Assembly (NCBI RefSeq): GCF_024267655.1
Contig: NZ_CP100595.1
Coordinates: forward strand, 682,001 to 746,000
Direction: 5' to 3'
Length of the DNA: 64,000 bases
From: Arcobacter roscoffensis
Lineage (GTDB): Bacteria > Campylobacterota > Campylobacteria > Campylobacterales > Arcobacteraceae
In this document: piece by piece, positions 1 through 64,000 of the stretch
How the letters are laid out: the number at the start of each line of letters is the position of its first letter
Position numbering within the stretch: the first letter of the stretch is position 1
The notes under the pieces: generated by a model
Databases searched by the model: none
What the model was told of the DNA's origin: nothing
Seen by the model: only the letters and a program-made list of their open reading frames with translations
Program-made: the position numbers and the translations under genes

Positions 1-70
1 TTATAATTTCATAAAGTTGTATAAAAGTAGTAATTATAGTGTGAAAATTAGTAATACTTATAATAGTTTG

Positions 71-98
71 TTACTAAAGAGAAAAATCTCTTTAGTAA
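71..98 (-). terminator. Stem-loop downstream of actP
   Basis: A perfect 12-bp inverted repeat (71-82 with 87-98) with an AAAA loop lies just after the actP stop codon. There is no long T-run on either side, so it may be a weak terminator or an mRNA 3'-end stabiliser. The pairing is seen directly; the function is inferred from position. Confidence 0.55.
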
Positions 99-103
99 AA
101 GGT

Positions 104-1753
104 TTAGTGATCAACTGCTCCTGATGCACCTATACCTGTTTCAGCTCTAACACTTTGAGCCTCAAATGCTTTTTGTTCATCTTTTGCTCTTTGAGAGTTA
201 TCAGTAATTGAGAAGAACCAAATACCAATAAATGCAGTAGCAACAGAGAATAAAGCAGGGTGTTTATAAGGGAAGATAGCTTCTTCATTTCCTAATACAG
301 AAACCCATACAACTGGACCTAATATAACTAAAACAACTGCTGTAATTAATCCTAATAATCCACCAATTAATGCACCTCTAGTTGTTAATTTAGACCAGTA
401 AATTGATAAGAATAGAATTGGGAAGTTAGCAGATGCAGCAATAGCAAATGCAAGACCAACCATAAATGCAATATTTTGGTGCTCAAAAGCAATACCTAAT
501 AATACACCTACTACACCAATTACAATAACAGCAATTTTTGAGATTTTAATCTCTTGCTCTTCAGTAGCATTTGGGTTAATAACAGATGCATAAAGGTCAT
601 GTGAAATAGCACTTGCACCTGCAAGTGTAAGACCTGCAACAACTGCTAAAATTGTAGCAAATGCAACAGCTGAAATAAATCCTAAGAAAATATTTCCACC
701 AACAATATGTGATAAGTGAATTGCAGCCATATTATTTCCACCAAATAGTTGACCATCAACAAAGTAAGCTTGACCTTCTGGTGAGTTTAAGAATACAATT
801 GCACCTAAACCAATAATTGCAATAACTAAGTAGAAGTAACCAATAAATCCAGTTGCGTAAACAACAGATTTTCTAGCTTCTTTAGCATTACCAACAGTAA
901 AGAATCTCATAAGCACGTGAGGAAGACCTGCAGTTCCTAACATTAATGCTAATCCTAATGAAATGGCAGAAATAGGATCAGAAATAAATCCACCAGGTGC
1001 CATAATAGCTTGACCTAAATCGTGAGTTTCAACTGCTTTTGTTGCTAAGGCTTCAAAAGAAAATCCAAAGTGACTCATTACCATGTATCCCATGAAAGTA
1101 ACACCAGATAATAATAATACTGCTTTAATAATTTGTACCCATGTAGTAGCTAACATACCACCAAATGTTACGTAAATAATCATCATTACACCAACTAAGA
1201 TTACAGCATATTCATACTCTAAACCAAATAATACTTGAATCAGTTTACCTGAACCAACCATTTGTGCGATAAGGTATAAAGTAACAACTGCTAATGAACC
1301 TAATGATGCAAGAGTTCTAATCTCTTTTTGACCAAGTCTATACGCAGCAATATCAGCAAATGTAAATTTACCTAAATTTCTTAATTTTTCAGCCATTAAG
1401 AATAAAATAACTGGCCATCCAACTAAGAACCCAACAGCATAAACTAATCCATCATAACCTTTTAAGTATACTAAACCTGAAAGACCTAAGAAAGATGCAG
1501 CAGACATATAGTCACCTGCAATTGCCATACCATTTTGAAAACCTGAAATCCCTCCACCTGCTGTATAAAAGTCAGATGCAGATTTTGTTTTCTTAGCTGC
1601 CCAATATGTAATACCTAGTGTACCACCAACAAAAATAAAGAACATAATAATCGCAGGAATATTTAATTCTCTTTTTGTTGCTTCAAAATTCGCATCACCT
1701 GCAGCAAATAGTGCTACTGCTAAAACTGAAAGTAGTCCTAATATTCTAAACAT
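104..1753 (-). CDS. actP: Cation/acetate symporter ActP
   Basis: This 549-residue inner-membrane sodium:solute symporter (SSS family) very probably imports acetate and similar short monocarboxylates driven by a cation gradient. The first ~20 residues resemble a cleavable signal peptide, as in E. coli ActP, and are followed by about 13 membrane segments. Family signatures are easy to see: [20 protein letters not shown] near residue 50, [11 protein letters not shown] near 80, [18 protein letters not shown] near 270-290 and a conserved C-terminal WFFSITDNS. Length and sequence agree with the E. coli protein throughout. The start overlaps the last base of the DUF485 gene upstream, giving the usual yjcH-actP pair. 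The nearby exonuclease/DUF294 pair is commonly found with acetate-uptake genes in Proteobacteria. Confidence 0.93.
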
Positions 1754-2067
1754 TATAATAAATCCTTTACATCTGCTTTTACTTCATTTGTTAAGTCTTC
1801 AAATTCGCCATTTGCTCTTTTAACATAAATAAGTGTTGTTATGAATCCAATGATAATAATAGCTGCAGCTACTGGAAATGCAACTGTCATTACACCTTCA
1901 CCTGTTTTAATTCCTAAAACAGCTGGATCAAATGCAATTGTTAAGATAAATGCATAAAACATTACTAATACAAAGATTGATAGTTTTAGTGCAAAACCAT
2001 TTCTCTTTTTTACCAACTCCTGATATTTAGGGTTGTTTTTGATTCGTTGTACTAACTCATCATTCAT
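1753..2067 (-). CDS. yjcH: DUF485 small membrane protein (YjcH-like)
   Basis: A 104-residue protein with two predicted membrane helices (about residues 27-47 and 58-82) and a charged C-terminus. It matches the DUF485 family that is almost always encoded immediately before actP and is thought to act with it; its biochemical role is not established. The ATG is preceded by an excellent Shine-Dalgarno (TAAGGAGG), and the stop overlaps the actP start by one base, so the two are translationally coupled. The order yjcH then actP is as in enterics, but acs is not adjacent here. Confidence 0.88.
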
Positions 2068-2256
2068 TTTTTGCCTCCTTAGTTATTTTATTTAAATTTT
2101 TAATACAAATTTTACTTGAAGTGTCGAAAGTAGCATTAGTATAGCATTTAAATAAAAATAACATTAATTATACATATTTATATTTATAAGGAAGTGTAAT
2201 ATTTATAATTTAAGTTGAATTTAAATTTTGAAAATAAGAAGTGTAACTTTTAGAAG

Positions 2257-2279
2257 CTAAAAAAAGAGAACTTTTTTAG
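2257..2279 (-). terminator. Possible terminator after the exonuclease gene
   Basis: CTAAAAAA pairs with TTTTTTAG across a 7-base loop, about 20 bases past the stop codon of the exonuclease gene. The stem is AT-only, so strength is doubtful. The remaining part of the 2068-2296 gap shows no gene; it must hold the yjcH promoter, which I cannot pinpoint. Confidence 0.35.
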
Positions 2280-2296
2280 TATAAAAGTTATCTTTT

Positions 2297-2929
2297 TTAA
2301 TTAGTGTAGAATGTAGTTTTAGCTGGAGTTAAGTCTTTAAGTTTTAAGAACATCATTGAAGTCATAATAGCATCATTTAAAGCATCATGTTTTCCAAGTT
2401 CTGGAAGATCTAATTCTTTCATGATAGTGTCAAATTTTAAATCAATAAATTCATAATCACTTGATCTTTTTCTAGTTTTGTAATACATAGATGAAACTTC
2501 GATTGTCTCATTAGGTAAAGAAATACCAATGTATTTTTTTGTATATTTAGAAATCATTGCAACATCAAATTTTATGTAGTATCCAACGATTGGACGATTA
2601 CCTATAAAGTCTAAAAGTTCTAATATAGCATCTTTAGGATTTATAGCATTTTGTAAATCAATAGGTCTTATATGATGTATTTTAATAGATTCTGCGTCAA
2701 TTTTTTTAGAGGGTTTAACAAAAATATTTAAGGTTTTTCTCATTAATATTTTATTCTCTTTAATAATAACAGCACCAATTGATAGGATTTCATCTTTTCT
2801 TGGGCTTAGCCCGGTTGTTTCACAGTCTAGGCACACATATTCATCTTTTAAAGGTTCATCAAAAAGAGATTCATATTTTTTATCTTTAAGTGATCTTTTT
2901 TTCCAGTTTCTTAAAAAATTTGCTAACAT
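2297..2929 (-). CDS. 3'-5' exonuclease, DnaQ/PolC-epsilon-like (DEDDh)
   Basis: A 210-residue DEDDh exonuclease. The catalytic set is visible: D35 and E37 in LDCETTGLSPRKDEILSIGA, D122 in GYYIKFDVAM, H181 and D186 in GKHDALNDA. The family removes nucleotides from DNA or RNA 3' ends; a stand-alone protein of this size need not be the polymerase III proofreader. It overlaps the DUF294 gene by one base (TAATG), so the two are probably coupled. This exonuclease/DUF294 pairing next to acetate transporters is a recurring proteobacterial neighbourhood whose purpose is unknown; a role in nucleotide signalling is only a guess. Confidence 0.85.
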   Translation of the reverse strand: MLANFLRNWKKRSLKDKKYESLFDEPLKDEYVCLDCETTGLSPRKDEILSIGAVIIKENKILMRKTLNIFVKPSKKIDAESIKIHHIRPIDLQNAINPKDAILELLDFIGNRPIVGYYIKFDVAMISKYTKKYIGISLPNETIEVSSMYYKTRKRSSDYEFIDLKFDTIMKELDLPELGKHDALNDAIMTSMMFLKLKDLTPAKTTFYTN

Positions 2930-4743
2930 TATGAAATCTTGTCTATTTTAAAAGTGTAATTTATAAACTTTTTAAAGTCTATTACTATCTTAAATGAATC
3001 TTTTAATAAGTCTCTTTCTATTTTACCAAGAGAGTGTGTATCAATTTCATTTATAACTTCTTTATTTTCTCTTAAATATTCTAAGTGAGCATTTAATCTT
3101 AAAGTATTTACTACATCAAAGGCTTCAAGTAATTCATCTGCTCTATCTTTTTCTAAAATTTTTCTTTGCTCTAAAATTTTTATTCTTCTAACAGTTGTTG
3201 TTTCTCTAATTCTTTCTCTTAAAGCTAAGCTTCTAATACCTTGAACTATGGGAAATACCGCAGTTTTTTTAATATCAATAGTATGTTTTTTTGTCATAAA
3301 ATTTGCAACTGTACTAGGTGTATCAAAAGTTAAAGTGGCCTTTGCAAAATATGCCATAAATACGTCTTTATCATGGAGTTTATTGAATAAGTCATCCTTT
3401 AAATTAATTAATAGTTCTTTATCTCCTGCAACGGCGTAAGAGTCAAAAAATATAGCTAAATCCATATAGTTTTGCATATCAGGTGCTTCAATCCATCTTG
3501 CAGTCTCTTTTTTGTATTCATCAACTGTTTTACACCAAAATGGATTAGATACCATAATATTACCTTCACATGGCGGGTATCCAAAATCAATTAGAGTTTC
3601 TGTCATTTTTTCCATGTATGGTCTATATTGTTCAACATCTACACCACTTTTTATTACCAAAGCATTGTCTTGGTCAGTTTTTATGATTTGTTCATTTCTT
3701 CCTTCACTTCCCATTACAATAAAACAAGCATCTTTTTGTAATTCTTCAGGAACTATTAGTTTATAAAGTTTTTTATAAACTTTTGTATTTAATTGACCTA
3801 TTAAATTAGAAATATGATGAACCTTTACACCTTTTGCTTGAAGGGATTTAATAATATTTAATAAATCTTTACTTGAATTTTTTAAAGCATCAATAGTTTT
3901 AGATTTTTTAATTTGTGTGTCAACAATATAAGTATTATTTGCAAAATGTGATAAAACATCAATTTGTTCTAAAATTCCTTGCATTTCTCCTTGTGAGTTT
4001 ACAACTCCAACTCTTTTAATATTTCTTTTTATTAATACTGATAGGGCATCAAATAAGTAATCATCATTAAAAACGGTCATTAAGGGAAATATTGCAATTT
4101 CTTTTACAGGAATACTTAAGTCTCTGCCTTCTAGTAAAACTTTAACTTTTAATAGTGAATCAGTAATAATTCCATACTCATCATCTCTTTTGACAATAAT
4201 TGTTGAAGTTTTATATTCCATTGATTTTTGAATAGCATCTAAAAGTTTAGTATCTTCTTCTACTACACAAGCATCATGAACAAGTGCATCATCAACTTTT
4301 GCAATCATAAAAGATGATAATTGAGAAGTATATTCTTTATCTTTAAGTGTTTTTATTCTATTTACAAGGTTTTCTAAAAAGAAGTCTTTGAATGCTTTAT
4401 TATTTTCTAAAAGATTTAAAAAAGTTTTTTTCTCTAACTCATAACAAATTAGGTCTTCATGAACTTTAAAAGTATTTTTACTTTTTCCATATATTAAAGA
4501 GTTTGCATCAAAAGAGTCTTGCTGATGATAATCCATTACAACTTCATCTTCTTTATATTCATAAACTGTACCCTTTATTATGATAAAAAAATAGTTTGGA
4601 ATTTTTTCTGGACTAATTAAAGTTGAGTCTTTAGCATAGTAGGCTATGTCCATATGTTTGATACAAGTATCTAGTTGCTCTTGTGTTAGTACTTCAAAAG
4701 GGTGGATATTTGATAGAAATGCTTCCTGGTCTTGTAGACTCAT
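2929..4743 (-). CDS. cNMP-binding / CBS-pair / DUF294 nucleotidyltransferase-like protein
   Basis: A 604-residue cytoplasmic regulatory protein. In order: a cyclic-nucleotide-binding-like barrel (about 10-130), two CBS motifs (about 155-275), a DUF294 putative nucleotidyltransferase domain carrying GSEGR at 345-349 and acidic D357/D359, and a C-terminal DUF294 helical domain. The family is linked by similarity to GlnD-type uridylyltransferases, but substrates are unknown. I chose the ATG at 4743 because it has a strong AAGGAG 8 bases upstream. The longer reading frame from 4803 would run into the terminator of the upstream symporter. Together with the exonuclease it sits between two solute symporters, suggesting control of carboxylate metabolism (inference). 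Confidence 0.85.
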   Translation of the reverse strand: MSLQDQEAFLSNIHPFEVLTQEQLDTCIKHMDIAYYAKDSTLISPEKIPNYFFIIIKGTVYEYKEDEVVMDYHQQDSFDANSLIYGKSKNTFKVHEDLICYELEKKTFLNLLENNKAFKDFFLENLVNRIKTLKDKEYTSQLSSFMIAKVDDALVHDACVVEEDTKLLDAIQKSMEYKTSTIIVKRDDEYGIITDSLLKVKVLLEGRDLSIPVKEIAIFPLMTVFNDDYLFDALSVLIKRNIKRVGVVNSQGEMQGILEQIDVLSHFANNTYIVDTQIKKSKTIDALKNSSKDLLNIIKSLQAKGVKVHHISNLIGQLNTKVYKKLYKLIVPEELQKDACFIVMGSEGRNEQIIKTDQDNALVIKSGVDVEQYRPYMEKMTETLIDFGYPPCEGNIMVSNPFWCKTVDEYKKETARWIEAPDMQNYMDLAIFFDSYAVAGDKELLINLKDDLFNKLHDKDVFMAYFAKATLTFDTPSTVANFMTKKHTIDIKKTAVFPIVQGIRSLALRERIRETTTVRRIKILEQRKILEKDRADELLEAFDVVNTLRLNAHLEYLRENKEVINEIDTHSLGKIERDLLKDSFKIVIDFKKFINYTFKIDKIS

Positions 4744-4793
4744 TGAAGTCTCCTTGTAATAGTGTTTTTTTATATTAGTAAGAATAATAACAT

Positions 4794-4828
4794 AAAAAAA
4801 CACTAAAAGTATACCCGAGGGTATACTT
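4794..4828 (-). terminator. Intrinsic terminator of the symporter operon
   Basis: AAGTATACC (4807-4815) pairs with GGTATACTT (4820-4828) around a CGAG tetraloop. In the minus direction it is followed by TTAGTG and a run of seven T. It lies 8 bases beyond the symporter stop codon and is a convincing rho-independent terminator. Confidence 0.85.
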
Positions 4829-4835
4829 GTTAGTT

Positions 4836-6731
4836 TTAGTGATCTACAGCCTCACCAGCTCCTGAAGGGATTCTGATTTTCTCTACTAGATCTTGAATTT
4901 CTTGTGGTGGTTCTGGTGTCATTCTAGAAACAACTACTGCCACGATTAAGTGAAGTAATGTACCGATTGTACCAATACCAGTTGGATGAATTCCTAAGAA
5001 GTAATCTTTTGGATCTCCACCTAAGAATACAAAGTAAATAATGTAACCGAATGTGAAAATTAAACCAGTTAAAATACCAGCAATTGCACCTTCTTTGTTC
5101 ATTCTCTTATCAAATACCCCAAGGATAATTGTTGGGAAGAATGCTGCTGCAGCTAAACCAAATGCAAATGCAACAACTTGTGCAACGAAACCTGGAGGGT
5201 TAATCCCTAAGTAACCAGCAACACAAATAGCAGCTACTGCTGAAATTCTTGCCCACATTAACTCAGTTTTTTCGTTTAATGTAGATTTACCAGTTTCTTT
5301 ATCTTTAAAGATAACTTGACCCATTAAGTCATGTGAAATCGCTGAAGCAATTACAAGTAATAAACCTGCTGCTGTAGATAATGCTGCTGCAAGACCACCA
5401 GCTGCGATGAACGCAATTACCCAGTTAGGTAAGTTTGCAATCTCAGGGTTTGCAAGTACCATAATATCTCTATCAACATATAACTCATTTGCAATTCCAT
5501 TACCTTTAGCTAATTCAGCCTCAGATGCAGGTCCAGCAGCGTTAGTAGTTAATCTATGACCATCTTCTGCTCTTTTTTCACCATCGAATGCAGGCTTACC
5601 TTTAGCACCTTCGAAAGCTTTTCCAGTAGCATATTGGATTTTACCATCGCCATTTCTATCATTCCATGCGATTAATCCACCATTTTCCCAAGTTTTAAAC
5701 CAGTTACCGTCATTTGGTGTACCATCAGCGTGCTTTAATTCACCAGCAACAAATGCTTTATACTCAGTATTTTGTAAGTTTTTAATTAAGTTCACTCTTG
5801 AGAATGAAGATACAGATGAAATAGTTGTATACATTAATGCAATGAAGATTAATGCCCAACCAGCTGAAATTCTAGCATCTTTAACAGTTGGAACTGTAAA
5901 GAATCTAACAATAACGTGTGGTAAACCAGCAGTACCTAACATTAACGCAGTAGTTAACATAAACATATTCCATAAGTTACCTGGTTGAGTATACTCATTG
6001 AATCCTAAATCAGAAACAGCTGTATCTAGTGCATGCAACAGATATGTGCCTTCTGGAATTACTTGTACTCCTGAATCAAATGCAAATGTAGTTTGAGCGA
6101 AAATACCTAATTGTGGTAAGAACGTATCAGTAACTTGTAGTGATAAGAAAATTGCAGGAATCATGTATGCAAAAATCATTACTACATATTGAGCAACTTG
6201 TGTATATGTAATACCCTTCATACCACCAAGAACAGAGTAGAAGAATACAATTGCCATACCAATTAATACACCTGTATTTACGTCAACTTGTAAGAATCTT
6301 GAGAATACGATACCAACACCTCTCATTTGTCCAGCAACATATGTGAACGAAACGAAGATAACTGAAATAACAGCAACTAATCTAGCTGTGTCAGAGTAAT
6401 ATCTGTCACCAACAAAATCAGGAACCGTAAACTTACCAAACTTTCTTAAGTAAGGTGCTAATAACATTGCTAGTAGAACGTATCCACCAGTCCAACCCAT
6501 TAAATAAGCACCACCATCAGAACCTTTGAATGAAATGATACCTGCTAATGAGATAAATGATGCAGCTGACATCCAGTCTGCAGCAGTCGCCATACCGTTT
6601 GCTACTGGGTGAACTCCCCCACCTGCAACATAAAAGTCTTTAGTTGAACCAGCTTTTGCCCAAAGTGCAATACCAATATAAATTGCGAATGAAATACCTA
6701 CGAATAGGTAAATTAATGATTGTAATTCCAT
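4836..6731 (-). CDS. Sodium:solute symporter, VC_2705 subfamily
   Basis: A 631-residue member of the SSS family, closest in pattern to the VC_2705-type symporters that work with a DUF4212 small subunit; the natural substrate is probably a short organic acid. Visible signatures are KDFYVAGGGVHPVANGMA near 31-48, ADWMSAASFISLAGI near 51-65 and [18 protein letters not shown] near 263-280. A ~125-residue soluble insert (about 313-435) interrupts the membrane segments and contains DRNGDGKI (358-365), which looks like an EF-hand/dockerin calcium loop. The DUF4212 gene lies 13 bp upstream and a strong terminator follows, defining a two-gene operon. It is a paralogue of ActP 3 kb away, not a duplicate. 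Confidence 0.88.
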   Translation of the reverse strand: MELQSLIYLFVGISFAIYIGIALWAKAGSTKDFYVAGGGVHPVANGMATAADWMSAASFISLAGIISFKGSDGGAYLMGWTGGYVLLAMLLAPYLRKFGKFTVPDFVGDRYYSDTARLVAVISVIFVSFTYVAGQMRGVGIVFSRFLQVDVNTGVLIGMAIVFFYSVLGGMKGITYTQVAQYVVMIFAYMIPAIFLSLQVTDTFLPQLGIFAQTTFAFDSGVQVIPEGTYLLHALDTAVSDLGFNEYTQPGNLWNMFMLTTALMLGTAGLPHVIVRFFTVPTVKDARISAGWALIFIALMYTTISSVSSFSRVNLIKNLQNTEYKAFVAGELKHADGTPNDGNWFKTWENGGLIAWNDRNGDGKIQYATGKAFEGAKGKPAFDGEKRAEDGHRLTTNAAGPASEAELAKGNGIANELYVDRDIMVLANPEIANLPNWVIAFIAAGGLAAALSTAAGLLLVIASAISHDLMGQVIFKDKETGKSTLNEKTELMWARISAVAAICVAGYLGINPPGFVAQVVAFAFGLAAAAFFPTIILGVFDKRMNKEGAIAGILTGLIFTFGYIIYFVFLGGDPKDYFLGIHPTGIGTIGTLLHLIVAVVVSRMTPEPPQEIQDLVEKIRIPSGAGEAVDH

Positions 6732-6744
6732 CTTTTCTTTCTCC

Positions 6745-6999
6745 CTACTCGTTTACGCCGTATTTCTCATCGATACTTGTCATAACCTTTACATATATAA
6801 AGATTAAGATAACAAATACGTAAATTGCACCTTGTTGTGCAAACCAATAACCTAATTTAACACCACTAATTTCAATAGCGTTAAGTTCATTTATGAATAA
6901 AATTCCACATCCGAAAGAAACAACGAACCAAACTACTAATAGTTTAAGAATCATTGAAATATTTTCTTTCCAGTATGCTTGTGCTTTTTCTGGACTCAT
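6745..6999 (-). CDS. DUF4212 symporter small subunit
   Basis: An 84-residue protein with two predicted membrane helices (about 15-36 and 50-72). It matches the DUF4212 family, the small partner always encoded immediately before VC_2705-type sodium:solute symporters. AAGGAG precedes the ATG with normal spacing. By position it is the first gene of the symporter operon. Function beyond association with the large subunit is not known. Confidence 0.85.
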   Translation of the reverse strand: MSPEKAQAYWKENISMILKLLVVWFVVSFGCGILFINELNAIEISGVKLGYWFAQQGAIYVFVILIFIYVKVMTSIDEKYGVNE

Positions 7000-7143
7000 A
7001 TTCTGCTCTCCTTATTGATTTTGATATTAAACTCTAATGCGTTTAATAATCTAACATTGAAAGTATAATAAGTCTAGATAGCAAAAAGGTAGCAATTGAA
7101 AAGAAATTTGAAAAAGTTTTTTTGAACGTAGGATGAAAGTAGC

Positions 7144-7168
7144 AAAATGGCTCAAGAAGAGCCATTTT
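7144..7168 (-). terminator. Stem-loop after the response regulator
   Basis: AAAATGGCTC (7144-7153) pairs perfectly with GAGCCATTTT (7159-7168), loop AAGAA. It lies 11 bases past the stop of the response-regulator gene, between it and the symporter operon, so it likely separates the two transcripts. The T-run after the stem is short. Confidence 0.6.
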
Positions 7169-7179
7169 ATGGTGGTTTA

Positions 7180-7842
7180 TTAAGAAGAATAATATCTGTC
7201 GATTTTGTAACCTAAACCTCTGATATTTTTGATAAAGTCCTCTTTCAGTGCTTTTTTAAGCCTTGAAATCTCTGCTCTAATAGTAGGGTTGTCAATATTC
7301 TCCCCGTCCCAGATATCAATTCTGAATCTTTCAAAGTCAACTATCATGTTAATATTTAAAGCTAATATATGAATTATCTCTAATTGTTTTTTTGTAAGAC
7401 TTTGTGGTTCACCATTAAAGTATAGTGTTTGTTTGTCTTTTGAGTATGAATAATTCTCTGAAAATCTAATATGAGAGGTATTACTTTGCTCTTTTTTTAA
7501 AATTAGATTGATTTTAATACCTAACTCTTCTAAATGGAAAGGTTTTTTTAAATACTCTCTCGCACCTAATTCATATGCTTTTGAAATATCTTCTATATCT
7601 ATTAACGCAGAAATAAATATAGTAGGTATATAGATTTTCTTTCTATTTAAATCTTCTAGAATTGTAAAACCATCTTTAGATGGAACATTTATATCTAATA
7701 TTAATAAATCAAAAGATGTATCTATATTATCTATTGCATCTTGACCATCAGTAAAATTCTCTACCATGTGACCAATATTTCTTAAATACTCACAAATGGC
7801 ATTATTTAGCATTAATTCATCTTCAAGTAGTAGTATCTTCAT
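7180..7842 (-). CDS. OmpR/PhoB-type response regulator
   Basis: A 220-residue transcriptional regulator. The receiver domain (1-115) has the acidic pair near E7-E9, phospho-acceptor D50 in LLILDINVPSKDG and the lysine in EYLKKPFHLEEL. The C-terminal winged helix (about 130-218) includes the typical LTKKQLEIIHIL and IRGLGYKID segments. It overlaps the upstream kinase gene by 20 bp and is certainly its partner. The symporter/DUF4212 operon begins about 180 bp further on in the same direction, so it is a reasonable target, as for other carboxylate symporters with adjacent two-component systems (inference). Confidence 0.9.
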   Translation of the reverse strand: MKILLLEDELMLNNAICEYLRNIGHMVENFTDGQDAIDNIDTSFDLLILDINVPSKDGFTILEDLNRKKIYIPTIFISALIDIEDISKAYELGAREYLKKPFHLEELGIKINLILKKEQSNTSHIRFSENYSYSKDKQTLYFNGEPQSLTKKQLEIIHILALNINMIVDFERFRIDIWDGENIDNPTIRAEISRLKKALKEDFIKNIRGLGYKIDRYYSS

Positions 7843-9406
7843 TTATTTTAAACCTATATGTAAATTTTGTTTCCTTGTCATTAGACTCTAGTTTAACAGT
7901 AACGCTATTTTTATTACAAATATCTCTTACTATTTTTAATCCTAAACCAAAGCCACCTCTAGCACTATTTTCCCTGTAGAAGTCATCAAAAATCTTGTTT
8001 TGAGCTTCTATTTTTTTGGAGTTGGTACATACTGAGAATTCAACCTCCTTATCATTTATATAATCTAATCTAACAAAAATAGGGGATTTGGGAAATGAGT
8101 ATTTTATTGCATTTGAAAGATTATTATCAATAATTCTTTGAAGTTCTGTTTTATTGAATTTTATATAAATATCTTCTTCAATATTACTTATAAAATATAA
8201 AGAATTAGATACTGCTATTTCATCAAAGAAATCGATTCTATGTGTTAAAATCTCTGAAAACTCTAAATACTCTTTTTCGTAAACAACTCTGTCTTTTTTT
8301 ATAAGATAAGATAAATCATCATAAATATACTGAATTATTTTTGAACCTGATTCAATATGTGTAATATATTTATTATTTGGTACTTTCATTTTAAGTAAAT
8401 CAATATTTGTTTGGATTATTGATAGTGGAGTATTTATTTCATGTACTGAGTTCTTAATAAAATCTTTTTGAGATTGAATTAGCTTTGTAAGTTCTCTTGT
8501 CTTTTCATCAACTTTATACTCTAAGTTTTTATTTAAATCTTCAAGCATATGAGTTTTTAGTTTTATATTTGTCATTGCATCATTTGCATAGTTTGCAATT
8601 ACTTTAAACTCTCCAAATATAATTCTATTTTGATCAATTTCTTCATCATTATCTTGCGACTCTTTAAAATACTTACCTATTTCTTTAACATCATTTACTA
8701 TTAAAATCGTAGCATTCTTATAAATAAATATTGAGTAAAGAACCAGCATTATAGTTAATGAAGTTATTTGTAAAGTATAATCTGACATTTTTTGATTATA
8801 CTCTTCATTTTTTTCTCTAACTAATTGATCTATCTCATCTAAATATACACCTTTTCCAATAGTCCAATTCCACTTTTTGTAAGAGTTTGAATATGATATT
8901 TTATTTGCATTTTTATCAATATCTGGTTTATACCAAATGTACTCAACATATCCACCAGAATATTTTTTAGAGTTTTCAATAAGTTCTTTTATAACAAATT
9001 TACCATTGTTATCTTGCATACTTATTCTATTGTCACCTATTTTATCTTTTGTAATAGGATGAAAAAGTAAGTTACCATCAAAATTATAAACAAATATATA
9101 GTCATTTACATTTTCACTTTTTTTCATTTGAGATATGGCTTCTAATACTTCTTTTTGTATTTCTTCTTCAGGTTTTATACCTTCATATTTTTTATGATAA
9201 TAGTTTATAAAACTAATTACAGAATTAATATCGTTTTTTAAAAGTTCTTTTTGGTTACTTGTGAAATCTTCTTTTAATACTACAATTTTTTCTTGTAATT
9301 CATCATGGGCATTATTGATAATAATAAAGGTAAAAAATGAGATTAGTACTACAATAAATAAAATACTGTAAACTATTAGGTGGTATAAACTTTTTGCTCT
9401 GAACAT
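7823..9406 (-). CDS. Cache-domain sensor histidine kinase
   Basis: A 527-residue membrane kinase. Membrane helix about 11-31; extracytoplasmic single Cache domain about 45-200 (DYIFVYNFDGNLLFHP and GYVEYIWYKP segments typical of sCache_2); second helix about 213-231; coiled region; phospho-acceptor H322 in KNSVHEINTPLS; N-box NNLSNAIKYS; and GGFGLGLKIV of the ATPase lid. Cache domains bind small organic ligands, so a carboxylate or amino acid signal is likely. It overlaps and precedes the response regulator. The ATG at 9406 has AGGAAG upstream. Confidence 0.9.
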   Translation of the reverse strand: MFRAKSLYHLIVYSILFIVVLISFFTFIIINNAHDELQEKIVVLKEDFTSNQKELLKNDINSVISFINYYHKKYEGIKPEEEIQKEVLEAISQMKKSENVNDYIFVYNFDGNLLFHPITKDKIGDNRISMQDNNGKFVIKELIENSKKYSGGYVEYIWYKPDIDKNANKISYSNSYKKWNWTIGKGVYLDEIDQLVREKNEEYNQKMSDYTLQITSLTIMLVLYSIFIYKNATILIVNDVKEIGKYFKESQDNDEEIDQNRIIFGEFKVIANYANDAMTNIKLKTHMLEDLNKNLEYKVDEKTRELTKLIQSQKDFIKNSVHEINTPLSIIQTNIDLLKMKVPNNKYITHIESGSKIIQYIYDDLSYLIKKDRVVYEKEYLEFSEILTHRIDFFDEIAVSNSLYFISNIEEDIYIKFNKTELQRIIDNNLSNAIKYSFPKSPIFVRLDYINDKEVEFSVCTNSKKIEAQNKIFDDFYRENSARGGFGLGLKIVRDICNKNSVTVKLESNDKETKFTYRFKINEDTTT

Positions 9407-9520
9407 TTATTTTTTGCTTCCTGTGATTTGACTATAATAGGATAGCCTTTTTTATATAAAATAATACTTTTATAAGGGACTAAATAAATTATTAAAAGAT
9501 AAGTGTGTGATTTTAAATCA

Positions 9521-9597
9521 TGGCGCGGATGACGAGACTCGAACTCGCGACCTCCTGCGTGACAGGCAGGCATTCTAACCAACTAAACTACATCCGC
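9521..9597 (-). tRNA. tRNA-Asp(GTC), copy 1
   Basis: Acceptor GCGGATG pairs with CATCCGC, discriminator G, encoded CCA; anticodon loop CTGTCAC gives GTC. 77 nt. It is the last tRNA of the twelve-gene array in transcription order. Confidence 0.97.
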
Positions 9598-9617
9598 ATG
9601 ATTTTATAATAAGAAAG

Positions 9618-9693
9618 TGGTGGTCGATAGAAGACTCGAACTTCTGACATCTACCTTGTAAGGGTAGCGCTCTACCAACTGAGCTAATCGACC
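9618..9693 (-). tRNA. tRNA-Val(TAC), copy 1
   Basis: 76 nt with encoded CCA; GGTCGAT/ATCGACC acceptor; anticodon loop CTTACAA gives TAC. In this unit Val follows Glu in transcription order, the reverse of the other two units. Confidence 0.97.
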
Positions 9694-9697
9694 TTGA

Positions 9698-9772
9698 TGG
9701 TGACCCCTAGGAGACTCGAACTCCTGTGGCATGGATGAAAACCATGAATCCTAACCGCTAGATGAAGGGGCC
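9698..9772 (-). tRNA. tRNA-Glu(TTC), copy 1
   Basis: 75 nt with encoded CCA; acceptor GGCCCCT/AGGGGTC with one G-T pair; anticodon loop TTTTCAT gives TTC. Only 4 nt separate it from tRNA-Val. Confidence 0.97.
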
Positions 9773-9792
9773 ATCAATAAAAAGTGTATATA

Positions 9793-9868
9793 TGGTGACC
9801 CGTGAAGGATTCGAACCTTCGGCCACCTCCTTAAAAGGGAGATGCTCTACCAGCTGAGCTAACGGGTC
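9793..9868 (-). tRNA. tRNA-Lys(TTT), copy 1
   Basis: 76 nt with encoded CCA; acceptor GACCCGT/ACGGGTC; anticodon loop CTTTTAA gives TTT. Confidence 0.97.
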
Positions 9869-9883
9869 AATATAAATAAAAAG

Positions 9884-9960
9884 TGGCGCGGATGACGAGA
9901 CTCGAACTCGCGACCTCCTGCGTGACAGGCAGGCATTCTAACCAACTAAACTACATCCGC
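9884..9960 (-). tRNA. tRNA-Asp(GTC), copy 2
   Basis: Same 77-nt sequence as the copies at 9521 and 10243. First element (in plus coordinates) of tandem repeat unit B. Confidence 0.97.
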
Positions 9961-9973
9961 ACACTTTAAGTAA

Positions 9974-10048
9974 TGGTGACCCCTAGGAGACTCGAACTCC
10001 TGTGGCATGGATGAAAACCATGAATCCTAACCGCTAGATGAAGGGGCC
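9974..10048 (-). tRNA. tRNA-Glu(TTC), copy 2
   Basis: Same 75-nt sequence as the other Glu copies; followed by a 23-nt spacer before tRNA-Val that is identical in the next repeat unit. Confidence 0.97.
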
Positions 10049-10071
10049 ACATAATAACAATAAATTTTTAA

Positions 10072-10147
10072 TGGTGGTCGATAGAAGACTCGAACTTCTG
10101 ACATCTACCTTGTAAGGGTAGCGCTCTACCAACTGAGCTAATCGACC
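10072..10147 (-). tRNA. tRNA-Val(TAC), copy 2
   Basis: Same 76-nt sequence as the other Val copies; separated from tRNA-Lys by 4 nt. Confidence 0.97.
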
Positions 10148-10151
10148 AAAA

Positions 10152-10227
10152 TGGTGACCCGTGAAGGATTCGAACCTTCGGCCACCTCCTTAAAAGGGAG
10201 ATGCTCTACCAGCTGAGCTAACGGGTC
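10152..10227 (-). tRNA. tRNA-Lys(TTT), copy 2
   Basis: Same 76-nt sequence as the other Lys copies; closes repeat unit B. Confidence 0.97.
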
Positions 10228-10242
10228 AATACAAATAAAAAG

Positions 10243-10319
10243 TGGCGCGGATGACGAGACTCGAACTCGCGACCTCCTGCGTGACAGGCAGGCATTCTAA
10301 CCAACTAAACTACATCCGC
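10243..10319 (-). tRNA. tRNA-Asp(GTC), copy 3
   Basis: Same 77-nt sequence as the other Asp copies; starts repeat unit C exactly 359 nt after unit B. Confidence 0.97.
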
Positions 10320-10332
10320 ACACTTTAAGTAA

Positions 10333-10407
10333 TGGTGACCCCTAGGAGACTCGAACTCCTGTGGCATGGATGAAAACCATGAATCCTAACCGCTAGATGA
10401 AGGGGCC
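10333..10407 (-). tRNA. tRNA-Glu(TTC), copy 3
   Basis: Same 75-nt sequence as the other Glu copies, in the same context as in unit B. Confidence 0.97.
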
Positions 10408-10430
10408 ACATAATAACAATAAATTTTTAA

Positions 10431-10506
10431 TGGTGGTCGATAGAAGACTCGAACTTCTGACATCTACCTTGTAAGGGTAGCGCTCTACCAACTGAGCTAA
10501 TCGACC
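10431..10506 (-). tRNA. tRNA-Val(TAC), copy 3
   Basis: Same 76-nt sequence as the other Val copies, in the same context as in unit B. Confidence 0.97.
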
Positions 10507-10510
10507 AAAA

Positions 10511-10586
10511 TGGTGACCCGTGAAGGATTCGAACCTTCGGCCACCTCCTTAAAAGGGAGATGCTCTACCAGCTGAGCTAACGGGTC
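10511..10586 (-). tRNA. tRNA-Lys(TTT), copy 3
   Basis: Same 76-nt sequence as the other Lys copies. First tRNA of the array to be transcribed, about 33 nt after the predicted start site. Confidence 0.97.
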
Positions 10587-10593
10587 ATGCTCT

Positions 10594-10617
10594 AATTTAA
10601 GTTGTTCTTCTTAAATT
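10594..10617 (-). other. Stem-loop in tRNA operon leader
   Basis: AATTTAAG (10594-10601) pairs with CTTAAATT (10610-10617) around an 8-nt loop, between the promoter and the first tRNA. It may be a processing or folding element; nothing more can be said from sequence. Confidence 0.4.
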
Positions 10618-10625
10618 GGACTGGA

Positions 10626-10654
10626 ATTATAATAGAAAAAAATTTATTTGTCAA
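10626..10654 (-). promoter_or_regulatory. Near-perfect sigma-70 promoter of the tRNA array
   Basis: On the minus strand TTGACA (10654-10649) is followed after exactly 17 nt by TATAAT (10631-10626). Both hexamers are consensus. The -35 box lies inside the last codons of pncC. The predicted transcript starts near 10619. No similarly strong promoter is seen between the tRNA genes, so all twelve are probably one transcript. Confidence 0.85.
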
Positions 10655-11153
10655 GCTTTTTTTGTAGAAATTTCAAAATTTCTTTCAAAGAGGTTTGAGA
10701 AGCAAGGTTTTGTATGTCTTTTCTGTCTCCATCGAACTTATTTACTTTAATAATACTTTTTTTGTTATTATTACAAATCCCAATTACAACAGTTCCTACA
10801 GGTTTATCTTTGCATCCACCTTGTGGTCCTGCTATTCCTGAAATGGCAATTGCATATGTTGCATCAAATTTTTTAATTGCACCTTCTAACATCTCTTCTA
10901 CTGTTTGAGTTGAGACTGCACCATGTTTTTTTAGAGTATCTTCTTTTACACCCAATTCTTTTGATTTGATATTGTTTGAGTATGAAACTATTGCTCCATT
11001 GAAAATATCAGAAGAACCTGCAATTTGTGTAATCATATGTGCAACTAATCCACCTGTACAAGATTCAGCAGTTGTTATTGTTTCATTTCTTGCTCTAAGA
11101 AGGTTTTGAAGTGTTATCATATCATTTTCATTAAATATATTGCTAAATGCCAT
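10644..11153 (-). CDS. pncC: Nicotinamide-nucleotide amidohydrolase PncC (CinA C-terminal family)
   Basis: A 169-residue stand-alone CinA C-terminal domain. The family hydrolyses nicotinamide mononucleotide to nicotinate mononucleotide and ammonia in NAD recycling. Signatures seen are TAESCTGGLVAHMIT near residue 28, NGAIVSYSNNIKSKELGV near 57-74 and ISGIAGPQGGCKDKPVGTV near 105-123. No N-terminal molybdopterin-binding-like CinA domain is present, as in E. coli YgaD. AAAGG precedes the ATG by 7 bases. The 3' end overlaps the tRNA promoter, so read-through into the tRNA array is possible. Confidence 0.88.
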   Translation of the reverse strand: MAFSNIFNENDMITLQNLLRARNETITTAESCTGGLVAHMITQIAGSSDIFNGAIVSYSNNIKSKELGVKEDTLKKHGAVSTQTVEEMLEGAIKKFDATYAIAISGIAGPQGGCKDKPVGTVVIGICNNNKKSIIKVNKFDGDRKDIQNLASQTSLKEILKFLQKKLDK

Positions 11154-11236
11154 TTTTGTGCCTTTATGATAGCTTATTGTTTGATTATTGATTTATATTG
11201 TAGTAAAAAAAAAGTTTTGTGTCTATATAGTAGAAA

Positions 11237-11266
11237 TATAAAATAAGAGAAAACTCTTATTTTATA
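11237..11266 (-). terminator. Stem-loop terminator after mqo
   Basis: TATAAAATAAGAG (11237-11249) pairs with CTCTTATTTTATA (11254-11266), loop AAAA. It sits 16 bases past the mqo stop and ends in a T-rich arm in the minus direction. A likely terminator. Confidence 0.65.
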
Positions 11267-11282
11267 TAATAATGTGTAGGTA

Positions 11283-12641
11283 TTAGTCTTGTTCTGTAAA
11301 GTCAGCTAAGAATCTATCGTGATCAAACTCTAAATTTAAGTAGTCACAGATAATTTGTGTATCTCTTTCTGCATTTCCAAGACAAGAAGTTGCACCTGGA
11401 GATGGAGTCATATTAAAAATGATACCTGGTAATTCAGTAATTGATGCTTCACCAAGCATTAATTTTTGCTCTTTCTTATTAAGAACTTGCGGTCTTACAC
11501 CACCAAATCCTTTTGCATATTCTAAATCATCAGGAGTTAAAGAAGGTACAATTTTTTGTGCATCTTTAACAAATAGTTTTTTATTAATACCTGGAACTTC
11601 GAATAAGAAGTTTTTTAATACATAGTTTCTAATGTCACTATCTTTAAATAAATCCCAGAATATTTTAAGAATATTGCCATCTAAATTCATTGTTTTAAGA
11701 CATTGGAAGAATGATTTTCCACCTTTGTATCTTTCAAGAACTAATAAAGCTAATGCAGTTGGTCCAAATCTAGTTTTTCCATCTTCTAAAATATCAGGGT
11801 CACCATGAAGTGCAGCAAATGGTAATTTATCATTTTGTACCATATAAACTTTACCATTTAAGTATTTGTCATTAGTAATGTAGAATGAACCAGCCATTGA
11901 TAATGATCCCATGTGTTTACCATAACCCATTTTATGAGCTAAGTATAATGAGTGAGCACCTGCGTTTGTAACAACAAAATCAGCAGTATAAACAGTACCA
12001 TTAACTGTAGTTACTTTAAATTTATCACCAACTTTTTCTACTTCATCAACTTCTGAGTTATAGTAAATATCAGTAGTTTTTTCTGGATTAGCTTCTTGAC
12101 CAGCTTTAGCAAGCTCTTTTGTCATCTCACCATATTCAACAGTTGTATACTCATTATCAGCACCCATTGCTACAATTGGTTCTGGTCTTTCTTTTGTTCT
12201 TTCTTTGTCAGCATATACTAATAAAGGTTCTTTTTCTTTTAAAGTTTCTTTATCCCATAATTCTAAATAAGGGAAAATTTCTTTAAATTCATTATATCTA
12301 TTTGTAATAAATTCAACTTCTTCTTCACCTACACCTAAAGCCATTTTTTGGTGTTTAAACATAATCTTATCTTGTAAGTTATACATTAAACAGAACTTTT
12401 CAATCATTTTTGCAGTTCTTTTTGTAATCTTAGCTTTTTCAAAAGTATAGTTAGTTTCAATATCTCCAACGTGAATAGTTTGAGAGTTACTAGTACCTTT
12501 TGAGTTTAAAGTAGCTAAGTCTTCATACTTTTCTAACATACAAATGCTTTTTGCATTAGTGTATTTTGCTAGCTCAAAAAATAAAGCTGCACCAGAGATA
12601 CCTCCACCAATAATTAAGACTTCATAATGTTTCTCATTCAT
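11283..12641 (-). CDS. mqo: Malate:quinone oxidoreductase
   Basis: A 452-residue FAD-dependent peripheral membrane enzyme that oxidises malate to oxaloacetate and passes electrons to quinone, part of the citric acid cycle and respiration. The N-terminal dinucleotide fold LIIGGGISGAALFFELAKY (about 8-26) and the family pieces KGTSNSQTIHVGDIETNY (about 48-65) and FNMTPSPGATSCLGNAE near the C-terminus support the call. I chose the ATG at 12641, which has AGGAA 8 bases upstream; the frame remains open 15 codons further without a good ribosome site. It is transcribed alone, away from ileS. Confidence 0.88.
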   Translation of the reverse strand: MNEKHYEVLIIGGGISGAALFFELAKYTNAKSICMLEKYEDLATLNSKGTSNSQTIHVGDIETNYTFEKAKITKRTAKMIEKFCLMYNLQDKIMFKHQKMALGVGEEEVEFITNRYNEFKEIFPYLELWDKETLKEKEPLLVYADKERTKERPEPIVAMGADNEYTTVEYGEMTKELAKAGQEANPEKTTDIYYNSEVDEVEKVGDKFKVTTVNGTVYTADFVVTNAGAHSLYLAHKMGYGKHMGSLSMAGSFYITNDKYLNGKVYMVQNDKLPFAALHGDPDILEDGKTRFGPTALALLVLERYKGGKSFFQCLKTMNLDGNILKIFWDLFKDSDIRNYVLKNFLFEVPGINKKLFVKDAQKIVPSLTPDDLEYAKGFGGVRPQVLNKKEQKLMLGEASITELPGIIFNMTPSPGATSCLGNAERDTQIICDYLNLEFDHDRFLADFTEQD

Positions 12642-12852
12642 ATTTATAGTTCCTATCTGTTTCAAAATATGGAAGGAGTATATCATATTGAAGTTATATT
12701 TAAGTTAAATAAAATAAATAGTTGTGCAATTTAACAATAAAATATAGAGTTTCGTAACACCTATGTTTGAGATATAGTAAAAAGCATTGTACAGTTTTTG
12801 TACATAAGAAAAACTAAAAATATGGCTAATCATTTTTTTAATCATTATTAGA

Positions 12853-12858
12853 TATAAT
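12853..12858 (+). promoter_or_regulatory. Probable -10 box for ileS
   Basis: A TATAAT hexamer 51 bases before the ileS ATG, within TTAGATATAATCTACG. Campylobacterota promoters often lack a clear -35, and none is seen here. The rest of the 12642-12908 gap is AT-rich with no gene; it contains one small TGTAC/GTACA repeat near 12790. Confidence 0.5.
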
Positions 12859-12908
12859 CTACGATTTAATAAAAACTATAAATATTTAGATAAATAAGGT
12901 ACTTTAAG

Positions 12909-15638
12909 ATGGATTACAAAGAGAGTTTATTATTACCAAAGACAAAGTTTCCAATGAGAGGAAGCTTACCTCAAAACGAGCCTAAAAAATATAAAAAATG
13001 GGACGAGGAAAACGTTTACGAAAGAATGAAAGAAAATAGAGAAGGGGCACCTTCTTTTACACTACATGATGGACCACCATATGCAAATGGTCACATTCAT
13101 ATAGGTCACGCATTAAACAAAGTTTTAAAAGATATTATAAATAAATTTCACTATTTTGACGGAAAATCGATTAGATATGTTCCAGGTTGGGATTGTCATG
13201 GTTTACCAATTGAGCAAAAAGTTGAAGAAAAGATTGGAAGTACAAAGAAAAAAGAGTTACCGAAATCTAAGTTAAGACAATTATGTAGAGATCATGCTAC
13301 AAGATTTGTTGATATTCAAAAAGAAGAATTTAAAAGACTTGGTGTTTTAGGTGATTGGGAAAATCCTTATTTAACAATGGACTTTAAATTTGAAGCTAAT
13401 ATTTATAGGGAATTATGTGCTATTGCAAAGCAAGGACTTTTAGTACAAAGATCTAAGCCAGTTCATTGGTCTTGGGCAGCTCAAACAGCATTAGCTGAAG
13501 CAGAAATTGAGTATGAAGATAAAACATCTCCATCAATTTATGTTGCATTTAAACATGAAAAACTTGATGCTAGTGTTATTATCTGGACTACAACTCCATG
13601 GACTTTACCTGCAAATACTGGTATTGCTTTAAATGGTGAAGAAGAGTATGTTTTAACTAGTGATAAATTTATTGTTGCTAAAAAACTTTATAATTCTTTA
13701 GTTGAACAAGAAGTAATTTCAGGTGAAATAGTTGACTCTGTTTGTCCTAAAGAATTAGAAAATACTCATGCAATAAATCCATTAAATGCAAGACAATCTA
13801 AAATCATCTTAGGTGAACATGTAGAAATGGATGCAGGTACTGGTGCAGTTCATACAGCTCCTGGACATGGTGAGGATGACTATAAGGTTGGATTACAATA
13901 TGGTTTAGATGTAATTATGCCAGTTGATGCATATGGTAAATATGATGAAACAATTATAAGAGAAAAACTATTTAATGATACAGATAAATATTTAGGTGTT
14001 CACGTATTTAAAGCAAATGAGTTAATTCTAGAAGAGTTAGGTGATGCTTTACTTAAACATGTTGATATTAGACACTCATACCCACACTGTTGGAGAACGC
14101 ATAAGCCTATTATCTTTAGAGCAACTAAACAATGGTTTATTTCAATTGATGATCAGTATGGGAAAGAGAATAAAACACTTAGAGAAAATGCTTTAGATGT
14201 AGTTGAAAACTTAACTTTCTATCCTGAATGGGGAAGAAATAGATTAAGATCTATGCTTGATGGAAGACCTGATTGGTGTATTTCTAGACAAAGAGACTGG
14301 GGTGTGCCTATTGCATTCTTTAGAAATAAGAAGACTGATGAAATTATTTTTGATGAAAAAGTTCTTAACTTTACAGCTATGATTTTTGAGCAAAAAGGTT
14401 GTGATGCTTGGTATGATTTACCAATTGAAGAGTTATTATATCCAGGAAGTGGACATAATCCAGAAGATTTAGAAAAAACTATGGATATTTTAGATGTATG
14501 GTTTGATTCTGGTTCTACTCAAAATGCTGTATTAAGATCTAGAAACTACGATGCTGGAACTTTCCCTGCTGATATGTATTTAGAAGGAAGTGATCAGCAT
14601 AGAGGTTGGTTCCAATCTTCACTTTTAACTACATTAGCATCTTCTGAAATCGCACCTTATAAATCTATTTTAACACATGGATTCACTGTTGATGAAAAAG
14701 GTGAAAAAATGTCAAAATCGAAAGGAAATGTTGTTGCTCCTGACAAGGTTATGAAGCAGTACGGTTCTGAGATTTTAAGAATGTGGGTTGCTATGAGTGA
14801 TTATCAATCAGATTTAAAAATCTCTGATAATATCTTAAAGCAAAATGCAGAACTTTATAGAAAAATTAGAAACACAGCAAGATTTTTGCTTGCAAATGTA
14901 GATGATTTACAAGAGATTATTTCAGTTGATAAGATGGGTGAGCTTGATAGATGGATTTTATCTAAAGCTAAATCTGTATTTGATGAAATTGAAGCTTCAT
15001 TTAATGTATATGAATTCTCTAAAGGTTTAAATAAATTAAACAACTTCTTAGTTGTTGATTTATCAGGTATTTATTTAGATGTTTGTAAAGATAGATTATA
15101 TTGTGATGATAAGAATGATATTCATAGACTTGCATCTCAAAGTGCAATGGCAATTATTGCTAGAAAGCTAATCTCTACTTTAGCTTGTATCTTAACATAT
15201 ACAATGGATGAGTTATTAGAGTTTGCACCTGCTTGTATTAAAGGTGATACTAAAGATATCTTTGATTTTGAAAAGGTAGTATTACCAGAAGTTCAAACTT
15301 CAATTAGTGATGAACTTTTTGTAGCAGCTAAGGAAAAGTTTGCTGAAATCAAAGATGCTTTAAGTAAAGAAAAGACTATTAAATCTACATTAGAGTTAAG
15401 TATTTACACAAATTGTGAAGAGATTCTTAAATTGGGTGAAACAGAAGCAGCTGATTGGTTTATTGTAAGTTCTATTACAAATAATAAACAAAGTTCAGAT
15501 ATACTTGGAAAATTCGAAATTGATAATTTCGAGTTTGAAGTATATAAAGCTGTAGAACACAAATGTCCTAGATGTTGGAAGTTTACAGCAAAAGAAGAAG
15601 ACACTCTTTGCCAAAGATGTGAAGAAGTTTTAAACTAA
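12909..15638 (+). CDS. ileS: Isoleucyl-tRNA synthetase
   Basis: A 909-residue class I aminoacyl-tRNA synthetase that charges tRNA-Ile. HIGH is at residues 64-67 within PPYANGHIHIGHALNK; KMSKS appears in GEKMSKSKGNVVAP near 600; the CP1 editing domain lies between; and the C-terminal zinc ribbon CPRCWKF...CQRC ends the protein, as in bacterial IleS. Full length and intact. It heads a plus-strand run with a small membrane ORF, nfu, a hypothetical gene and murE. Confidence 0.97.
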   Translation: MDYKESLLLPKTKFPMRGSLPQNEPKKYKKWDEENVYERMKENREGAPSFTLHDGPPYANGHIHIGHALNKVLKDIINKFHYFDGKSIRYVPGWDCHGLPIEQKVEEKIGSTKKKELPKSKLRQLCRDHATRFVDIQKEEFKRLGVLGDWENPYLTMDFKFEANIYRELCAIAKQGLLVQRSKPVHWSWAAQTALAEAEIEYEDKTSPSIYVAFKHEKLDASVIIWTTTPWTLPANTGIALNGEEEYVLTSDKFIVAKKLYNSLVEQEVISGEIVDSVCPKELENTHAINPLNARQSKIILGEHVEMDAGTGAVHTAPGHGEDDYKVGLQYGLDVIMPVDAYGKYDETIIREKLFNDTDKYLGVHVFKANELILEELGDALLKHVDIRHSYPHCWRTHKPIIFRATKQWFISIDDQYGKENKTLRENALDVVENLTFYPEWGRNRLRSMLDGRPDWCISRQRDWGVPIAFFRNKKTDEIIFDEKVLNFTAMIFEQKGCDAWYDLPIEELLYPGSGHNPEDLEKTMDILDVWFDSGSTQNAVLRSRNYDAGTFPADMYLEGSDQHRGWFQSSLLTTLASSEIAPYKSILTHGFTVDEKGEKMSKSKGNVVAPDKVMKQYGSEILRMWVAMSDYQSDLKISDNILKQNAELYRKIRNTARFLLANVDDLQEIISVDKMGELDRWILSKAKSVFDEIEASFNVYEFSKGLNKLNNFLVVDLSGIYLDVCKDRLYCDDKNDIHRLASQSAMAIIARKLISTLACILTYTMDELLEFAPACIKGDTKDIFDFEKVVLPEVQTSISDELFVAAKEKFAEIKDALSKEKTIKSTLELSIYTNCEEILKLGETEAADWFIVSSITNNKQSSDILGKFEIDNFEFEVYKAVEHKCPRCWKFTAKEEDTLCQRCEEVLN

Positions 15639-15651
15639 AATTAGGGTAAAG

Positions 15652-15762
15652 ATGTTTCAAGATGAAATAACATTAACATTTATATTTCAAACAATAGCAG
15701 TTATTTTTGTATTAATTGCTATTGGAATATTTTTTGTTAAAAAAAAATCAAAAGGTGATTAA
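15652..15762 (+). CDS. 36-residue single-pass membrane protein
   Basis: A short frame encoding MFQDEITLTF, a hydrophobic stretch of about 20 residues (IFQTIAVIFVLIAIGIFFV) and a basic tail KKKSKGD. The layout (acidic N-terminus, one helix, positive C-terminus) is that of a real small membrane protein with N-out topology. It lies 13 bases after ileS and 2 bases before nfu, filling the gap exactly, with a modest AGGGTAAAG ribosome site. No function can be assigned. Confidence 0.6.
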   Translation: MFQDEITLTFIFQTIAVIFVLIAIGIFFVKKKSKGD

Positions 15763-15764
15763 AC

Positions 15765-16043
15765 ATGATGCCATTTACTGATGAGGATTTAAGACCTCCT
15801 GTTAGTTCTATAATAGAAAGTAAAGTTGCACCTATGTTAGCTAGAGATGGTGGAGCAATTGAACTACTTGATATAAAAGATGGAAGAGTTTTTGTTCAAT
15901 TGCAAGGTGCATGTGTTGGATGTAGTGCTAGTGGAAGTACTTTAAAGTATGTAGTTGAAAAAGAACTAAAAGCAGCAATTCATCCCGATTTAGAAATTGT
16001 AAATGTTCCACAAGGAATGGAGAATAAATTAGAGGAAATTTAA
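15765..16043 (+). CDS. nfu: NifU C-terminal domain (Nfu-type) Fe-S protein
   Basis: A 92-residue protein of the NifU C-terminal family, which carries or transfers an Fe-S cluster. The CxxC pair C50/C53 sits in QGACVGCSASGSTLKYVVE, and the LARDGGAIELLDIKDG segment is the usual start of the domain. Two ATGs occur in tandem; the first is used here. In Campylobacter the same order nfu, hypothetical, murE is found. The stop overlaps the next start (TAATG). Confidence 0.9.
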   Translation: MMPFTDEDLRPPVSSIIESKVAPMLARDGGAIELLDIKDGRVFVQLQGACVGCSASGSTLKYVVEKELKAAIHPDLEIVNVPQGMENKLEEI

Positions 16044-16636
16044 TGATAAATGAAAATAGATTATTAAATGAAGCAAATAGTTTCTTTACTCAAAAAAAGT
16101 TTGATAAAGCACTATTTTTGTATTCACAACTATCTTCAAATTTCCCTGAAAATAAAGAGTATCCAGTTTATGCTCTTTTTTGTGATATTGCTTCTGAAGA
16201 CGAAGAAAAAGCAATATCACTTTTTGACTATTTTAGTGTAGTTAAAGATGAAAATATTGATGAAGCTATACAATATGTAGAAGATGTAGTTAATGCCTAT
16301 GATGGTGATATAGATAAAATGATGAATGTTTTAAAGGATTTAAATGAGTCAACAGTTGATTCGCTTGATGCTATAAGATATGATGATTTTAAAACTCTTA
16401 TCGAGTCTAGAGGTTCTTTTAGAATTGCATTTGAAGATATTATGTTCTCAACAAAAGTTGCTATTGAAAATAAAGATGATTTTTTTGACTTTGTTACAAA
16501 GTTAATTGATAATGATTTTAATAGTACTGCTTACACTTATTTAGATGGATTTAATGAATATTTTTCATATGATGAACAAATAGAAAAACTTTATAAAAGA
16601 TTAGAAGAGAAACAACTTGCAAATAATCATAAATAA
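16043..16636 (+). CDS. Conserved hypothetical protein between nfu and murE
   Basis: A 197-residue soluble, acidic, helix-rich protein. The start (NEANSFFTQKKFDKALFLYSQLSSNFPENKEYPVYALFCDIAS) resembles a tetratricopeptide-like helical pair; the remainder has no motif I recognise. It overlaps nfu by one base and murE by 20 bases, so expression is coupled to cell-wall synthesis genes. The gene position is conserved in Campylobacter relatives, but I know of no assigned function. Confidence 0.75.
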   Translation: MINENRLLNEANSFFTQKKFDKALFLYSQLSSNFPENKEYPVYALFCDIASEDEEKAISLFDYFSVVKDENIDEAIQYVEDVVNAYDGDIDKMMNVLKDLNESTVDSLDAIRYDDFKTLIESRGSFRIAFEDIMFSTKVAIENKDDFFDFVTKLIDNDFNSTAYTYLDGFNEYFSYDEQIEKLYKRLEEKQLANNHK

Positions 16637-17894
16637 TCGAGTATTTACAGATAACTCAAACGAAGCAAATAAAGATACTACATTTGTAGTATCTAAACAG
16701 AATAAAAGATTTGTTGAAGATGCAAAAAATAATGGATGTTTAGATTTTGTTGAAGCAAAAGATTTAAAAAACCACTTAGATATGAGTAGTATTAAAGTTG
16801 TAGGTATTACTGGAACAAATGGTAAAACTACAACAGCAGCTGCTATTTATTCAACACTTTTAGACTTAGGCTATAAAGTTGCCTTACAAGGTACAAGAGG
16901 CTTTTTTATAAATGATGAAAGAGTAGAGGACTATTCTTTAACAACTCCTGTTCAATTAGGGAATTTTGCACATATACAAAAAGCAATTCAAAATGATTGT
17001 GACTTTTTTGTAATGGAAGTTAGTTCCCATGCGATTGAGCAAAAAAGAATCGAAGGTTTAGAGTTTGAACTTAAGATTCATACTAATATCACAAGAGACC
17101 ATTTAGATTATCATAAAACAGTAGAAGAGTATATCAATGTGAAAAATTCATTTTTTGCAGATGAGACTAAAAAGCTTATAAACAAAGATGATCCTGTGGT
17201 TGTGTTTAATGCAAAAAATGCTTTATCATACTCTTTAGATAATCCTTCAACTTATAATGTAAGTGCTTATTCTTTTAAAAATGGAATGCATGTAATGCTT
17301 TCTCATTTAGGAAAAATGCACTCTTTTTCATCTTTAATGATGGGAATATTTAATGTTTATAATCTAACAGCTGCAATTGGTGCTGTTCATATGCTTACAA
17401 GCAAAGATTTAGATGAGGTTTGTGAGGCACTTGAAGGTTTTGCAGGGGTTAGTGGTAGAATGGAAACTATAAGTGATAAACCACTTGTAATAGTTGACTT
17501 CGCTCACACACCTGATGGTATGAAAGAAGTTCTTCAAAGCTTTAATGAAAAAGATATTATTTGTGTATTTGGAGCAGGTGGCGATAGAGATAAAGATAAA
17601 AGACCTCTTATGGGTCAAGTAGCTGCTACTTATTCAAAACATATAATAGTAACTTCTGATAATCCAAGGTTTGAAGATCCAGATTTAATTATTGAAGATA
17701 TTTTAAAAGGTATCAAAAATCATCAAAGCGTAAAAGTTGATGTGAATAGAAAAACAGCTATTAAAACTGCAATTGAAATGGCAGATGAAAATAGTGTTGT
17801 TCTAATTTTAGGAAAAGGTGACGAAGCTAGTCAAACAATCTATGACAAGAAATTTCCTTTTTCAGATAAAGAAGAAGTATTAAAGCATATTTAA
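16617..17894 (+). CDS. murE: UDP-MurNAc-L-Ala-D-Glu:meso-diaminopimelate ligase
   Basis: A 425-residue Mur ligase adding meso-diaminopimelate to the peptidoglycan precursor in the cytoplasm. ATP-binding GITGTNGKTTTA is near residue 63; MEVSSHAIEQKRIEG is the family signature near 136; the DNPR motif (SDNPRFEDP near 347) indicates diaminopimelate rather than lysine specificity. It is shorter than enterobacterial MurE because the N-terminal domain is reduced, as in Campylobacterota. The start is a TTG at 16617 inside the previous gene. Its TAA overlaps the stop codon of the convergent gene in a shared TTAA. Confidence 0.93.
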   Translation: MQIIINNRVFTDNSNEANKDTTFVVSKQNKRFVEDAKNNGCLDFVEAKDLKNHLDMSSIKVVGITGTNGKTTTAAAIYSTLLDLGYKVALQGTRGFFINDERVEDYSLTTPVQLGNFAHIQKAIQNDCDFFVMEVSSHAIEQKRIEGLEFELKIHTNITRDHLDYHKTVEEYINVKNSFFADETKKLINKDDPVVVFNAKNALSYSLDNPSTYNVSAYSFKNGMHVMLSHLGKMHSFSSLMMGIFNVYNLTAAIGAVHMLTSKDLDEVCEALEGFAGVSGRMETISDKPLVIVDFAHTPDGMKEVLQSFNEKDIICVFGAGGDRDKDKRPLMGQVAATYSKHIIVTSDNPRFEDPDLIIEDILKGIKNHQSVKVDVNRKTAIKTAIEMADENSVVLILGKGDEASQTIYDKKFPFSDKEEVLKHI

Positions 17895-18703
17895 TTATAT
17901 GCTTTAATAATTATACCTCGATTACTTTTTTGTGATTCTACAAAATAGTTTGTAGGAGTTAGTACTAACTCTTGTCCTACTATTTGTCTTATATTCCAAG
18001 TAAGCTCTAAAACTCTATCCCTTGATAAACCTCTTAAGGCATACTTATTTAATCTTTGTGGTGTTGAATAGTTTTCAAGTTTAATTTTTTCGATTCCATC
18101 AAATAGCTCTTTATCTTTTTTATCAACTACGGGAATGATTTCAAATCTTAAAGCATTTTTATTTTTATCTAAAAAGTTATGAATCTTATCAAGGCACTGT
18201 TTTGAAGGCTGTATTGCTCCTGCCTTATAATCATAACAAGTAAGTCTATTAAATTTTGCACTATTGTAAAACTCTTTAAATTTTTCTTTTGTTAGGTTTT
18301 TATCTACTATTTTAATCTCTTTTATAATCTCTTTTTCTTCAATAACCTTTTTTTCTTTTATGATAGGTTCTTTAATTTTAACTTCAATAGGCTCTTTTTT
18401 TACTATTTCTTTTGTAGATAAAGTGGTGATTTGATTTTCAAGTTCAATAATATTTTTATTTTGTTTATTTAATAAATAAATACAAATAAATAAAATCACA
18501 AGAATTATCAAAAGAAAAGCATACTGCAAAGTAAAAAAGCTTTTTTTATTTTCTGTTTTGGGTGTATTTGAAGACTCTTTAGGTTTTGTTTCTTCACTTC
18601 TCGTATTATTTATATTTCTATCTTTTTTATGCTCTTTAAAATGATCTGTATTTACTGATTTTTTTAAGAGTTCTTTTAATTCTTCTTTCTTTTGTTCTTC
18701 CAT
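17891..18703 (-). CDS. Membrane-anchored protein with coiled coil and possible OmpA-like C-terminus
   Basis: A 270-residue protein and the last gene of the Bat-like operon. Residues 1-50 are charged and cytoplasmic; a membrane helix lies at about 54-74 (FFTLQYAFLLIILVILFICIYLL); 78-140 is a Lys/Glu-rich coiled coil; 145-270 is a periplasmic globular part with RGLSRDRVLELTWNIRQIVG, which recalls the NxxLSxxRA segment of OmpA/MotB peptidoglycan-binding domains, though weakly. Function is unknown. It is 14 bp after the VWA gene, so co-transcribed. Its stop codon overlaps that of murE. Confidence 0.6.
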   Translation of the reverse strand: MEEQKKEELKELLKKSVNTDHFKEHKKDRNINNTRSEETKPKESSNTPKTENKKSFFTLQYAFLLIILVILFICIYLLNKQNKNIIELENQITTLSTKEIVKKEPIEVKIKEPIIKEKKVIEEKEIIKEIKIVDKNLTKEKFKEFYNSAKFNRLTCYDYKAGAIQPSKQCLDKIHNFLDKNKNALRFEIIPVVDKKDKELFDGIEKIKLENYSTPQRLNKYALRGLSRDRVLELTWNIRQIVGQELVLTPTNYFVESQKSNRGIIIKAYN

Positions 18704-18717
18704 TTATCCTCTTTATT

Positions 18718-19620
18718 TTATGATTTGTTTCTTAAAAAAATTAGTATACATAAACTCAATACACTTATAAAAAGTGGATAGAAAAATAAATAGTCTTTGA
18801 TTATTACTCTATTTTGTTCTATCTTTGATTTTTCTAATAAATCTATGTCTTTATATATCGTTTCTAAACTTTGAGTATTATAAGCTCTATAGGATTTTCC
18901 ACCTGTAAGTGATGAGACTTTATCAAGTATATAATTGTTTGAATTTCCAATAGAGATACCATATACTTTTATATTATATTTCTTAAGCATTCTTTCTATT
19001 ACTTGTAAAGGAATAGAGCTTGCATTATCCATTCCATCACTTAAAAGTATTATGATATTAGAATTTGCTTGTTTATCTTTTAGAACTTTTATACTTAAAG
19101 CAAGGGAGTCTAAAATAGCTGTTTTATTACCTAAAATACCAACTTCAAAATATTTTAAGATCTCACTTTGAGCCTGCTTATCAAAACTAAGTGGACTTGC
19201 AATCATTGCACTTTGCCCAAATAATACAAAAGCGATATTATCATTAACTCTTTTTTCTATAAAACTTGAAACTATTTGTTTTACAGAATCAAATCTTGTT
19301 CTACTATAATTACTCTCATCAAATCCTAACTCTTGCATAGAACCACTTGCATCTAAGTTTAAAACTATGTTTATACCATCATTTTTTATAACTTGGGAAT
19401 TGTTTATTTTAATAGGAGAAGCTAAAGCAAGAATAGCAAAAACAATAGTGAGATATTTTAGAACACTTGTAATAAAACTTGTTTTCATATTTGATTTACT
19501 AAATATATGAAGATGAGGTATTAAATATGAAGGGCTTTTTGCTTTACAAAAAACTGCACAAAATATAAATAACAGTATTAAAAGTAAAAGGTAAGGGTAT
19601 TCAAATGTAATATCAAACAT
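18718..19620 (-). CDS. VWA-domain membrane protein (BatA/BatB-like)
   Basis: A 300-residue protein with N-terminal helices (about 8-26 and 50-68), a von Willebrand A domain (about 85-265) and a C-terminal helix (about 275-296). The metal-ion-dependent adhesion motif DxSxS is intact (D90, S92, S94 in LNLDASGSMQ). This is the arrangement of the Bat aerotolerance proteins encoded with MoxR ATPases, which probably act as chaperones or assembly factors at the membrane. The gene overlaps the preceding small membrane gene by 8 bp. Confidence 0.85.
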   Translation of the reverse strand: MFDITFEYPYLLLLILLFIFCAVFCKAKSPSYLIPHLHIFSKSNMKTSFITSVLKYLTIVFAILALASPIKINNSQVIKNDGINIVLNLDASGSMQELGFDESNYSRTRFDSVKQIVSSFIEKRVNDNIAFVLFGQSAMIASPLSFDKQAQSEILKYFEVGILGNKTAILDSLALSIKVLKDKQANSNIIILLSDGMDNASSIPLQVIERMLKKYNIKVYGISIGNSNNYILDKVSSLTGGKSYRAYNTQSLETIYKDIDLLEKSKIEQNRVIIKDYLFFYPLFISVLSLCILIFLRNKS

Positions 19621-20005
19621 CTACTATATCCATAAAAGTTGATAGTTTTGCTTTTGTTTTTTCTTCGATAGTATCAACTTCTTTTTTATATTTATACTCT
19701 TCAAGCTCTTCTATTAGTTCATTTGCTATTTTTTGCTCTCTTTCATTTTTTGCTAAAAGTCTTGCGTATTTAGTAATAATATATGCACTTTGTTTAGGGT
19801 CTTTAAAATCTAAATTTTCTAATATTTCAAAGTACTCTTTTCTTAAGTCTTTCTTTCTATTTTTTAAAAGTTTAATGATGAATAAAACTAACAAAAATAG
19901 TAAGACAAGTGCTAAAAAAACTAAAGCTGAAAAAATAAAAATCGAGTTGTCAGGAATATCAGCTAAGCCTTTTATCTCATTTAATTTAAGTTCATTATCT
20001 ATCAT
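19613..20005 (-). CDS. DUF4381-like single-pass membrane protein
   Basis: A 130-residue protein with one strong hydrophobic helix (about 23-48), a basic stop-transfer stretch KLLKNRKKDLRKEY and a helical charged C-terminus. The shape and position between the DUF58 and VWA genes fit the DUF4381 component of MoxR/Bat operons. It overlaps both neighbours (4 bp and 8 bp). Detailed role unknown. Confidence 0.7.
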   Translation of the reverse strand: MIDNELKLNEIKGLADIPDNSIFIFSALVFLALVLLFLLVLFIIKLLKNRKKDLRKEYFEILENLDFKDPKQSAYIITKYARLLAKNEREQKIANELIEELEEYKYKKEVDTIEEKTKAKLSTFMDIVDV

Positions 20006-20835
20006 GAAAGAACTCCAATTAGTTTTTTGATTGGATTTTCATCAGTATAGATTTTTGTAAATCTAATACCACAATCTTGAAGATGTTTAAAAAGTTTATG
20101 GTCATTTTCTTTTATTCTTTTTATATAGTTTGTAATTGTTGAGTTATCTAAAACTCCTTCATACTCTTCAAAACTACTTGGATCAATTAGATTTACATTT
20201 CCTAGAGCTTTTGGCTCTTCTTCAAATTTATCTCTTATTATCAGAACTACTATTTCATGTTTTGAATTAAGTAGTTTTAAATCAAATTTTTCAATATCGA
20301 AAAAATCACCTATTAAAAATATTATTGATTTATGATGGATAGATTTAAAAAGTTCATCTAATACTTTTTTATAGTTTATAGTTTTATTTAAAACATTATA
20401 GTTATATATATTTTCAGCCATTAGGTTTACATTGAAAACTTTTTTAGATTTTCTAGTACAAAGCTCTAAAGTATCATTTGCTATATATGAAGTAAAAGGA
20501 TCACCTTGTTTTGTACAAATAAATCCTAAAGTTGAAGCTAATTCAACAATTACATCTTTTTTTAATTTCTTAGTACCAAAATAAGTAGAACCACTAAGTA
20601 AATTGATGATTTTTATATTTAGCTCTTTTTGAGAATGAAAGACTTTTACTATTGGTTTTTGAGCTTTTGCACTAATAACCCAATCAATATTTTTTACATC
20701 TTCCCCATACTCATACTCTTTAAGTTCACAAAAATCATAACCTTCTCCTTTTTGTTTGGAAATATTATTTCCAATAACTTCTGAAAAGGCTTGTTTTTTA
20801 GTCTTTATAAGTATTTTTTTTAGTGCTAGATTCAT
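20002..20835 (-). CDS. DUF58 domain protein
   Basis: A 277-residue soluble protein. The region KQKGEGYDFCELKEYEYGEDVKNIDWVISAKAQKPIVK (about 28-65) is the DUF58 hallmark, ending in the usual D-W-x-x-S/T-A-K pattern. The remaining domain is VWA-like in fold in this family but has no metal motif. DUF58 proteins accompany MoxR ATPases and VWA proteins. It starts 3 bases after the moxR stop and overlaps the next gene by 4 bases. Confidence 0.85.
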   Translation of the reverse strand: MNLALKKILIKTKKQAFSEVIGNNISKQKGEGYDFCELKEYEYGEDVKNIDWVISAKAQKPIVKVFHSQKELNIKIINLLSGSTYFGTKKLKKDVIVELASTLGFICTKQGDPFTSYIANDTLELCTRKSKKVFNVNLMAENIYNYNVLNKTINYKKVLDELFKSIHHKSIIFLIGDFFDIEKFDLKLLNSKHEIVVLIIRDKFEEEPKALGNVNLIDPSSFEEYEGVLDNSTITNYIKRIKENDHKLFKHLQDCGIRFTKIYTDENPIKKLIGVLS

Positions 20836-20838
20836 ATC

Positions 20839-21792
20839 TTACGGAATATCTACTTTTTCAATAATTTTTTGTATTAAATCATCCACATTTATCTCTTGTG
20901 CTTGGGCTTCATAACTTAAAATAATTCTATGTCTTAATACATCTTTTATTACAAGTGCTACATCTAAAGGTGATACATAGTCATTTCCTCTAATATAAGC
21001 ATTTGCTTTTACAGCTTTAAACATATCAATTGTAGCTCTTGGACTTGCTCCAAAGTGAATATAATCACTTATTTCTTCTAAAGCATAATCACTTGGATTT
21101 CTTGTTGCACATATAATATCTACTATATACTCTTCAAGCTCTTTATCAATATGTATATTTTTAATTTCTTCTTTTATTTGCTCTAGGGTATTTTTATCTA
21201 TGATTTTATTTATAGTTTCAAAGGAGTTCATAGTAGCTTTTTTAGCTATTTCGTACTCTTGTTCTTTATTATTGTAATCAACCACAACTTTAAACATAAA
21301 TCTATCAAGTTGGGCTTCTGGAAGAGTGTAAGCTCCTTCTTGATCAATAGGATTTTGCGTTGCTAGAACTAAAAAGGGTTTATCAATTTTAAAAGTATTA
21401 TCAGCAATAGTTACTTGTTTTTCTTGCATTGATTCAAGTAAGGCAGACTGAACTTTTGCAGGGGCTCTATTGATTTCATCTGCTAAAAGCAAATTTGTAA
21501 AAATAGGTCCTTTTTTGATTGAGAACTCTTGAGTTTTCATATTATAAATTTGAACACCTAAAATATCACTAGGAAGTAAATCAGGCGTAAACTGAACTCT
21601 TTTAAACTCTAAATCAATGGCATTTGCAACAGCTTTTACAGTTGTTGTTTTAGCAAGTCCTGGAACTCCTTCTAATAAAATATGTCCATCTGTAAAAAGA
21701 CCAATCAAAATAGAGTTTATCATTTGGTCTTGACCAATAACTCCTTTTGAAATTTCATTTTTAAGTAATAGTATCTTTTCATGTAGGCTCAA
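20839..21792 (-). CDS. MoxR family AAA+ ATPase
   Basis: A 317-residue AAA+ ATPase. Walker A is GVPGLAKTT (about 42-50), Walker B LLADEINRAP, sensor 1 in LATQNPIDQEG, and the C-terminal lid carries GASPRATIDMFKA (sensor 2). MoxR ATPases remodel or activate VWA-containing partners. It is the first of five tightly packed genes that read moxR, DUF58, DUF4381, VWA, OmpA-like. A 42-bp gap separates it from the histidine kinase upstream, so one long transcript is possible. Confidence 0.9.
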   Translation of the reverse strand: MSLHEKILLLKNEISKGVIGQDQMINSILIGLFTDGHILLEGVPGLAKTTTVKAVANAIDLEFKRVQFTPDLLPSDILGVQIYNMKTQEFSIKKGPIFTNLLLADEINRAPAKVQSALLESMQEKQVTIADNTFKIDKPFLVLATQNPIDQEGAYTLPEAQLDRFMFKVVVDYNNKEQEYEIAKKATMNSFETINKIIDKNTLEQIKEEIKNIHIDKELEEYIVDIICATRNPSDYALEEISDYIHFGASPRATIDMFKAVKANAYIRGNDYVSPLDVALVIKDVLRHRIILSYEAQAQEINVDDLIQKIIEKVDIP

Positions 21793-21834
21793 AAAAAATC
21801 CTTTTATTAATTTGTGATATTTTATCGAATTATT

Positions 21835-23670
21835 TTAAAAGGTAATTTTAAACATAGCCCCATGATTTGATATATATTCTACTTTACCATGTAATTGAAG
21901 TGTACAAATTGAGTTTATAAGTTTTAATCCTAAAGTTTGAGAGTTTTTAACATCAATTTTTTTATCAATTCCTTTTCCATTATCTTTTACTATTAAGACA
22001 TAATTATCTTTTTCTTTAAATAAAGAAATATAAAGTTTAGCTTTTGGTGTATTTTCAAAGGCATATTTATAGGTATTTGTAACTAGTTCATTTATGATTA
22101 AAGCACATGGTATTGCTTTTTGAATATCAAAGAAAAACTCTTCAACTTTAAACTCAATTGCTACTTTTTTTTCATAATCATAACTAGTTGAAATATCATT
22201 TACCAAACTATGAATATACTCTTTTATGTTTATAGCATTTAGATTACTTGACTCATATAGTTTTCTATGAAGTAACTCCATTGTGTATATTCTTTCTTGT
22301 ATATCATTTAAAGTTTTTATTGTATTTTCATCATCAATTTTTGATTGTTGAAGTTTTATTAAGCTTATTGTTAGTGCTAAGTTATTTTTTACTCTATGAT
22401 GGATTTCTTTTAAAAGGGTTTCTTTCTCTTCAAGGGATACGGTCAACTCTTTAGTTTTTTCTTCTACTTTTTTATCTAAAGTATCAATACTATTTTCAAA
22501 ATTATCAATCATTTTATCAAAGGCAATTCCTAAAGTTCCTATATCATCATCACCTTTTACAAAACTTCTAACTGATTTATCTCCTTTGTTTATTTGCTTT
22601 GCTGTATTTGTTAGAGTATTTATACTTTTAAAAAGTCTTTTAAATAAGAAAAAAGCAATTACTAAAACTAATATAAATGAGATTAGACTTGCAGGTAGTA
22701 TTTTTAGAAGAACAGAATCCACTTGTTTTGATAAATCTTTTTTATATAAAGTTTTTACAAGTAAAAAAATGTACTCTTTACTTTCATCTTCTGATAAATC
22801 TCTAACCCAAGTTATAGCTTCTTCGTTATTTAATATGTGGGATATGGGTTTTTTATTTCTAGCTTCGAAAACTTCTTTTGCACTTAGGTTTCCTGTGGAG
22901 ATGTTTTGTACATTTGACATCTTACTTAGAGTATATCTTTCTTTTCTTATCTTTTTATCTTCACTGAAAAGTGCTTTTGTGTTTTCATCTTTAATTCTAG
23001 AGTTCATCCAGATAAGATAAGTTTTACCTTCATGAAGCTTTGTAGTAGTATTAAAGGCTTTTTGGACATTTTGTTTTATATCTTTTTCGAAGGGAGTATG
23101 ATTTTTATTCAAAGTATATTTACTTGCAAATATTGTAAGCTCAAGATTTTTTTCTAGTCTTAGAGTGTAAAAAAAATATTTTTTATAGTAGACATAGTTT
23201 CTACTTAAATCTTTTAATTTATGCTCTTCCCATTTATTATATTCTTTTAATTTATAATCTTTATATATATCTTTTTTTGAACTTACATATAAACTATCCT
23301 TTGTTTTAATAGCGAAATTATTTGCTTTTAAGATACTATTTTGGGATAGTTTTTTTATAAGTAAATCAATATTAGAACTATTTGAAAAACTACTTTTAAT
23401 CTTATGAAGTTCCAGTTCAATTTTTTTTTGGTTTAATTGTACTTCAAGATTTGATTGCATCATTATAGCTTTTCCAGCAACTTTTATTTGCTCTTGAGTT
23501 ATACTTAGAACTTGTTCGATTTCATTTATAAGTCTTTTGTATTGATCTTCTTGTATCTTTGGAACTATAAGAGAAAAAAGAATGATCAATAAAAACAAAG
23601 CAAGTGAAAATAAAGAAATTATAACCTTAGCATTTAAAGAATATTGTTTTATATCTAATAGCTTAGTCAA
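21835..23670 (-). CDS. Sensor histidine kinase, HisKA_2 type, with HAMP
   Basis: A 611-residue kinase. First membrane helix about 17-37, a large extracytoplasmic region (38-322), second helix about 323-343, HAMP about 340-395, coiled region, then a HisKA_2 dimerisation box KEIHHRVKNNLALTISL with the phospho-acceptor at H424 or H425 and an ATPase domain with NELVTNTYKYAF and DNGKGI. This kinase type usually pairs with atypical regulators. It overlaps the upstream response regulator by 8 bp. The sensory domain belongs to no family I can name with certainty (possibly double Cache). Confidence 0.88.
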   Translation of the reverse strand: MTKLLDIKQYSLNAKVIISLFSLALFLLIILFSLIVPKIQEDQYKRLINEIEQVLSITQEQIKVAGKAIMMQSNLEVQLNQKKIELELHKIKSSFSNSSNIDLLIKKLSQNSILKANNFAIKTKDSLYVSSKKDIYKDYKLKEYNKWEEHKLKDLSRNYVYYKKYFFYTLRLEKNLELTIFASKYTLNKNHTPFEKDIKQNVQKAFNTTTKLHEGKTYLIWMNSRIKDENTKALFSEDKKIRKERYTLSKMSNVQNISTGNLSAKEVFEARNKKPISHILNNEEAITWVRDLSEDESKEYIFLLVKTLYKKDLSKQVDSVLLKILPASLISFILVLVIAFFLFKRLFKSINTLTNTAKQINKGDKSVRSFVKGDDDIGTLGIAFDKMIDNFENSIDTLDKKVEEKTKELTVSLEEKETLLKEIHHRVKNNLALTISLIKLQQSKIDDENTIKTLNDIQERIYTMELLHRKLYESSNLNAINIKEYIHSLVNDISTSYDYEKKVAIEFKVEEFFFDIQKAIPCALIINELVTNTYKYAFENTPKAKLYISLFKEKDNYVLIVKDNGKGIDKKIDVKNSQTLGLKLINSICTLQLHGKVEYISNHGAMFKITF

Positions 23671-24400
23671 CAGTTTTAACCCTCAATTTATAACCTTGTT
23701 CAAAAATATTTTCAAAAAGATTTACCTTTGTTTTTAATTTTAGTCTATATATAAGTGTTCTTAATTTTCCTAAATCATAAATATCTTCTCTCCAAATATA
23801 AGCAAAAATATTTTCAAAACTTGCAGTATAATTTGTAGTATTTGCAATTAAATTAAAAAGTTTCTTTTCATTTTTAGTAAGTTTTATCAATTCACTATTT
23901 TTGTATAAAGTACAGTTTGTTTTGTCAAATTTTAGATTATCTTCTAAGTATAAAAATGAAGAGTCATTTTTTACTAGTTCATTTTTTCTTTTGAAAAAAT
24001 ATCTATGTTTATGTAAAGCTGTATTTATTGTAGCTTTTAGTTCTTCATCTCTACAAGGTTTTATCAAATATCCATAAGGTTCACACTCTAAAGCTTTGTT
24101 TATAGTTTTGTCATTTGTGTATGAAGTTAGAAATATAATAGGGATTTTAAATCTATTCCAAATTATATTTGCTACATCAATTCCACTTTGAGTACTGTTT
24201 AAATTAATATCCATTAGTACTATATCAGGAAAATTATTTTGTGCATGAAGTATAGCTTTTGATGGTATGGTTTCAATTCCACTTACATTAAAGCCCATTT
24301 TATTAAGGCTAACTTCAAGTGCCATTGCTAAAACGATTTCATCTTCTACAATTAATATATTTATATCATTTATTTTCATTGAAGTTAAGGGTTTTGTCAA
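23663..24400 (-). CDS. Response regulator with winged-helix output
   Basis: A 245-residue regulator. Receiver about 10-128 with E19-D20-E21, phospho-acceptor D64 in VLMDINLN and K in IKPCRDEEL; C-terminal PhoB-like winged helix about 150-243 ending in EQGYKLRV. The best-supported start is TTG at 24400 (AAAAGG 8 bases upstream); an ATG seven codons later lacks a good site. It precedes the kinase gene. Its promoter region is shared with the divergent TonB receptor operon and lies next to two Fur-like boxes. Confidence 0.88.
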   Translation of the reverse strand: MTKPLTSMKINDINILIVEDEIVLAMALEVSLNKMGFNVSGIETIPSKAILHAQNNFPDIVLMDINLNSTQSGIDVANIIWNRFKIPIIFLTSYTNDKTINKALECEPYGYLIKPCRDEELKATINTALHKHRYFFKRKNELVKNDSSFLYLEDNLKFDKTNCTLYKNSELIKLTKNEKKLFNLIANTTNYTASFENIFAYIWREDIYDLGKLRTLIYRLKLKTKVNLFENIFEQGYKLRVKTVD

Positions 24401-24426
24401 TGTAATGCCTTTTAATTTTTATGTAA

Positions 24427-24441
24427 TGATACTAATTATCA
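24427..24441 (+). promoter_or_regulatory. Fur box 1
   Basis: TGATACTAATTATCA matches the 7-1-7 Fur pattern TGATAATnATTATCA at 14 of 15 positions, in the gap between the response regulator and the divergent TonB receptor gene. Iron-dependent repression is inferred. Confidence 0.6.
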
Positions 24442-24501
24442 ATTTAAATATTGATAAAATAAACAATTTTTTTAATTTTGTGATTAATTAGTGATTTTAT
24501 A

Positions 24502-24516
24502 TGAGTATGATTCTCA
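24502..24516 (+). promoter_or_regulatory. Fur box 2
   Basis: TGAGTATGATTCTCA, a 7-1-7 near-palindrome of the Fur type, 28 bases before the receptor ATG and 61 bases after box 1. A second operator in this position would overlap the receptor promoter. Confidence 0.6.
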
Positions 24517-24543
24517 ATATTAAATTAAGACATAGGAAAAAGA

Positions 24544-26565
24544 ATGAAAAATAAAATATTAATATCTTTATCTTTAAGTGCTGCCATAGCTTTAAGTGCA
24601 AATGCTAATAGCAAGGATTTAGGTGAAGTAAATATTAGTGATACAGCTTTTGAGTCACATATCAAAAGCATCACATCTGATAAGTTAGATTTAGTTCAAG
24701 CAACAGATGTAAAAGATATCTTAGACTCACTTCCTTCTGTAAATGTTACAGGAAGTTCAAGATATTCTCAAAAAGTTTATGTAAGAGGTTTGGAGGATAA
24801 ATTTTCAAATATTACGATTGATGGAGCAAGAATGACAGGACAACTTTTCCATCATTCTGGTGATCAAACTATTGATGCACAAATGCTAAAAATAGGTTCA
24901 ATTGAACTTGGACCAAACTCTGCATTAAGTGGTCCTGGTGTTGTAAATGGTTCTTTTATTTATGAAACAAAAGATCCTAGTGATTTATTGGAAGATGGTG
25001 AGTCTTTTGGTGGAAAACTTTCATTGTCACATGAAACAGGATATAACAGAGATAGTATAAATCTTGCACTTTATGGAAGCGCTAGTAAATACTTAGATGT
25101 ATTAGGTATAGTAAATGTAGTTGATGATGGATATCTAGAAACGCCAGTTGGTGATGTAAAAGATAAAAAAAGTAAACTTGAAAGTGGTTTATTAAAAACT
25201 GTATTTAAAATAGATGAGAGTAACACTCTTAAGCTATCTTACAATAAATATAATGATGGTGGAAATAGAAATATTTCAGGTGAAAAAGGTAATGCAACAG
25301 AAGTTACAGATAATGATTTCAATGAAATCACAAGAGATACATATACTTTAGACTATGAGTATAATCCAAATAGTGATTTAGTAAAAGTTGATGCAACTGT
25401 TTTTTACAACACACAAGAGATGTTTAGAGAAAAATCAGATACATTTGATAGTAATGGTGTAAAGTCAGGACAAAATGGTAATAGATATTATGAAAACACT
25501 AGTGAAGGTTTTGACTTAAGAAATAGAACGATTTTAGGAAATCATATACTAACTTATGGAATTGATTATTCAAAAGATGAACAATCAAAAAATTCAAGTG
25601 GAGACCAAGGTACATCATATAGTTCAAGTAGTAATAGTGATGTAGTAAATAATAATAATATTGATGGTTCAGGAACTTTAACATCAAGTGGTTTATACTT
25701 TGAAGATGAAATTCTACTTGGAGATGTAGTTTTAAATCTAGGTGCTAGATATGATAAGTTTAAATTAGGTGGATGGTATAGTGGTAGTTTTGATGAGGTT
25801 TCACCAAAGTTTAAAGGGAAGTACCAATTCAATGATGAGTTGAGCTTTAGAGTAGGTTATGGTAAGATTTTCAAAGCTCCTGCATTACCTGAAACATTAA
25901 CTCTTTCTCAAAGCGATATTGATACATGGAGTTCAAATGGTGTAAAAGCCCAAGAGGGACATAACTATGAAGCTGGATTTGATTATGATTTATCAAGTGC
26001 ATTAAATGCTGATAGTTCAATCTTTGGATTTACAGCTTATAAGTATAATGTAGATAACTATTCTCACCCAACAAAAAACAATGCTCTAGCACCGCAATAT
26101 GATGTGAAAATTTATGGTTTTGAGTCTATGTTTGAATACAATAAAAATGATTTAGGTTTAAGCCTTTCACACTCTTATTCTGATGGAGAAGAAAAAAGCT
26201 TAAGTGATGGAAGTAAAAAAGATCCTAAAACTGCAAAAATTCATGCATTTAAGGCAGGTGTTGATTATAGTTTTTCAAGTGCACTAAAACTAGCTTATAA
26301 TGCACAATATGTTTTAGGTAACAAATACCAATATACAGCAAATCAAACTGTAGAGAGAAAAGCTTATGCTGTTCATAATCTAAATTCAACTTACAAGTTT
26401 GAATCAGGAACTCTAAAAGGTGCAACATTAAACTTTGGTGTTGATAATATCTTTGATAAAAAATATGCCCAACATACTGCATTTGGAGTATATTTTGATA
26501 ATCCAACTTATACAGACTATGAAGTTGGTAGAAACTTTAAAGTTAAGTTATCTTACAAGTTTTAG
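24544..26565 (+). CDS. TonB-dependent outer-membrane receptor
   Basis: A 673-residue receptor. Signal peptide about 1-22 (ISLSLSAAIALSANA), a TonB-box-like LGEVNIS just after it, plug domain about 40-160 (KVYVRGLEDKFSNITIDGARM) and a 22-strand barrel ending in aromatic KLSYKF. The family imports ferric siderophores, haem, copper or other scarce ligands using TonB energy. Two Fur-like boxes upstream suggest an iron ligand. It is followed 7 bp later by a PepSY-type membrane protein. Ligand identity cannot be read from sequence. AGGAAAAAGA precedes the ATG. Confidence 0.92.
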   Translation: MKNKILISLSLSAAIALSANANSKDLGEVNISDTAFESHIKSITSDKLDLVQATDVKDILDSLPSVNVTGSSRYSQKVYVRGLEDKFSNITIDGARMTGQLFHHSGDQTIDAQMLKIGSIELGPNSALSGPGVVNGSFIYETKDPSDLLEDGESFGGKLSLSHETGYNRDSINLALYGSASKYLDVLGIVNVVDDGYLETPVGDVKDKKSKLESGLLKTVFKIDESNTLKLSYNKYNDGGNRNISGEKGNATEVTDNDFNEITRDTYTLDYEYNPNSDLVKVDATVFYNTQEMFREKSDTFDSNGVKSGQNGNRYYENTSEGFDLRNRTILGNHILTYGIDYSKDEQSKNSSGDQGTSYSSSSNSDVVNNNNIDGSGTLTSSGLYFEDEILLGDVVLNLGARYDKFKLGGWYSGSFDEVSPKFKGKYQFNDELSFRVGYGKIFKAPALPETLTLSQSDIDTWSSNGVKAQEGHNYEAGFDYDLSSALNADSSIFGFTAYKYNVDNYSHPTKNNALAPQYDVKIYGFESMFEYNKNDLGLSLSHSYSDGEEKSLSDGSKKDPKTAKIHAFKAGVDYSFSSALKLAYNAQYVLGNKYQYTANQTVERKAYAVHNLNSTYKFESGTLKGATLNFGVDNIFDKKYAQHTAFGVYFDNPTYTDYEVGRNFKVKLSYKF

Positions 26566-26572
26566 GATTTAA

Positions 26573-27160
26573 ATGAGCGCATTTAGTAAAAAAATAAGGT
26601 CTCTTCATAGAGACCTTGGATATTTTGTAATAGGACTTACTTTAATCTATGCTATTACAGGAATTGTTCTTTCAGGTAGAGGTCTTGGTTGGTTTAAAGT
26701 TGAATTTAAAGATTCACTAGTAATTGAAAAAAATATTTCAAAAGATAGATTTAATGATGAGTTTAAAAAAGTTGTTTTACAAGGAAAAGTAGAAGAGATT
26801 TTTGATGAATCATCATATGCAAATGTAAAAAAGCATTTAAAATTAAAATTAATCAAAAAAGAAGATGAGGTTTTGCATTTTAATGCATGGAGAACATTAA
26901 ATATAAAATATGAGCAAACAAGTGGTAATCTAGACGTGCGATATAAAGGATACCCAGTTGCTTTAGAAGTTTTTGTTCATGCTCATAAAGCAAAACACGA
27001 TAGTGCTTGGTTTTATCTAGCAATAATTTATAGTGTAATCTTATCTTTTCTTGCAATATCATCTTTTTGGATGGTAAAAGGAAAAAACGGCTTCAAAAAA
27101 AGAGGCGTTTACTTCATGCTAGCAGGTTTTGCAGTAGTAGCAGTCTTTTTATATATCTAA
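26573..27160 (+). CDS. PepSY-associated membrane protein
   Basis: A 195-residue protein: a cytoplasmic KKIRSLHRDLGYFVIGLTLIYAITGIVLS start with a first helix about 15-35 (the H-R-D-L/W-x-G PepSY-TM signature), a periplasmic domain about 36-140 and two C-terminal helices (about 143-165 and 173-194). Such proteins accompany TonB receptors and are thought to reduce or release ferric siderophores at the inner membrane. It is a short version of the 350-450 residue PepSY_TM proteins. Co-transcribed with the receptor. Confidence 0.75.
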   Translation: MSAFSKKIRSLHRDLGYFVIGLTLIYAITGIVLSGRGLGWFKVEFKDSLVIEKNISKDRFNDEFKKVVLQGKVEEIFDESSYANVKKHLKLKLIKKEDEVLHFNAWRTLNIKYEQTSGNLDVRYKGYPVALEVFVHAHKAKHDSAWFYLAIIYSVILSFLAISSFWMVKGKNGFKKRGVYFMLAGFAVVAVFLYI

Positions 27161-27169
27161 GAAAATAAT

Positions 27170-27213
27170 CAAACTAGGCAATAAGTTTTGCGATTTCTTG
27201 TTGCCTAGGTTTG
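27170..27213 (+). terminator. Stem-loop after the TonB receptor operon
   Basis: CAAACTAGGCAATAAG (27170-27185) pairs with CTTGTTGCCTAGGTTTG (27197-27213) with one bulge and one G-T pair. It lies 10 bases past the PepSY gene stop. No T-run follows, so termination strength is uncertain. Confidence 0.55.
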
Positions 27214-27369
27214 AAATCCTTGAAAATATTAAAATATGTCTATCTTATAGGATTTTGTCTAACTTGATATCATAACATTAAAAATGAATTTCTTTTAAGT
27301 AATTTTATGTGTAATTAATATATAATATATTAATAATAAATAGTTATGAATCTTAAATATGGAGTAATT

Positions 27370-27747
27370 ATGACTGAGCAAGAAATATCACAAATTTCTA
27401 AACAAGTAGTAAGTGACAGTAAATTTTGGATTGGGCTTATTGGCGTGATTGGTGCAATAGTAGGTTCTATACTAACGATATTAGGCAATTTTGCACTTGA
27501 ATGGTTTAAATCTAAAAGTCAAAAAGAACTTGATAAATCCCGTCAAAAAATATTAAAAAAAATGCTCGAAGATCCTTCGTTTGAATGGCGAAAACTATCT
27601 ACTTTATCTGCCGTGGTTGGTTGTGATGAAGAAATGACAAAACACCATCTTATAGCAATCGGAGCAAGAGGATCAGAAGATAATGGTGGTTTGTGGGGAT
27701 TGATTTCAAGACATCCATTAGAAGAAATTAGACACAAAGATTCATAA
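27370..27747 (+). CDS. Small membrane protein, cassette-like
   Basis: A 125-residue protein: short acidic N-terminus, one helix about 22-46 (FWIGLIGVIGAIVGSILTILGNFALEWF), a basic linker and a soluble C-terminal domain about 60-120 (LEDPSFEWRKLSTLSAVVGCDEEMTKHHLIAIGARGS). I recall similar proteins as hypothetical genes in gammaproteobacterial integrons, but cannot verify it here. The ATG at 27370 has GGAG 5 bases upstream; a further ATG at 27346 lacks one. Codon choice is less AT-biased than its neighbours. The stop TAA is the first part of an attC-like site, the usual architecture of a gene cassette. Confidence 0.7.
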   Translation: MTEQEISQISKQVVSDSKFWIGLIGVIGAIVGSILTILGNFALEWFKSKSQKELDKSRQKILKKMLEDPSFEWRKLSTLSAVVGCDEEMTKHHLIAIGARGSEDNGGLWGLISRHPLEEIRHKDS

Positions 27748-27810
27748 CAAATCACTGGAGCCAATAAATTACACAGTGGGCAATTTATTGGCTCATTTTA
27801 AACGTTAGGC
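27746..27810 (+). other. attC-like integron recombination site
   Basis: TAACAAA at the gene stop, a perfect 13-bp inverted repeat (27758-27770 with 27782-27794, 11-nt loop) and CGTTAGGC ending at 27810. GTTAGGC fits the GTTRRRY core-site consensus; the left box (TCATAAC) is a poorer fit to RYYYAAC. Length, folding and placement directly behind a small gene are those of attC. No integrase gene is in the window. Confidence 0.55.
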
Positions 27811-27902
27811 TCTAAATAAAAGTAAGTATTTATGTGCAAATGAAATAGGGGCAGTCGCCACCTTACAAATAACTTGAAATTTTAAAATTTAGAAAATAGG
27901 GG

Positions 27903-27956
27903 TCAGGTCATGAATTTTCACTTTAAAAAAAGTCAAAATCATAATTCAACATCTGA
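27903..27956 (+). repeat. REP/RAYT-like imperfect hairpin remnant
   Basis: TCAGGTCATGAATTTTCAC and following bases (27903-27924) pair with 27935-27956 at 16 of 22 positions. The preceding GGGGTCAGGTC is a phrase I associate with termini of elements mobilised by REP-associated (IS200-like) transposases. No transposase frame is present. Confidence 0.4.
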
Positions 27957-28009
27957 TTTCTATTAGTATTAGTCCATAAAGGAATAATATTAGATAAAGA
28001 TAATATATC

Positions 28010-28171
28010 ATGATAGTTACATTTTTGTTGTGCCTTTCTATATTTAGTTTTATTTTATTTGAGAAAATAAACTATTTCTATATATTTACTTTATCTCTTG
28101 CAACAGAAAGCTTTTTAAAATCTATATATGATATAAAAAATGAAACAGGCAATAAGTCAATGTATATATAG
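28010..28171 (+). CDS. Doubtful 53-residue hydrophobic ORF
   Basis: The frame MIVTFLLCLSIFSFILFEK followed by about 34 residues encodes one or two hydrophobic stretches. There is no ribosome site that stands out (GGAATAA lies 23 bases upstream). It could be the tail of a membrane protein whose start was lost, or chance in AT-rich DNA. Listed so that the reader knows it exists. Confidence 0.2.
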   Translation: MIVTFLLCLSIFSFILFEKINYFYIFTLSLATESFLKSIYDIKNETGNKSMYI

Positions 28172-28270
28172 TAGAGAAATCAATCAAAAGTTAAGATACT
28201 TAGCTTTAAATGATTAAGCTTTGCAAAAATCACTTAAACAAAAATTAAACTTCTCTTAGCTAAAATCACG

Positions 28271-28358
28271 GTTCTAATTTTAATTAGAAATGTCACATGT
28301 GTCAAATTCCTGTTATGGGTTGTGCAATTTTGCATTAAGGGACACAGAGGCAAAACCC
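28271..28358 (+). promoter_or_regulatory. Possible structured leader of rpsB-tsf
   Basis: Hairpin TTCTAAT/ATTAGAA (28272-28289), then two stems that cross each other: TGTGTC (28298-28303) with GACACA (28341-28346), and GGGTTGTGC (28317-28325) with GCAAAACCC (28350-28358, one mismatch). Crossing stems mean a pseudoknot. S2-dependent autoregulation through the leader is known for rpsB-tsf in E. coli; whether this is an equivalent is inference. Confidence 0.45.
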
Positions 28359-28385
28359 AATTTTAAATATATCCAAGGAGATACT

Positions 28386-29183
28386 ATGGTTACAATGAAA
28401 GACCTATTAGAGTGTGGTGTACACTTCGGACACCAAACAAGAAGATGGAATCCAAAAATGAAAAAATTCATTTTCGGTGTAAGAAAGAACATTTATATTA
28501 TTGATTTACAAAAAACATTAAGATATTTCAGATATACATATAATGTAGTAAGAGACAGAGCTGCTGAAGGTCAAACAATGATCTTTGTTGGTACTAAAAA
28601 ACAAGCTTCTGAAGCTGTTAAAAAAGCTGCTGAAAATTGTAATATGCCATACGTTAACCACAGATGGTTAGGTGGTATGTTAACAAACTACGGAACAATC
28701 AAAAAATCTATTAGAAAATTAGAAATCATCAAAAAGATGAGAGAAGAAGGTCAATTAGACTTACTTACTAAAAAAGAAGCATTAATGCTTTCTAGAAAAG
28801 AGCAAAAATTAGAGCTTTACCTAGGTGGTATTAAAGAAATGAACAAATTACCAGATATGATGTTCATTATTGATGCAGTTAAAGAAAAAATTGCTATCAA
28901 AGAAGCAAGAAGATTAGGAATCACTGTTATCGCTCCTTTAGATACTAACTGTGACCCTGATTTAGTTGATTTACCAATTCCAGGTAATGATGATGCAATC
29001 AGATCTATTCAACTATTTTGTAACGAAATGGCTGCAGCTATGAACGAAGGTAAAGCAGCATTAGCAGAAGAAGAAGGTCAAGAAGAAGAGACTGTTTCTG
29101 CAGAAGAAGCACAAGAAGTAGTAGCAGAAGCTGTAGCTGAAGGTGAAGCTGAAGCAACAACTGAAGAAACAAAGGAAGCATAA
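28386..29183 (+). CDS. rpsB: 30S ribosomal protein S2
   Basis: A 265-residue S2 protein of the small ribosomal subunit. [25 protein letters not shown] at the start and the [15 protein letters not shown] and [10 protein letters not shown] segments are diagnostic. The ATG at 28386 has AAGGAG 6 bases upstream; the frame extends upstream to 28290 but through the structured leader and without homology. The C-terminus ends in an acidic Glu/Ala-rich tail (about 220-265) longer than in E. coli. Followed 2 bp later by tsf. Confidence 0.97.
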
Positions 29184-29185
29184 TT

Positions 29186-30229
29186 ATGGCAGGAGCAACT
29201 CCAAAATTAATTAAAGAATTAAGAGAAAAATCTGGTGCAGGTATGCTAGATTGTAAAAAAGCTTTAAATGAGTGTAATGGTGACATTGAAGAAGCACAAA
29301 CTTGGTTAAGAGAGCAAGGTCTTGCAAAGGCTGCTAAAAAATCAGGTAACGTTGCTGCTGAGGGTATTATTACTATTTTAGTTAATGATGATAATACTAA
29401 AGCTACAATGACAGAAGTTAACTCACAAACTGACTTTGTTGCAAAAAATGAGCAGTTCTTAAACTTAACTAATCAAATTACAACTCATGCACAAGAAAAC
29501 AACATCAATGATGCAGAAGCTTTAGCTGCTTCATCAATTGAAGGTCAAGAGTTTACTACTTTCTTAAACGAGAAAATCGCTGTTATCGGTGAAAACTTAG
29601 TTGCTAGAAAAGTTATTAACGTTGAAGCTCCTGTAGTAAATGCTTACGTTCACTTAGGAAAAGTAGGTGTTATCTTAGGTGCTAAATGTGATGAAGCTGC
29701 AAAAGAAAAAACTACTGATTTATTAAAGAAAGTTGCAATGCATGCTGCTTCTATGAAACCAACTGTTATTTCTTACCAAGACTTATCAGCTGAATTTATT
29801 GAATCAGAAAATAAAGCAATTATTGCTGATATTGAAAAAGAGAATGAAGAGTTAGTAAGACTTGGTAAGCCTCTTAAAAATATCCCTGAGTTTGTTTCTA
29901 AACAACAATTAACTGATGAAGCAGTTGCAGCTGCTGAAGCTTCTATGAAAGAAGAGTTATTAGCTCAAGGTAAACCTGAAAAAATTATCGGAAACATTGT
30001 TAAAGGTAAAATTAACAGATGGATTGAAGATAACTCTCAATTAGATAAAGCTAATGCATTATTATCTCAAACTTATGTTATGGATGATTCAATGACTGTT
30101 GAAGAAGCTATTAAAGCTTGCGATGCATCAATTGAAATCGTTGAGTACGTAAGATTCGAGCTTGGTGATGGTATCGAGAAAAAAGAAGAAGATTTTGCTG
30201 CAGAAGTTGCTGCACAAATGGGTAACTAA
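29186..30229 (+). CDS. tsf: Elongation factor Ts
   Basis: A 347-residue guanine nucleotide exchange factor for EF-Tu. The N-terminal UBA-like LIKELREKSGAGMLDCKKALNECNGDIEEA and the TDFVAKNEQF segment (TDFV motif contacts EF-Tu) are intact. Longer than E. coli EF-Ts (about 283), with extra residues in the C-terminal half, as in other Campylobacterota. Co-transcribed with rpsB. Confidence 0.96.
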   Translation: MAGATPKLIKELREKSGAGMLDCKKALNECNGDIEEAQTWLREQGLAKAAKKSGNVAAEGIITILVNDDNTKATMTEVNSQTDFVAKNEQFLNLTNQITTHAQENNINDAEALAASSIEGQEFTTFLNEKIAVIGENLVARKVINVEAPVVNAYVHLGKVGVILGAKCDEAAKEKTTDLLKKVAMHAASMKPTVISYQDLSAEFIESENKAIIADIEKENEELVRLGKPLKNIPEFVSKQQLTDEAVAAAEASMKEELLAQGKPEKIIGNIVKGKINRWIEDNSQLDKANALLSQTYVMDDSMTVEEAIKACDASIEIVEYVRFELGDGIEKKEEDFAAEVAAQMGN

Positions 30230-30268
30230 TAATTATTTATAATTATAACTACTTAAAAGGACTATGTA

Positions 30269-30949
30269 ATGGGTGTACAAGATAATAAAGAGGCACTCAT
30301 TACACCTCCTCTTTTAGAGGCTAAAAAACTATTTCATAAATTCGATTATGAACTTTTTAAAAATATAAATCTAGCATTATACAAAAAACAATCTATTGCA
30401 ATTATTGGTACAAGTGGAAGTGGTAAATCAACACTTTTAAATATATTATCATCTCTATTAAAACCTTTTGAGGGTGAAGTAGTATTTGAAAATAAAAGTT
30501 TGTATGATATAAAGCAGAAAAATCTTTTAAAGATAAGAAGAGAAGATTTTGGTATAATATTTCAAGCTCATTATCTTTTTAGAGGGTTTAGTGCAAATGA
30601 AAATTTAGATATTGCTAAGTTATTAAGCAATGAAGAAGTAGATACTAAGCTATTACAAGATTTAGGTATAGCGCACGTTTTAAAGCAAGGTGTGGGAGAG
30701 TTAAGTGGTGGACAGCAACAAAGATTGTCTATTGCAAGAGTTTTAACAAAAAAACCACAAATTATATTTGCAGATGAGCCAACAGGTAATCTTGATAAAG
30801 ATACAGCAAATATGGTTATGGATACACTATTTAATTATATTAAAGAGAATGAAGCAGGATTAATACTTGTAACACATGAAAATGACTTAGCCATGAGATG
30901 TGATAAGGTATATAAGCTTGAAGACAAAGAATTGCAGGAGTTAAAGTGA
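30269..30949 (+). CDS. ABC transporter ATP-binding protein (LolD/FtsE type)
   Basis: A 226-residue ATPase: Walker A GTSGSGKST near 49-57, Q-loop IIFQAHYLF, signature LSGGQQQR, Walker B IIFADEPTGNLD, switch His in VTHE. The pattern ADEPTGNLD and size fit the LolD/MacB/FtsE group. No permease is next to it; in Campylobacter the same orphan ATPase follows tsf. It overlaps the next gene by 4 bp (GTGA). Partner and substrate are unknown. Confidence 0.85.
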   Translation: MGVQDNKEALITPPLLEAKKLFHKFDYELFKNINLALYKKQSIAIIGTSGSGKSTLLNILSSLLKPFEGEVVFENKSLYDIKQKNLLKIRREDFGIIFQAHYLFRGFSANENLDIAKLLSNEEVDTKLLQDLGIAHVLKQGVGELSGGQQQRLSIARVLTKKPQIIFADEPTGNLDKDTANMVMDTLFNYIKENEAGLILVTHENDLAMRCDKVYKLEDKELQELK

Positions 30950-31779
30950 ATTTATTATTGATATGTGAAACTGCAATAATAGAGCAAATTTTTTCATTGG
31001 TTTGTAAAAAGTTAAATTTAGAATTAACAATTACAGATGATACTAATGTAAAAGAAAAATATGATTTAATTGTTATAGATCAAAGCTTTATAGATGATAA
31101 ATTTAATATAATTAAGCAGTACTCAAAAAGACTTGGAGCTATTTCAAGTGAAGAATTACCTTTTGATAAATCAAGAGATTTTATAATTCCTAGACCTTTT
31201 TTACCTACTAAACTTCAAGAGATTATAAAAGAAGAAATAGAGAATATAAAAGAAGATGAACGAGAAGCTACAAAAGAGTTTTTAAACTCTTCAAAGCCTA
31301 CAAATTCTTCTTCAAATTTAGAAGATGACTATTTTGAAGATGATGAAGTTACTATTCCAATAACTGACTATGTTGAGTCTTTAGCTGATGATGTATACTC
31401 AGATATAGAAGATGATAATGATGAAAGTATAGTAAGCCTTGCTTCTTTAAAAGAGGGTGGTGTACTTGACGATACTGAATTAAGTAAAATCAATAATATT
31501 TTAAAAGAAGAAGAAATCCAAAATGAAGTTCATATGGATCAACAAGATTGGAAAGATATTTCAGATATTATAGATGATGCCTTAGAAGAAGTAAAAGAGT
31601 ATGAGTTTAACCTAGATGAAGGACAAGGTAAATCAGATGTTTTACCTTATAAACTTGTACTTAGTGATTACAGTATCAATGAACTAAAGCCATTTTTAGA
31701 GAAGTTTAATCAAGAAGTAATTGATAAACTTTCAAGTGGTAAAAGTGTTGATATTAGATTAGTTTTAAAGGATAAATAG
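30946..31779 (+). CDS. Highly acidic protein with receiver-like N-terminus
   Basis: A 277-residue soluble protein starting at GTG 30946 behind a strong AGGAG. Residues 1-105 resemble a response-regulator fold (NLLLICETAIIEQIFSLV, YDLIVIDQSFID, IPRPFLPTKLQEII) but lack the full acidic triad. Residues 105-235 are extremely rich in Asp and Glu and probably disordered; the C-terminal 40 are more ordered. The Campylobacter homologue in the same place is described as a highly acidic protein. Function unknown. Confidence 0.75.
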   Translation: MNLLLICETAIIEQIFSLVCKKLNLELTITDDTNVKEKYDLIVIDQSFIDDKFNIIKQYSKRLGAISSEELPFDKSRDFIIPRPFLPTKLQEIIKEEIENIKEDEREATKEFLNSSKPTNSSSNLEDDYFEDDEVTIPITDYVESLADDVYSDIEDDNDESIVSLASLKEGGVLDDTELSKINNILKEEEIQNEVHMDQQDWKDISDIIDDALEEVKEYEFNLDEGQGKSDVLPYKLVLSDYSINELKPFLEKFNQEVIDKLSSGKSVDIRLVLKDK

Positions 31780-32400
31780 TTGATTAAAGAAAAACATGGT
31801 GCAATTCTTATCTTATCAGGACCTAGTGGCTGTGGCAAGTCAACTTTATTAAAAGAAGTATATAAAGATATTGAAGATTACTACTTCTCTATATCTACAA
31901 CTACAAGAGAGCCTAGAGAGGGTGAAGAACATGGAGTTGATTATCTTTTTACATCAAAAGAAGAGTTTGAGAAAGATATAGAAAATGGTGATTTTTTAGA
32001 GTATGCAAATGTTCATGGAAATTATTATGGAACATCATTAAAGCCAGTTAAAGAAGCTTTAAATGAAGGAAAACTAGTAATCTTTGATATTGATGTTCAA
32101 GGTCATGAATTAGTTAGAAAACAGCTTGATGATGTTGTTACTTCTGTTTTTATCACAACTCCAAATTTAACTGAATTAGAAAATAGATTAAATAGTAGAG
32201 CTACTGATTCAAAAGATGTGATTGAAAAAAGAATCAAAAATGCAAAGCATGAAGTAGAATTTTTTCAAGATTATGATTACTTTATAGTAAATGATAATTT
32301 AGAAGAAGCATCAAAACAATTAGTTAGTATTGCTAATATTGCAAGAATAAAAACAAAACTATTTAATAAAGAAAATATAGTATCAAGTTGGCTTAAATAA
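31780..32400 (+). CDS. gmk: Guanylate kinase
   Basis: A 206-residue enzyme phosphorylating GMP (and dGMP) to GDP. P-loop GPSGCGKS at 14-21, STTTREPREGEEHGVDYLF for GMP binding near 38-57 and the lid region RLNSRATDSKDVIEKR. It begins at a TTG abutting the stop codon of the acidic protein. Last gene of the rpsB transcription unit; a hairpin covers its stop codon. Confidence 0.95.
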   Translation: MIKEKHGAILILSGPSGCGKSTLLKEVYKDIEDYYFSISTTTREPREGEEHGVDYLFTSKEEFEKDIENGDFLEYANVHGNYYGTSLKPVKEALNEGKLVIFDIDVQGHELVRKQLDDVVTSVFITTPNLTELENRLNSRATDSKDVIEKRIKNAKHEVEFFQDYDYFIVNDNLEEASKQLVSIANIARIKTKLFNKENIVSSWLK

Positions 32401-32408
32401 GCCTACTT
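32385..32408. terminator. Bidirectional stem-loop between convergent genes
   Basis: AAGT-T-GGCTTA pairs with TAAGCC-T-ACTT around a 2-nt loop with one T-T mismatch, spanning the stop codons of gmk and of the convergent receiver-EAL gene, which are only 2 bp apart. Confidence 0.5.
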
Positions 32409-34028
32409 AATGCTATCGTAGTTTATAGGTCTTTCGAAGTAATATCCCTGACAGTAGTCAATTTTTAACTCTTTTATTTTATTATAAATCTCTTCTTTTG
32501 ATACAAATTCAGCAACAGTTTTAACTCCAAACTCTTTTGAGAAATTAGCAATAGTTGTAACAATAATCTCTAAATCTTTTGAAGTATTTATATTTTCAAT
32601 TAATGAACCATCAATTTTTACAAAATCAATATCTAGAAGCGTTAATAAGTTGAAGTTTGAATAACCTGCACCAAAGTCATCAACTCCAACAGAACAGTTG
32701 AATTTTCTAACATTTTCAATAAATTTTGTTACTTCATCAAAGTCTGAAATCTCTTCTGATTCTAGTATCTCAAACTCTAAAAGGTGAGAATAGTCTTTGT
32801 TTTCTTCTAGTATTTTGTAAACAAATGAAGTTGTTTCTTTATTTGCAATATCATCAAAGGAGATATTTACAGATACTCTTTTATTTTTATTTTTGATAAG
32901 TTTAAAAGAGTCATCAATAACTATTTTAATAATATTTGGATAAAGTTTTGTTCTTTTTGCAACATTTATAAAATTGATTGGTGAAATCTCTTTATTGTCT
33001 TTTGTTACGTATCTAATTAAAGCTTCATACTTATAAATTTCTTTTGTTTTAGTATCCACGATTGGTTGAAAATAAGCTTGAAAAAGATTCTCTCTAAATC
33101 CTATTTTAACTTGTTTAACCCATTTTATATTTTCTTCAAATGACTCTTGAATATTAAATGCTTCATTATAAATCATAATTCTTTGCATTTTACTTCTTGC
33201 ATAGTTAATAACTCTTTGAGAGTATTTAAAGGCTCTTGAACCATCACCTTTTGCAATTCCTATTGTTACATTAATATCAATTTCATCATCATTTATAAAT
33301 AGAGAGTCTTTTTCGATTTTATCTGCAAAGCTTTTACATAAATCATAAAACTTATTTACATCTACATCTTTATCTTTTGACACAATGGCAAACTTATCTG
33401 CTTCCATTCTATAAATTTTAAAGTGATCAGCACTAAAATGTTTTTTGATAGTTTTAGCAAGCTCAGATAAAATTATATCTCCGTTTTTTTCACCAAAAAG
33501 GTCATTGATAGTTGAAAACTCATCAATATCAAGAAGTGCCATCAAATCAATATCAGTATTTTCTAAATCTTTTTTTAATCTATTTCTATTTGGTAAGTTT
33601 GTTAGTTTGTCAATATATAAGTCTTTTAGTTCATGGTAAAGTAGTGATTGAGACATTACTTGTAATAGTTTTGCCACATCAATAGGTTTTAAGACATATT
33701 TATCCACTCCAATATCAATAGCTTCTAATAGATACTCTTTATTTGAAAAAGCAGTAGCTACTATAATTGGGATATTCATGTTTATTTTTTTGATTTCTTT
33801 AACCATTTCAAGACCGTTCATATTTGGCATATTTACATCTGTGATGATTAAGTCAATCTCGTCTTGATACTTTTTAAAAAGTTCTAAACCCTCTTGCCCA
33901 TCTTGTGCTAGATATTGTTTTTTTGTGAAACCTTTTAGTATTTGATGTGTTACGTCCCTTAAGTCTTTTTCATCTTCTGCATAAAGGATTGTTACGTTTT
34001 TTAGTATAGAAATATTATTATTTACCAT
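32403..34028 (-). CDS. Receiver-GGDEF(degenerate)-EAL protein, likely c-di-GMP phosphodiesterase
   Basis: A 541-residue cytoplasmic protein. Receiver (about 8-125) with phospho-acceptor in LIITDVNMPNMNG and K in YVLKPID; GGDEF domain (about 145-295) whose active motif is replaced by EADKF in YRMEADKFAIVS, so no cyclase activity is expected; EAL domain (about 305-541) with YEALIRY, DDFGAGYSNF, VKIDGSL, and QGYYFERP, i.e. catalytic residues largely present. Best reading: a phosphorylation-controlled c-di-GMP phosphodiesterase with a regulatory GGDEF. No kinase is adjacent. Confidence 0.87.
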   Translation of the reverse strand: MVNNNISILKNVTILYAEDEKDLRDVTHQILKGFTKKQYLAQDGQEGLELFKKYQDEIDLIITDVNMPNMNGLEMVKEIKKINMNIPIIVATAFSNKEYLLEAIDIGVDKYVLKPIDVAKLLQVMSQSLLYHELKDLYIDKLTNLPNRNRLKKDLENTDIDLMALLDIDEFSTINDLFGEKNGDIILSELAKTIKKHFSADHFKIYRMEADKFAIVSKDKDVDVNKFYDLCKSFADKIEKDSLFINDDEIDINVTIGIAKGDGSRAFKYSQRVINYARSKMQRIMIYNEAFNIQESFEENIKWVKQVKIGFRENLFQAYFQPIVDTKTKEIYKYEALIRYVTKDNKEISPINFINVAKRTKLYPNIIKIVIDDSFKLIKNKNKRVSVNISFDDIANKETTSFVYKILEENKDYSHLLEFEILESEEISDFDEVTKFIENVRKFNCSVGVDDFGAGYSNFNLLTLLDIDFVKIDGSLIENINTSKDLEIIVTTIANFSKEFGVKTVAEFVSKEEIYNKIKELKIDYCQGYYFERPINYDSIK

Positions 34029-34167
34029 TAAGACTTACTCCATAATTATTACGATATAATATCATATTTAGATATAAATAAAGTTAATCATAGAAAAAAC
34101 AGTAACTTCTTAACTAAATTAAAGTTTCAATCAAAAAATTATTTATGAAAAATAGGAATTATAAAAA

Positions 34168-36606
34168 GTGTCAAAAGTAAAGTGTAATCATTGTCATTTA
34201 AGTTTTGATGATGATATTATGATAAAAGAGGGTGAGTTAAATTTTTGTTGTAAAGGTTGTCAAGGAGTTTACCATTTATTAAAAGATGATGGTTTAGACT
34301 CTTTTTATGATAAGTTAGGAAATAAGACAATTACTCCACCTTTAAAAACTGATAATGATGATTTAGAAAAATTTAATACAGCAAGTTTTGAAAGCTCTTA
34401 TGTAAGAGTGACTCCTGAGGGGTTTAAACAGATTAATTTAATCATTGAAGGGATTCATTGTGCAGCTTGTGTTTGGTTAAATGAAAAAATTCTTTTTGAA
34501 ACTCAAGGAATAATTGAAGCAAATATAAACTTTACAACAAACAAAGCTGTAATTACTTGGGATAGTGATGATATAAAATTGTCTGATATTATTCTAAGGA
34601 TTAGATCTATTGGTTACAATGCTTATGCTTACGACTCTTCTGTTGCAGATAAAAAAGCCACACAAGCAAAAAGAGATTATTTTATAAAAATGATGGTTGC
34701 TGTTGTTGGTAGTATGAATATCATGATGCTTGGAGTTGCAAAATATACTGGCTTTTTTACTGGAATGAGTGAAGAAGTAAAATGGATGGTTCACTTAGGT
34801 GAATTTTTACTTTCAACACCTGTATTATTTTACTCTGGATGGATATTTTTTAAAGGTGCATATTTTGGTTTAAGAAATAGAGTTTTAAATATGGATTTTC
34901 TAGTAGCTTCTGGTGCGACTCTTACTTATATTTACTCTCTTTTTATTCTCTTTGGTGCAAAAGGGGAGAGTTACTTTGATTCTGTTGCTATGATTATAAC
35001 CTTTGTACTTGTTGGAAAATATTTAGAAGTTATAGGAAAAAAATCAGCTGTTGATACCTTAGATAAAATTAAATCTACACTACCTTTAGAAGCTGTAGTA
35101 ATCAAAGATGGAATAAGAGATACTATATCTTTAAATAGTATAAATATCGGAGATACAGTAGAAATAAAAGCAGGGGATAAAGTACCAGTTGATGGAATAA
35201 TCACAAAAGGAAGTGCTTCTTTTGATGAGTCATCTTTGACAGGTGAGTCAATTCCTATGTATAAAAAACAAGGGGATTTACTTTATAGTGGTACAATTAA
35301 TACAGACTCAGTTGTGGAGTTTGAAGTAAGAAAAGATTTCAAAAACTCAACTTTCTCATCAATTGTTACATTACTTGAAGACTCTTTAAGCTCAAAACCA
35401 AAGATACAATCAAAAGCAAATGAAGTATCAAAAGGTTTTACAGTTTCAATTCTTACTTTATCATTATTAACTTTTTTAGTTTGGTATTTTTTTGGAGTTG
35501 ATTTAGGCTTTGATTATGAGGGAACAAATCACTTTGAAAAATCATTTATTGTGGCTATTTCAGTTATTGTTATTGCTTGTCCTTGTGCTCTTGCTCTTGC
35601 AACACCAATGGCTAGTTTAATAGGTATCTCTTTACTGGCAAAAAAAGGACTTTTGTTTAAAGAGGCAAAATTTATAGAATCACTTGCTTTAACAAACACA
35701 GTCGTTTTTGATAAAACAGGTACTTTAACAAAAGGAAAACTAAAAGTAGTAAATTCAAATATTTTGGATGATGATATCAGTAAGCTAAACTTATTGTATT
35801 CACTTGTATCATCTTCAAAGCATCCTGTTAGTAATGCTGTGAAAAAATATCTTTTTGAAACTTATGACTTGCAGTATCAAAATCTTGAAGAGATAAAAAG
35901 TATTGATGCCAAAGGTTTAAGTGCAAAATACAAAAATACACAAGATGAAGAGTTTATTTTACTTGGTGGAAATGAAGAGTTAATAAAATCAAATAATATT
36001 AAATATGAATTTAAAACAAATAAAACTGTTTATATCTTTGTTATAAATGAAAAAGTTATTGCTACTTTTGAATTAGAAGATGAAATAAAAGATAAAGCAA
36101 TTGAGCTAATCTCTTATTTAAAAGAAAATAACATAGAAACAGTAATGCTAACAGGTGACAATGAAAATGTAGCTAAAAGTGTTTGTGAAAAACTTTCAAT
36201 ATCAAAGTTTTATGCTAGGCAAACGCCAGTTCAAAAGGCTGATTATATTAAGAGTTTAAGACAAGAGGGTAAAACTGTAGTTATGGTTGGTGATGGAGTA
36301 AATGACTCTGTAGCTTTATCAAATGCTGATGTTGCAATTGCTATGGGGAACTCTGCTGATATTACTATGCAAGTTTCTGATATTGTTTTATTAAACTCAT
36401 CTTTGTCTTCATTGAAGAAATCTTTTGAGATTTCAAAGAGAACTTACAAGTTTATAAAGCAAAATTTAGCTATATCTTTAGTTTATAATATAGTTACAAT
36501 ACCATTTGCTATGTTTGGATATGTAATACCTTTAGTGGCAGCACTATCTATGAGTTTAAGTTCACTACTTGTAGTAGTAAACTCACTTAGAATAAAAATG
36601 AAATAG
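34168..36606 (+). CDS. ccoI: Copper-translocating P-type ATPase CcoI
   Basis: An 812-residue heavy-metal P1B ATPase for assembly of cbb3 cytochrome oxidase. Order: N-terminal cysteine-rich zinc/copper segment CNHCHLSF...CCKGCQGVYHLL (about 6-38), metal-binding GIHCAAC with C98/C101, membrane helices, TGES, CPC in IACPCALALATP, DKTGT, and the hinge GDGVNDSVAL. The N-terminal CxxC...CCxxC region and the ccoS gene right behind it identify CcoI/FixI rather than CopA. Starts at GTG. It would export copper to the periplasmic side for the oxidase active site. Confidence 0.92.
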   Translation: MSKVKCNHCHLSFDDDIMIKEGELNFCCKGCQGVYHLLKDDGLDSFYDKLGNKTITPPLKTDNDDLEKFNTASFESSYVRVTPEGFKQINLIIEGIHCAACVWLNEKILFETQGIIEANINFTTNKAVITWDSDDIKLSDIILRIRSIGYNAYAYDSSVADKKATQAKRDYFIKMMVAVVGSMNIMMLGVAKYTGFFTGMSEEVKWMVHLGEFLLSTPVLFYSGWIFFKGAYFGLRNRVLNMDFLVASGATLTYIYSLFILFGAKGESYFDSVAMIITFVLVGKYLEVIGKKSAVDTLDKIKSTLPLEAVVIKDGIRDTISLNSINIGDTVEIKAGDKVPVDGIITKGSASFDESSLTGESIPMYKKQGDLLYSGTINTDSVVEFEVRKDFKNSTFSSIVTLLEDSLSSKPKIQSKANEVSKGFTVSILTLSLLTFLVWYFFGVDLGFDYEGTNHFEKSFIVAISVIVIACPCALALATPMASLIGISLLAKKGLLFKEAKFIESLALTNTVVFDKTGTLTKGKLKVVNSNILDDDISKLNLLYSLVSSSKHPVSNAVKKYLFETYDLQYQNLEEIKSIDAKGLSAKYKNTQDEEFILLGGNEELIKSNNIKYEFKTNKTVYIFVINEKVIATFELEDEIKDKAIELISYLKENNIETVMLTGDNENVAKSVCEKLSISKFYARQTPVQKADYIKSLRQEGKTVVMVGDGVNDSVALSNADVAIAMGNSADITMQVSDIVLLNSSLSSLKKSFEISKRTYKFIKQNLAISLVYNIVTIPFAMFGYVIPLVAALSMSLSSLLVVVNSLRIKMK

Positions 36607-36615
36607 GAAAAATTT

Positions 36616-36855
36616 ATGATTAATGATACTTTGTTTATGATGTTGATTGTTGGATTGATTATCTCTTTTGGACTTTTATTGCTTTTTGTATGGGGTGCTA
36701 AAAATGGTCAATTTGATGATTCAAATAAAATGGTAGATGGTTTACTTTTTGATAGTGAAGATGATTTAAATGATGCTATAAATAAAGAGAAAAAATTAAA
36801 AGATGCTAAAGAGCAAAAGATAAAAAAAGATGAGAAAAAAAACGAGGTTAGTTAA
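36616..36855 (+). CDS. ccoS: cbb3 oxidase assembly protein CcoS
   Basis: A 79-residue protein with one membrane helix (about 8-28), WGAKNGQFDD(S) just after it, then a highly charged Lys/Glu tail. W-x-x-x-x-G-Q-F-D-D is the CcoS signature. It follows ccoI by 9 bp. The tail is longer than in typical CcoS (about 50-60 residues). The stop codon lies within the terminator hairpin of the convergent cytochrome gene. Confidence 0.9.
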   Translation: MINDTLFMMLIVGLIISFGLLLLFVWGAKNGQFDDSNKMVDGLLFDSEDDLNDAINKEKKLKDAKEQKIKKDEKKNEVS

Positions 36856-36866
36856 AAACTAACCTC
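36830..36866 (-). terminator. Terminator of the cytochrome c553 gene
   Basis: GAGGTTAGTT (36844-36853) pairs perfectly with AACTAACCTC (36857-36866). Read on the minus strand it is followed by a run of eight T, a strong intrinsic terminator. It overlaps the last codons of ccoS, so it can also stop the plus-strand transcript. Confidence 0.82.
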
Positions 36867-36881
36867 TTGAAGAATTACTAA

Positions 36882-37172
36882 TTATTTAAATGCAGCAATT
36901 TGCTTAGCTAAATCAGCAATATCAGCGTCAGAAAGTCTAGCAACTTGACCTTTCATAACACCTTTCATAGCTCCACCGTAAGATCCGTCTTTGTAACCTT
37001 TTAATGCAGCGATAGTTTTAGCTTCATCCCAACCTTTAATGATTGCAGATTTACCTAATGCAGCTTTTTCACCGTTAGCACCGTGACATCCAGCACATGC
37101 AGCGAAAGATGCAGCAGATAATGTAGCAGCAGTTGCTGCAGCGAATAATGTAGTTAATACTAATTTCTTCAT
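36882..37172 (-). CDS. Periplasmic cytochrome c553
   Basis: A 96-residue class I c-type cytochrome. Signal peptide about 1-24 ending in ASFAA, haem motif CAGCH (C26, C29, H30) directly after it, and methionines in GGAMKGVMKGQ that can provide the distal ligand. This small monohaem electron carrier probably shuttles electrons from the bc1 complex to cbb3 oxidase, which fits its place next to ccoIS. AAGGAG precedes the ATG and a strong terminator follows. Codons are unusually GC-richer, typical of a highly expressed gene here. Confidence 0.93.
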   Translation of the reverse strand: MKKLVLTTLFAAATAATLSAASFAACAGCHGANGEKAALGKSAIIKGWDEAKTIAALKGYKDGSYGGAMKGVMKGQVARLSDADIADLAKQIAAFK

Positions 37173-37369
37173 TGTTTCTCCTTGAATTTGAGTAAATATT
37201 TTAGCTATTTTTTCTTTTGGTTGGCTTAATATTTACAATTAATTTTTTATTGTCAATATAAGTGTTACCTATAATTGTGTACAAATTGTGAAGATTTCAT
37301 AAGCTTGATTTTGCAAAGCTAAAGGCACTTTTTTATATAGTATGTTCTTAAATTACAAAGAGGTTTTTT

Positions 37370-37972
37370 ATGGAAGAAGATATAGTTTTACAAATTGATA
37401 ATTTAAGCTTCTCTTATAAAAAAGAAACACCCATTTATGAAAATTTTTCAATGACTTTAAAAAAGGGTGAACTTTTTACAATTTTTGGTAAAAGTGGTAG
37501 TGGAAAGACTACACTTTTTGAATTAATAATAGGTAGTTTAAAACCTCAAAGTGGAACTATAGAAAAGCAGAGTTTAAGTCTTATTTTTCAAGATCCTTAT
37601 AACTCTTTTCATCCAACTTTTAATATAATTGAACAAATAAAAGATGTAATTAATTATGACTTTTATGAAAATATGAATAACTATTTAAAAGAACTGAGCT
37701 TGGATGAGAGTTTACTTTATAAAAAACCTTATGAGTTAAGTGGTGGGCAACTTCAAAGATGTTCTATTTTAAGAGCACTTTTAATGAAGCCTAAACTTCT
37801 TTTAGTTGATGAACCAACATCAGCTTTAGATAATATCATCGCATATGATGTAATGAAACTTTTAATAAAATATTTAGACTCATGTGCAATACTTTTAATT
37901 ACGCATGATATTGATTTAGCTACTTGGTGTAGCGATAAAATTATAAGATTGGATAAAGATGGAAAACAATAA
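37370..37972 (+). CDS. Orphan ABC transporter ATP-binding protein (Opp/Nik type)
   Basis: A 200-residue ATPase: Walker A GKSGSGKTT near 40, Q-loop IFQDPYNSFHPTFN, signature ELSGGQLQR, Walker B LLLVDEPTSALD, and ITHD. The QDPYNSFHP form is typical of peptide/nickel importers. It is shorter than usual (about 250) and lacks the C-terminal oligopeptide extension. No permease is nearby. It overlaps hemH by 14 bp, suggesting a link to metal or haem supply, which is inference. Confidence 0.8.
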   Translation: MEEDIVLQIDNLSFSYKKETPIYENFSMTLKKGELFTIFGKSGSGKTTLFELIIGSLKPQSGTIEKQSLSLIFQDPYNSFHPTFNIIEQIKDVINYDFYENMNNYLKELSLDESLLYKKPYELSGGQLQRCSILRALLMKPKLLLVDEPTSALDNIIAYDVMKLLIKYLDSCAILLITHDIDLATWCSDKIIRLDKDGKQ

Positions 37973-38894
37973 AAAAGCCTTAGTTCTACTTAATATGGGT
38001 GGAGCAAGAAGAAAAGATGAATTGAAACTTTTTTTAACAAATATGTTTAACGACAAAAATATCATAGCAGCCCCAAAACTAATAAGAAAAATGATTGCAT
38101 TTTTTATTACAACTTCAAGACTTAATAGTGCATGGAAAAACTATGAAGAAATAGGTGGTTTCTCACCACTAAACCCACTAACTGAAAAATTAGTTGATAA
38201 AGTAAATGAAAATATAAAAGAGTATAAAACATATCAAGTTATGAGATATACTCCTCCTTTTGCAAAAGATGTAATCGAAGATATGAAAAAAGATGGAATA
38301 GAAGAAGTTGTTTTACTTCCTTTATATCCTCAATTTTCAACAACTACTACAAAATCATCTTTAGAAGACTTTAAAGCTTATGCAAAAGACTCTTTTAAGA
38401 TAAAAACAAAAGGAACATTTTATAAAAATGAAGCTTTTAATAAATGTATTATTGAAGAGATAAAAGAAAAAACAAACTCTCAAGCAGGTGAGTTTAATCT
38501 TATTTTCTCTGCTCATGGTTTACCTCAAAAGATTGTAGATAAGGGTGATCCTTATGAAAAACAAATGAACAAGCATGTGAAGATTTTATCAAAAATGCTT
38601 GAAGAGGAAGGTCAAAACTTTAAATCAATAAACCTAGCTTATCAATCAAAAGTAGGTCCTATGAAGTGGCTTGATCCTTCACTTGATGATATGCTTGAAA
38701 ACTTTAAAGATGAAAATGTGATTATTTACCCAATTGCTTTTACAGTTGATAATTCAGAAACTGATTTTGAACTTGATATTGAGTATAGAGAAATAGCAGA
38801 AGAAATTGGTGTAAAAGAGTTTAGAGTTTGTAAGTGTGTAAATGATAGTGATATGTTTATTGAAGCTATTAAGGATATGATAAAATTCAAATAG
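37959..38894 (+). CDS. hemH: Ferrochelatase
   Basis: A 311-residue enzyme inserting Fe(II) into porphyrin at the last step of haem synthesis (protohaem branch). LLNMGGARRKDELKLFLTNMFND at the start, YPQFSTTTTKS near 120-135, the active-site FSAHGLPQKIVDKGDPY (catalytic His in SAHG near 185) and a C-terminal EYREIAEE helix are present. Located next to cytochrome and cbb3 assembly genes, consistent with haem demand. Confidence 0.94.
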   Translation: MENNKKALVLLNMGGARRKDELKLFLTNMFNDKNIIAAPKLIRKMIAFFITTSRLNSAWKNYEEIGGFSPLNPLTEKLVDKVNENIKEYKTYQVMRYTPPFAKDVIEDMKKDGIEEVVLLPLYPQFSTTTTKSSLEDFKAYAKDSFKIKTKGTFYKNEAFNKCIIEEIKEKTNSQAGEFNLIFSAHGLPQKIVDKGDPYEKQMNKHVKILSKMLEEEGQNFKSINLAYQSKVGPMKWLDPSLDDMLENFKDENVIIYPIAFTVDNSETDFELDIEYREIAEEIGVKEFRVCKCVNDSDMFIEAIKDMIKFK

Positions 38895-38902
38895 GAAAAC
38901 AA

Positions 38903-39457
38903 ATGGAAATTAGTGTAGAACAAGTTCTGCTTGAAGTTGCTAGAAATACAATTTTAAGTGAGTTTGATAGTAGTTTTGAAATTAATAAAAAAAAATTAAT
39001 AGAAAAATATCCTATTTTAAATGAACAAAGGGCTTGTTTTGTCACTTTAAACCTACATGGAAAACTAAGAGGTTGTATTGGTTCATTAGTAGCTCATCGA
39101 AGTTTACTTGATGATGTGATTTCTAATGCTTACAATGCAGCTTTTAGTGATTTAAGATTCAATAGATTAACAGCTTTGGAGTTTAAAAATATAGATATTG
39201 AAATATCTGTTTTAACTCCTGCTGTGAAACTTGAATATGAGAATACACAAGATTTAAAAGAAAAAATCAAAATAAATGAGCATGGAGTTATTTTAGAACT
39301 TGAAGGAAAAAGAGCAACTTTTTTACCTCAAGTTTGGGAACAGCTTTCAAGTTTTGAAGAGTTTTTTACTCACCTATCAAAAAAAGCAGGATTCTCTCAA
39401 AACTGCTTAGAACATAAACCTAGTATTTATACATACACTGCAATAAAGATAAAGTAA
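38903..39457 (+). CDS. amrA: AmmeMemoRadiSam system protein A (AMMECR1 domain)
   Basis: A 184-residue AMMECR1-domain protein. The hallmark LRGCIGSL (G-x-L-x-G-C-I-G) is in LHGKLRGCIGSLVAHRSLLDDVISNAYNAAFSD (about 50-83), followed by LEFKNIDIEISVLTP and FLPQVWEQL. Function is unknown; it always occurs with a radical SAM protein and a Memo protein. Its TAATG stop/start overlap with the next gene shows tight coupling. Confidence 0.88.
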   Translation: MEISVEQVLLEVARNTILSEFDSSFEINKKKLIEKYPILNEQRACFVTLNLHGKLRGCIGSLVAHRSLLDDVISNAYNAAFSDLRFNRLTALEFKNIDIEISVLTPAVKLEYENTQDLKEKIKINEHGVILELEGKRATFLPQVWEQLSSFEEFFTHLSKKAGFSQNCLEHKPSIYTYTAIKIK

Positions 39458-41238
39458 TGAATTTTTATGAAAAGCAAAATGACAGACTAGTTTGTCAACT
39501 ATGCTCTTATTATTGTAAATTAAAAGAAAATCAAACAGGTATTTGCGGAGTAAATAAAAATATAGGTGATAAAATAGAGTGTCTAGTTTATGGATATCCT
39601 GCTGCTATGAATATAGATCCAATTGAAAAAAAGCCTTTATATCATGTTCTGCCTCAGTCAAAATCCTTTTCAATAGGTACTGTTGGGTGTAATTTTAGAT
39701 GTTCATTTTGTCAAAATCATGGTATTTCTCAAGAACATAATATAAATAAAGCTACTTATTATAGTCCTAAAGACATAGTAAAAATGGCAAAACATTATAA
39801 GTGTGATACTATTTCTTATACATATAATGAACCAACGATTTTTTATCCTTATGCAAAAGATTGTGCTATTGAAGCCAAAAAACATGAAATAAAAAATGTA
39901 TATGTCTCAAACGGTTTTGAAAGTAGTGAAGTAATTGATGATATGAAAGGTATTATCGATGCTGTAAATATTGATTTAAAATCTTTTTCTGAAAGCTATT
40001 ATAAAAAGAGTTTAGGTGGAAGTTTAAAGCAAGTATTAGAAAATTTAAAGCATTTTAAGAAAAATGGTATTTGGGTGGAAGTAACTACACTTATAGTTCC
40101 CACAAAAAATGATTCAAAAGAAGAATTAGAAAAAATTGCTAGCTTTATAAAAGAAGAACTTGATGAGTTTACACCTTGGCATGTTTCAGCATTTCATCCT
40201 GATTATAAAGAAATGGATTTACCAAACACTTCTTTTGAGTCTTTAAAATTAGCAAATGATATAGCAAAAGAAGTTGGACTTAAATACGCTTATATTGGAA
40301 ATATAGGCTTTGATAATCACACTTATTGCCCAAATTGTAATGAAAGTATTTTGAAAAGAAATAGATTTCAAGTTCTAGAAAATAAGCTTAGAAATGGCAA
40401 GTGTCCTAAGTGTAATTATGAAATACAAGGAGTTTTTCCTAAAATGAAAACAATAAGGAAAACAGGTTTTATGGGAAGTTTCTATCCTGAAAAAAAAGAA
40501 GAAATTTTAAGATATATAAATGAGTTTAATAAAAACTTTCAAGTAAATGGAACTTTTAAAACAAAAGCTATGATAGTTCCCCATGCTGGATATGTATATA
40601 GTGGTTTTACTGCTAATATTGCATATAATATATGTAAAGATAAAAAGCCTAAAAGAGTAATCGTAATAGGTCCTACTCATAATGTTTACTATGAAAAAGC
40701 AAGTGTTGCTTTATATGATGAGTATGAAACACCTTTTGGAAATATAGAAATTGATAAAGAGTATTCAAAAAGTTTAATAGATAAGTATAAGGTTTTAGAT
40801 TTTAATGAAGAATTACACCTAGAACACTCTACTGAAACTCAAGCTCCTTTTATAAAGCACTATTTTCCAGACTCTTCGATAATTGAAATAATTTATGGAA
40901 AAATAGACTATCAAGAATTATCCAAAGTAATAGATGAGTTTTTAGAGGATGAAGATAATCTTATTTTAATTTCTACTGATTTAAGTCATTTTCATAATAA
41001 GCAAACAGCAAATAAACTAGACAATATTTGTTTAAATGCAATTGCAAAAAAGGATATGAGTCTATTTGATAAAGGCTGTGAAGCTTGTGGAAAAATAGGT
41101 GTAAAAGCTGTGATTGATTCTGCAATTAAAAAAGATTTAGATACAAAAGTTTTACACTATTGTACTTCTTATGATAGAACAAAAGATGCTTCAAGAGTAG
41201 TTGGTTATACTTCTGCTTTAATAGGAGAGCAAGAATAG
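39457..41238 (+). CDS. amrS-amrB: Fused AmmeMemoRadiSam radical SAM enzyme and Memo-like protein
   Basis: A 593-residue fusion. Residues 1-285: radical SAM enzyme (PflA-like AmrS) with an extra N-terminal cysteine set CQLCSYYC and the cluster-binding CxxxCxxC at C78/C82/C85. Residues 290-325: a zinc-ribbon linker with CPNC (291-294) and CPKC (316-319). Residues 335-593: a complete Memo domain (AmrB), with conserved metal-ligand candidates H376 in PHAGYVYSG, H408 in GPTHN and C544 in CGKIGV. In many organisms the two parts are separate genes. Memo proteins bind iron or copper; the reaction of the system is unknown. Confidence 0.9.
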   Translation: MNFYEKQNDRLVCQLCSYYCKLKENQTGICGVNKNIGDKIECLVYGYPAAMNIDPIEKKPLYHVLPQSKSFSIGTVGCNFRCSFCQNHGISQEHNINKATYYSPKDIVKMAKHYKCDTISYTYNEPTIFYPYAKDCAIEAKKHEIKNVYVSNGFESSEVIDDMKGIIDAVNIDLKSFSESYYKKSLGGSLKQVLENLKHFKKNGIWVEVTTLIVPTKNDSKEELEKIASFIKEELDEFTPWHVSAFHPDYKEMDLPNTSFESLKLANDIAKEVGLKYAYIGNIGFDNHTYCPNCNESILKRNRFQVLENKLRNGKCPKCNYEIQGVFPKMKTIRKTGFMGSFYPEKKEEILRYINEFNKNFQVNGTFKTKAMIVPHAGYVYSGFTANIAYNICKDKKPKRVIVIGPTHNVYYEKASVALYDEYETPFGNIEIDKEYSKSLIDKYKVLDFNEELHLEHSTETQAPFIKHYFPDSSIIEIIYGKIDYQELSKVIDEFLEDEDNLILISTDLSHFHNKQTANKLDNICLNAIAKKDMSLFDKGCEACGKIGVKAVIDSAIKKDLDTKVLHYCTSYDRTKDASRVVGYTSALIGEQE

Positions 41239-41982
41239 ATGTTTTTTCTTAAAAAATTTATAGCAGCTTTTTTACTTCCCATGCCTATTGCTCTTTTTAT
41301 GTTTGCTTTAGGAGTATATTTTTTATTTAAGAATTCATATACAAAAGCAAAGATTGTACTTTTTTTTACTATTTCTTGGTTAGCATTACTTTCTTTTCAG
41401 CCAATATCAAATGCAATTTTACAGCCCTTGGAAGATTCTCACAAAGCTTTGATTCAAACTCCTGATGTAAAATATGTACTTGTATTGGGAAATGGTCATG
41501 CAAGTAATGAGAACTTAAGTATTACTTCTCAGGTAAATATGATAGCTCAAAATAGACTTAATGAGGGAATTAAGCATTTTAATAAACTAAAAGATGCAAA
41601 ATTAATAGTATCAGGTTATGGTGGTTATGATAAAAATCCCCATGCTTTTATGCAGCAACTTTTAGCAAATGCACTTGGTATTAAAAGTGAATATATCTTA
41701 AGACTTGATACTCCAAGGGATACAAAAGAAGAAGCTATTAAGGCAAAAGAGATTATAAAAGATGAAAAGTTTATATTAGTTACTTCTGCTTCACATATGA
41801 AAAGAGCTATGTTGCTTTTTAAGAAGCAAGGATTAAATCCAATAGCAGCTCCTACAAATCATTTAGTTCATGAAGAAAAAGGTTTTGCTTCGTATTTTTC
41901 AAGTAGAAATTTATATAAAGTAGAAGTGGCATTTCATGAATATATAGGATTATTGTATTCAAAGATTATGGGATATATTTAA
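41239..41982 (+). CDS. YdcF/ElyC-family membrane protein (DUF218)
   Basis: A 247-residue protein with two N-terminal helices (about 8-30 and 38-56) and a periplasmic DUF218 domain: VLVLGNGHA near 77, LIVSGYGG near 119, ASHMKRAM near 178. ElyC, the characterised relative, is needed for undecaprenyl-phosphate-dependent envelope synthesis; YdcF binds SAM in vitro. Abuts the radical SAM-Memo gene (starts the base after its stop), so it is in the same operon. Exact role unknown. Confidence 0.82.
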   Translation: MFFLKKFIAAFLLPMPIALFMFALGVYFLFKNSYTKAKIVLFFTISWLALLSFQPISNAILQPLEDSHKALIQTPDVKYVLVLGNGHASNENLSITSQVNMIAQNRLNEGIKHFNKLKDAKLIVSGYGGYDKNPHAFMQQLLANALGIKSEYILRLDTPRDTKEEAIKAKEIIKDEKFILVTSASHMKRAMLLFKKQGLNPIAAPTNHLVHEEKGFASYFSSRNLYKVEVAFHEYIGLLYSKIMGYI

Positions 41983-41999
41983 AATTAAAAAAAAATTGA

Positions 42000-42005
42000 T
42001 ATAAT
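42000..42005 (+). promoter_or_regulatory. Probable -10 box for the znuCB-like operon
   Basis: TATAAT within ATTGATATAATTGCGACG, 28 bases before the TTG start of the ATPase gene and after an A-rich tract. No clear -35; no confident Zur or Fur operator. Confidence 0.45.
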
Positions 42006-42032
42006 TGCGACGAAGTTGCAAGAAGGTGAAAA

Positions 42033-42776
42033 TTGAAAATATTAGAAATAAAAGATTTATCATTTGAATATACAAAAAATATAAAAGTATTAGAAAATAT
42101 AAATTTAGAAATAAACAGTGAGGATTTCTTAGCAATCATTGGACCAAATGGTGGTGGAAAATCAACACTTTTAAAACTTATTTTAGGGCTTTTAAAATCG
42201 AAAGATGGCTCAATTATAAAAACTTTAAAAAATGAACAAATAGGCTATGTTCCTCAAAATACAAATTTAAATACAGACTTTCCAATAACTGCTTTAGAAG
42301 TAGTTTTAATGGGACATATCACAGCAAAAAAAAGAATCTTTGGTTATGCAAAAGAGGATATCTCTTGTGCTAAGTATTCATTAGAGCAAGTAGGAATGAA
42401 AGGTTTTGAAAACAGAAAAATTGGTGATTTAAGTGGCGGACAAAGACAAAGGGTATTTATAGCACGTGCACTTTGTTCTAATCCAAAAGTTATATTACTT
42501 GATGAACCAACTGCAAGCATAGATGTAAAAGGTCAAAATGAAATTTATGAATTATTAAAACAATTAAACAAAGATATTTGTATAGTTGTTGTAAGTCATG
42601 ATATTTCAGTACTTTTAAACTATGCAAAAAAAGTTGCCCATGTGAATAAGAACTTAGTTTATCATTCATTAGAGAATATTCAAGAAAATATAAAAACAAC
42701 AGACGAACACTTATGTGAAGTTGAACTTTTATCAGCTTTAGGTAAAACTCAAGTTTGTTGTGACCATAAGCATTAA
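42033..42776 (+). CDS. znuC: Metal ABC transporter ATP-binding protein (ZnuC-like)
   Basis: A 247-residue ATPase of the zinc/manganese import family. Walker A GPNGGGKST near 37-45, VPQNTNLNTDFPITALEVVLMG (ZnuC-type Q-loop segment), signature DLSGGQRQR, Walker B ILLDEPTASID, VSHD. The C-terminal CEVELLSALGKTQVCCDHKH is rich in Cys/His and may sense metal. Start is TTG with AGAAGGTG upstream. The permease follows 8 bp later. A binding protein gene is not in the cluster. Confidence 0.87.
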   Translation: MKILEIKDLSFEYTKNIKVLENINLEINSEDFLAIIGPNGGGKSTLLKLILGLLKSKDGSIIKTLKNEQIGYVPQNTNLNTDFPITALEVVLMGHITAKKRIFGYAKEDISCAKYSLEQVGMKGFENRKIGDLSGGQRQRVFIARALCSNPKVILLDEPTASIDVKGQNEIYELLKQLNKDICIVVVSHDISVLLNYAKKVAHVNKNLVYHSLENIQENIKTTDEHLCEVELLSALGKTQVCCDHKH

Positions 42777-42784
42777 GGAATGAG

Positions 42785-43579
42785 ATGTTAGAAGCTTTAC
42801 AATATGATTTTATTCAAAATGCTTTAATAGCTGGAATTTTAATCTCAATTTCAGCAGGAATTATAGGTTCACTAGTAGTTGTAAATAGACTTACCTTTTT
42901 AACAGGTGGAATAGCTCATAGTTCATATGGTGGAATTGGGCTTGCTATTTATCTAGGAATTCCAGTTTTATTTGGAGCAACTGTTTTTGCAATAATTACA
43001 GCTGTAGTTATTGCTATGCTTACACTTAAAAATAGAAATAGAGCAGATTCAATTATCGGTTTGATGTGGGCATTTGGTATGGCTGTTGGTATTATATTTA
43101 TTGATATAACACCTGGTTATAATGTGGATTTAATGTCTTATTTATTTGGTTCTATTATTGCTGTATCTAATGGGGATGTTTTATATATGACTATTTTAGA
43201 CATATTTATTATCTCTATAGTTATGATTTTTTATAAGCAGATATTAGCTGTATCTTATGATAGTGAATTTGCTTCATTAAGAGGAATTAATACTAAGTTT
43301 TTTTATACACTTATTTTAATTCTTGCCTCACTTTGTGTGGTTGCAGCTATAAAAGCTGTAGGTTTAATTTTAGTAATTGCATTACTTACAATACCTACAT
43401 ATTTAGCTGAAAGTTTTGCTTCAAGACTTTCAACGATGATGATATTAAGCTCAGCTTTAGCAACTCTATTTACAATAATAGGACTTGCTATTTCATACTA
43501 TTATGATATTAGTTCAGGTGCAAGTATTATTATCTCAGCAGTTGTTATTTTAACTGTTGTTAAACTACTTAGAAGATAA
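42785..43579 (+). CDS. znuB: Metal ABC transporter permease (ZnuB-like)
   Basis: A 264-residue inner-membrane permease with about eight helices. The N-terminal LISISAGIIGSLVVVNRLTFLTGGIAHSSYGGIGLAIYLG and the coupling segment AVSYDSEFASLRGINTKFFY are diagnostic of the ABC-3 (ZnuB/MntB) family. Its stop codon forms the edge of a convergent terminator. Zinc is the most likely substrate, but manganese or iron cannot be excluded. Confidence 0.9.
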   Translation: MLEALQYDFIQNALIAGILISISAGIIGSLVVVNRLTFLTGGIAHSSYGGIGLAIYLGIPVLFGATVFAIITAVVIAMLTLKNRNRADSIIGLMWAFGMAVGIIFIDITPGYNVDLMSYLFGSIIAVSNGDVLYMTILDIFIISIVMIFYKQILAVSYDSEFASLRGINTKFFYTLILILASLCVVAAIKAVGLILVIALLTIPTYLAESFASRLSTMMILSSALATLFTIIGLAISYYYDISSGASIIISAVVILTVVKLLRR

Positions 43580-43606
43580 GACAGACTATATTTTATAGTT
43601 TGTCTT
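43578..43606. terminator. Bidirectional terminator between znuB and the cyclase gene
   Basis: AAGACAGACTATA (43578-43590) pairs with TATAGTTTGTCTT (43594-43606) with one G-T pair and a 3-nt loop. It spans the space between the two convergent stop codons and overlaps both. Confidence 0.72.
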
Positions 43607-46427
43607 AACTTATTACAACTTTATTTCTTCCTGCATTTTTTGCTTTATACACGTTTTCATCGGCTCTTTTTATTGTATTTTCTATCTCTTCATTTTCATT
43701 ATAAATTGTAGCACCAATAGAACAGGTTTTCTCTCCAACTTTTTCAAATCTTTGTTTTTGTATTGAAGCCCTTAAATGTTCTAAAGCATTTTCTAAATCA
43801 TCTTTTGAGTCTACTTTAAGAAGTAAAATAAACTCTTCTCCACCCCATCTAATAAGAATATCATCTTTTCTAGAATACTTATGTATAGTTTTTACAAACT
43901 TAATAAGTACATCATCACCTACATCATGTCCAAAAGTGTCATTTACAATTTTAAAATGATCAATATCAAGTAAAGCAAGTGCAAATTTAGAATTGTCTTT
44001 ATTATATTTGTTAATTATATTTTGGTAGTTTTGATCAAAAAACTCTCTATTGTAAGCATTTGTAAGTTTATCATGAATTACTTTGTTTTCAAGTACTATG
44101 CTATCAATAACAGTGTGTGAAATATCAGTAAAACTAACAATCAAAGTATCTTCATCAAAGTCATTTACTGTAATTGAAAAGGCTTTTGGATTAAAATCTT
44201 TTCCTACCATTGAAATAACTCTTTTATTATCAGGTATATCTTTTAGTGTTTCTATCCAGCTTTTATTTTTTGGAACTTTTCCTAAATGAAAGAATCTATC
44301 ATTTTCTATAAAGTACTCTGAAATACATTTATGTATTTCTTTAAATTGTTCTAGACTCTTACAGTTAACAAACTCTAAAAACTGTTTATTTGCAAAAGTT
44401 ATAGTTTTTTTATGTATTAAAAAAACAATATTATCCTGTGTGTCTACAAATTTTTCCAAGTTTTTATGAGACTTTTCAAGCTTCTCTTGTGCTTTTTTCT
44501 CTTTTGTAATATCTCTTAATGAGGCATAAAGATACTTAGTTTTATTTAAGTATATAAATTTTACATAAACTTGAACATCAATATTTGTTCCATCTTTTTT
44601 TCTATATATTGTTTCAATAAATTCATTTTTCTTAATGATATTATTTATTTGCTCTTCACTTAAAGAAACAGCATTTATTTCCCAATCTTTTTTACTTAAA
44701 GTTAAAGCTTCCTCTTTTGAATATCCTAAAAACTTTGCAAAAGAATCTGAACACATTACTAGCTTTCCATTTTTATCTAGTATATGTACTCCATCTGTGG
44801 CATTGTATAATAAGGACTCAAACTTGATTTTTTCATTTTTGATAATATAGCTTTTAAAAGTATGTAAAATTCCTAAAAGAACTAAAATAGCTATTATGAA
44901 AAGAAGTTCTTTGTTGTAACTATTTTTAATCTCATACTCTTTTATCTCATATTTTTTAATTATAGAATTAATAGTTTCTTTACCAATTTTATTTAAACTT
45001 TTATTTAAAATCTCTGTTAAAATTGGATCAAAATTATTGTTAACCCCAATTGTAGCTTTTACTATAATATTTGGAATTGAACCATTTATCTTAAACTTAT
45101 CAAAACCATAATCTTTTATAATATACTCTACAGTAAGACTGTTTTCAATAAAATGAGCTTTTGTATTCTCTTCAATATTAGACATTATTTTAGAAAGATT
45201 TGATTCAAGTATAAGATTTAATTTTGGATGTTGCTTTTTTAATGCAAGATAATAATTCTTATCTCTTATAAAAAAAATATCAGTTTTCATATCTTCAATA
45301 TTTTTTACAAACACAGATTTTATGCTACTTAAAATCTTAAAAGAGTTTTTATAAATTGTTTGTGTTGAATACATATTATCAAAATTGTGTAAATCTTTTT
45401 TTATAAAAGTTACTAAATCACATTGATTAGTTTTTATTTTATCTTGAAAATCTTTTTGTGATGAGATGGATAAAATATCAAATTTAATATTATTGCTTGA
45501 ACTTATCTTATTTAATATATCTGCTGAAATCCCTAATAGTTTTTTATTTGTTTCTAAAGAGATAGGATAATAGTTATATTTACTACACACGCTAAAGGTA
45601 TTTTGTTTTTCTAAAAACTTCTTTTCCTTATAAGATAATTTAGTGATATTTTTAGGAATGTATTTATGTTCATGAAGCATATGCCATTTATGAAAAAGTT
45701 TTTCTTTTTCTTTTGGGTGCACACCTTGTATAGCTTTGTCTAAAATAGAAGAAAGGATATTATTTTGTTTATTAGTTGCTATAAAAACTTTATTGATTAA
45801 TTCTGTATCAAGTAAGGCATTAATTGAGAAGTTTTCATCTAAAAGTATTTTTTCTGCAATATATGTAAGTACTGAATAATCTTCTGTTATTGCATCAACT
45901 TTATCATTTATCATAGCTTCTATTAATTTGTATATACTAGTATATCTTACAACTTTTATATTTGGATATTTATCTTTCAGTACACTATTAATATAATAAC
46001 CTTCCATAGTACCTACAGTTTTGTTTTTAAGCTCTTTAAAGTTTGAATAGTTTTTTTTACTTAAAATTGCTGTTTTAATAGTAAAAATTGAATTTTTATT
46101 AAAGTTGAATCTTTTTTCTCTTTCTTTTGATTTAATCATATTTGAAACAATATCAATTTCATTGTTTTCTAAAGCATCTAAATGTTCATTCCAAGTTTTG
46201 TTTTTTATAAACTCAAACTTTACTGGAAGTTGTTTTTCAAGTAGCTTCATATAATCATTTACAAAACCCATTTCTTTATTATTTTCTGTAAAATTGTATG
46301 GTTCCCAATCCATCTCAGTATGAAGTTTTAGAGTTTTTTTATTTAAAAGATACTCTTTTTCTTCTTCTGTAAGATTAAAAGAATAGAGTACATTGACCAA
46401 TAATAGTAGTATGATTGTAATTTTCAT
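43605..46427 (-). CDS. Diguanylate cyclase with two periplasmic SBP_bac_3 domains and PAS
   Basis: A 940-residue membrane sensor. Signal helix about 1-16; first bacterial extracellular solute-binding (family 3) domain about 20-250 (EMDWEPYNFTENNKEMGFVNDYMKLL); second about 265-500; membrane helix about 508-527; PAS about 530-645; second PAS-like about 650-770; GGDEF domain about 780-940 with intact GGEEF at 862-866 and the I-site RKDD at 853-856. It should make c-di-GMP from GTP in response to amino-acid-like ligands. The second SBP domain starts with the same CSKYNYYPI type of segment, so it is an internal domain duplication. Transcribed alone. Confidence 0.9.
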   Translation of the reverse strand: MKITIILLLLVNVLYSFNLTEEEKEYLLNKKTLKLHTEMDWEPYNFTENNKEMGFVNDYMKLLEKQLPVKFEFIKNKTWNEHLDALENNEIDIVSNMIKSKEREKRFNFNKNSIFTIKTAILSKKNYSNFKELKNKTVGTMEGYYINSVLKDKYPNIKVVRYTSIYKLIEAMINDKVDAITEDYSVLTYIAEKILLDENFSINALLDTELINKVFIATNKQNNILSSILDKAIQGVHPKEKEKLFHKWHMLHEHKYIPKNITKLSYKEKKFLEKQNTFSVCSKYNYYPISLETNKKLLGISADILNKISSSNNIKFDILSISSQKDFQDKIKTNQCDLVTFIKKDLHNFDNMYSTQTIYKNSFKILSSIKSVFVKNIEDMKTDIFFIRDKNYYLALKKQHPKLNLILESNLSKIMSNIEENTKAHFIENSLTVEYIIKDYGFDKFKINGSIPNIIVKATIGVNNNFDPILTEILNKSLNKIGKETINSIIKKYEIKEYEIKNSYNKELLFIIAILVLLGILHTFKSYIIKNEKIKFESLLYNATDGVHILDKNGKLVMCSDSFAKFLGYSKEEALTLSKKDWEINAVSLSEEQINNIIKKNEFIETIYRKKDGTNIDVQVYVKFIYLNKTKYLYASLRDITKEKKAQEKLEKSHKNLEKFVDTQDNIVFLIHKKTITFANKQFLEFVNCKSLEQFKEIHKCISEYFIENDRFFHLGKVPKNKSWIETLKDIPDNKRVISMVGKDFNPKAFSITVNDFDEDTLIVSFTDISHTVIDSIVLENKVIHDKLTNAYNREFFDQNYQNIINKYNKDNSKFALALLDIDHFKIVNDTFGHDVGDDVLIKFVKTIHKYSRKDDILIRWGGEEFILLLKVDSKDDLENALEHLRASIQKQRFEKVGEKTCSIGATIYNENEEIENTIKRADENVYKAKNAGRNKVVIS

Positions 46428-46580
46428 AGTAAATCTTTCATGAGTTTAATTATCTGAAATTTAAATATTAGATATATTTAAACTAGGGTTTTATTAAAAT
46501 TATTTTAACAGTTTATTCATTAAAGTATCATATAACTAAAAATATAACATTTAAAAATTAAGATAGTTTAAAAATTTAGA

Positions 46581-46586
46581 TATAAT
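46581..46586 (+). promoter_or_regulatory. Probable -10 box for the cvfB-like gene
   Basis: TATAAT within TTTAGATATAATACTTT, 32 bases before the ATG. Confidence 0.45.
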
Positions 46587-46617
46587 ACTTTAAAATTTAA
46601 AGAACGGAATTACCAAA

Positions 46618-47442
46618 ATGAATGAAAAAATAGAAGTTGGAAAAACTAATACTCTAAGAGTTAATAGAGTTACAGAATTTGGGCTATTTTTAATAGCTAA
46701 AAATGATGAGGAAGTATTACTTCCAAACGCTTATATAGACAAATCAATGGAAGTTGATACTTTTGTAGATGTATTTATATACACAGATAGCGAAGATAGA
46801 ATAGTTGCTACTACACTTAAGCCTTATGTATATTTAAATGAATTTGCCTCACTTGAAGTAGTTGATACTGCTAGATTCGGAGCATTTGTTGATATTGGTT
46901 TATCAAAAGATATATTAGTTCCTAAAAATAAGCAAAGAAGTTCATACACAGTAGGTGGCTACAAAGTACTTCAACTTGAACTTGATGAAAGAACAAATAG
47001 ACTTATTGCAAATGAGAAGTTTACATTAGAAAAAAATGAAGAGAAATTTGAACAAAATGATGAGGTAGATATTTTACTTTATTCAAAAACACCTTTAGGT
47101 TTTAAAGTTATTGTAAACAATAAAACAGAAGGAATGATTTTTCATAATGAAATCTTTGAAAATATAAAAGTAGGGGATAGAAAAAAAGCTTATATTAAAA
47201 ATGTAAGAACTGATGGAAAGTTAGATATATCTTTACAAAAGATTGGTAAAAAAATATCTGATGATAAAGTAATAGAACTACTTAAAGAGAATGGTGGTTT
47301 TATGAAATATACATATAAAAGTGATGCCGAAGATATAAAAGATACTTTTGGTTTAAGTAAAAAAGCTTTTAAAGCAACACTTACAAAACTTATAAATGAT
47401 AGTAAAATAACACTAGAAGATGAGGGAATTAGACTCAAATAG
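46618..47442 (+). CDS. cvfB: S1-domain RNA-binding protein, CvfB family
   Basis: A 274-residue protein. Three S1-like barrels are suggested (about 4-60, 65-125 with ARFGAFVDIGLSKDILVP, and 140-210 with PLGFKVIVNNKTEGMIFHNEIF), then a winged helix (about 215-274, LLKENGGFMKYTYKSDAEDIKDTFGLSKKAFKATLTKL). This is the CvfB/YitL architecture; in Firmicutes it affects virulence and RNA binding, in this phylum its role is unknown. Single gene with its own TATAAT box. Confidence 0.85.
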   Translation: MNEKIEVGKTNTLRVNRVTEFGLFLIAKNDEEVLLPNAYIDKSMEVDTFVDVFIYTDSEDRIVATTLKPYVYLNEFASLEVVDTARFGAFVDIGLSKDILVPKNKQRSSYTVGGYKVLQLELDERTNRLIANEKFTLEKNEEKFEQNDEVDILLYSKTPLGFKVIVNNKTEGMIFHNEIFENIKVGDRKKAYIKNVRTDGKLDISLQKIGKKISDDKVIELLKENGGFMKYTYKSDAEDIKDTFGLSKKAFKATLTKLINDSKITLEDEGIRLK

Positions 47443-47495
47443 TAACATTTGTAAATTGACACCCCTTAATTAAGACAAAATTTATCCTGTTTTAT

Positions 47496-47501
47496 TATAA
47501 T
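47496..47501 (+). promoter_or_regulatory. Probable -10 box for tpx
   Basis: TATAAT within TTTTATTATAATGG, 30 bases before the tpx ATG. A TTGACA at 47456 is too far away to be its -35. Confidence 0.45.
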
Positions 47502-47531
47502 GGTGGCAATTAATTAAAACAAAGGACAAAT

Positions 47532-48038
47532 ATGGCAACGACTAAATTAAAAGGTAATGTTGTAAACTTAACTGGAAATGAAGTAAATGTTGGTGATAAA
47601 GCACCAGTTGTAAATGTAGTAGCAAAAGACTTATCAAATGTACAAGTTGGTGGAGAGTCTGGAAAAACTCAAATTGTAGTTGTAGTTCCATCATTAGACA
47701 CTCCTGTATGTGCTGCTGAAACTAGAAAATTCAACGAAGAAGCTGCAAGTATTGAAAATGCAGAAGTAGTTGTAGTTTCTATGGACTTACCATTTGCAAT
47801 GGGAAGATTTTGTACAACTGAAGGAATTGAAAATGTAACTGTTGGTTCTGACTTCAGAGCTAAAGAGTTCGCTAATGCTTATGGTGTATTAATTGCTGAT
47901 GGTGCTTTAGCAGGTGTTACTTGTAGAGCTGTATTTATCATCAATGCTGCAGGTGAAGTAACTTTCAAAGAGATTTGTCCAGAAATTACAGAAGAACCAA
48001 ACTACGCAGAGATTTTAGAAGCTGCAAAAAACGCTTAA
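47532..48038 (+). CDS. tpx: Thiol peroxidase Tpx
   Basis: A 168-residue atypical 2-Cys peroxiredoxin that reduces peroxides with thioredoxin. Peroxidatic C60 is in PSLDTPVCAAETRKF; the resolving cysteine is C94 in FAMGRFCTTEG. Full length. Strong AAGGAC-type site. Codon usage is that of a highly expressed gene. It precedes msrPQ, another oxidative-damage system, but a long hairpin lies between them. Confidence 0.95.
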   Translation: MATTKLKGNVVNLTGNEVNVGDKAPVVNVVAKDLSNVQVGGESGKTQIVVVVPSLDTPVCAAETRKFNEEAASIENAEVVVVSMDLPFAMGRFCTTEGIENVTVGSDFRAKEFANAYGVLIADGALAGVTCRAVFIINAAGEVTFKEICPEITEEPNYAEILEAAKNA

Positions 48039-48065
48039 TAATCAAAACTTATTAGTTTACTAAAC

Positions 48066-48118
48066 ATATCCTTTACACTAAAAGATTAAACTTCTTTTAT
48101 AAAATGTGTAAAGGATAT
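48066..48118 (+). promoter_or_regulatory. Long hairpin sequestering the msrP ribosome-binding site
   Basis: ATATCCTTTACAC (48066-48078) is a perfect complement of GTGTAAAGGATAT (48106-48118); inside, TAAAAG (48079-48084) pairs with CTTTTA (48094-48099). The 3' arm contains AAAGGA, the only Shine-Dalgarno for the msrP ATG at 48121. No T-run follows, so it is not a standard terminator. It is well placed to switch translation of msrP. Confidence 0.7.
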
Positions 48119-48120
48119 TT

Positions 48121-49080
48121 ATGAAAATAATCAAAAAGCCATCTTGGCAACTAAATGAAAATGAAGTAACTCCCAAAGAATTATTTGACAAAAGAAGAAA
48201 CTTTTTAAAACTTGGTGCTGCAAGTTTAGTAGCTAGTGGAGCTATTTTAGAGACTTTAGCAAAAGATAACATTCCTATAAAAAATTTAGATTTTATAAAA
48301 GATAAAAATTTAAATAACTTAAAATTAAATACCTATGAACAAATCACTACATATAATAACTTTTATGAATTCACTACATCTAAAACAAGAGTAAAAGATT
48401 TAGCTAGAACTTTTGATACTTCAAACTGGACTATTGATATTGATGGTTTAGTTGAAAAAGAGATGACATTAGATTTAGATGATTTAATGAAAACTATGAG
48501 TTTAGAAGAGAGAATCTATAGATTTAGATGTGTAGAAGGGTGGTCTATGGTTGTACCTTGGATTGGCTTTACTTTAAAAGATTTAATCAAAAAAGTAAAA
48601 CCTTTATCAAAAGCTAAATATGTAAGATTTGAAACATTACTTGATGAAGAGCAGTTCCCTGACCAAGCAAGAGGAATTTTTGCAACTATTAAATATCCAT
48701 ATGTAGAAGGTCTTAGAATGGATGAAGCTATGAATGACTTAACACTTATGGCTGTGGGTTTATATGGTTCAAAAATGCCAAATCAAAATGGAGCTCCTAT
48801 AAGACTTATTGTTCCGTGGAAATATGGATTTAAATCAATAAAATCAATTGTTAGAATTTCTTTTGTAGAAGAACAACCTGTTAATTCTTGGCAAGAACAA
48901 AATTCAAGAGAGTATGGTTTTTATGCAAATGTAAACCCAAATGTAGATCATCCAAGATGGTCTCAAAAAAGAGAAAGAGTACTTGGTAAATTTTTCAAAC
49001 AAGACACTTTGATGTTTAATGGTTATGAAAAAGAAGTAGCACATCTTTATAAAGGGATGGATTTAAGAAAGTTTATATGA
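48121..49080 (+). CDS. msrP: Protein-methionine-sulfoxide reductase catalytic subunit MsrP
   Basis: A 319-residue periplasmic molybdoenzyme (YedY) that repairs oxidised methionine in envelope proteins. Twin-arginine signal [17 protein letters not shown] (R25/R26), molybdenum-ligand C137 in [18 protein letters not shown] and [20 protein letters not shown] near 240 are all present. Translation starts right behind a long hairpin that covers its ribosome site. It overlaps msrQ by 4 bp (ATGA). Confidence 0.94.
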
Positions 49081-49640
49081 TGAAAAGATTAGCAATTCAC
49101 ATAACACTATTTTTACCTCTTATATTTTTATTAGTTCAATTATTTATAATTGAAGTAAATGATCCAGTAAAATATATATATACAATAAGTGGAATAGTTT
49201 CAACAGTAATATTATTTTTTTCTATTACTATTTCACTTATTAAAAAAAGAGTAAATCTTCTAAAATACAGAAGAGCCATAGGTCTATGGGGATTTTTTTA
49301 TGCCTTAGTGCATATGATAAATTTTGTAGTTTTTGATGCTCAGTTTGACATATATTTTATACTTGAAGAGACTTTTGATAAGCCTTTTATTTATCTAGGA
49401 ATGATTGCATTTTTTATTTTACTATTTATGGCAGCTACTTCAACAAGAAAGCTTTTCAGAAAATATAGTAAATATCACGCAAGTGTTTATTTAGCTTTAC
49501 TTTTAATAACTATTCATTTTGTTATGGCTCAAAAAACTATTGATATTGATATGTTTTGTTATATTGCTGTGATTTTGGTTATTGGATATTATAAACTATT
49601 GCAAATAATAGTGAAAAATAGTAAGGTTTATACAAGTTAA
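49077..49640 (+). CDS. msrQ: Haem-binding membrane subunit MsrQ
   Basis: A 187-residue inner-membrane cytochrome b (YedZ) passing electrons from the quinone pool to MsrP. Six helices are predicted; [20 protein letters not shown] (His near 79), [21 protein letters not shown] (His near 140 and 151) supply haem ligands. Starts with two tandem ATGs; the first overlaps the msrP stop. Normal length. Confidence 0.92.
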
Positions 49641-49696
49641 CTTTTGGTTAATCATTTATTATAAATCAGTTAATGATGAGAGGTTATAATTTTCCT

Positions 49697-49823
49697 ATAG
49701 ATAAGTTGACGCAGCGACTTATTTATGTAAGTATTTTTAAGATAAGATTTCTTAAATATAAATAATTTTTTTTATGTTTCCTTGTGTTAAAAAGAGGTGT
49801 CAGAAATGGCACCTCTTTTTTTT
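49697..49823 (+). ncRNA. Candidate small RNA downstream of msrPQ
   Basis: The 271-bp gap after msrQ has a TATAAT at 49685-49690, a stem-loop ATAAGTTG/CGACTTAT (49701-49722, one G-T pair) and a classic rho-independent terminator (49791-49823). A transcript of about 127 nt with two hairpins would fit. It contains no good open frame. Alternatively the terminator serves msrPQ read-through. Confidence 0.4.
49791..49823 (+). terminator. Strong intrinsic terminator
   Basis: AAAGAGGTGTC (49791-49801) pairs with GGCACCTCTTT (49808-49818, one T-G pair), loop AGAAAT, followed by T through 49823. One of the best terminators in the window, 150 bp from the nearest upstream gene. Confidence 0.88.
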
Positions 49824-49911
49824 GTCTAATTTTTTGTTATTCAATAAGTCTTAATGAATTTATGCTAATATTCCCAAATGACAAATCCTACTGAAAAAAA
49901 TATATAAACCT

Positions 49912-51981
49912 ATGCCATTATCAAATCTAAATGAAGAACAACTAGAAGCAGCCACTTGTAATAGGGGATTTAACCTTATTATTGCTAGTGCAGGAACTGG
50001 AAAAACATCTACAATTGTTGGAAGAATTGCAAACCTTATAAATAATGGTGTTCAACCAAAAGAGATACTTTTATTAACTTTTACAAATAAAGCCGCAGCA
50101 GAAATGGTACAGCGTGTAGCTAAATTTTTTGGAAAAGATGTAGCTAAACAAATTATGGCTGGAACTTTTCATTCTGTTTCTTATAAACTATTAAAAGAGC
50201 TAAATAAAAACATAACTTTAAAACAACCAAATGAATTAAAAACATTGTTTAAATCTCTTTATGAAAAAAGAGTTTTTTATGAAAGAGAAGAGGGTATAAA
50301 TCCATATGATGGTGGTTATCTTTATGATATGTACTCACTTTATCTTAATTCAAATGAGGGTGAAGGTTTTGGAGAATGGGTAAAAAATAAAAACCCAGAT
50401 CATGAACTTTATGTGATGATATATGAAGATGTAGTTTTAGAGTTTAATGAACTTAAAAAGAAATATGGTTATGCAAACTTTGATGATTTACTTACAATTA
50501 TGTTAGAAACTTTAGAAGAAGAAGAGTTTGAATTTAAAGAAATTTTAGTAGATGAATATCAAGATACAAACCCTTTACAAGGTAGACTTCTAGATGGATT
50601 TAGACCTAAATCACTTTTTTGTGTAGGGGATTATGATCAAAGTATTTATGCTTTTAATGGCTCTGATATTGGTATTATTTCAACTTTTTCAAGTAGATAT
50701 AAAGATGCAAAAGTTTATACACTTAGAAAAAATTATAGGTCTTCAAAACCAATACTTGATTTAGCCACAAAAGTAATAGAACATAATGAAAGAATTTATG
50801 AAAAAAACCTTGAAGTTATGAGAACTCAAACAAACCATAAACCAAGGCTTCTAGCTTTTAATGAATTGTTTTCTCAGTATCATTATATTTCAGAGTTGAT
50901 TTCACAAAGTGAAACACCTCATAATGAAATAGCCATAATTTTTAGAAACAATTCTAGTGCTGATGGTATTGAAGCTAACTTAAGAGAGTTTTCTATTCCT
51001 GCTAAAAGAAAAGGTGGAATGTCTTTTTTTGATTCTGTTGAGATAAAATTTATTCTTGATATGCTTGTGATGCAACTTTCACACAATGATATGATGGCCT
51101 TTATTCACGTACTTGAACATGGTAAGGGAATTGGAAAAGCTATTGCTAAAGATGTTTTTGATGCTTTGATAAAATTAGGTCATGGAGATATGTTTAAAGG
51201 TTTATTCTCACCTGACCAAGATATAAGAAATCCATATGAGTCAAATAAAGTTAAAAATATACAATTAGGTTTATTTGATGATTTTATTGAGTTAGGTTCA
51301 GTTTCTAAATTTAAAGACTGTGGTTTTGAAGAGGCATTTTTAGGGAATCCTATTTTAAAGCATCCAAAGCTCTCGGTTGATGGAGCTAAATATATTTATG
51401 ACTTTTATCTTTTATTAAAACATTTAAGAAGAAGTAGAAATCCTGAAACTTTAGTAAGCAATATATCTTCATCTATGATGTACTCAAAAATCAAAGAGAT
51501 ATTAGCAACTAAAAGAGCCACACAAAAAGATGGAACAGTAAATGTAGTGCAAAAAACCAAAGGTTTAGCAAAAATAAACAGAAAAATCATGCTTCTAAAA
51601 AATCTATCTAGAAATTTCAATGATTTATCAAAATTTGTAAACTCAATGATTCTAGGTGGAAGTGAAATGAGTGAGGGAGATGGGGTAAATCTTTTATCTG
51701 TTCATGCTTCAAAAGGTTTAGAGTTTAAAGAAGTTTATGTAATTGACCTGATGGATGGAAGATTTCCAAATAGAAAGTTGATGAGTAAGGGCGGAAGTAT
51801 AGAAGAAGAGCGAAGACTTTTTTATGTTGCAGTTACAAGAGCTAAGGATGTACTTTATTTATCCTTTGCAAAATATGACAAAATAAAAAAACTAACTTTT
51901 GTGGCTAGTTTGTTTTTAAAGGAAGCAGGCTTAGTAAAAGGTGATGAGGATGAAAAAATAGCAGGAGACCCTCAAATATAA
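49912..51981 (+). CDS. UvrD/Rep-family ATP-dependent DNA helicase
   Basis: A 689-residue superfamily 1A 3'-5' helicase. Motif I SAGTGKTSTI (K31), Ia LTFTNKAAAEM, motif II LVDEYQDTNPLQ, III FCVGDYDQSIYAFNGS, IV TLRKNYRSS, V NLLSVHASKGLEFKEVYV and VI EEERRLFYVAVTRAKD are all there. Size fits Rep/PcrA. Role in replication restart or repair is inferred. Weak ribosome site at the ATG; the 3' neighbour valS has its own promoter. Confidence 0.92.
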   Translation: MPLSNLNEEQLEAATCNRGFNLIIASAGTGKTSTIVGRIANLINNGVQPKEILLLTFTNKAAAEMVQRVAKFFGKDVAKQIMAGTFHSVSYKLLKELNKNITLKQPNELKTLFKSLYEKRVFYEREEGINPYDGGYLYDMYSLYLNSNEGEGFGEWVKNKNPDHELYVMIYEDVVLEFNELKKKYGYANFDDLLTIMLETLEEEEFEFKEILVDEYQDTNPLQGRLLDGFRPKSLFCVGDYDQSIYAFNGSDIGIISTFSSRYKDAKVYTLRKNYRSSKPILDLATKVIEHNERIYEKNLEVMRTQTNHKPRLLAFNELFSQYHYISELISQSETPHNEIAIIFRNNSSADGIEANLREFSIPAKRKGGMSFFDSVEIKFILDMLVMQLSHNDMMAFIHVLEHGKGIGKAIAKDVFDALIKLGHGDMFKGLFSPDQDIRNPYESNKVKNIQLGLFDDFIELGSVSKFKDCGFEEAFLGNPILKHPKLSVDGAKYIYDFYLLLKHLRRSRNPETLVSNISSSMMYSKIKEILATKRATQKDGTVNVVQKTKGLAKINRKIMLLKNLSRNFNDLSKFVNSMILGGSEMSEGDGVNLLSVHASKGLEFKEVYVIDLMDGRFPNRKLMSKGGSIEEERRLFYVAVTRAKDVLYLSFAKYDKIKKLTFVASLFLKEAGLVKGDEDEKIAGDPQI

Positions 51982-51998
51982 TATAAGGATTATTTAGC

Positions 51999-52004
51999 TA
52001 TAAT
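51999..52004 (+). promoter_or_regulatory. Probable -10 box for valS
   Basis: TATAAT in TTTAGCTATAATCGCG, 46 bases before the valS ATG. Confidence 0.5.
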
Positions 52005-52049
52005 CGCGTATATTTTAAAGAAAACATAACATTATAAATAGGAAGTTTT

Positions 52050-54668
52050 ATGAGTAACAAATACGAACCATCAAAAGTTGAAGATAACTATTATAAGATT
52101 TGTGAAGATAGAGGTTACTTCGAAATCGATGGAAACAAAGATATACAAGAAGAGGGTAAAAACTTTTCAATTATGATGCCACCACCAAATGTAACAGGTT
52201 CACTACATATTGGTCATGCACTTACATTTACACTACAAGATATTATTACTAGATATAAAAGAATGGACGGGTTTAAAACTTTATGGCAACCTGGAACAGA
52301 CCATGCTGGTATTGCTACTCAAAATGTTGTTGAAAAACAACTTTTAGCTGAAGGTACTACAAAAGAAGAACTTGGAAGAGAAAAGTTCTTAGAGAGAGCT
52401 TGGCTTCAAAAAGAAACTTCTGGTGGAAATATTGTTCATCAGATGAGAAAACTTGGAGTTACTCCTGCTTGGAAAAGAGAGAGATTTACAATGGATGAGG
52501 GTCTTAAAGAGGCTGTTAAAGATGCATTTGTATCTCTTTATAATGATGGACATATCACTCAAAATAACTACATGGTAAACTGGTGTACGCACGATGGTGC
52601 ATTATCTGATATTGAAGTTGAACATGAAGAAGTAAATGGTAAGTTCTACCATATGATTTATAAGTTTGCTGATGGTAGTGGTGAACTTCAAGTAGCAACA
52701 ACTAGACCTGAAACATACTTTGGGGATACAGCTATCATGGTTCACCCTGATGATGAAAGATATACAGACATTATTGGAAAAGAAGTAGTTCTACCTTTAA
52801 CTGATAGAAAAATCAAAGTTATTACAGACTCTCATGTTGATATGGAGTTTGGAACAGGTGTTGTAAAAGTAACTCCAGCTCATGATCAAAATGACTACGA
52901 AGTGGGGAAAAGACATAACTTAGAATTTATCAAGTGTTTTGATGAAGCTGGTATTTTAAATGACTACTGTGGAGAGTTCCAAGGTTTAGAGAGACTTGAA
53001 GCAAGACCAGTTATTGTAAAAGCTTTAGAAAATGCAGGATATATTGTAAAAATAGAAGATCATAAACATCAAGTAGGTCACTGCTATAGATGTAAAAATA
53101 TTGTTGAGCCGTTTATTTCTCAACAATGGTTTTTAAGTGAAAAAGTTGCAAAGTCTTCAATTGAGAAAACAAAAGCACATAACAACTTCCACCCTCAACA
53201 CTGGATTAATTCTTATACTGCATGGATGGATGAGTTAAGACCTTGGTGTATTTCAAGACAATTATGGTGGGGACATAGAATTCCTGTATTTACTTGTAAC
53301 TCATGTAACCATCAATGGGCTGACACAGCAGATGAACCAGAAGCTTGTCCTAAGTGTGGTGAAAAACACTATACTCAAGATCCTGATGTATTAGATACTT
53401 GGTTCTCTTCTGCACTTTGGGCTATGTCACCTCTTGGTTGGGGAAATAATGGGAAATTACCAGAGTTATATGATTTAGAGCAAGATATGAAAGACTTCTA
53501 TCCAAACTCTTTACTTATTACAGGTTTTGATATTATGTTCTTCTGGGTTGCTAGAATGATGATGATGGGTGATCACTTCCAAGGAGAGCTACCATTTAAA
53601 GATATTTATATGCATGCACTTGTAAGAGATGAGCATGGAGCTAAAATGTCTAAATCAAAAGGAAATGTAATTGATCCTCTTGATATGGTTGAAGAACATT
53701 CAGCTGATATTATTAGATTTACATTAGCATACTTAGCAATTCAAGGAAGAGATATTAAGCTTGGAGCTAAAAACTTAGAGCAGTTTAGAAACTTTACAAA
53801 TAAACTTTATAATGCAGCTAATTTCTTAACATTAAATGTTGATACATTTGCTGATTTAAAAGATATTGAGATTAAAACTGCACTTGGTAAATATATGCAA
53901 TCAAGACTTTCTCATGCTGTTGAAGATGTAAGAGAGGCATTAGAAGCATTTAAATTTAATGAAGCAGCTTCAATTCTATATAAATTTGTATGGACTGAGT
54001 TCTGTGATTGGGGTATTGAATACTCTAAGGCTTCAAAAGAATCAATTTCTGAACTAGGAGCTATTTTCAAAGAGACTTTAAAATTAGTTTCTCCATTTAT
54101 GCCATTTATTTCAGATTACTTATATCACAAATTATCAGGAACTTCATTAGAAGATGGAGCAGAATCTTTAATGGTTACTTCATTCCCTAAAGAGATTACA
54201 CAAGATAAAGAAACAGAAGATATGTTTGCAATCATTGAAGAGGCTATTACAGCATTAAGAAGAGCAAAAGTAGTTATTGATATGGGTAACTCAAAAATTG
54301 CAAAAGCTTATATTAAATTAGATAAGCAAATAGACGCTGCTTTAGCAAAACCATTTATTGAAAAACTAGCAAAAGTTGAAGATATTGAGTTTGTAGATGC
54401 AAAAGTTGAAAACTCTATCACAGATGTATCTGATAATTTAGAGGTATATTTACCCACAAGTGAAATTGATATGAGTCCAATTATTGATAAATTAACTAAG
54501 CAAAAAGAGAAAACTCAAAAAGAATTTGATAAACTAAACGGAATGTTATCAAATGAAAGATTTGTTGCAAATGCTCCTGAAGCAGTTGTTGCAGAGAATA
54601 AAAAAGCATTAGAAGATGCAAAAACAAAACTAGAAAAAATTGAAAATGAATTAAAAGCTATTTCTTAA
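52050..54668 (+). CDS. valS: Valyl-tRNA synthetase
   Basis: An 872-residue class I synthetase charging tRNA-Val. HIGH in PPPNVTGSLHIGHALT near 48, KMSKS in GAKMSKSKGNVIDP near 535, zinc-ribbon cysteines CNSCNHQW...CPKCGEKH near 420-445, and the C-terminal coiled-coil arm (about 805-870, KLTKQKEKTQKEFDKL). Complete. A hairpin spans its stop codon. Confidence 0.97.
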   Translation: MSNKYEPSKVEDNYYKICEDRGYFEIDGNKDIQEEGKNFSIMMPPPNVTGSLHIGHALTFTLQDIITRYKRMDGFKTLWQPGTDHAGIATQNVVEKQLLAEGTTKEELGREKFLERAWLQKETSGGNIVHQMRKLGVTPAWKRERFTMDEGLKEAVKDAFVSLYNDGHITQNNYMVNWCTHDGALSDIEVEHEEVNGKFYHMIYKFADGSGELQVATTRPETYFGDTAIMVHPDDERYTDIIGKEVVLPLTDRKIKVITDSHVDMEFGTGVVKVTPAHDQNDYEVGKRHNLEFIKCFDEAGILNDYCGEFQGLERLEARPVIVKALENAGYIVKIEDHKHQVGHCYRCKNIVEPFISQQWFLSEKVAKSSIEKTKAHNNFHPQHWINSYTAWMDELRPWCISRQLWWGHRIPVFTCNSCNHQWADTADEPEACPKCGEKHYTQDPDVLDTWFSSALWAMSPLGWGNNGKLPELYDLEQDMKDFYPNSLLITGFDIMFFWVARMMMMGDHFQGELPFKDIYMHALVRDEHGAKMSKSKGNVIDPLDMVEEHSADIIRFTLAYLAIQGRDIKLGAKNLEQFRNFTNKLYNAANFLTLNVDTFADLKDIEIKTALGKYMQSRLSHAVEDVREALEAFKFNEAASILYKFVWTEFCDWGIEYSKASKESISELGAIFKETLKLVSPFMPFISDYLYHKLSGTSLEDGAESLMVTSFPKEITQDKETEDMFAIIEEAITALRRAKVVIDMGNSKIAKAYIKLDKQIDAALAKPFIEKLAKVEDIEFVDAKVENSITDVSDNLEVYLPTSEIDMSPIIDKLTKQKEKTQKEFDKLNGMLSNERFVANAPEAVVAENKKALEDAKTKLEKIENELKAIS

Positions 54669-54676
54669 TAGCTTTT
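54653..54676 (+). terminator. Hairpin over the valS stop
   Basis: AAAAGCTATT (54653-54662) pairs with AATAGCTTTT (54667-54676), loop TCTT containing the start of the stop codon. The right arm ends in four T. Partial termination before the lipoprotein gene is likely. Confidence 0.6.
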
Positions 54677-54694
54677 AATAAAAAAGGCTTGAAA

Positions 54695-55459
54695 ATGAGA
54701 TTTAAAACAGGTATAAAAGTTTGTCTATTAACACTATTTATTTTTCTTTTTCAAGGCTGTTCTATAAATCAGTCTAGCCTTTCTAGTGCAGTTCAAACTA
54801 ACTCAGCTTCATTAGTTGCAAGTTATAGAAACGAGATTTTAAAAGATTTAAAAGAGTATAAGAAAAAACTTGATTTACGAAATCCTTATGATTTCAATGA
54901 AAAACTTTCAAAGAGTATTTACTCTCAAATAGCTTCAAAACAAGACTATATAAATATCATTCAAGATGGATATAAATTAGAAACGGCAAATGAGTATTTA
55001 TATTATGCTTTTACTCAAAATGATATAGAAAATAGAAATGATTTTTTAATTATTGGTATGTACAAGCTAATCTATAAAGCCTTTGGATTAGAAAATAAAC
55101 ATCAATTTATAGCAAGTCAATACAATAAAAAGTATATGCAAGAGCTTTACACTTATTTACAAGTAATAAGATGGAAAATAAGAGAAAATAAAGACTTCAA
55201 GGGACAATATCTTTTTAATACATGGCAAAATAACTGGCAATTAGAACTTATGAAAAAAAATGATAGTGACTTAAATACTATTAAAAATCTTGAATATATA
55301 AAGAATAAAAAAGAATCAATTTATAGTCATTCAAATTTTTCTTTTGAAACTTTAATGGAAAGAATACTTTTAAATGTAAAATATTCATTAAGACAAGTTG
55401 ATGTTGAACCATATGAATTAAGTATATCAGCTATTAGAAGTTTTGCATTTATAATATAA
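54695..55459 (+). CDS. Probable lipoprotein of unknown function
   Basis: A 254-residue protein with a signal peptide and an approximate lipobox ending in Q-G-C22, so probably lipid-anchored. The mature part is helical and rich in Lys, Tyr and Asn, with no motif I recognise. The ATG at 54695 fits AAAAAGG with 7-base spacing; a TTG two codons earlier is too close to it. It sits between valS and a sensor kinase gene (64-bp gap), and may share a transcript with the latter. Confidence 0.65.
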   Translation: MRFKTGIKVCLLTLFIFLFQGCSINQSSLSSAVQTNSASLVASYRNEILKDLKEYKKKLDLRNPYDFNEKLSKSIYSQIASKQDYINIIQDGYKLETANEYLYYAFTQNDIENRNDFLIIGMYKLIYKAFGLENKHQFIASQYNKKYMQELYTYLQVIRWKIRENKDFKGQYLFNTWQNNWQLELMKKNDSDLNTIKNLEYIKNKKESIYSHSNFSFETLMERILLNVKYSLRQVDVEPYELSISAIRSFAFII

Positions 55460-55523
55460 ACTTATAAAAATAGAAGTTCATTTATTATAAAATATAATAA
55501 CTCCATATTATAGAAGTAATAAA

Positions 55524-57629
55524 ATGAACTACAAAAAAGATACCTACCGCTTTATATCCATATTTACGAGCTTTTTGATTATTGCTGTATTTTTAGCAAG
55601 TTTATATATAGTAAAAAAAGAAAAAACTCTAACAACTGAAATCTATGATTCCTTAGTTGAAGATATCAAAAAAAGTACCCAAACTTTAATAGATAATAAA
55701 AAAAATGCTAACATGGCTATATCGATTCCTTTAGTTCGTGATGCTAGTATAATAAACGCAATTAAAACAAATAATTTTGATTCTTTAGATTTAGAAACCT
55801 TATCTTTACAATTAAGAGAAAACACAAACTATAAAAATTTGTGGATGCATATTTTTGATAAGAACGGAGAGTCTTTATATCGATCATGGCTTAAAAATCA
55901 GAAAGAATTTCCTCAAAGTTCTAAAAAAATAAATTCAAGTAATAAAGAAATAAAGAAATTTATAGAAGTATATGAATTTGGATTAGGTTTTAAAGCAATT
56001 GTACCTATAAAAGAAAATGGTGAAAATATTGCTTATTTAGAATCTATTACCAAGTTTAATTCCATTTCAAAAAGTATAAAATCCCATGGATTTGAAGCTA
56101 TTGTAGTAGCTAATAAAAAATACAAGAATAAGATAAAGTATCCTTTTTCAAAAAAGTTTGTAGGTTCTTATTATGTTGCAAACTTAGATGCTTCTGCAAA
56201 GATATTAGATGATTTAAGTGAAAAAAAAATTGACAAGCTACTACAAATTGGAAATCACTCAATTTATAATGAATATTTATTTACAAAAGTAAAGGTTGAA
56301 AATGATTTAGCTTATATTTTACTTTTTAAAAAGCTTGATACTATTGATACAAAAACTATTAGTGATTTTAAAACTCAAGCTTTTATGTTGATACTTTTTT
56401 TAGTAGTGGTTCTTATTTTTATAATTGTTGTATATTCTTATAGCAATTATATGAAAAACATGAATAAGCTAAATAAAAATTTAATAAGAAGTGTAAGAAA
56501 AATAAAATCACAAAAAAATAAAACTCAACTTCTTTTAGATTCTCAACTAAATATTATTGTTATAACTGATGGTGAAGAGATAATAAACTCAAATCAACAG
56601 TTGCTCAACTTTTTTCCTCAGTTTAAAACACTAAAAGAGTTCAAAAATGAATATACTTGTGTTTGTACTAGGTTTGTTCCTTTTGAGAATGATGAATCAT
56701 ATATCTTAGAAAAAGATTATGATGGATTAAATTGGGCAGAGTATATTTTGGCAAACCCCCAAGGTTCATTTAAGGCTGCTATGTATAATAGTGAAGATGA
56801 ACTTAGACATTTTAAACTAAATGTTTCCCAAAACAATGTGGATAGTTTTATAATTGTAACATTAACTGATATTACACATGAAATCAATTTACAAGAAGAA
56901 TCAAAACAAAAAGATAAGCTAATTTTTCAACAAAATAAAATGGCTTCAATCGCGCAAATGCTTCACAATATTGCACATCAATGGAGACAGCCTCTAAATG
57001 TTATTACTACATCAGCAAGTTCTCTTCAATTTTACAAACAAATGGGAAAACTAGAAGATAATGACTTAGATGAATCATGTAGTCTTATTGTAAGTAAGGC
57101 AAAGTTTTTATCAAATACAATTGAAAACTTTAGAAACTTTTTTGAAATTGATGAGTCTTTACAAAGAAAAAGTATAAGTGAAGTAGTCTTTCAAACAATT
57201 GAATATATTGATAGTATCTTACTTGAAAATAAAATCATATTAGAGTTTGAAGTACAAAATGATTTACAAATAAATATTTACGAAAATGAGTTTAAACAGG
57301 CTTTGTTAAAAGTTTTAGAAAACAGCATTGATTCCCTAAAAAAACAAACAGTGGAAAAAAGAGTTATTTATATTTCAATTAAAGATAAAACTTTATGTAT
57401 AAAAGATTCAGGTGAGGGTGTTGATGAAGAAATCTTAGAAAAGATATTTGAGCCTTATTTCACTACAAAACATAAAGCTCAAGGGGTTGGACTTGGTTTA
57501 TATATGGTTCAAGAGATTCTTACAAAACAAATGAATTTTAAAATAAGTTTGAAAAACTGTGAATTTAAATACAAGGAAGAAACTCTAAAAGGTTTAGAGT
57601 TTAGCGTGGATTTAAAGCAAGACTCTTAA
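55524..57629 (+). CDS. Membrane sensor histidine kinase
   Basis: A 701-residue kinase. First helix about 12-30, extracytoplasmic sensor about 31-285 of Cache-like layout (LWMHIFDKNGESLYRSW), second helix about 288-310, a PAS-like linker about 340-460, coiled coil, then phospho-acceptor H485 in LHNIAHQWRQPLN, N-box LENSIDSL, and the G boxes KDSGEGVDEEI and GVGLGLYM. The HQWRQPLN form of the H-box is very common in Campylobacterota. No response regulator is adjacent. The stop codon overlaps that of the convergent RND gene. Confidence 0.88.
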   Translation: MNYKKDTYRFISIFTSFLIIAVFLASLYIVKKEKTLTTEIYDSLVEDIKKSTQTLIDNKKNANMAISIPLVRDASIINAIKTNNFDSLDLETLSLQLRENTNYKNLWMHIFDKNGESLYRSWLKNQKEFPQSSKKINSSNKEIKKFIEVYEFGLGFKAIVPIKENGENIAYLESITKFNSISKSIKSHGFEAIVVANKKYKNKIKYPFSKKFVGSYYVANLDASAKILDDLSEKKIDKLLQIGNHSIYNEYLFTKVKVENDLAYILLFKKLDTIDTKTISDFKTQAFMLILFLVVVLIFIIVVYSYSNYMKNMNKLNKNLIRSVRKIKSQKNKTQLLLDSQLNIIVITDGEEIINSNQQLLNFFPQFKTLKEFKNEYTCVCTRFVPFENDESYILEKDYDGLNWAEYILANPQGSFKAAMYNSEDELRHFKLNVSQNNVDSFIIVTLTDITHEINLQEESKQKDKLIFQQNKMASIAQMLHNIAHQWRQPLNVITTSASSLQFYKQMGKLEDNDLDESCSLIVSKAKFLSNTIENFRNFFEIDESLQRKSISEVVFQTIEYIDSILLENKIILEFEVQNDLQINIYENEFKQALLKVLENSIDSLKKQTVEKRVIYISIKDKTLCIKDSGEGVDEEILEKIFEPYFTTKHKAQGVGLGLYMVQEILTKQMNFKISLKNCEFKYKEETLKGLEFSVDLKQDS

Positions 57630-57639
57630 GCCTTGCTTT
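57614..57639. terminator. Convergent terminator
   Basis: AAAGCAAG (57614-57621) pairs with CTTGCTTT (57632-57639), followed by more T on the plus strand. It straddles the shared TTAA that provides the stop codons of both convergent genes. Confidence 0.6.
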
Positions 57640-60600
57640 TTCTTAGTTTGTGAGTGATTGTATATAAAACTGGTAAATATATAAGATTTAAAATTGTTCC
57701 CCATAAAAGACCAAAGCCAAGTGATATGGCAATTGGTTGGAAGATAACTGCTTGACCTGTTGGGAAGAATATAAGTGAACTCATACCAATAAGTGTTGTT
57801 ACAGTAGTTATTATAATTGGTCTAAATCTTTTTGTAGCTCTTTGGAATATCTCATTTAGAGTTTTTGCTTTTTTAAGATATGTCATCATAATAATACCAT
57901 CATTAATAACAACTCCAGCAAGCCCTAAAGCTCCAATCATTGAAGGCATTGATAGATTTAATCCCATTATTTTATGACCTATTAAAACTCCTAAAATTGA
58001 GAAAGGAATAATACTCATAACTATAAAAGTTTCTCTAAATGAGTTAAATAAATAAAGCATTGAAAGCATTATTAAAACAAGTGCTAAAGCAGTTGCTAAG
58101 AGCATATCATTTTTAAGATTCTTTTTCTTTTCAGCTTCACCTTTTAGAATTATTCTAATACCATTTTCTTCTATTTTATCAAGTGTTGCTTGTATCTTTT
58201 CAAGTACTTCTGATGCTGTAATAATATCAGGGTCTACATTTGCATAAATATAGAAGTTCTTTTCCCCTTGGTCTTTAATAAGTTGTTCAAAGGCTCTTAA
58301 AGTGTTTATTTCTACAACTTCATATAAAAGTACATTTGTTCCATCATTTAAAGGAATTTGAGTATTTTTAAAGCTTTCAAAATCATCTTTATTTTGTGAT
58401 TTGATTTTAATATCTAACATCTCTTTTTCATCAAAACTCACACCTTTTTTCTTTAATAAATAAAGATTTGAAAGGTATGAACCTACAAATGATTCAGTAA
58501 GTCCAAGTGATTCTCCATAGTTGTTTACTTTTAGTTTTATTTCATCAATACCAAATTTTAAAGAGTTAGATACAGATTTTATTCCTTCAAAACTTTTTAT
58601 TTGATTATGTAACTCTTCAATTGTTTTTATGATTTTTTGATTATCATTTGAAACTAATCCTATTTTTATATCTGATTTTACAGGACCTACTTTTCTTTCT
58701 AATACTGAAATCTCTTCTAAATTATATTTTTCTTTAAACTTTTTCTTCTCAATAAATTTCTTTATTTTTGAAGCAATTTTTTTAGATTTTTCAGTTCTAT
58801 CTCGACCTTCTTCATCATAATAAAAACTCAAATTTGGAGTTACATATTTATCTAAAATATTAGATGGTTTTAGCTTCTTAAGTTCAACAGTCATATACAT
58901 AACATAAGGAAAATTTTCGCTATTTCCTCCTACATCTCGTCTAAAACCTGCAACAGAGTCAATACTTTTTATAGAAAACTCTTCTTCTTTTTTCATAAAC
59001 TCTTGCTCAATTTCTTGAACTATTCTAAACGATTCTTCTAGTGTAGTATTTGCATTTGCTTTTAGTGTAAGTTTTACATCTGAGGCATCAAATTTAGGGA
59101 ATAGTTGAAATTTAGAACTTGTAAATTCATAGAAAGTTAATAGGGGAACCATAATAATAAATATAGTTAAAAATGTCTTTTTCCAGTTCATAAAGAAGTG
59201 AATAATGGCATTGTAAACTTTATTTGCTTTTTCCCATGATGTAACTTTAGCACCGTTTTTTAAAGTATGCGCTGCATGAATAGGTAAAAATAAAAATGAC
59301 TCAATTAGTGAAGCTACAACTAAAGCACTTAAGGCAATAGGAATTAGTTTCATCACCTCTCCCATAGTTCCACTAATCATTAAAATAGGTAAAAATGAGA
59401 AAAGAGTTGTAAGTGAAGCAATAGTTACAGGTTTTACCATCTCACTTGCACCCATAATAGCTGCTTGCTTAGGTGGATGGCCTTCTTCTATATGTTGTTG
59501 AATATTTTCACTTACAACAATAGCATCATCAACTACAATACCAATAGCTATTAAAACCCCAACAAGTGAAATCATATTTATTGTATATCCACTAAAATAC
59601 ATATAAATAGCAGCAATTACAAAGGATGTTGGAATACCAACAGCTATAATTATTGACATTCTAAAGTTAATCAAAATCATTACTAAAATAGTAATAAGTA
59701 TAATTCCTAAAAGAATATTTGATACAACAATATTTAATCTATCAGCAATTCTTTCACTATTATCATCTGCTATAGTGATATTTATATCTGGGTTTTGCTT
59801 CTCTAAATTAGGAAGTAGTTTTTTGATTTGAGTTACTATTGTCAAGGCATCAGCGCTATCAGTTTGCTCAATTGCTAGAGATAAGGCATTTTTACCATTA
59901 AATGAATAAAGAGTAGAAGCGTCTTGATATTTTTTTGCAATAGTAGCAATATCTTTTATGTATATATTTTTATCATTTATTTTGATTAAGGTATTTGCAA
60001 AATCTATTGCATTTTTTGCACCATTATATGTGGAGATATAATAGTGTTTTTTAGGGTCTTCTATTTTTCCTACTGGAAAAATATATGAGATATTTGATAT
60101 TGTATTAAAAATTTCATTTTTATTTAAACCTAAGGCTTCAATCTTTTTATCATTTAGAAGTACCTCAAAATACTTATCCGAATCCCCATAAATAGTAATA
60201 TCATTTATGCCTTCAATACTTAAGATTTTACTTTTTAGATTATCAGCAAAGGGTTTTAACTCATCAGTATTGTATTTTGCTGAAGTTAAAGATATATCAA
60301 CAACCGATCTACTTCTTTCTAGTACATTTACACTTGGTTCATCCATATCTGATGGTAGATTTGATTTTACAAGTGCTATTGTATCTTTTATTTTATTGGC
60401 TTCATTGTATCTGTCTTTTCCTTTTTTAAGCTCTAATACAATAGAAAATCGACCAGGAGATATGACTGTTGTCATATTATCAACACTATCAATATTTTTT
60501 AGATTATCTTCAATCTCAGCAACTGCCATTCTATCGAGAATATCAACAGAAGCACCAGTATATGAACCTCTAATTGAAATCATATCAAGTTCAAAGCTAG

Positions 60601-60718
60601 GGAAAATCTCTTTTGCCGTTTTGTTATAAGACCAAACTCCTATGGCAAAAACTAAAATAAAAAGTGTGTAGTTTACTCTTGAATTATTAACAAAAAATCT
60701 AAGTAATTTATCAAACAT
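57626..60718 (-). CDS. RND-family efflux/export permease
   Basis: A 1030-residue inner-membrane proton-driven transporter of the AcrB/MMPL-like RND superfamily with twelve helices and two large periplasmic loops. The proton-relay acidic pair is intact in GIVVDDAIVVSENIQQHIEEG (TM4), with a matching GVVINDGIIMMTYLKKA in the second half. N-terminus FDKLLRFFVNNSRVNYTLF is typical. No membrane-fusion or outer-membrane component is encoded next to it, so partners must be elsewhere or it works alone. Substrate unknown. It may be read through from lapD, 94 bp upstream. Confidence 0.88.
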   Translation of the reverse strand: MFDKLLRFFVNNSRVNYTLFILVFAIGVWSYNKTAKEIFPSFELDMISIRGSYTGASVDILDRMAVAEIEDNLKNIDSVDNMTTVISPGRFSIVLELKKGKDRYNEANKIKDTIALVKSNLPSDMDEPSVNVLERSRSVVDISLTSAKYNTDELKPFADNLKSKILSIEGINDITIYGDSDKYFEVLLNDKKIEALGLNKNEIFNTISNISYIFPVGKIEDPKKHYYISTYNGAKNAIDFANTLIKINDKNIYIKDIATIAKKYQDASTLYSFNGKNALSLAIEQTDSADALTIVTQIKKLLPNLEKQNPDINITIADDNSERIADRLNIVVSNILLGIILITILVMILINFRMSIIIAVGIPTSFVIAAIYMYFSGYTINMISLVGVLIAIGIVVDDAIVVSENIQQHIEEGHPPKQAAIMGASEMVKPVTIASLTTLFSFLPILMISGTMGEVMKLIPIALSALVVASLIESFLFLPIHAAHTLKNGAKVTSWEKANKVYNAIIHFFMNWKKTFLTIFIIMVPLLTFYEFTSSKFQLFPKFDASDVKLTLKANANTTLEESFRIVQEIEQEFMKKEEEFSIKSIDSVAGFRRDVGGNSENFPYVMYMTVELKKLKPSNILDKYVTPNLSFYYDEEGRDRTEKSKKIASKIKKFIEKKKFKEKYNLEEISVLERKVGPVKSDIKIGLVSNDNQKIIKTIEELHNQIKSFEGIKSVSNSLKFGIDEIKLKVNNYGESLGLTESFVGSYLSNLYLLKKKGVSFDEKEMLDIKIKSQNKDDFESFKNTQIPLNDGTNVLLYEVVEINTLRAFEQLIKDQGEKNFYIYANVDPDIITASEVLEKIQATLDKIEENGIRIILKGEAEKKKNLKNDMLLATALALVLIMLSMLYLFNSFRETFIVMSIIPFSILGVLIGHKIMGLNLSMPSMIGALGLAGVVINDGIIMMTYLKKAKTLNEIFQRATKRFRPIIITTVTTLIGMSSLIFFPTGQAVIFQPIAISLGFGLLWGTILNLIYLPVLYTITHKLRKSKA

Positions 60719-60797
60719 ATATAACCTTCTTTTATAATAAAAAAGAAATTATATTACAGGTTTATTAATCTATTATTAACGTAAGTTTTTTAGTTAA

Positions 60798-60825
60798 AGC
60801 AAGTAGATTTTTTTATCTACTTGCT
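60798..60825 (-). terminator. Stem-loop after lapD
   Basis: AGCAAGTAGAT (60798-60808) pairs perfectly with ATCTACTTGCT (60815-60825), loop of six T. It covers the lapD stop codon; the tail in the minus direction is only moderately T-rich. Confidence 0.6.
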
Positions 60826-63038
60826 CCATATAAATTAAACTTTTTAACAGTTTGTAAGTCGTCATCTTCTTTTACATTCTCAGCAAATACTTTTATATTT
60901 AAAAGTGATGATAGTTCTGCAATTGCTTCCACAAAACTTTGTTTTGAAGGATCATTACAAATATTATTTGTATAGTCTCTAGCTAATCTAATATAGTCTA
61001 AATTAAAGTCTTTGATATTATCAAGAGCAATAAACTTAGTTTCAAATCTTTTGATAATTATTTTTGCATTACATTTATGTATTTCATCTGCAAAGAATTT
61101 AAACTTGTTTACATCTTTAGCTGCTGCATAAGCTGTAATTGAGAATACTAATTGACTTGCAATACTTTTATTTAATGCTAAAGTTTTATCTAGCCATGCA
61201 ATAAATGCGGTATTGTTTATAGATTCTAAAGATAGATTAATAGATATTTCATGTTTTACATTATTGATTATGATATGACTAATTACTTTTTCAATAACTT
61301 TCATATCAAATTGCATAATTTTTTCATACCTTTCAGCAATAGATACAAAGGTACCTATTGGAATATCATTACTATCTTTATCTTTTGCACTTGTAAAGGC
61401 TTCTTGCATTAAGATAGTATTTTCATTTCCTTGCTCAAGTTTTCTTGCATCTGAGATATATTTTACATTAAATTTAGAGTTTTCAATAATGTCAAATACT
61501 AAATCTCTCCAAGACTCCATATCTCTTGATAAGTCATTTTTATCTCTAATATGAGCTTCATTTGAACCAATAATTGTAGCTTTCTCATAAGCTTCATTTG
61601 CTGCTTGAAGCATTTCAGGAGTTGTTCCTATTTGATTAAAAGGAGTTGCTCCCATATGAACTATATCTTTTTTATTGTATTCATTTGAAAGTTTTTCAAA
61701 ATTTTCTTTTAGTTTTTTTGTAAATAAAACAGCATCTTCATATGTGAAGTTTTTACCAATCATTGCAAACTCTGAACCAAAAAACCTATAAGCTTTTGAA
61801 GTGCATTTTTTATTTTCTAGTTTAGTTGATTTTAAAATATTTGCAAATTTTTTAATAAAGTCATTTACTTCTTTGTTTGTATGAGATTTTGCAAAACTTG
61901 CTAAGTCAAATATCTTGATAATAAACACATATCCATCATCTTTGTGAATAAACATATTTTTCATATCTGTTTCAAAACTTTGTTTTAACTCTAAAGATGT
62001 GATTTCATCTTTTGAAAGTTTGTAAGTGATTGATTCAAGATTTTTATTTAGTTTATTGATAATTGCTTCTATTTTTGTAGACATATCATTCATAGCAATT
62101 GCTACATTTTTTATTTCAGTTGTCCAAGGAAGTTCTTTGATTGTATCAAATTTACCAACAGCTATATTATTTGCAAGTTTTTCAATTCTTTTTAGAGGTT
62201 TTAGTAAGTACTGAACAAACACAAATAAAATTATCATTGAGATTATAAAAGCAACAACTGCATAAAGAATAGCCCCTTTAAACTGCTCATACAATTTAGC
62301 ATAAGCTTCACCTGCATTTGCACTTACATAAATCACAGCTGTAGTTTTCCACCCATCAGATATTTCACTATATTTTTCTTCAAGTTTAATAGTAACTAAG
62401 TCTATAAACCATTTTGGTACATAGTCAAACTTTTCTTTTCTAAGGGCTTGAGCAATAACTTTATTTATTGTAAGACTTGCGAAGGTATCAATAGTTTGAC
62501 CCTCATCATTTTGTACTGTAAAATTAAAAGTGATATTACCACCGTTTTTATAATCATTTGCTGGAATAAAAGAGTATTTTTTTTCTTCAAGTGCAAAACC
62601 TAAGTCTTCATCTGTTTTACCATTTTCAAGTTCTGATAACTCTTGAGAGATTTCTAAATCTGATGAGTTTTCTTCAAGTACTCCAAACTCTTTATCAATA
62701 TTAATAGTTTTTATTTTCCAATCTAAACTATCCAAATCAGAAGAAGCTTCAATCAAACTAGATTCACTTATTGTAAAGTGAGCATCCTCAAGTCTTATTT
62801 CTTTATAAAACCCTCTATTTGCAATAGCACTTATTATTGTTCTAATTTCCGCACTATTCTTGTCATGAATTAAAGGTTTTAAAGTCATACCTAGTGATGT
62901 AGCCGTATCTTGTGCTTTTGTGATAGACTCACTTTGTAAATAAGCTTTTGTGTTGTTTACACTTATTATAAAGTTACCAAAAAATATCATGAAAAAGATA
63001 AAGGCAATTATAATATACAACTGTTTTGATAAAGACAT
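60813..63038 (-). CDS. lapD: LapD-like c-di-GMP receptor (degenerate GGDEF-EAL)
   Basis: A 741-residue membrane protein: helix about 8-26, periplasmic LapD/MoxY-type region about 27-255, helix about 257-279, HAMP about 280-330, GGDEF-like about 345-500 with the motif reduced to FGSEF, and EAL-like about 520-741 in which EAL reads EAF and the DDFGxG, lysine and E-G-V-E positions are altered (AENVKED). Catalysis is therefore unlikely and c-di-GMP binding likely, as for LapD, which sequesters LapG when c-di-GMP is high. The periplasmic part is about 90 residues longer than that of Pseudomonas LapD. Located 13 bp behind lapG. Confidence 0.87.
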   Translation of the reverse strand: MSLSKQLYIIIAFIFFMIFFGNFIISVNNTKAYLQSESITKAQDTATSLGMTLKPLIHDKNSAEIRTIISAIANRGFYKEIRLEDAHFTISESSLIEASSDLDSLDWKIKTINIDKEFGVLEENSSDLEISQELSELENGKTDEDLGFALEEKKYSFIPANDYKNGGNITFNFTVQNDEGQTIDTFASLTINKVIAQALRKEKFDYVPKWFIDLVTIKLEEKYSEISDGWKTTAVIYVSANAGEAYAKLYEQFKGAILYAVVAFIISMIILFVFVQYLLKPLKRIEKLANNIAVGKFDTIKELPWTTEIKNVAIAMNDMSTKIEAIINKLNKNLESITYKLSKDEITSLELKQSFETDMKNMFIHKDDGYVFIIKIFDLASFAKSHTNKEVNDFIKKFANILKSTKLENKKCTSKAYRFFGSEFAMIGKNFTYEDAVLFTKKLKENFEKLSNEYNKKDIVHMGATPFNQIGTTPEMLQAANEAYEKATIIGSNEAHIRDKNDLSRDMESWRDLVFDIIENSKFNVKYISDARKLEQGNENTILMQEAFTSAKDKDSNDIPIGTFVSIAERYEKIMQFDMKVIEKVISHIIINNVKHEISINLSLESINNTAFIAWLDKTLALNKSIASQLVFSITAYAAAKDVNKFKFFADEIHKCNAKIIIKRFETKFIALDNIKDFNLDYIRLARDYTNNICNDPSKQSFVEAIAELSSLLNIKVFAENVKEDDDLQTVKKFNLYGASR

Positions 63039-63051
63039 GTTTCTTCCTTTT

Positions 63052-63696
63052 TTAAATTCTACTCATTAAGCTTTTCCAAGCTTTTAGATTATTTCTTCCC
63101 ATTTTAACTGAACCTTTGTTTTTTGCTTGCCATAGACCACTTGCATTAAAACTATAAATTGGTTTTAAATCTTTTCTTTTGGAAGCAAGTTTTAGTTTTT
63201 TGTTAATATTGTCTAAAACAATAGGTGTTGCCCCTGGTTTATGATAATAAGTTAAAACCATATGAGCTTGGTCATATTTACTATTTCTTTTTTGATAAAT
63301 TACATATGTAATTCTAAGTTTTTCTTCAGGAATGCCAAGCTTTCTTAAACTAAAATATTTAGCAATAGCAAAGTCTTCACAATCTCCTGCACCTGTACCC
63401 ATAAATTCAAAAGGTGTTGCCCAATAGTCTTTTTTTCTCCAGTGTCTTGGATCAGTTTTATATTTTATTTTATTAAAAAAATCATTTACATTTTTAAGCT
63501 TATAAAGTATTTTTTCATTTTGGTTTTTTTGAAGCATTTTATCCCAAAGTTCGACTCTTTTTTGGGCTCTATCTCCATATTTGTTTTTTACTTGTTTTAG
63601 CTTTGAGTTTGTAATAAATTGTGTTGAGGTTGCAGTTGAGTTTATTATAAGTAAAAAGAAGAGGGTGATTGAACTGTAAAGTAATACTTTTCTCAA
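63052..63696 (-). CDS. lapG: LapG-like periplasmic cysteine protease
   Basis: A 214-residue transglutaminase-like cysteine proteinase (BTLCP). Signal helix about 1-22. The catalytic triad is visible: C106 in GTGAGDCEDFAIAKYF, H145 in YDQAHMVLTYY, D162 in IVLDNINKKL. Acidic residues flanking C106 (D105, E107, D108) match the calcium site expected in LapG. LapG cuts the N-terminus of a giant LapA-type adhesin, releasing the cell from a surface, and is held by LapD when c-di-GMP is high. The adhesin itself is not in the window. Confidence 0.9.
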   Translation of the reverse strand: MRKVLLYSSITLFFLLIINSTATSTQFITNSKLKQVKNKYGDRAQKRVELWDKMLQKNQNEKILYKLKNVNDFFNKIKYKTDPRHWRKKDYWATPFEFMGTGAGDCEDFAIAKYFSLRKLGIPEEKLRITYVIYQKRNSKYDQAHMVLTYYHKPGATPIVLDNINKKLKLASKRKDLKPIYSFNASGLWQAKNKGSVKMGRNNLKAWKSLMSRI

Positions 63697-63741
63697 AACC
63701 CGCTCCTTTTTATTTTATTTTATAGTATATGTCTTTAAAAT

Positions 63742-64000
63742 CTATTTTAAAAGAGCTTTGATTGATTCTTCATCAATTTTTTCATCACTATATTTAATAG
63801 CGATAATTCTTTCAGTATTGTTTAAGTACCACTCATCAATACCTTCATGTTCTAAGTTATCTTTTTTATCTAAGTTGTATTCATCCATCGAAAGATATAC
63901 AAATCTTTTCTTTGTTGGATTTGGCATAGTAATAATTAATATTGCCCATGCTACACAAACAATTGCAATAGCTATTACTATAGCAGTTAATGAAGCATTT
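63742..64000 (-). CDS. Partial single-pass membrane protein, N-terminus beyond the window
   Basis: The reading frame stays open to the window edge, so the ATG at 63927 is probably internal. Upstream of it the frame encodes a hydrophobic stretch (ASLTAIVIAIAIVCVAWAIL), followed by MPNPTKKRFVYLSMDEYNL and an acidic C-terminus. The visible part is at least 85 residues: one membrane helix plus a cytoplasmic domain of about 60. It precedes lapG by 45 bp in the same direction. I do not recognise it. Confidence 0.6.
   Translation of the reverse strand, partial: NASLTAIVIAIAIVCVAWAILIITMPNPTKKRFVYLSMDEYNLDKKDNLEHEGIDEWYLNNTERIIAIKYSDEKIDEESIKALLK

Follow-up and report, generated by a model that had tools for sequence, protein, structure and literature searches.

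Within the window, by which we mean the whole 64,000-nucleotide stretch of Arcobacter roscoffensis DNA that was analysed, msrP, encoding the catalytic subunit of a periplasmic methionine sulfoxide reductase, occupies positions 48121-49080 of the forward strand (NF003767, 464.6 bits against a cut-off of 207). It is overlapped by a gene for an msrQ-like heme-binding subunit (49077-49640, +), whose match to NF003831 scores 96.6 bits and lies below the cut-off of 130, and an intrinsic terminator consisting of a 14-pair stem and a T tail is located 3′ of msrPQ (49789-49820, +). The gene upstream, on the same strand as msrP and 82 nt away from it, is tpx for thiol peroxidase (47532-48038, +; NCBIfam NF045827/NF001808). 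The names msrP and tpx had been given to these genes in an earlier note and are upheld by the NCBIfam profile matches. No terminator-like site was found between tpx and msrP.

Directly in front of msrP lies an inverted repeat whose 5′ arm (ATATCCTTTACAC, 48066-48078, +) and 3′ arm (GTGTAAAGGATAT, 48106-48118, +) are complementary at 13 of 13 positions across a gap of 27 nt, confirming the perfect 13-bp arm described in the earlier note. The minimum free energy (MFE) of 48040-48160 is −26.1 kcal/mol compared with −9.9 ± 2.6 kcal/mol in 200 shuffles (z = −6.3), none of which was as stable. Inside the arms, the MFE structure features an inner stem (48079-48085 paired with 48093-48099), an apical loop of 7 nt and a 6-nt bulge at 48100-48105; the inner pairing had been anticipated correctly, although with 6 pairs instead of the 7 found. 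The Shine-Dalgarno sequence (SD) AAAGGA (48110-48115) falls wholly within the 3′ arm and all of its bases are paired, so the SD is indeed caught as had been proposed. The distance of 2 bases to the start codon holds for the end of the 3′ arm and not for the SD, which ends 5 nt before the ATG at 48121. The genomic background for SD-covering duplexes was provided by 20 stretches and the window, together 464 kb of the same genome with 199 SD-bearing genes, amongst which the msrP duplex is the strongest by far at −18.1 kcal/mol, the next reaching −12.2 kcal/mol. Two genes of this genome (L178:1340 and L173:12470) carry SD-covering duplexes of −11 to −12 kcal/mol, with a TATAAT between the arms in one of them, and are possible further instances of the msrP-type device.

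Three other identities for the hairpin were considered and rejected. Near-matches to the arm across the genome were not above the control pattern, and given this lack of excess the arm is neither a dispersed repeat nor a genome-wide transcription-factor motif. Rfam covariance models applied to the window returned only tRNAs and nothing at the msrP hairpin, so that a riboswitch or leader described in Rfam was dismissed for want of a model match. An intrinsic terminator was discarded as well, with the stem lacking a T-run and no terminator-like site being scored from tpx to msrP, in agreement with the view of the earlier note that a tpx terminator is unlikely here.

A family search covered 104 genomes, about 60 of which contain a full-length or nearly full-length MsrP, and the upstream regions were read. 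In the window, the 5′ arm, which acts as an anti-Shine-Dalgarno in the fold and covaries with the 3′ arm, overlaps the second half of a direct-repeat box of the activator type (CTAAACA-TATC-CTTTACA, 18 nt, 48060-48077, +), and a proposed −10 hexamer, TAAACT (48087-48092, +), follows 9 nt past the box in the apical loop. With up to several mismatches tolerated in box matching, each of the 54 family loci in the final set, species without the hairpin included, has the box CTAMACA-N4-CTTWACA in front of msrP, followed after exactly 9 nt by TANNNT; the distance from box to ATG varies between 35 and 72 nt. The full box-plus-spacing pattern has a single exact match in this genome, the msrP site. The −10 hexamer is invariant in position amongst the relatives and is usually TATAAT, TAAAAT or TAAACT there (mostly TANAAT or TANACT); the sigma-70 −10 element of Campylobacter and Helicobacter is gnTAnaAT (PMC3847290). 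The hexamer of the window agrees with TATAAT at only 4 of 6 positions. Promoters activated by OmpR/PhoB-type regulators carry two 7-nt direct repeats 11 bp apart, with the −10 element about 10 bp further downstream, and the msrP box conforms to this layout with its 7-nt direct repeats 11 bp apart followed by 9 nt and TANNNT. This resemblance suggests the msrPQ promoter is probably activated by an OmpR/PhoB-type response regulator at the box. At one of the loci with an msrP-type box (L200), the box stands beside a divergent OmpR-family regulator gene, making its product a candidate regulator of the msrP box; the closest homologue in the A. roscoffensis genome is 53% identical (G000, 104542-105201).

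Because the hexamer sits in the apical loop, transcription is predicted to start past the 5′ arm, approximately 7 nt beyond the hexamer and near 48099 (48097-48101, +). RNA from the msrP promoter itself should therefore contain no 5′ arm and have an accessible SD, with a predicted leader of about 22 nt. A literature search for an Arcobacter transcription start map found none. Distant MsrP loci (Campylobacter, Sulfurospirillum, Sulfurimonas and other records) have no such box, with the exception of a similar layout in L064. At this locus, which encodes a distant Campylobacterales MsrP (53% identity), an element resembling the box is followed at 9 nt by TATAAT, and the SD shows partial complementarity to that element; by this layout the msrP device may be older than the family. 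A further locus (L150, genome G023) retains only a remnant of msrP with in-frame stops and a damaged start, yet the box, the −10 element and the hairpin arms are kept.

Conservation of the pairing was analysed in an alignment of 20 diverse sequences picked from the hairpin-bearing loci (A1), in which a 14-pair helix was scored. Standard pairs made up 80.1% of the cells versus 75.4 ± 0.8% after shuffling, and double-change cells numbered 12 versus 3.6, neither value being reached in any of 500 shuffles. The covariation score was 0.163 versus 0.076 for shuffled arms, with slid helices at or below 0.076, and RNAalifold recovered the core of the same helix unaided. Exchanging the arms between species lowered the pairing from 10.7 to 9.86 ± 0.14 (0 of 5,000 exchanges as high), a control that, like the shuffles, still includes the relatedness of the sequences. 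On the MsrP tree, at least 4, 1 and 4 Watson-Crick type switches were counted at box positions 8, 9 and 10, which belong to the three adjacent core pairs showing variation. The compensatory changes amongst relatives that the earlier note had recommended looking for are thus present, both as double-change cells and as at least nine pair-type switches on the tree. The core pairs occur, for example, as TATC/GATA, TACC/GGTA, TAGC/GCTA (L128), AATC/GATT (L130), CATC/GATG (L132) and ACTC/GAGT (L140), and the varying bases mostly belong to the N4 spacer of the box that the repeat motif leaves free. In the core beside the SD, 90% of cells form pairs at loci without an upstream terminator versus 38%, about the chance level, at loci with one. 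The inner stem is not conserved in the relatives. A comparison of G-U with A-C mismatches does not discriminate between pairing in RNA and in DNA, since G is held constant in the 3′ strand by the SD. The msrP hairpin over the ribosome-binding site is a genuine and conserved structure.

Predicted accessibility of the SD was compared between read-through RNA and RNA from the loop promoter. At loci without a terminator the unpaired value of the SD was 0.04 (median) in the former versus 0.73 in the latter, and the corresponding values for the window were 0.00 and 0.84. Covariation and predicted accessibility together support the sequestration of the SD by RNA pairing that had been suggested. In the model, the read-through hairpin remains closed from 4 to 50 °C with the SD unpaired value going from 0.0001 to 0.003, and this modelled opening, below 0.004 over the whole range, argues against an RNA thermometer.

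For each locus, the arm duplex was scored and intrinsic terminators were called by script in the interval from the stop codon of the preceding gene to the box. Duplexes of −6 kcal/mol or stronger, a cut-off set after seeing the data, were found at 39 of 40 loci without a terminator versus 1 of 14 loci with one (Fisher p = 1.7e-10). When a cut-off of −10 kcal/mol was applied, the hairpin was present at 1 and absent at 13 of the terminator loci, with 32 and 8, respectively, for the loci without terminator. Well-supported branches of the tree yield five phylogenetically independent pairs, all of which follow the exchange (mean over random pairings, 4.9 of 5); the resulting p = 0.0625 is the minimum reachable with five pairs. 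The upstream gene is tpx in the window and nnrS (PF05940) in most relatives. Both genes occur in both states: tpx without a terminator is accompanied by the hairpin (window, L029) and tpx with a terminator by its absence (L008, L015, L016, L021, L024, L027), while nnrS lacks a terminator and is followed by the hairpin in most relatives and has a terminator and no hairpin at L147 and L149. Judged from these loci, the exchange is independent of which gene stands upstream. Two loci depart from the trade-off: L007 has both terminator and hairpin, and L127 has neither. In L007, where 72 nt separate box and ATG, an extra small stem lies between the −10 element and the SD, and its sister L008 has lost the pairing; L007 resembles an intermediate stage.

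An identical arrangement of box and spacing precedes yceI-type (PF04264) and other genes at 12 further loci, where the duplexes amount to only −1.0 to −5.3 kcal/mol, and box and SD alone therefore do not generate a hairpin. Most of these 12 loci have a divergent neighbour, and at least one is located beside an OmpR-family regulator gene. Eight loci (L199, L200, L202, L204, L206, L207, L211, L212) feature the msrP-type box with its 9-nt spacing before yceI-type genes or genes for Cys/Gly-rich small proteins.

What the sequences themselves show is the hairpin, its covariation, a promoter-like layout and the exchange of hairpin for terminator. In our judgement these make it probable that the hairpin serves msrP as a translational insulator, of the type found at phage T4 gene e and I-TevI, that shields the gene from read-through transcription. 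From them we infer the transcription start, the regulator, the read-through and its amount, and the block to translation. According to this model, the msrPQ promoter would have its −10 element inside the hairpin loop and its box probably bound by an OmpR/PhoB-type response regulator. RNA begun near 48099 would contain the 3′ arm only, leaving the SD free and allowing MsrP to be made. Transcription of tpx, or of nnrS in most relatives, would in the absence of a terminator produce read-through RNA bearing both arms, in which the SD would be buried and no MsrP made, with the outcome that msrP would respond to its own promoter alone. Lineages with a proper upstream terminator have lost the pairing; since it is lost with a terminator and kept without one, pairing tracks the need for insulation. 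The coupling to tpx read-through proposed in the earlier note names the right transcript, with a sign that is probably the opposite, as the hairpin would block translation of the read-through RNA. One observation speaks against the insulator: a few relatives have the stop codon of nnrS within the box or adjoining it, and ribosomes terminating there might open the hairpin. With somewhat less confidence, we favour the broader reading that the DNA of the activator box (second repeat and spacer) doubles as the anti-SD in read-through RNA, and that hairpin and terminator are interchangeable insulators across the family, such that pairing over the SD would be gained in response to the loss of an upstream terminator, and lost in response to the gain of one.

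The terminator trade-off would likewise be accounted for if the hairpin acted for the 3′ end of the tpx or nnrS mRNA, as a weak terminator, an exonuclease block or an RNase III site. We regard this as unlikely: no terminator-like site was scored, there is no T-tract, the T counts past the 3′ arm are similar in loci with and without a terminator, and it leaves unexplained that the SD is always in the 3′ arm when any intergenic position would do. A 3′-end function could coexist with the insulator function. An operator in the DNA, with the inverted repeat serving as two transcription-factor half-sites and the 3′ arm as an inverted response-regulator half-site over the start, could draw on the overlap of the 5′ arm with the conserved direct-repeat box and on the perfect inverted half-site TGTAAAG inside the 3′ arm of the window. 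It nevertheless appears quite improbable, because the direct half-site is nearly invariant while the inverted one, in 25 of 39 no-terminator loci, agrees at just 4-5 of its 7 positions, conservation tracks complementarity beside the SD rather than a fixed motif, the spacing from arm to arm varies without helical phasing, the box is found alone where the hairpin is absent, and the terminator trade-off would be left unexplained.

The strength of the hairpin over the SD could also point to a regulated switch on msrP's own mRNA, namely a thermosensor or a protein or sRNA target as put forward in the earlier note, which we consider very improbable. With the −10 element located between the two arms in the relatives, RNA from the promoter would be without the 5′ arm, and the predicted start near 48099 falls inside 48079-48120, where transcript starts would, by the earlier note's own criterion, refute its proposal. 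A thermosensor is further disfavoured by the modelled fold being shut from 4 to 50 °C. Moreover, the inner stem is unconserved, no Rfam family matches at the hairpin and terminator-bearing species have lost it. Translational coupling, whereby ribosomes finishing tpx or nnrS open the hairpin and msrP on the long RNA needs upstream translation, is hardly credible, for although the nnrS stop codon lies in the box or a few nt from it in L128, L143, L145 and L130, the tpx stop codon of the window ends 27 nt before the 5′ arm, which exceeds the reach of a terminating ribosome given its footprint size, and the box begins 12-18 nt past the stop codon in the loci of genus g19.

For the insulator, the closest precedents are found in phages. 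Long upstream transcripts of the T4 lysozyme gene e fold an SD-covering hairpin and are poorly translated, and promoters just upstream of the ribosome-binding site give RNA without the 5′ strand that is translated (PMC3014915). By prediction and covariation the msrP hairpin similarly covers the SD in long transcripts, and its proposed −10 hexamer lies in the loop at invariant spacing to the box in 54 loci, the start being a prediction; in contrast, gene e is a phage late gene under phage late promoters, whereas msrP belongs to a chromosomal repair operon with an activator-type box and its device has been swapped for terminators in evolution. T4 I-TevI, I-TevII, I-TevIII and segB and Aeh1 mobE form such a hairpin only on upstream-initiated RNA, and late-promoter RNA cannot fold it (PMC2988022). 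Their logic is the same as that proposed for msrP, the difference being that these are phage homing endonuclease genes. We know of no link between T4-type homing endonuclease leaders and a two-component box or host terminators. In the fold-back protection of IS10, RNA from outside hides the transposase ribosome-binding site and RNA from the element's own promoter does not; here the difference is that IS10 concerns the ends of a mobile element and msrP is a conserved chromosomal gene. A precedent for two-component control of msrPQ comes from E. coli, where hiuH-msrPQ is controlled by the response regulators HprR/CusR at a palindromic box, CATTACAAAATTGTAATG, unlike the 11-bp direct repeat at Arcobacter msrP, and the available portion of that report mentions no SD hairpin (PMC9302797). 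In the PvuII system, deleting predicted hairpins that occlude the ribosome-binding site had no effect, albeit for weak ones of −4.6 kcal/mol (PMC2997769), which by analogy may serve as a caution for predicted hairpins such as that of msrP. As modelled, the msrP device would work like the leaders of T4 gene e and the homing endonucleases.

No earlier report of a hairpin device for msrP was found in the open-access literature. Silencing of read-through RNA by a hairpin, with own-promoter RNA one arm short, has so far been described mainly for phage genes (T4 e, homing endonucleases), and msrP would extend it to an ordinary stress-repair operon of bacteria, as a conserved element of its regulation. 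Species placing a terminator upstream dropped the hairpin and thereby provide a natural experiment. If the model is true, hairpins of this kind constitute a third means, besides terminators and Rho, of separating neighbouring transcription units, and one with a simple searchable signature. The locus also carries a warning that an SD-covering hairpin is not necessarily a thermosensor or riboswitch, and that interpretation of the fold should wait until the position of the promoter has been established.

Two minor observations concern other parts of the genome. Twelve tRNA genes are packed into approximately 1.1 kb of the window (9524-10586, −) with scores recurring every ~360 bases, which suggests tandem amplification of a tRNA block. 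Furthermore, TTTAACATTATCTTTACACTCATTACCTAATGT is present in eight identical copies in the A. roscoffensis genome (e.g., 278575-278607) and is probably part of a repeated element or operon.
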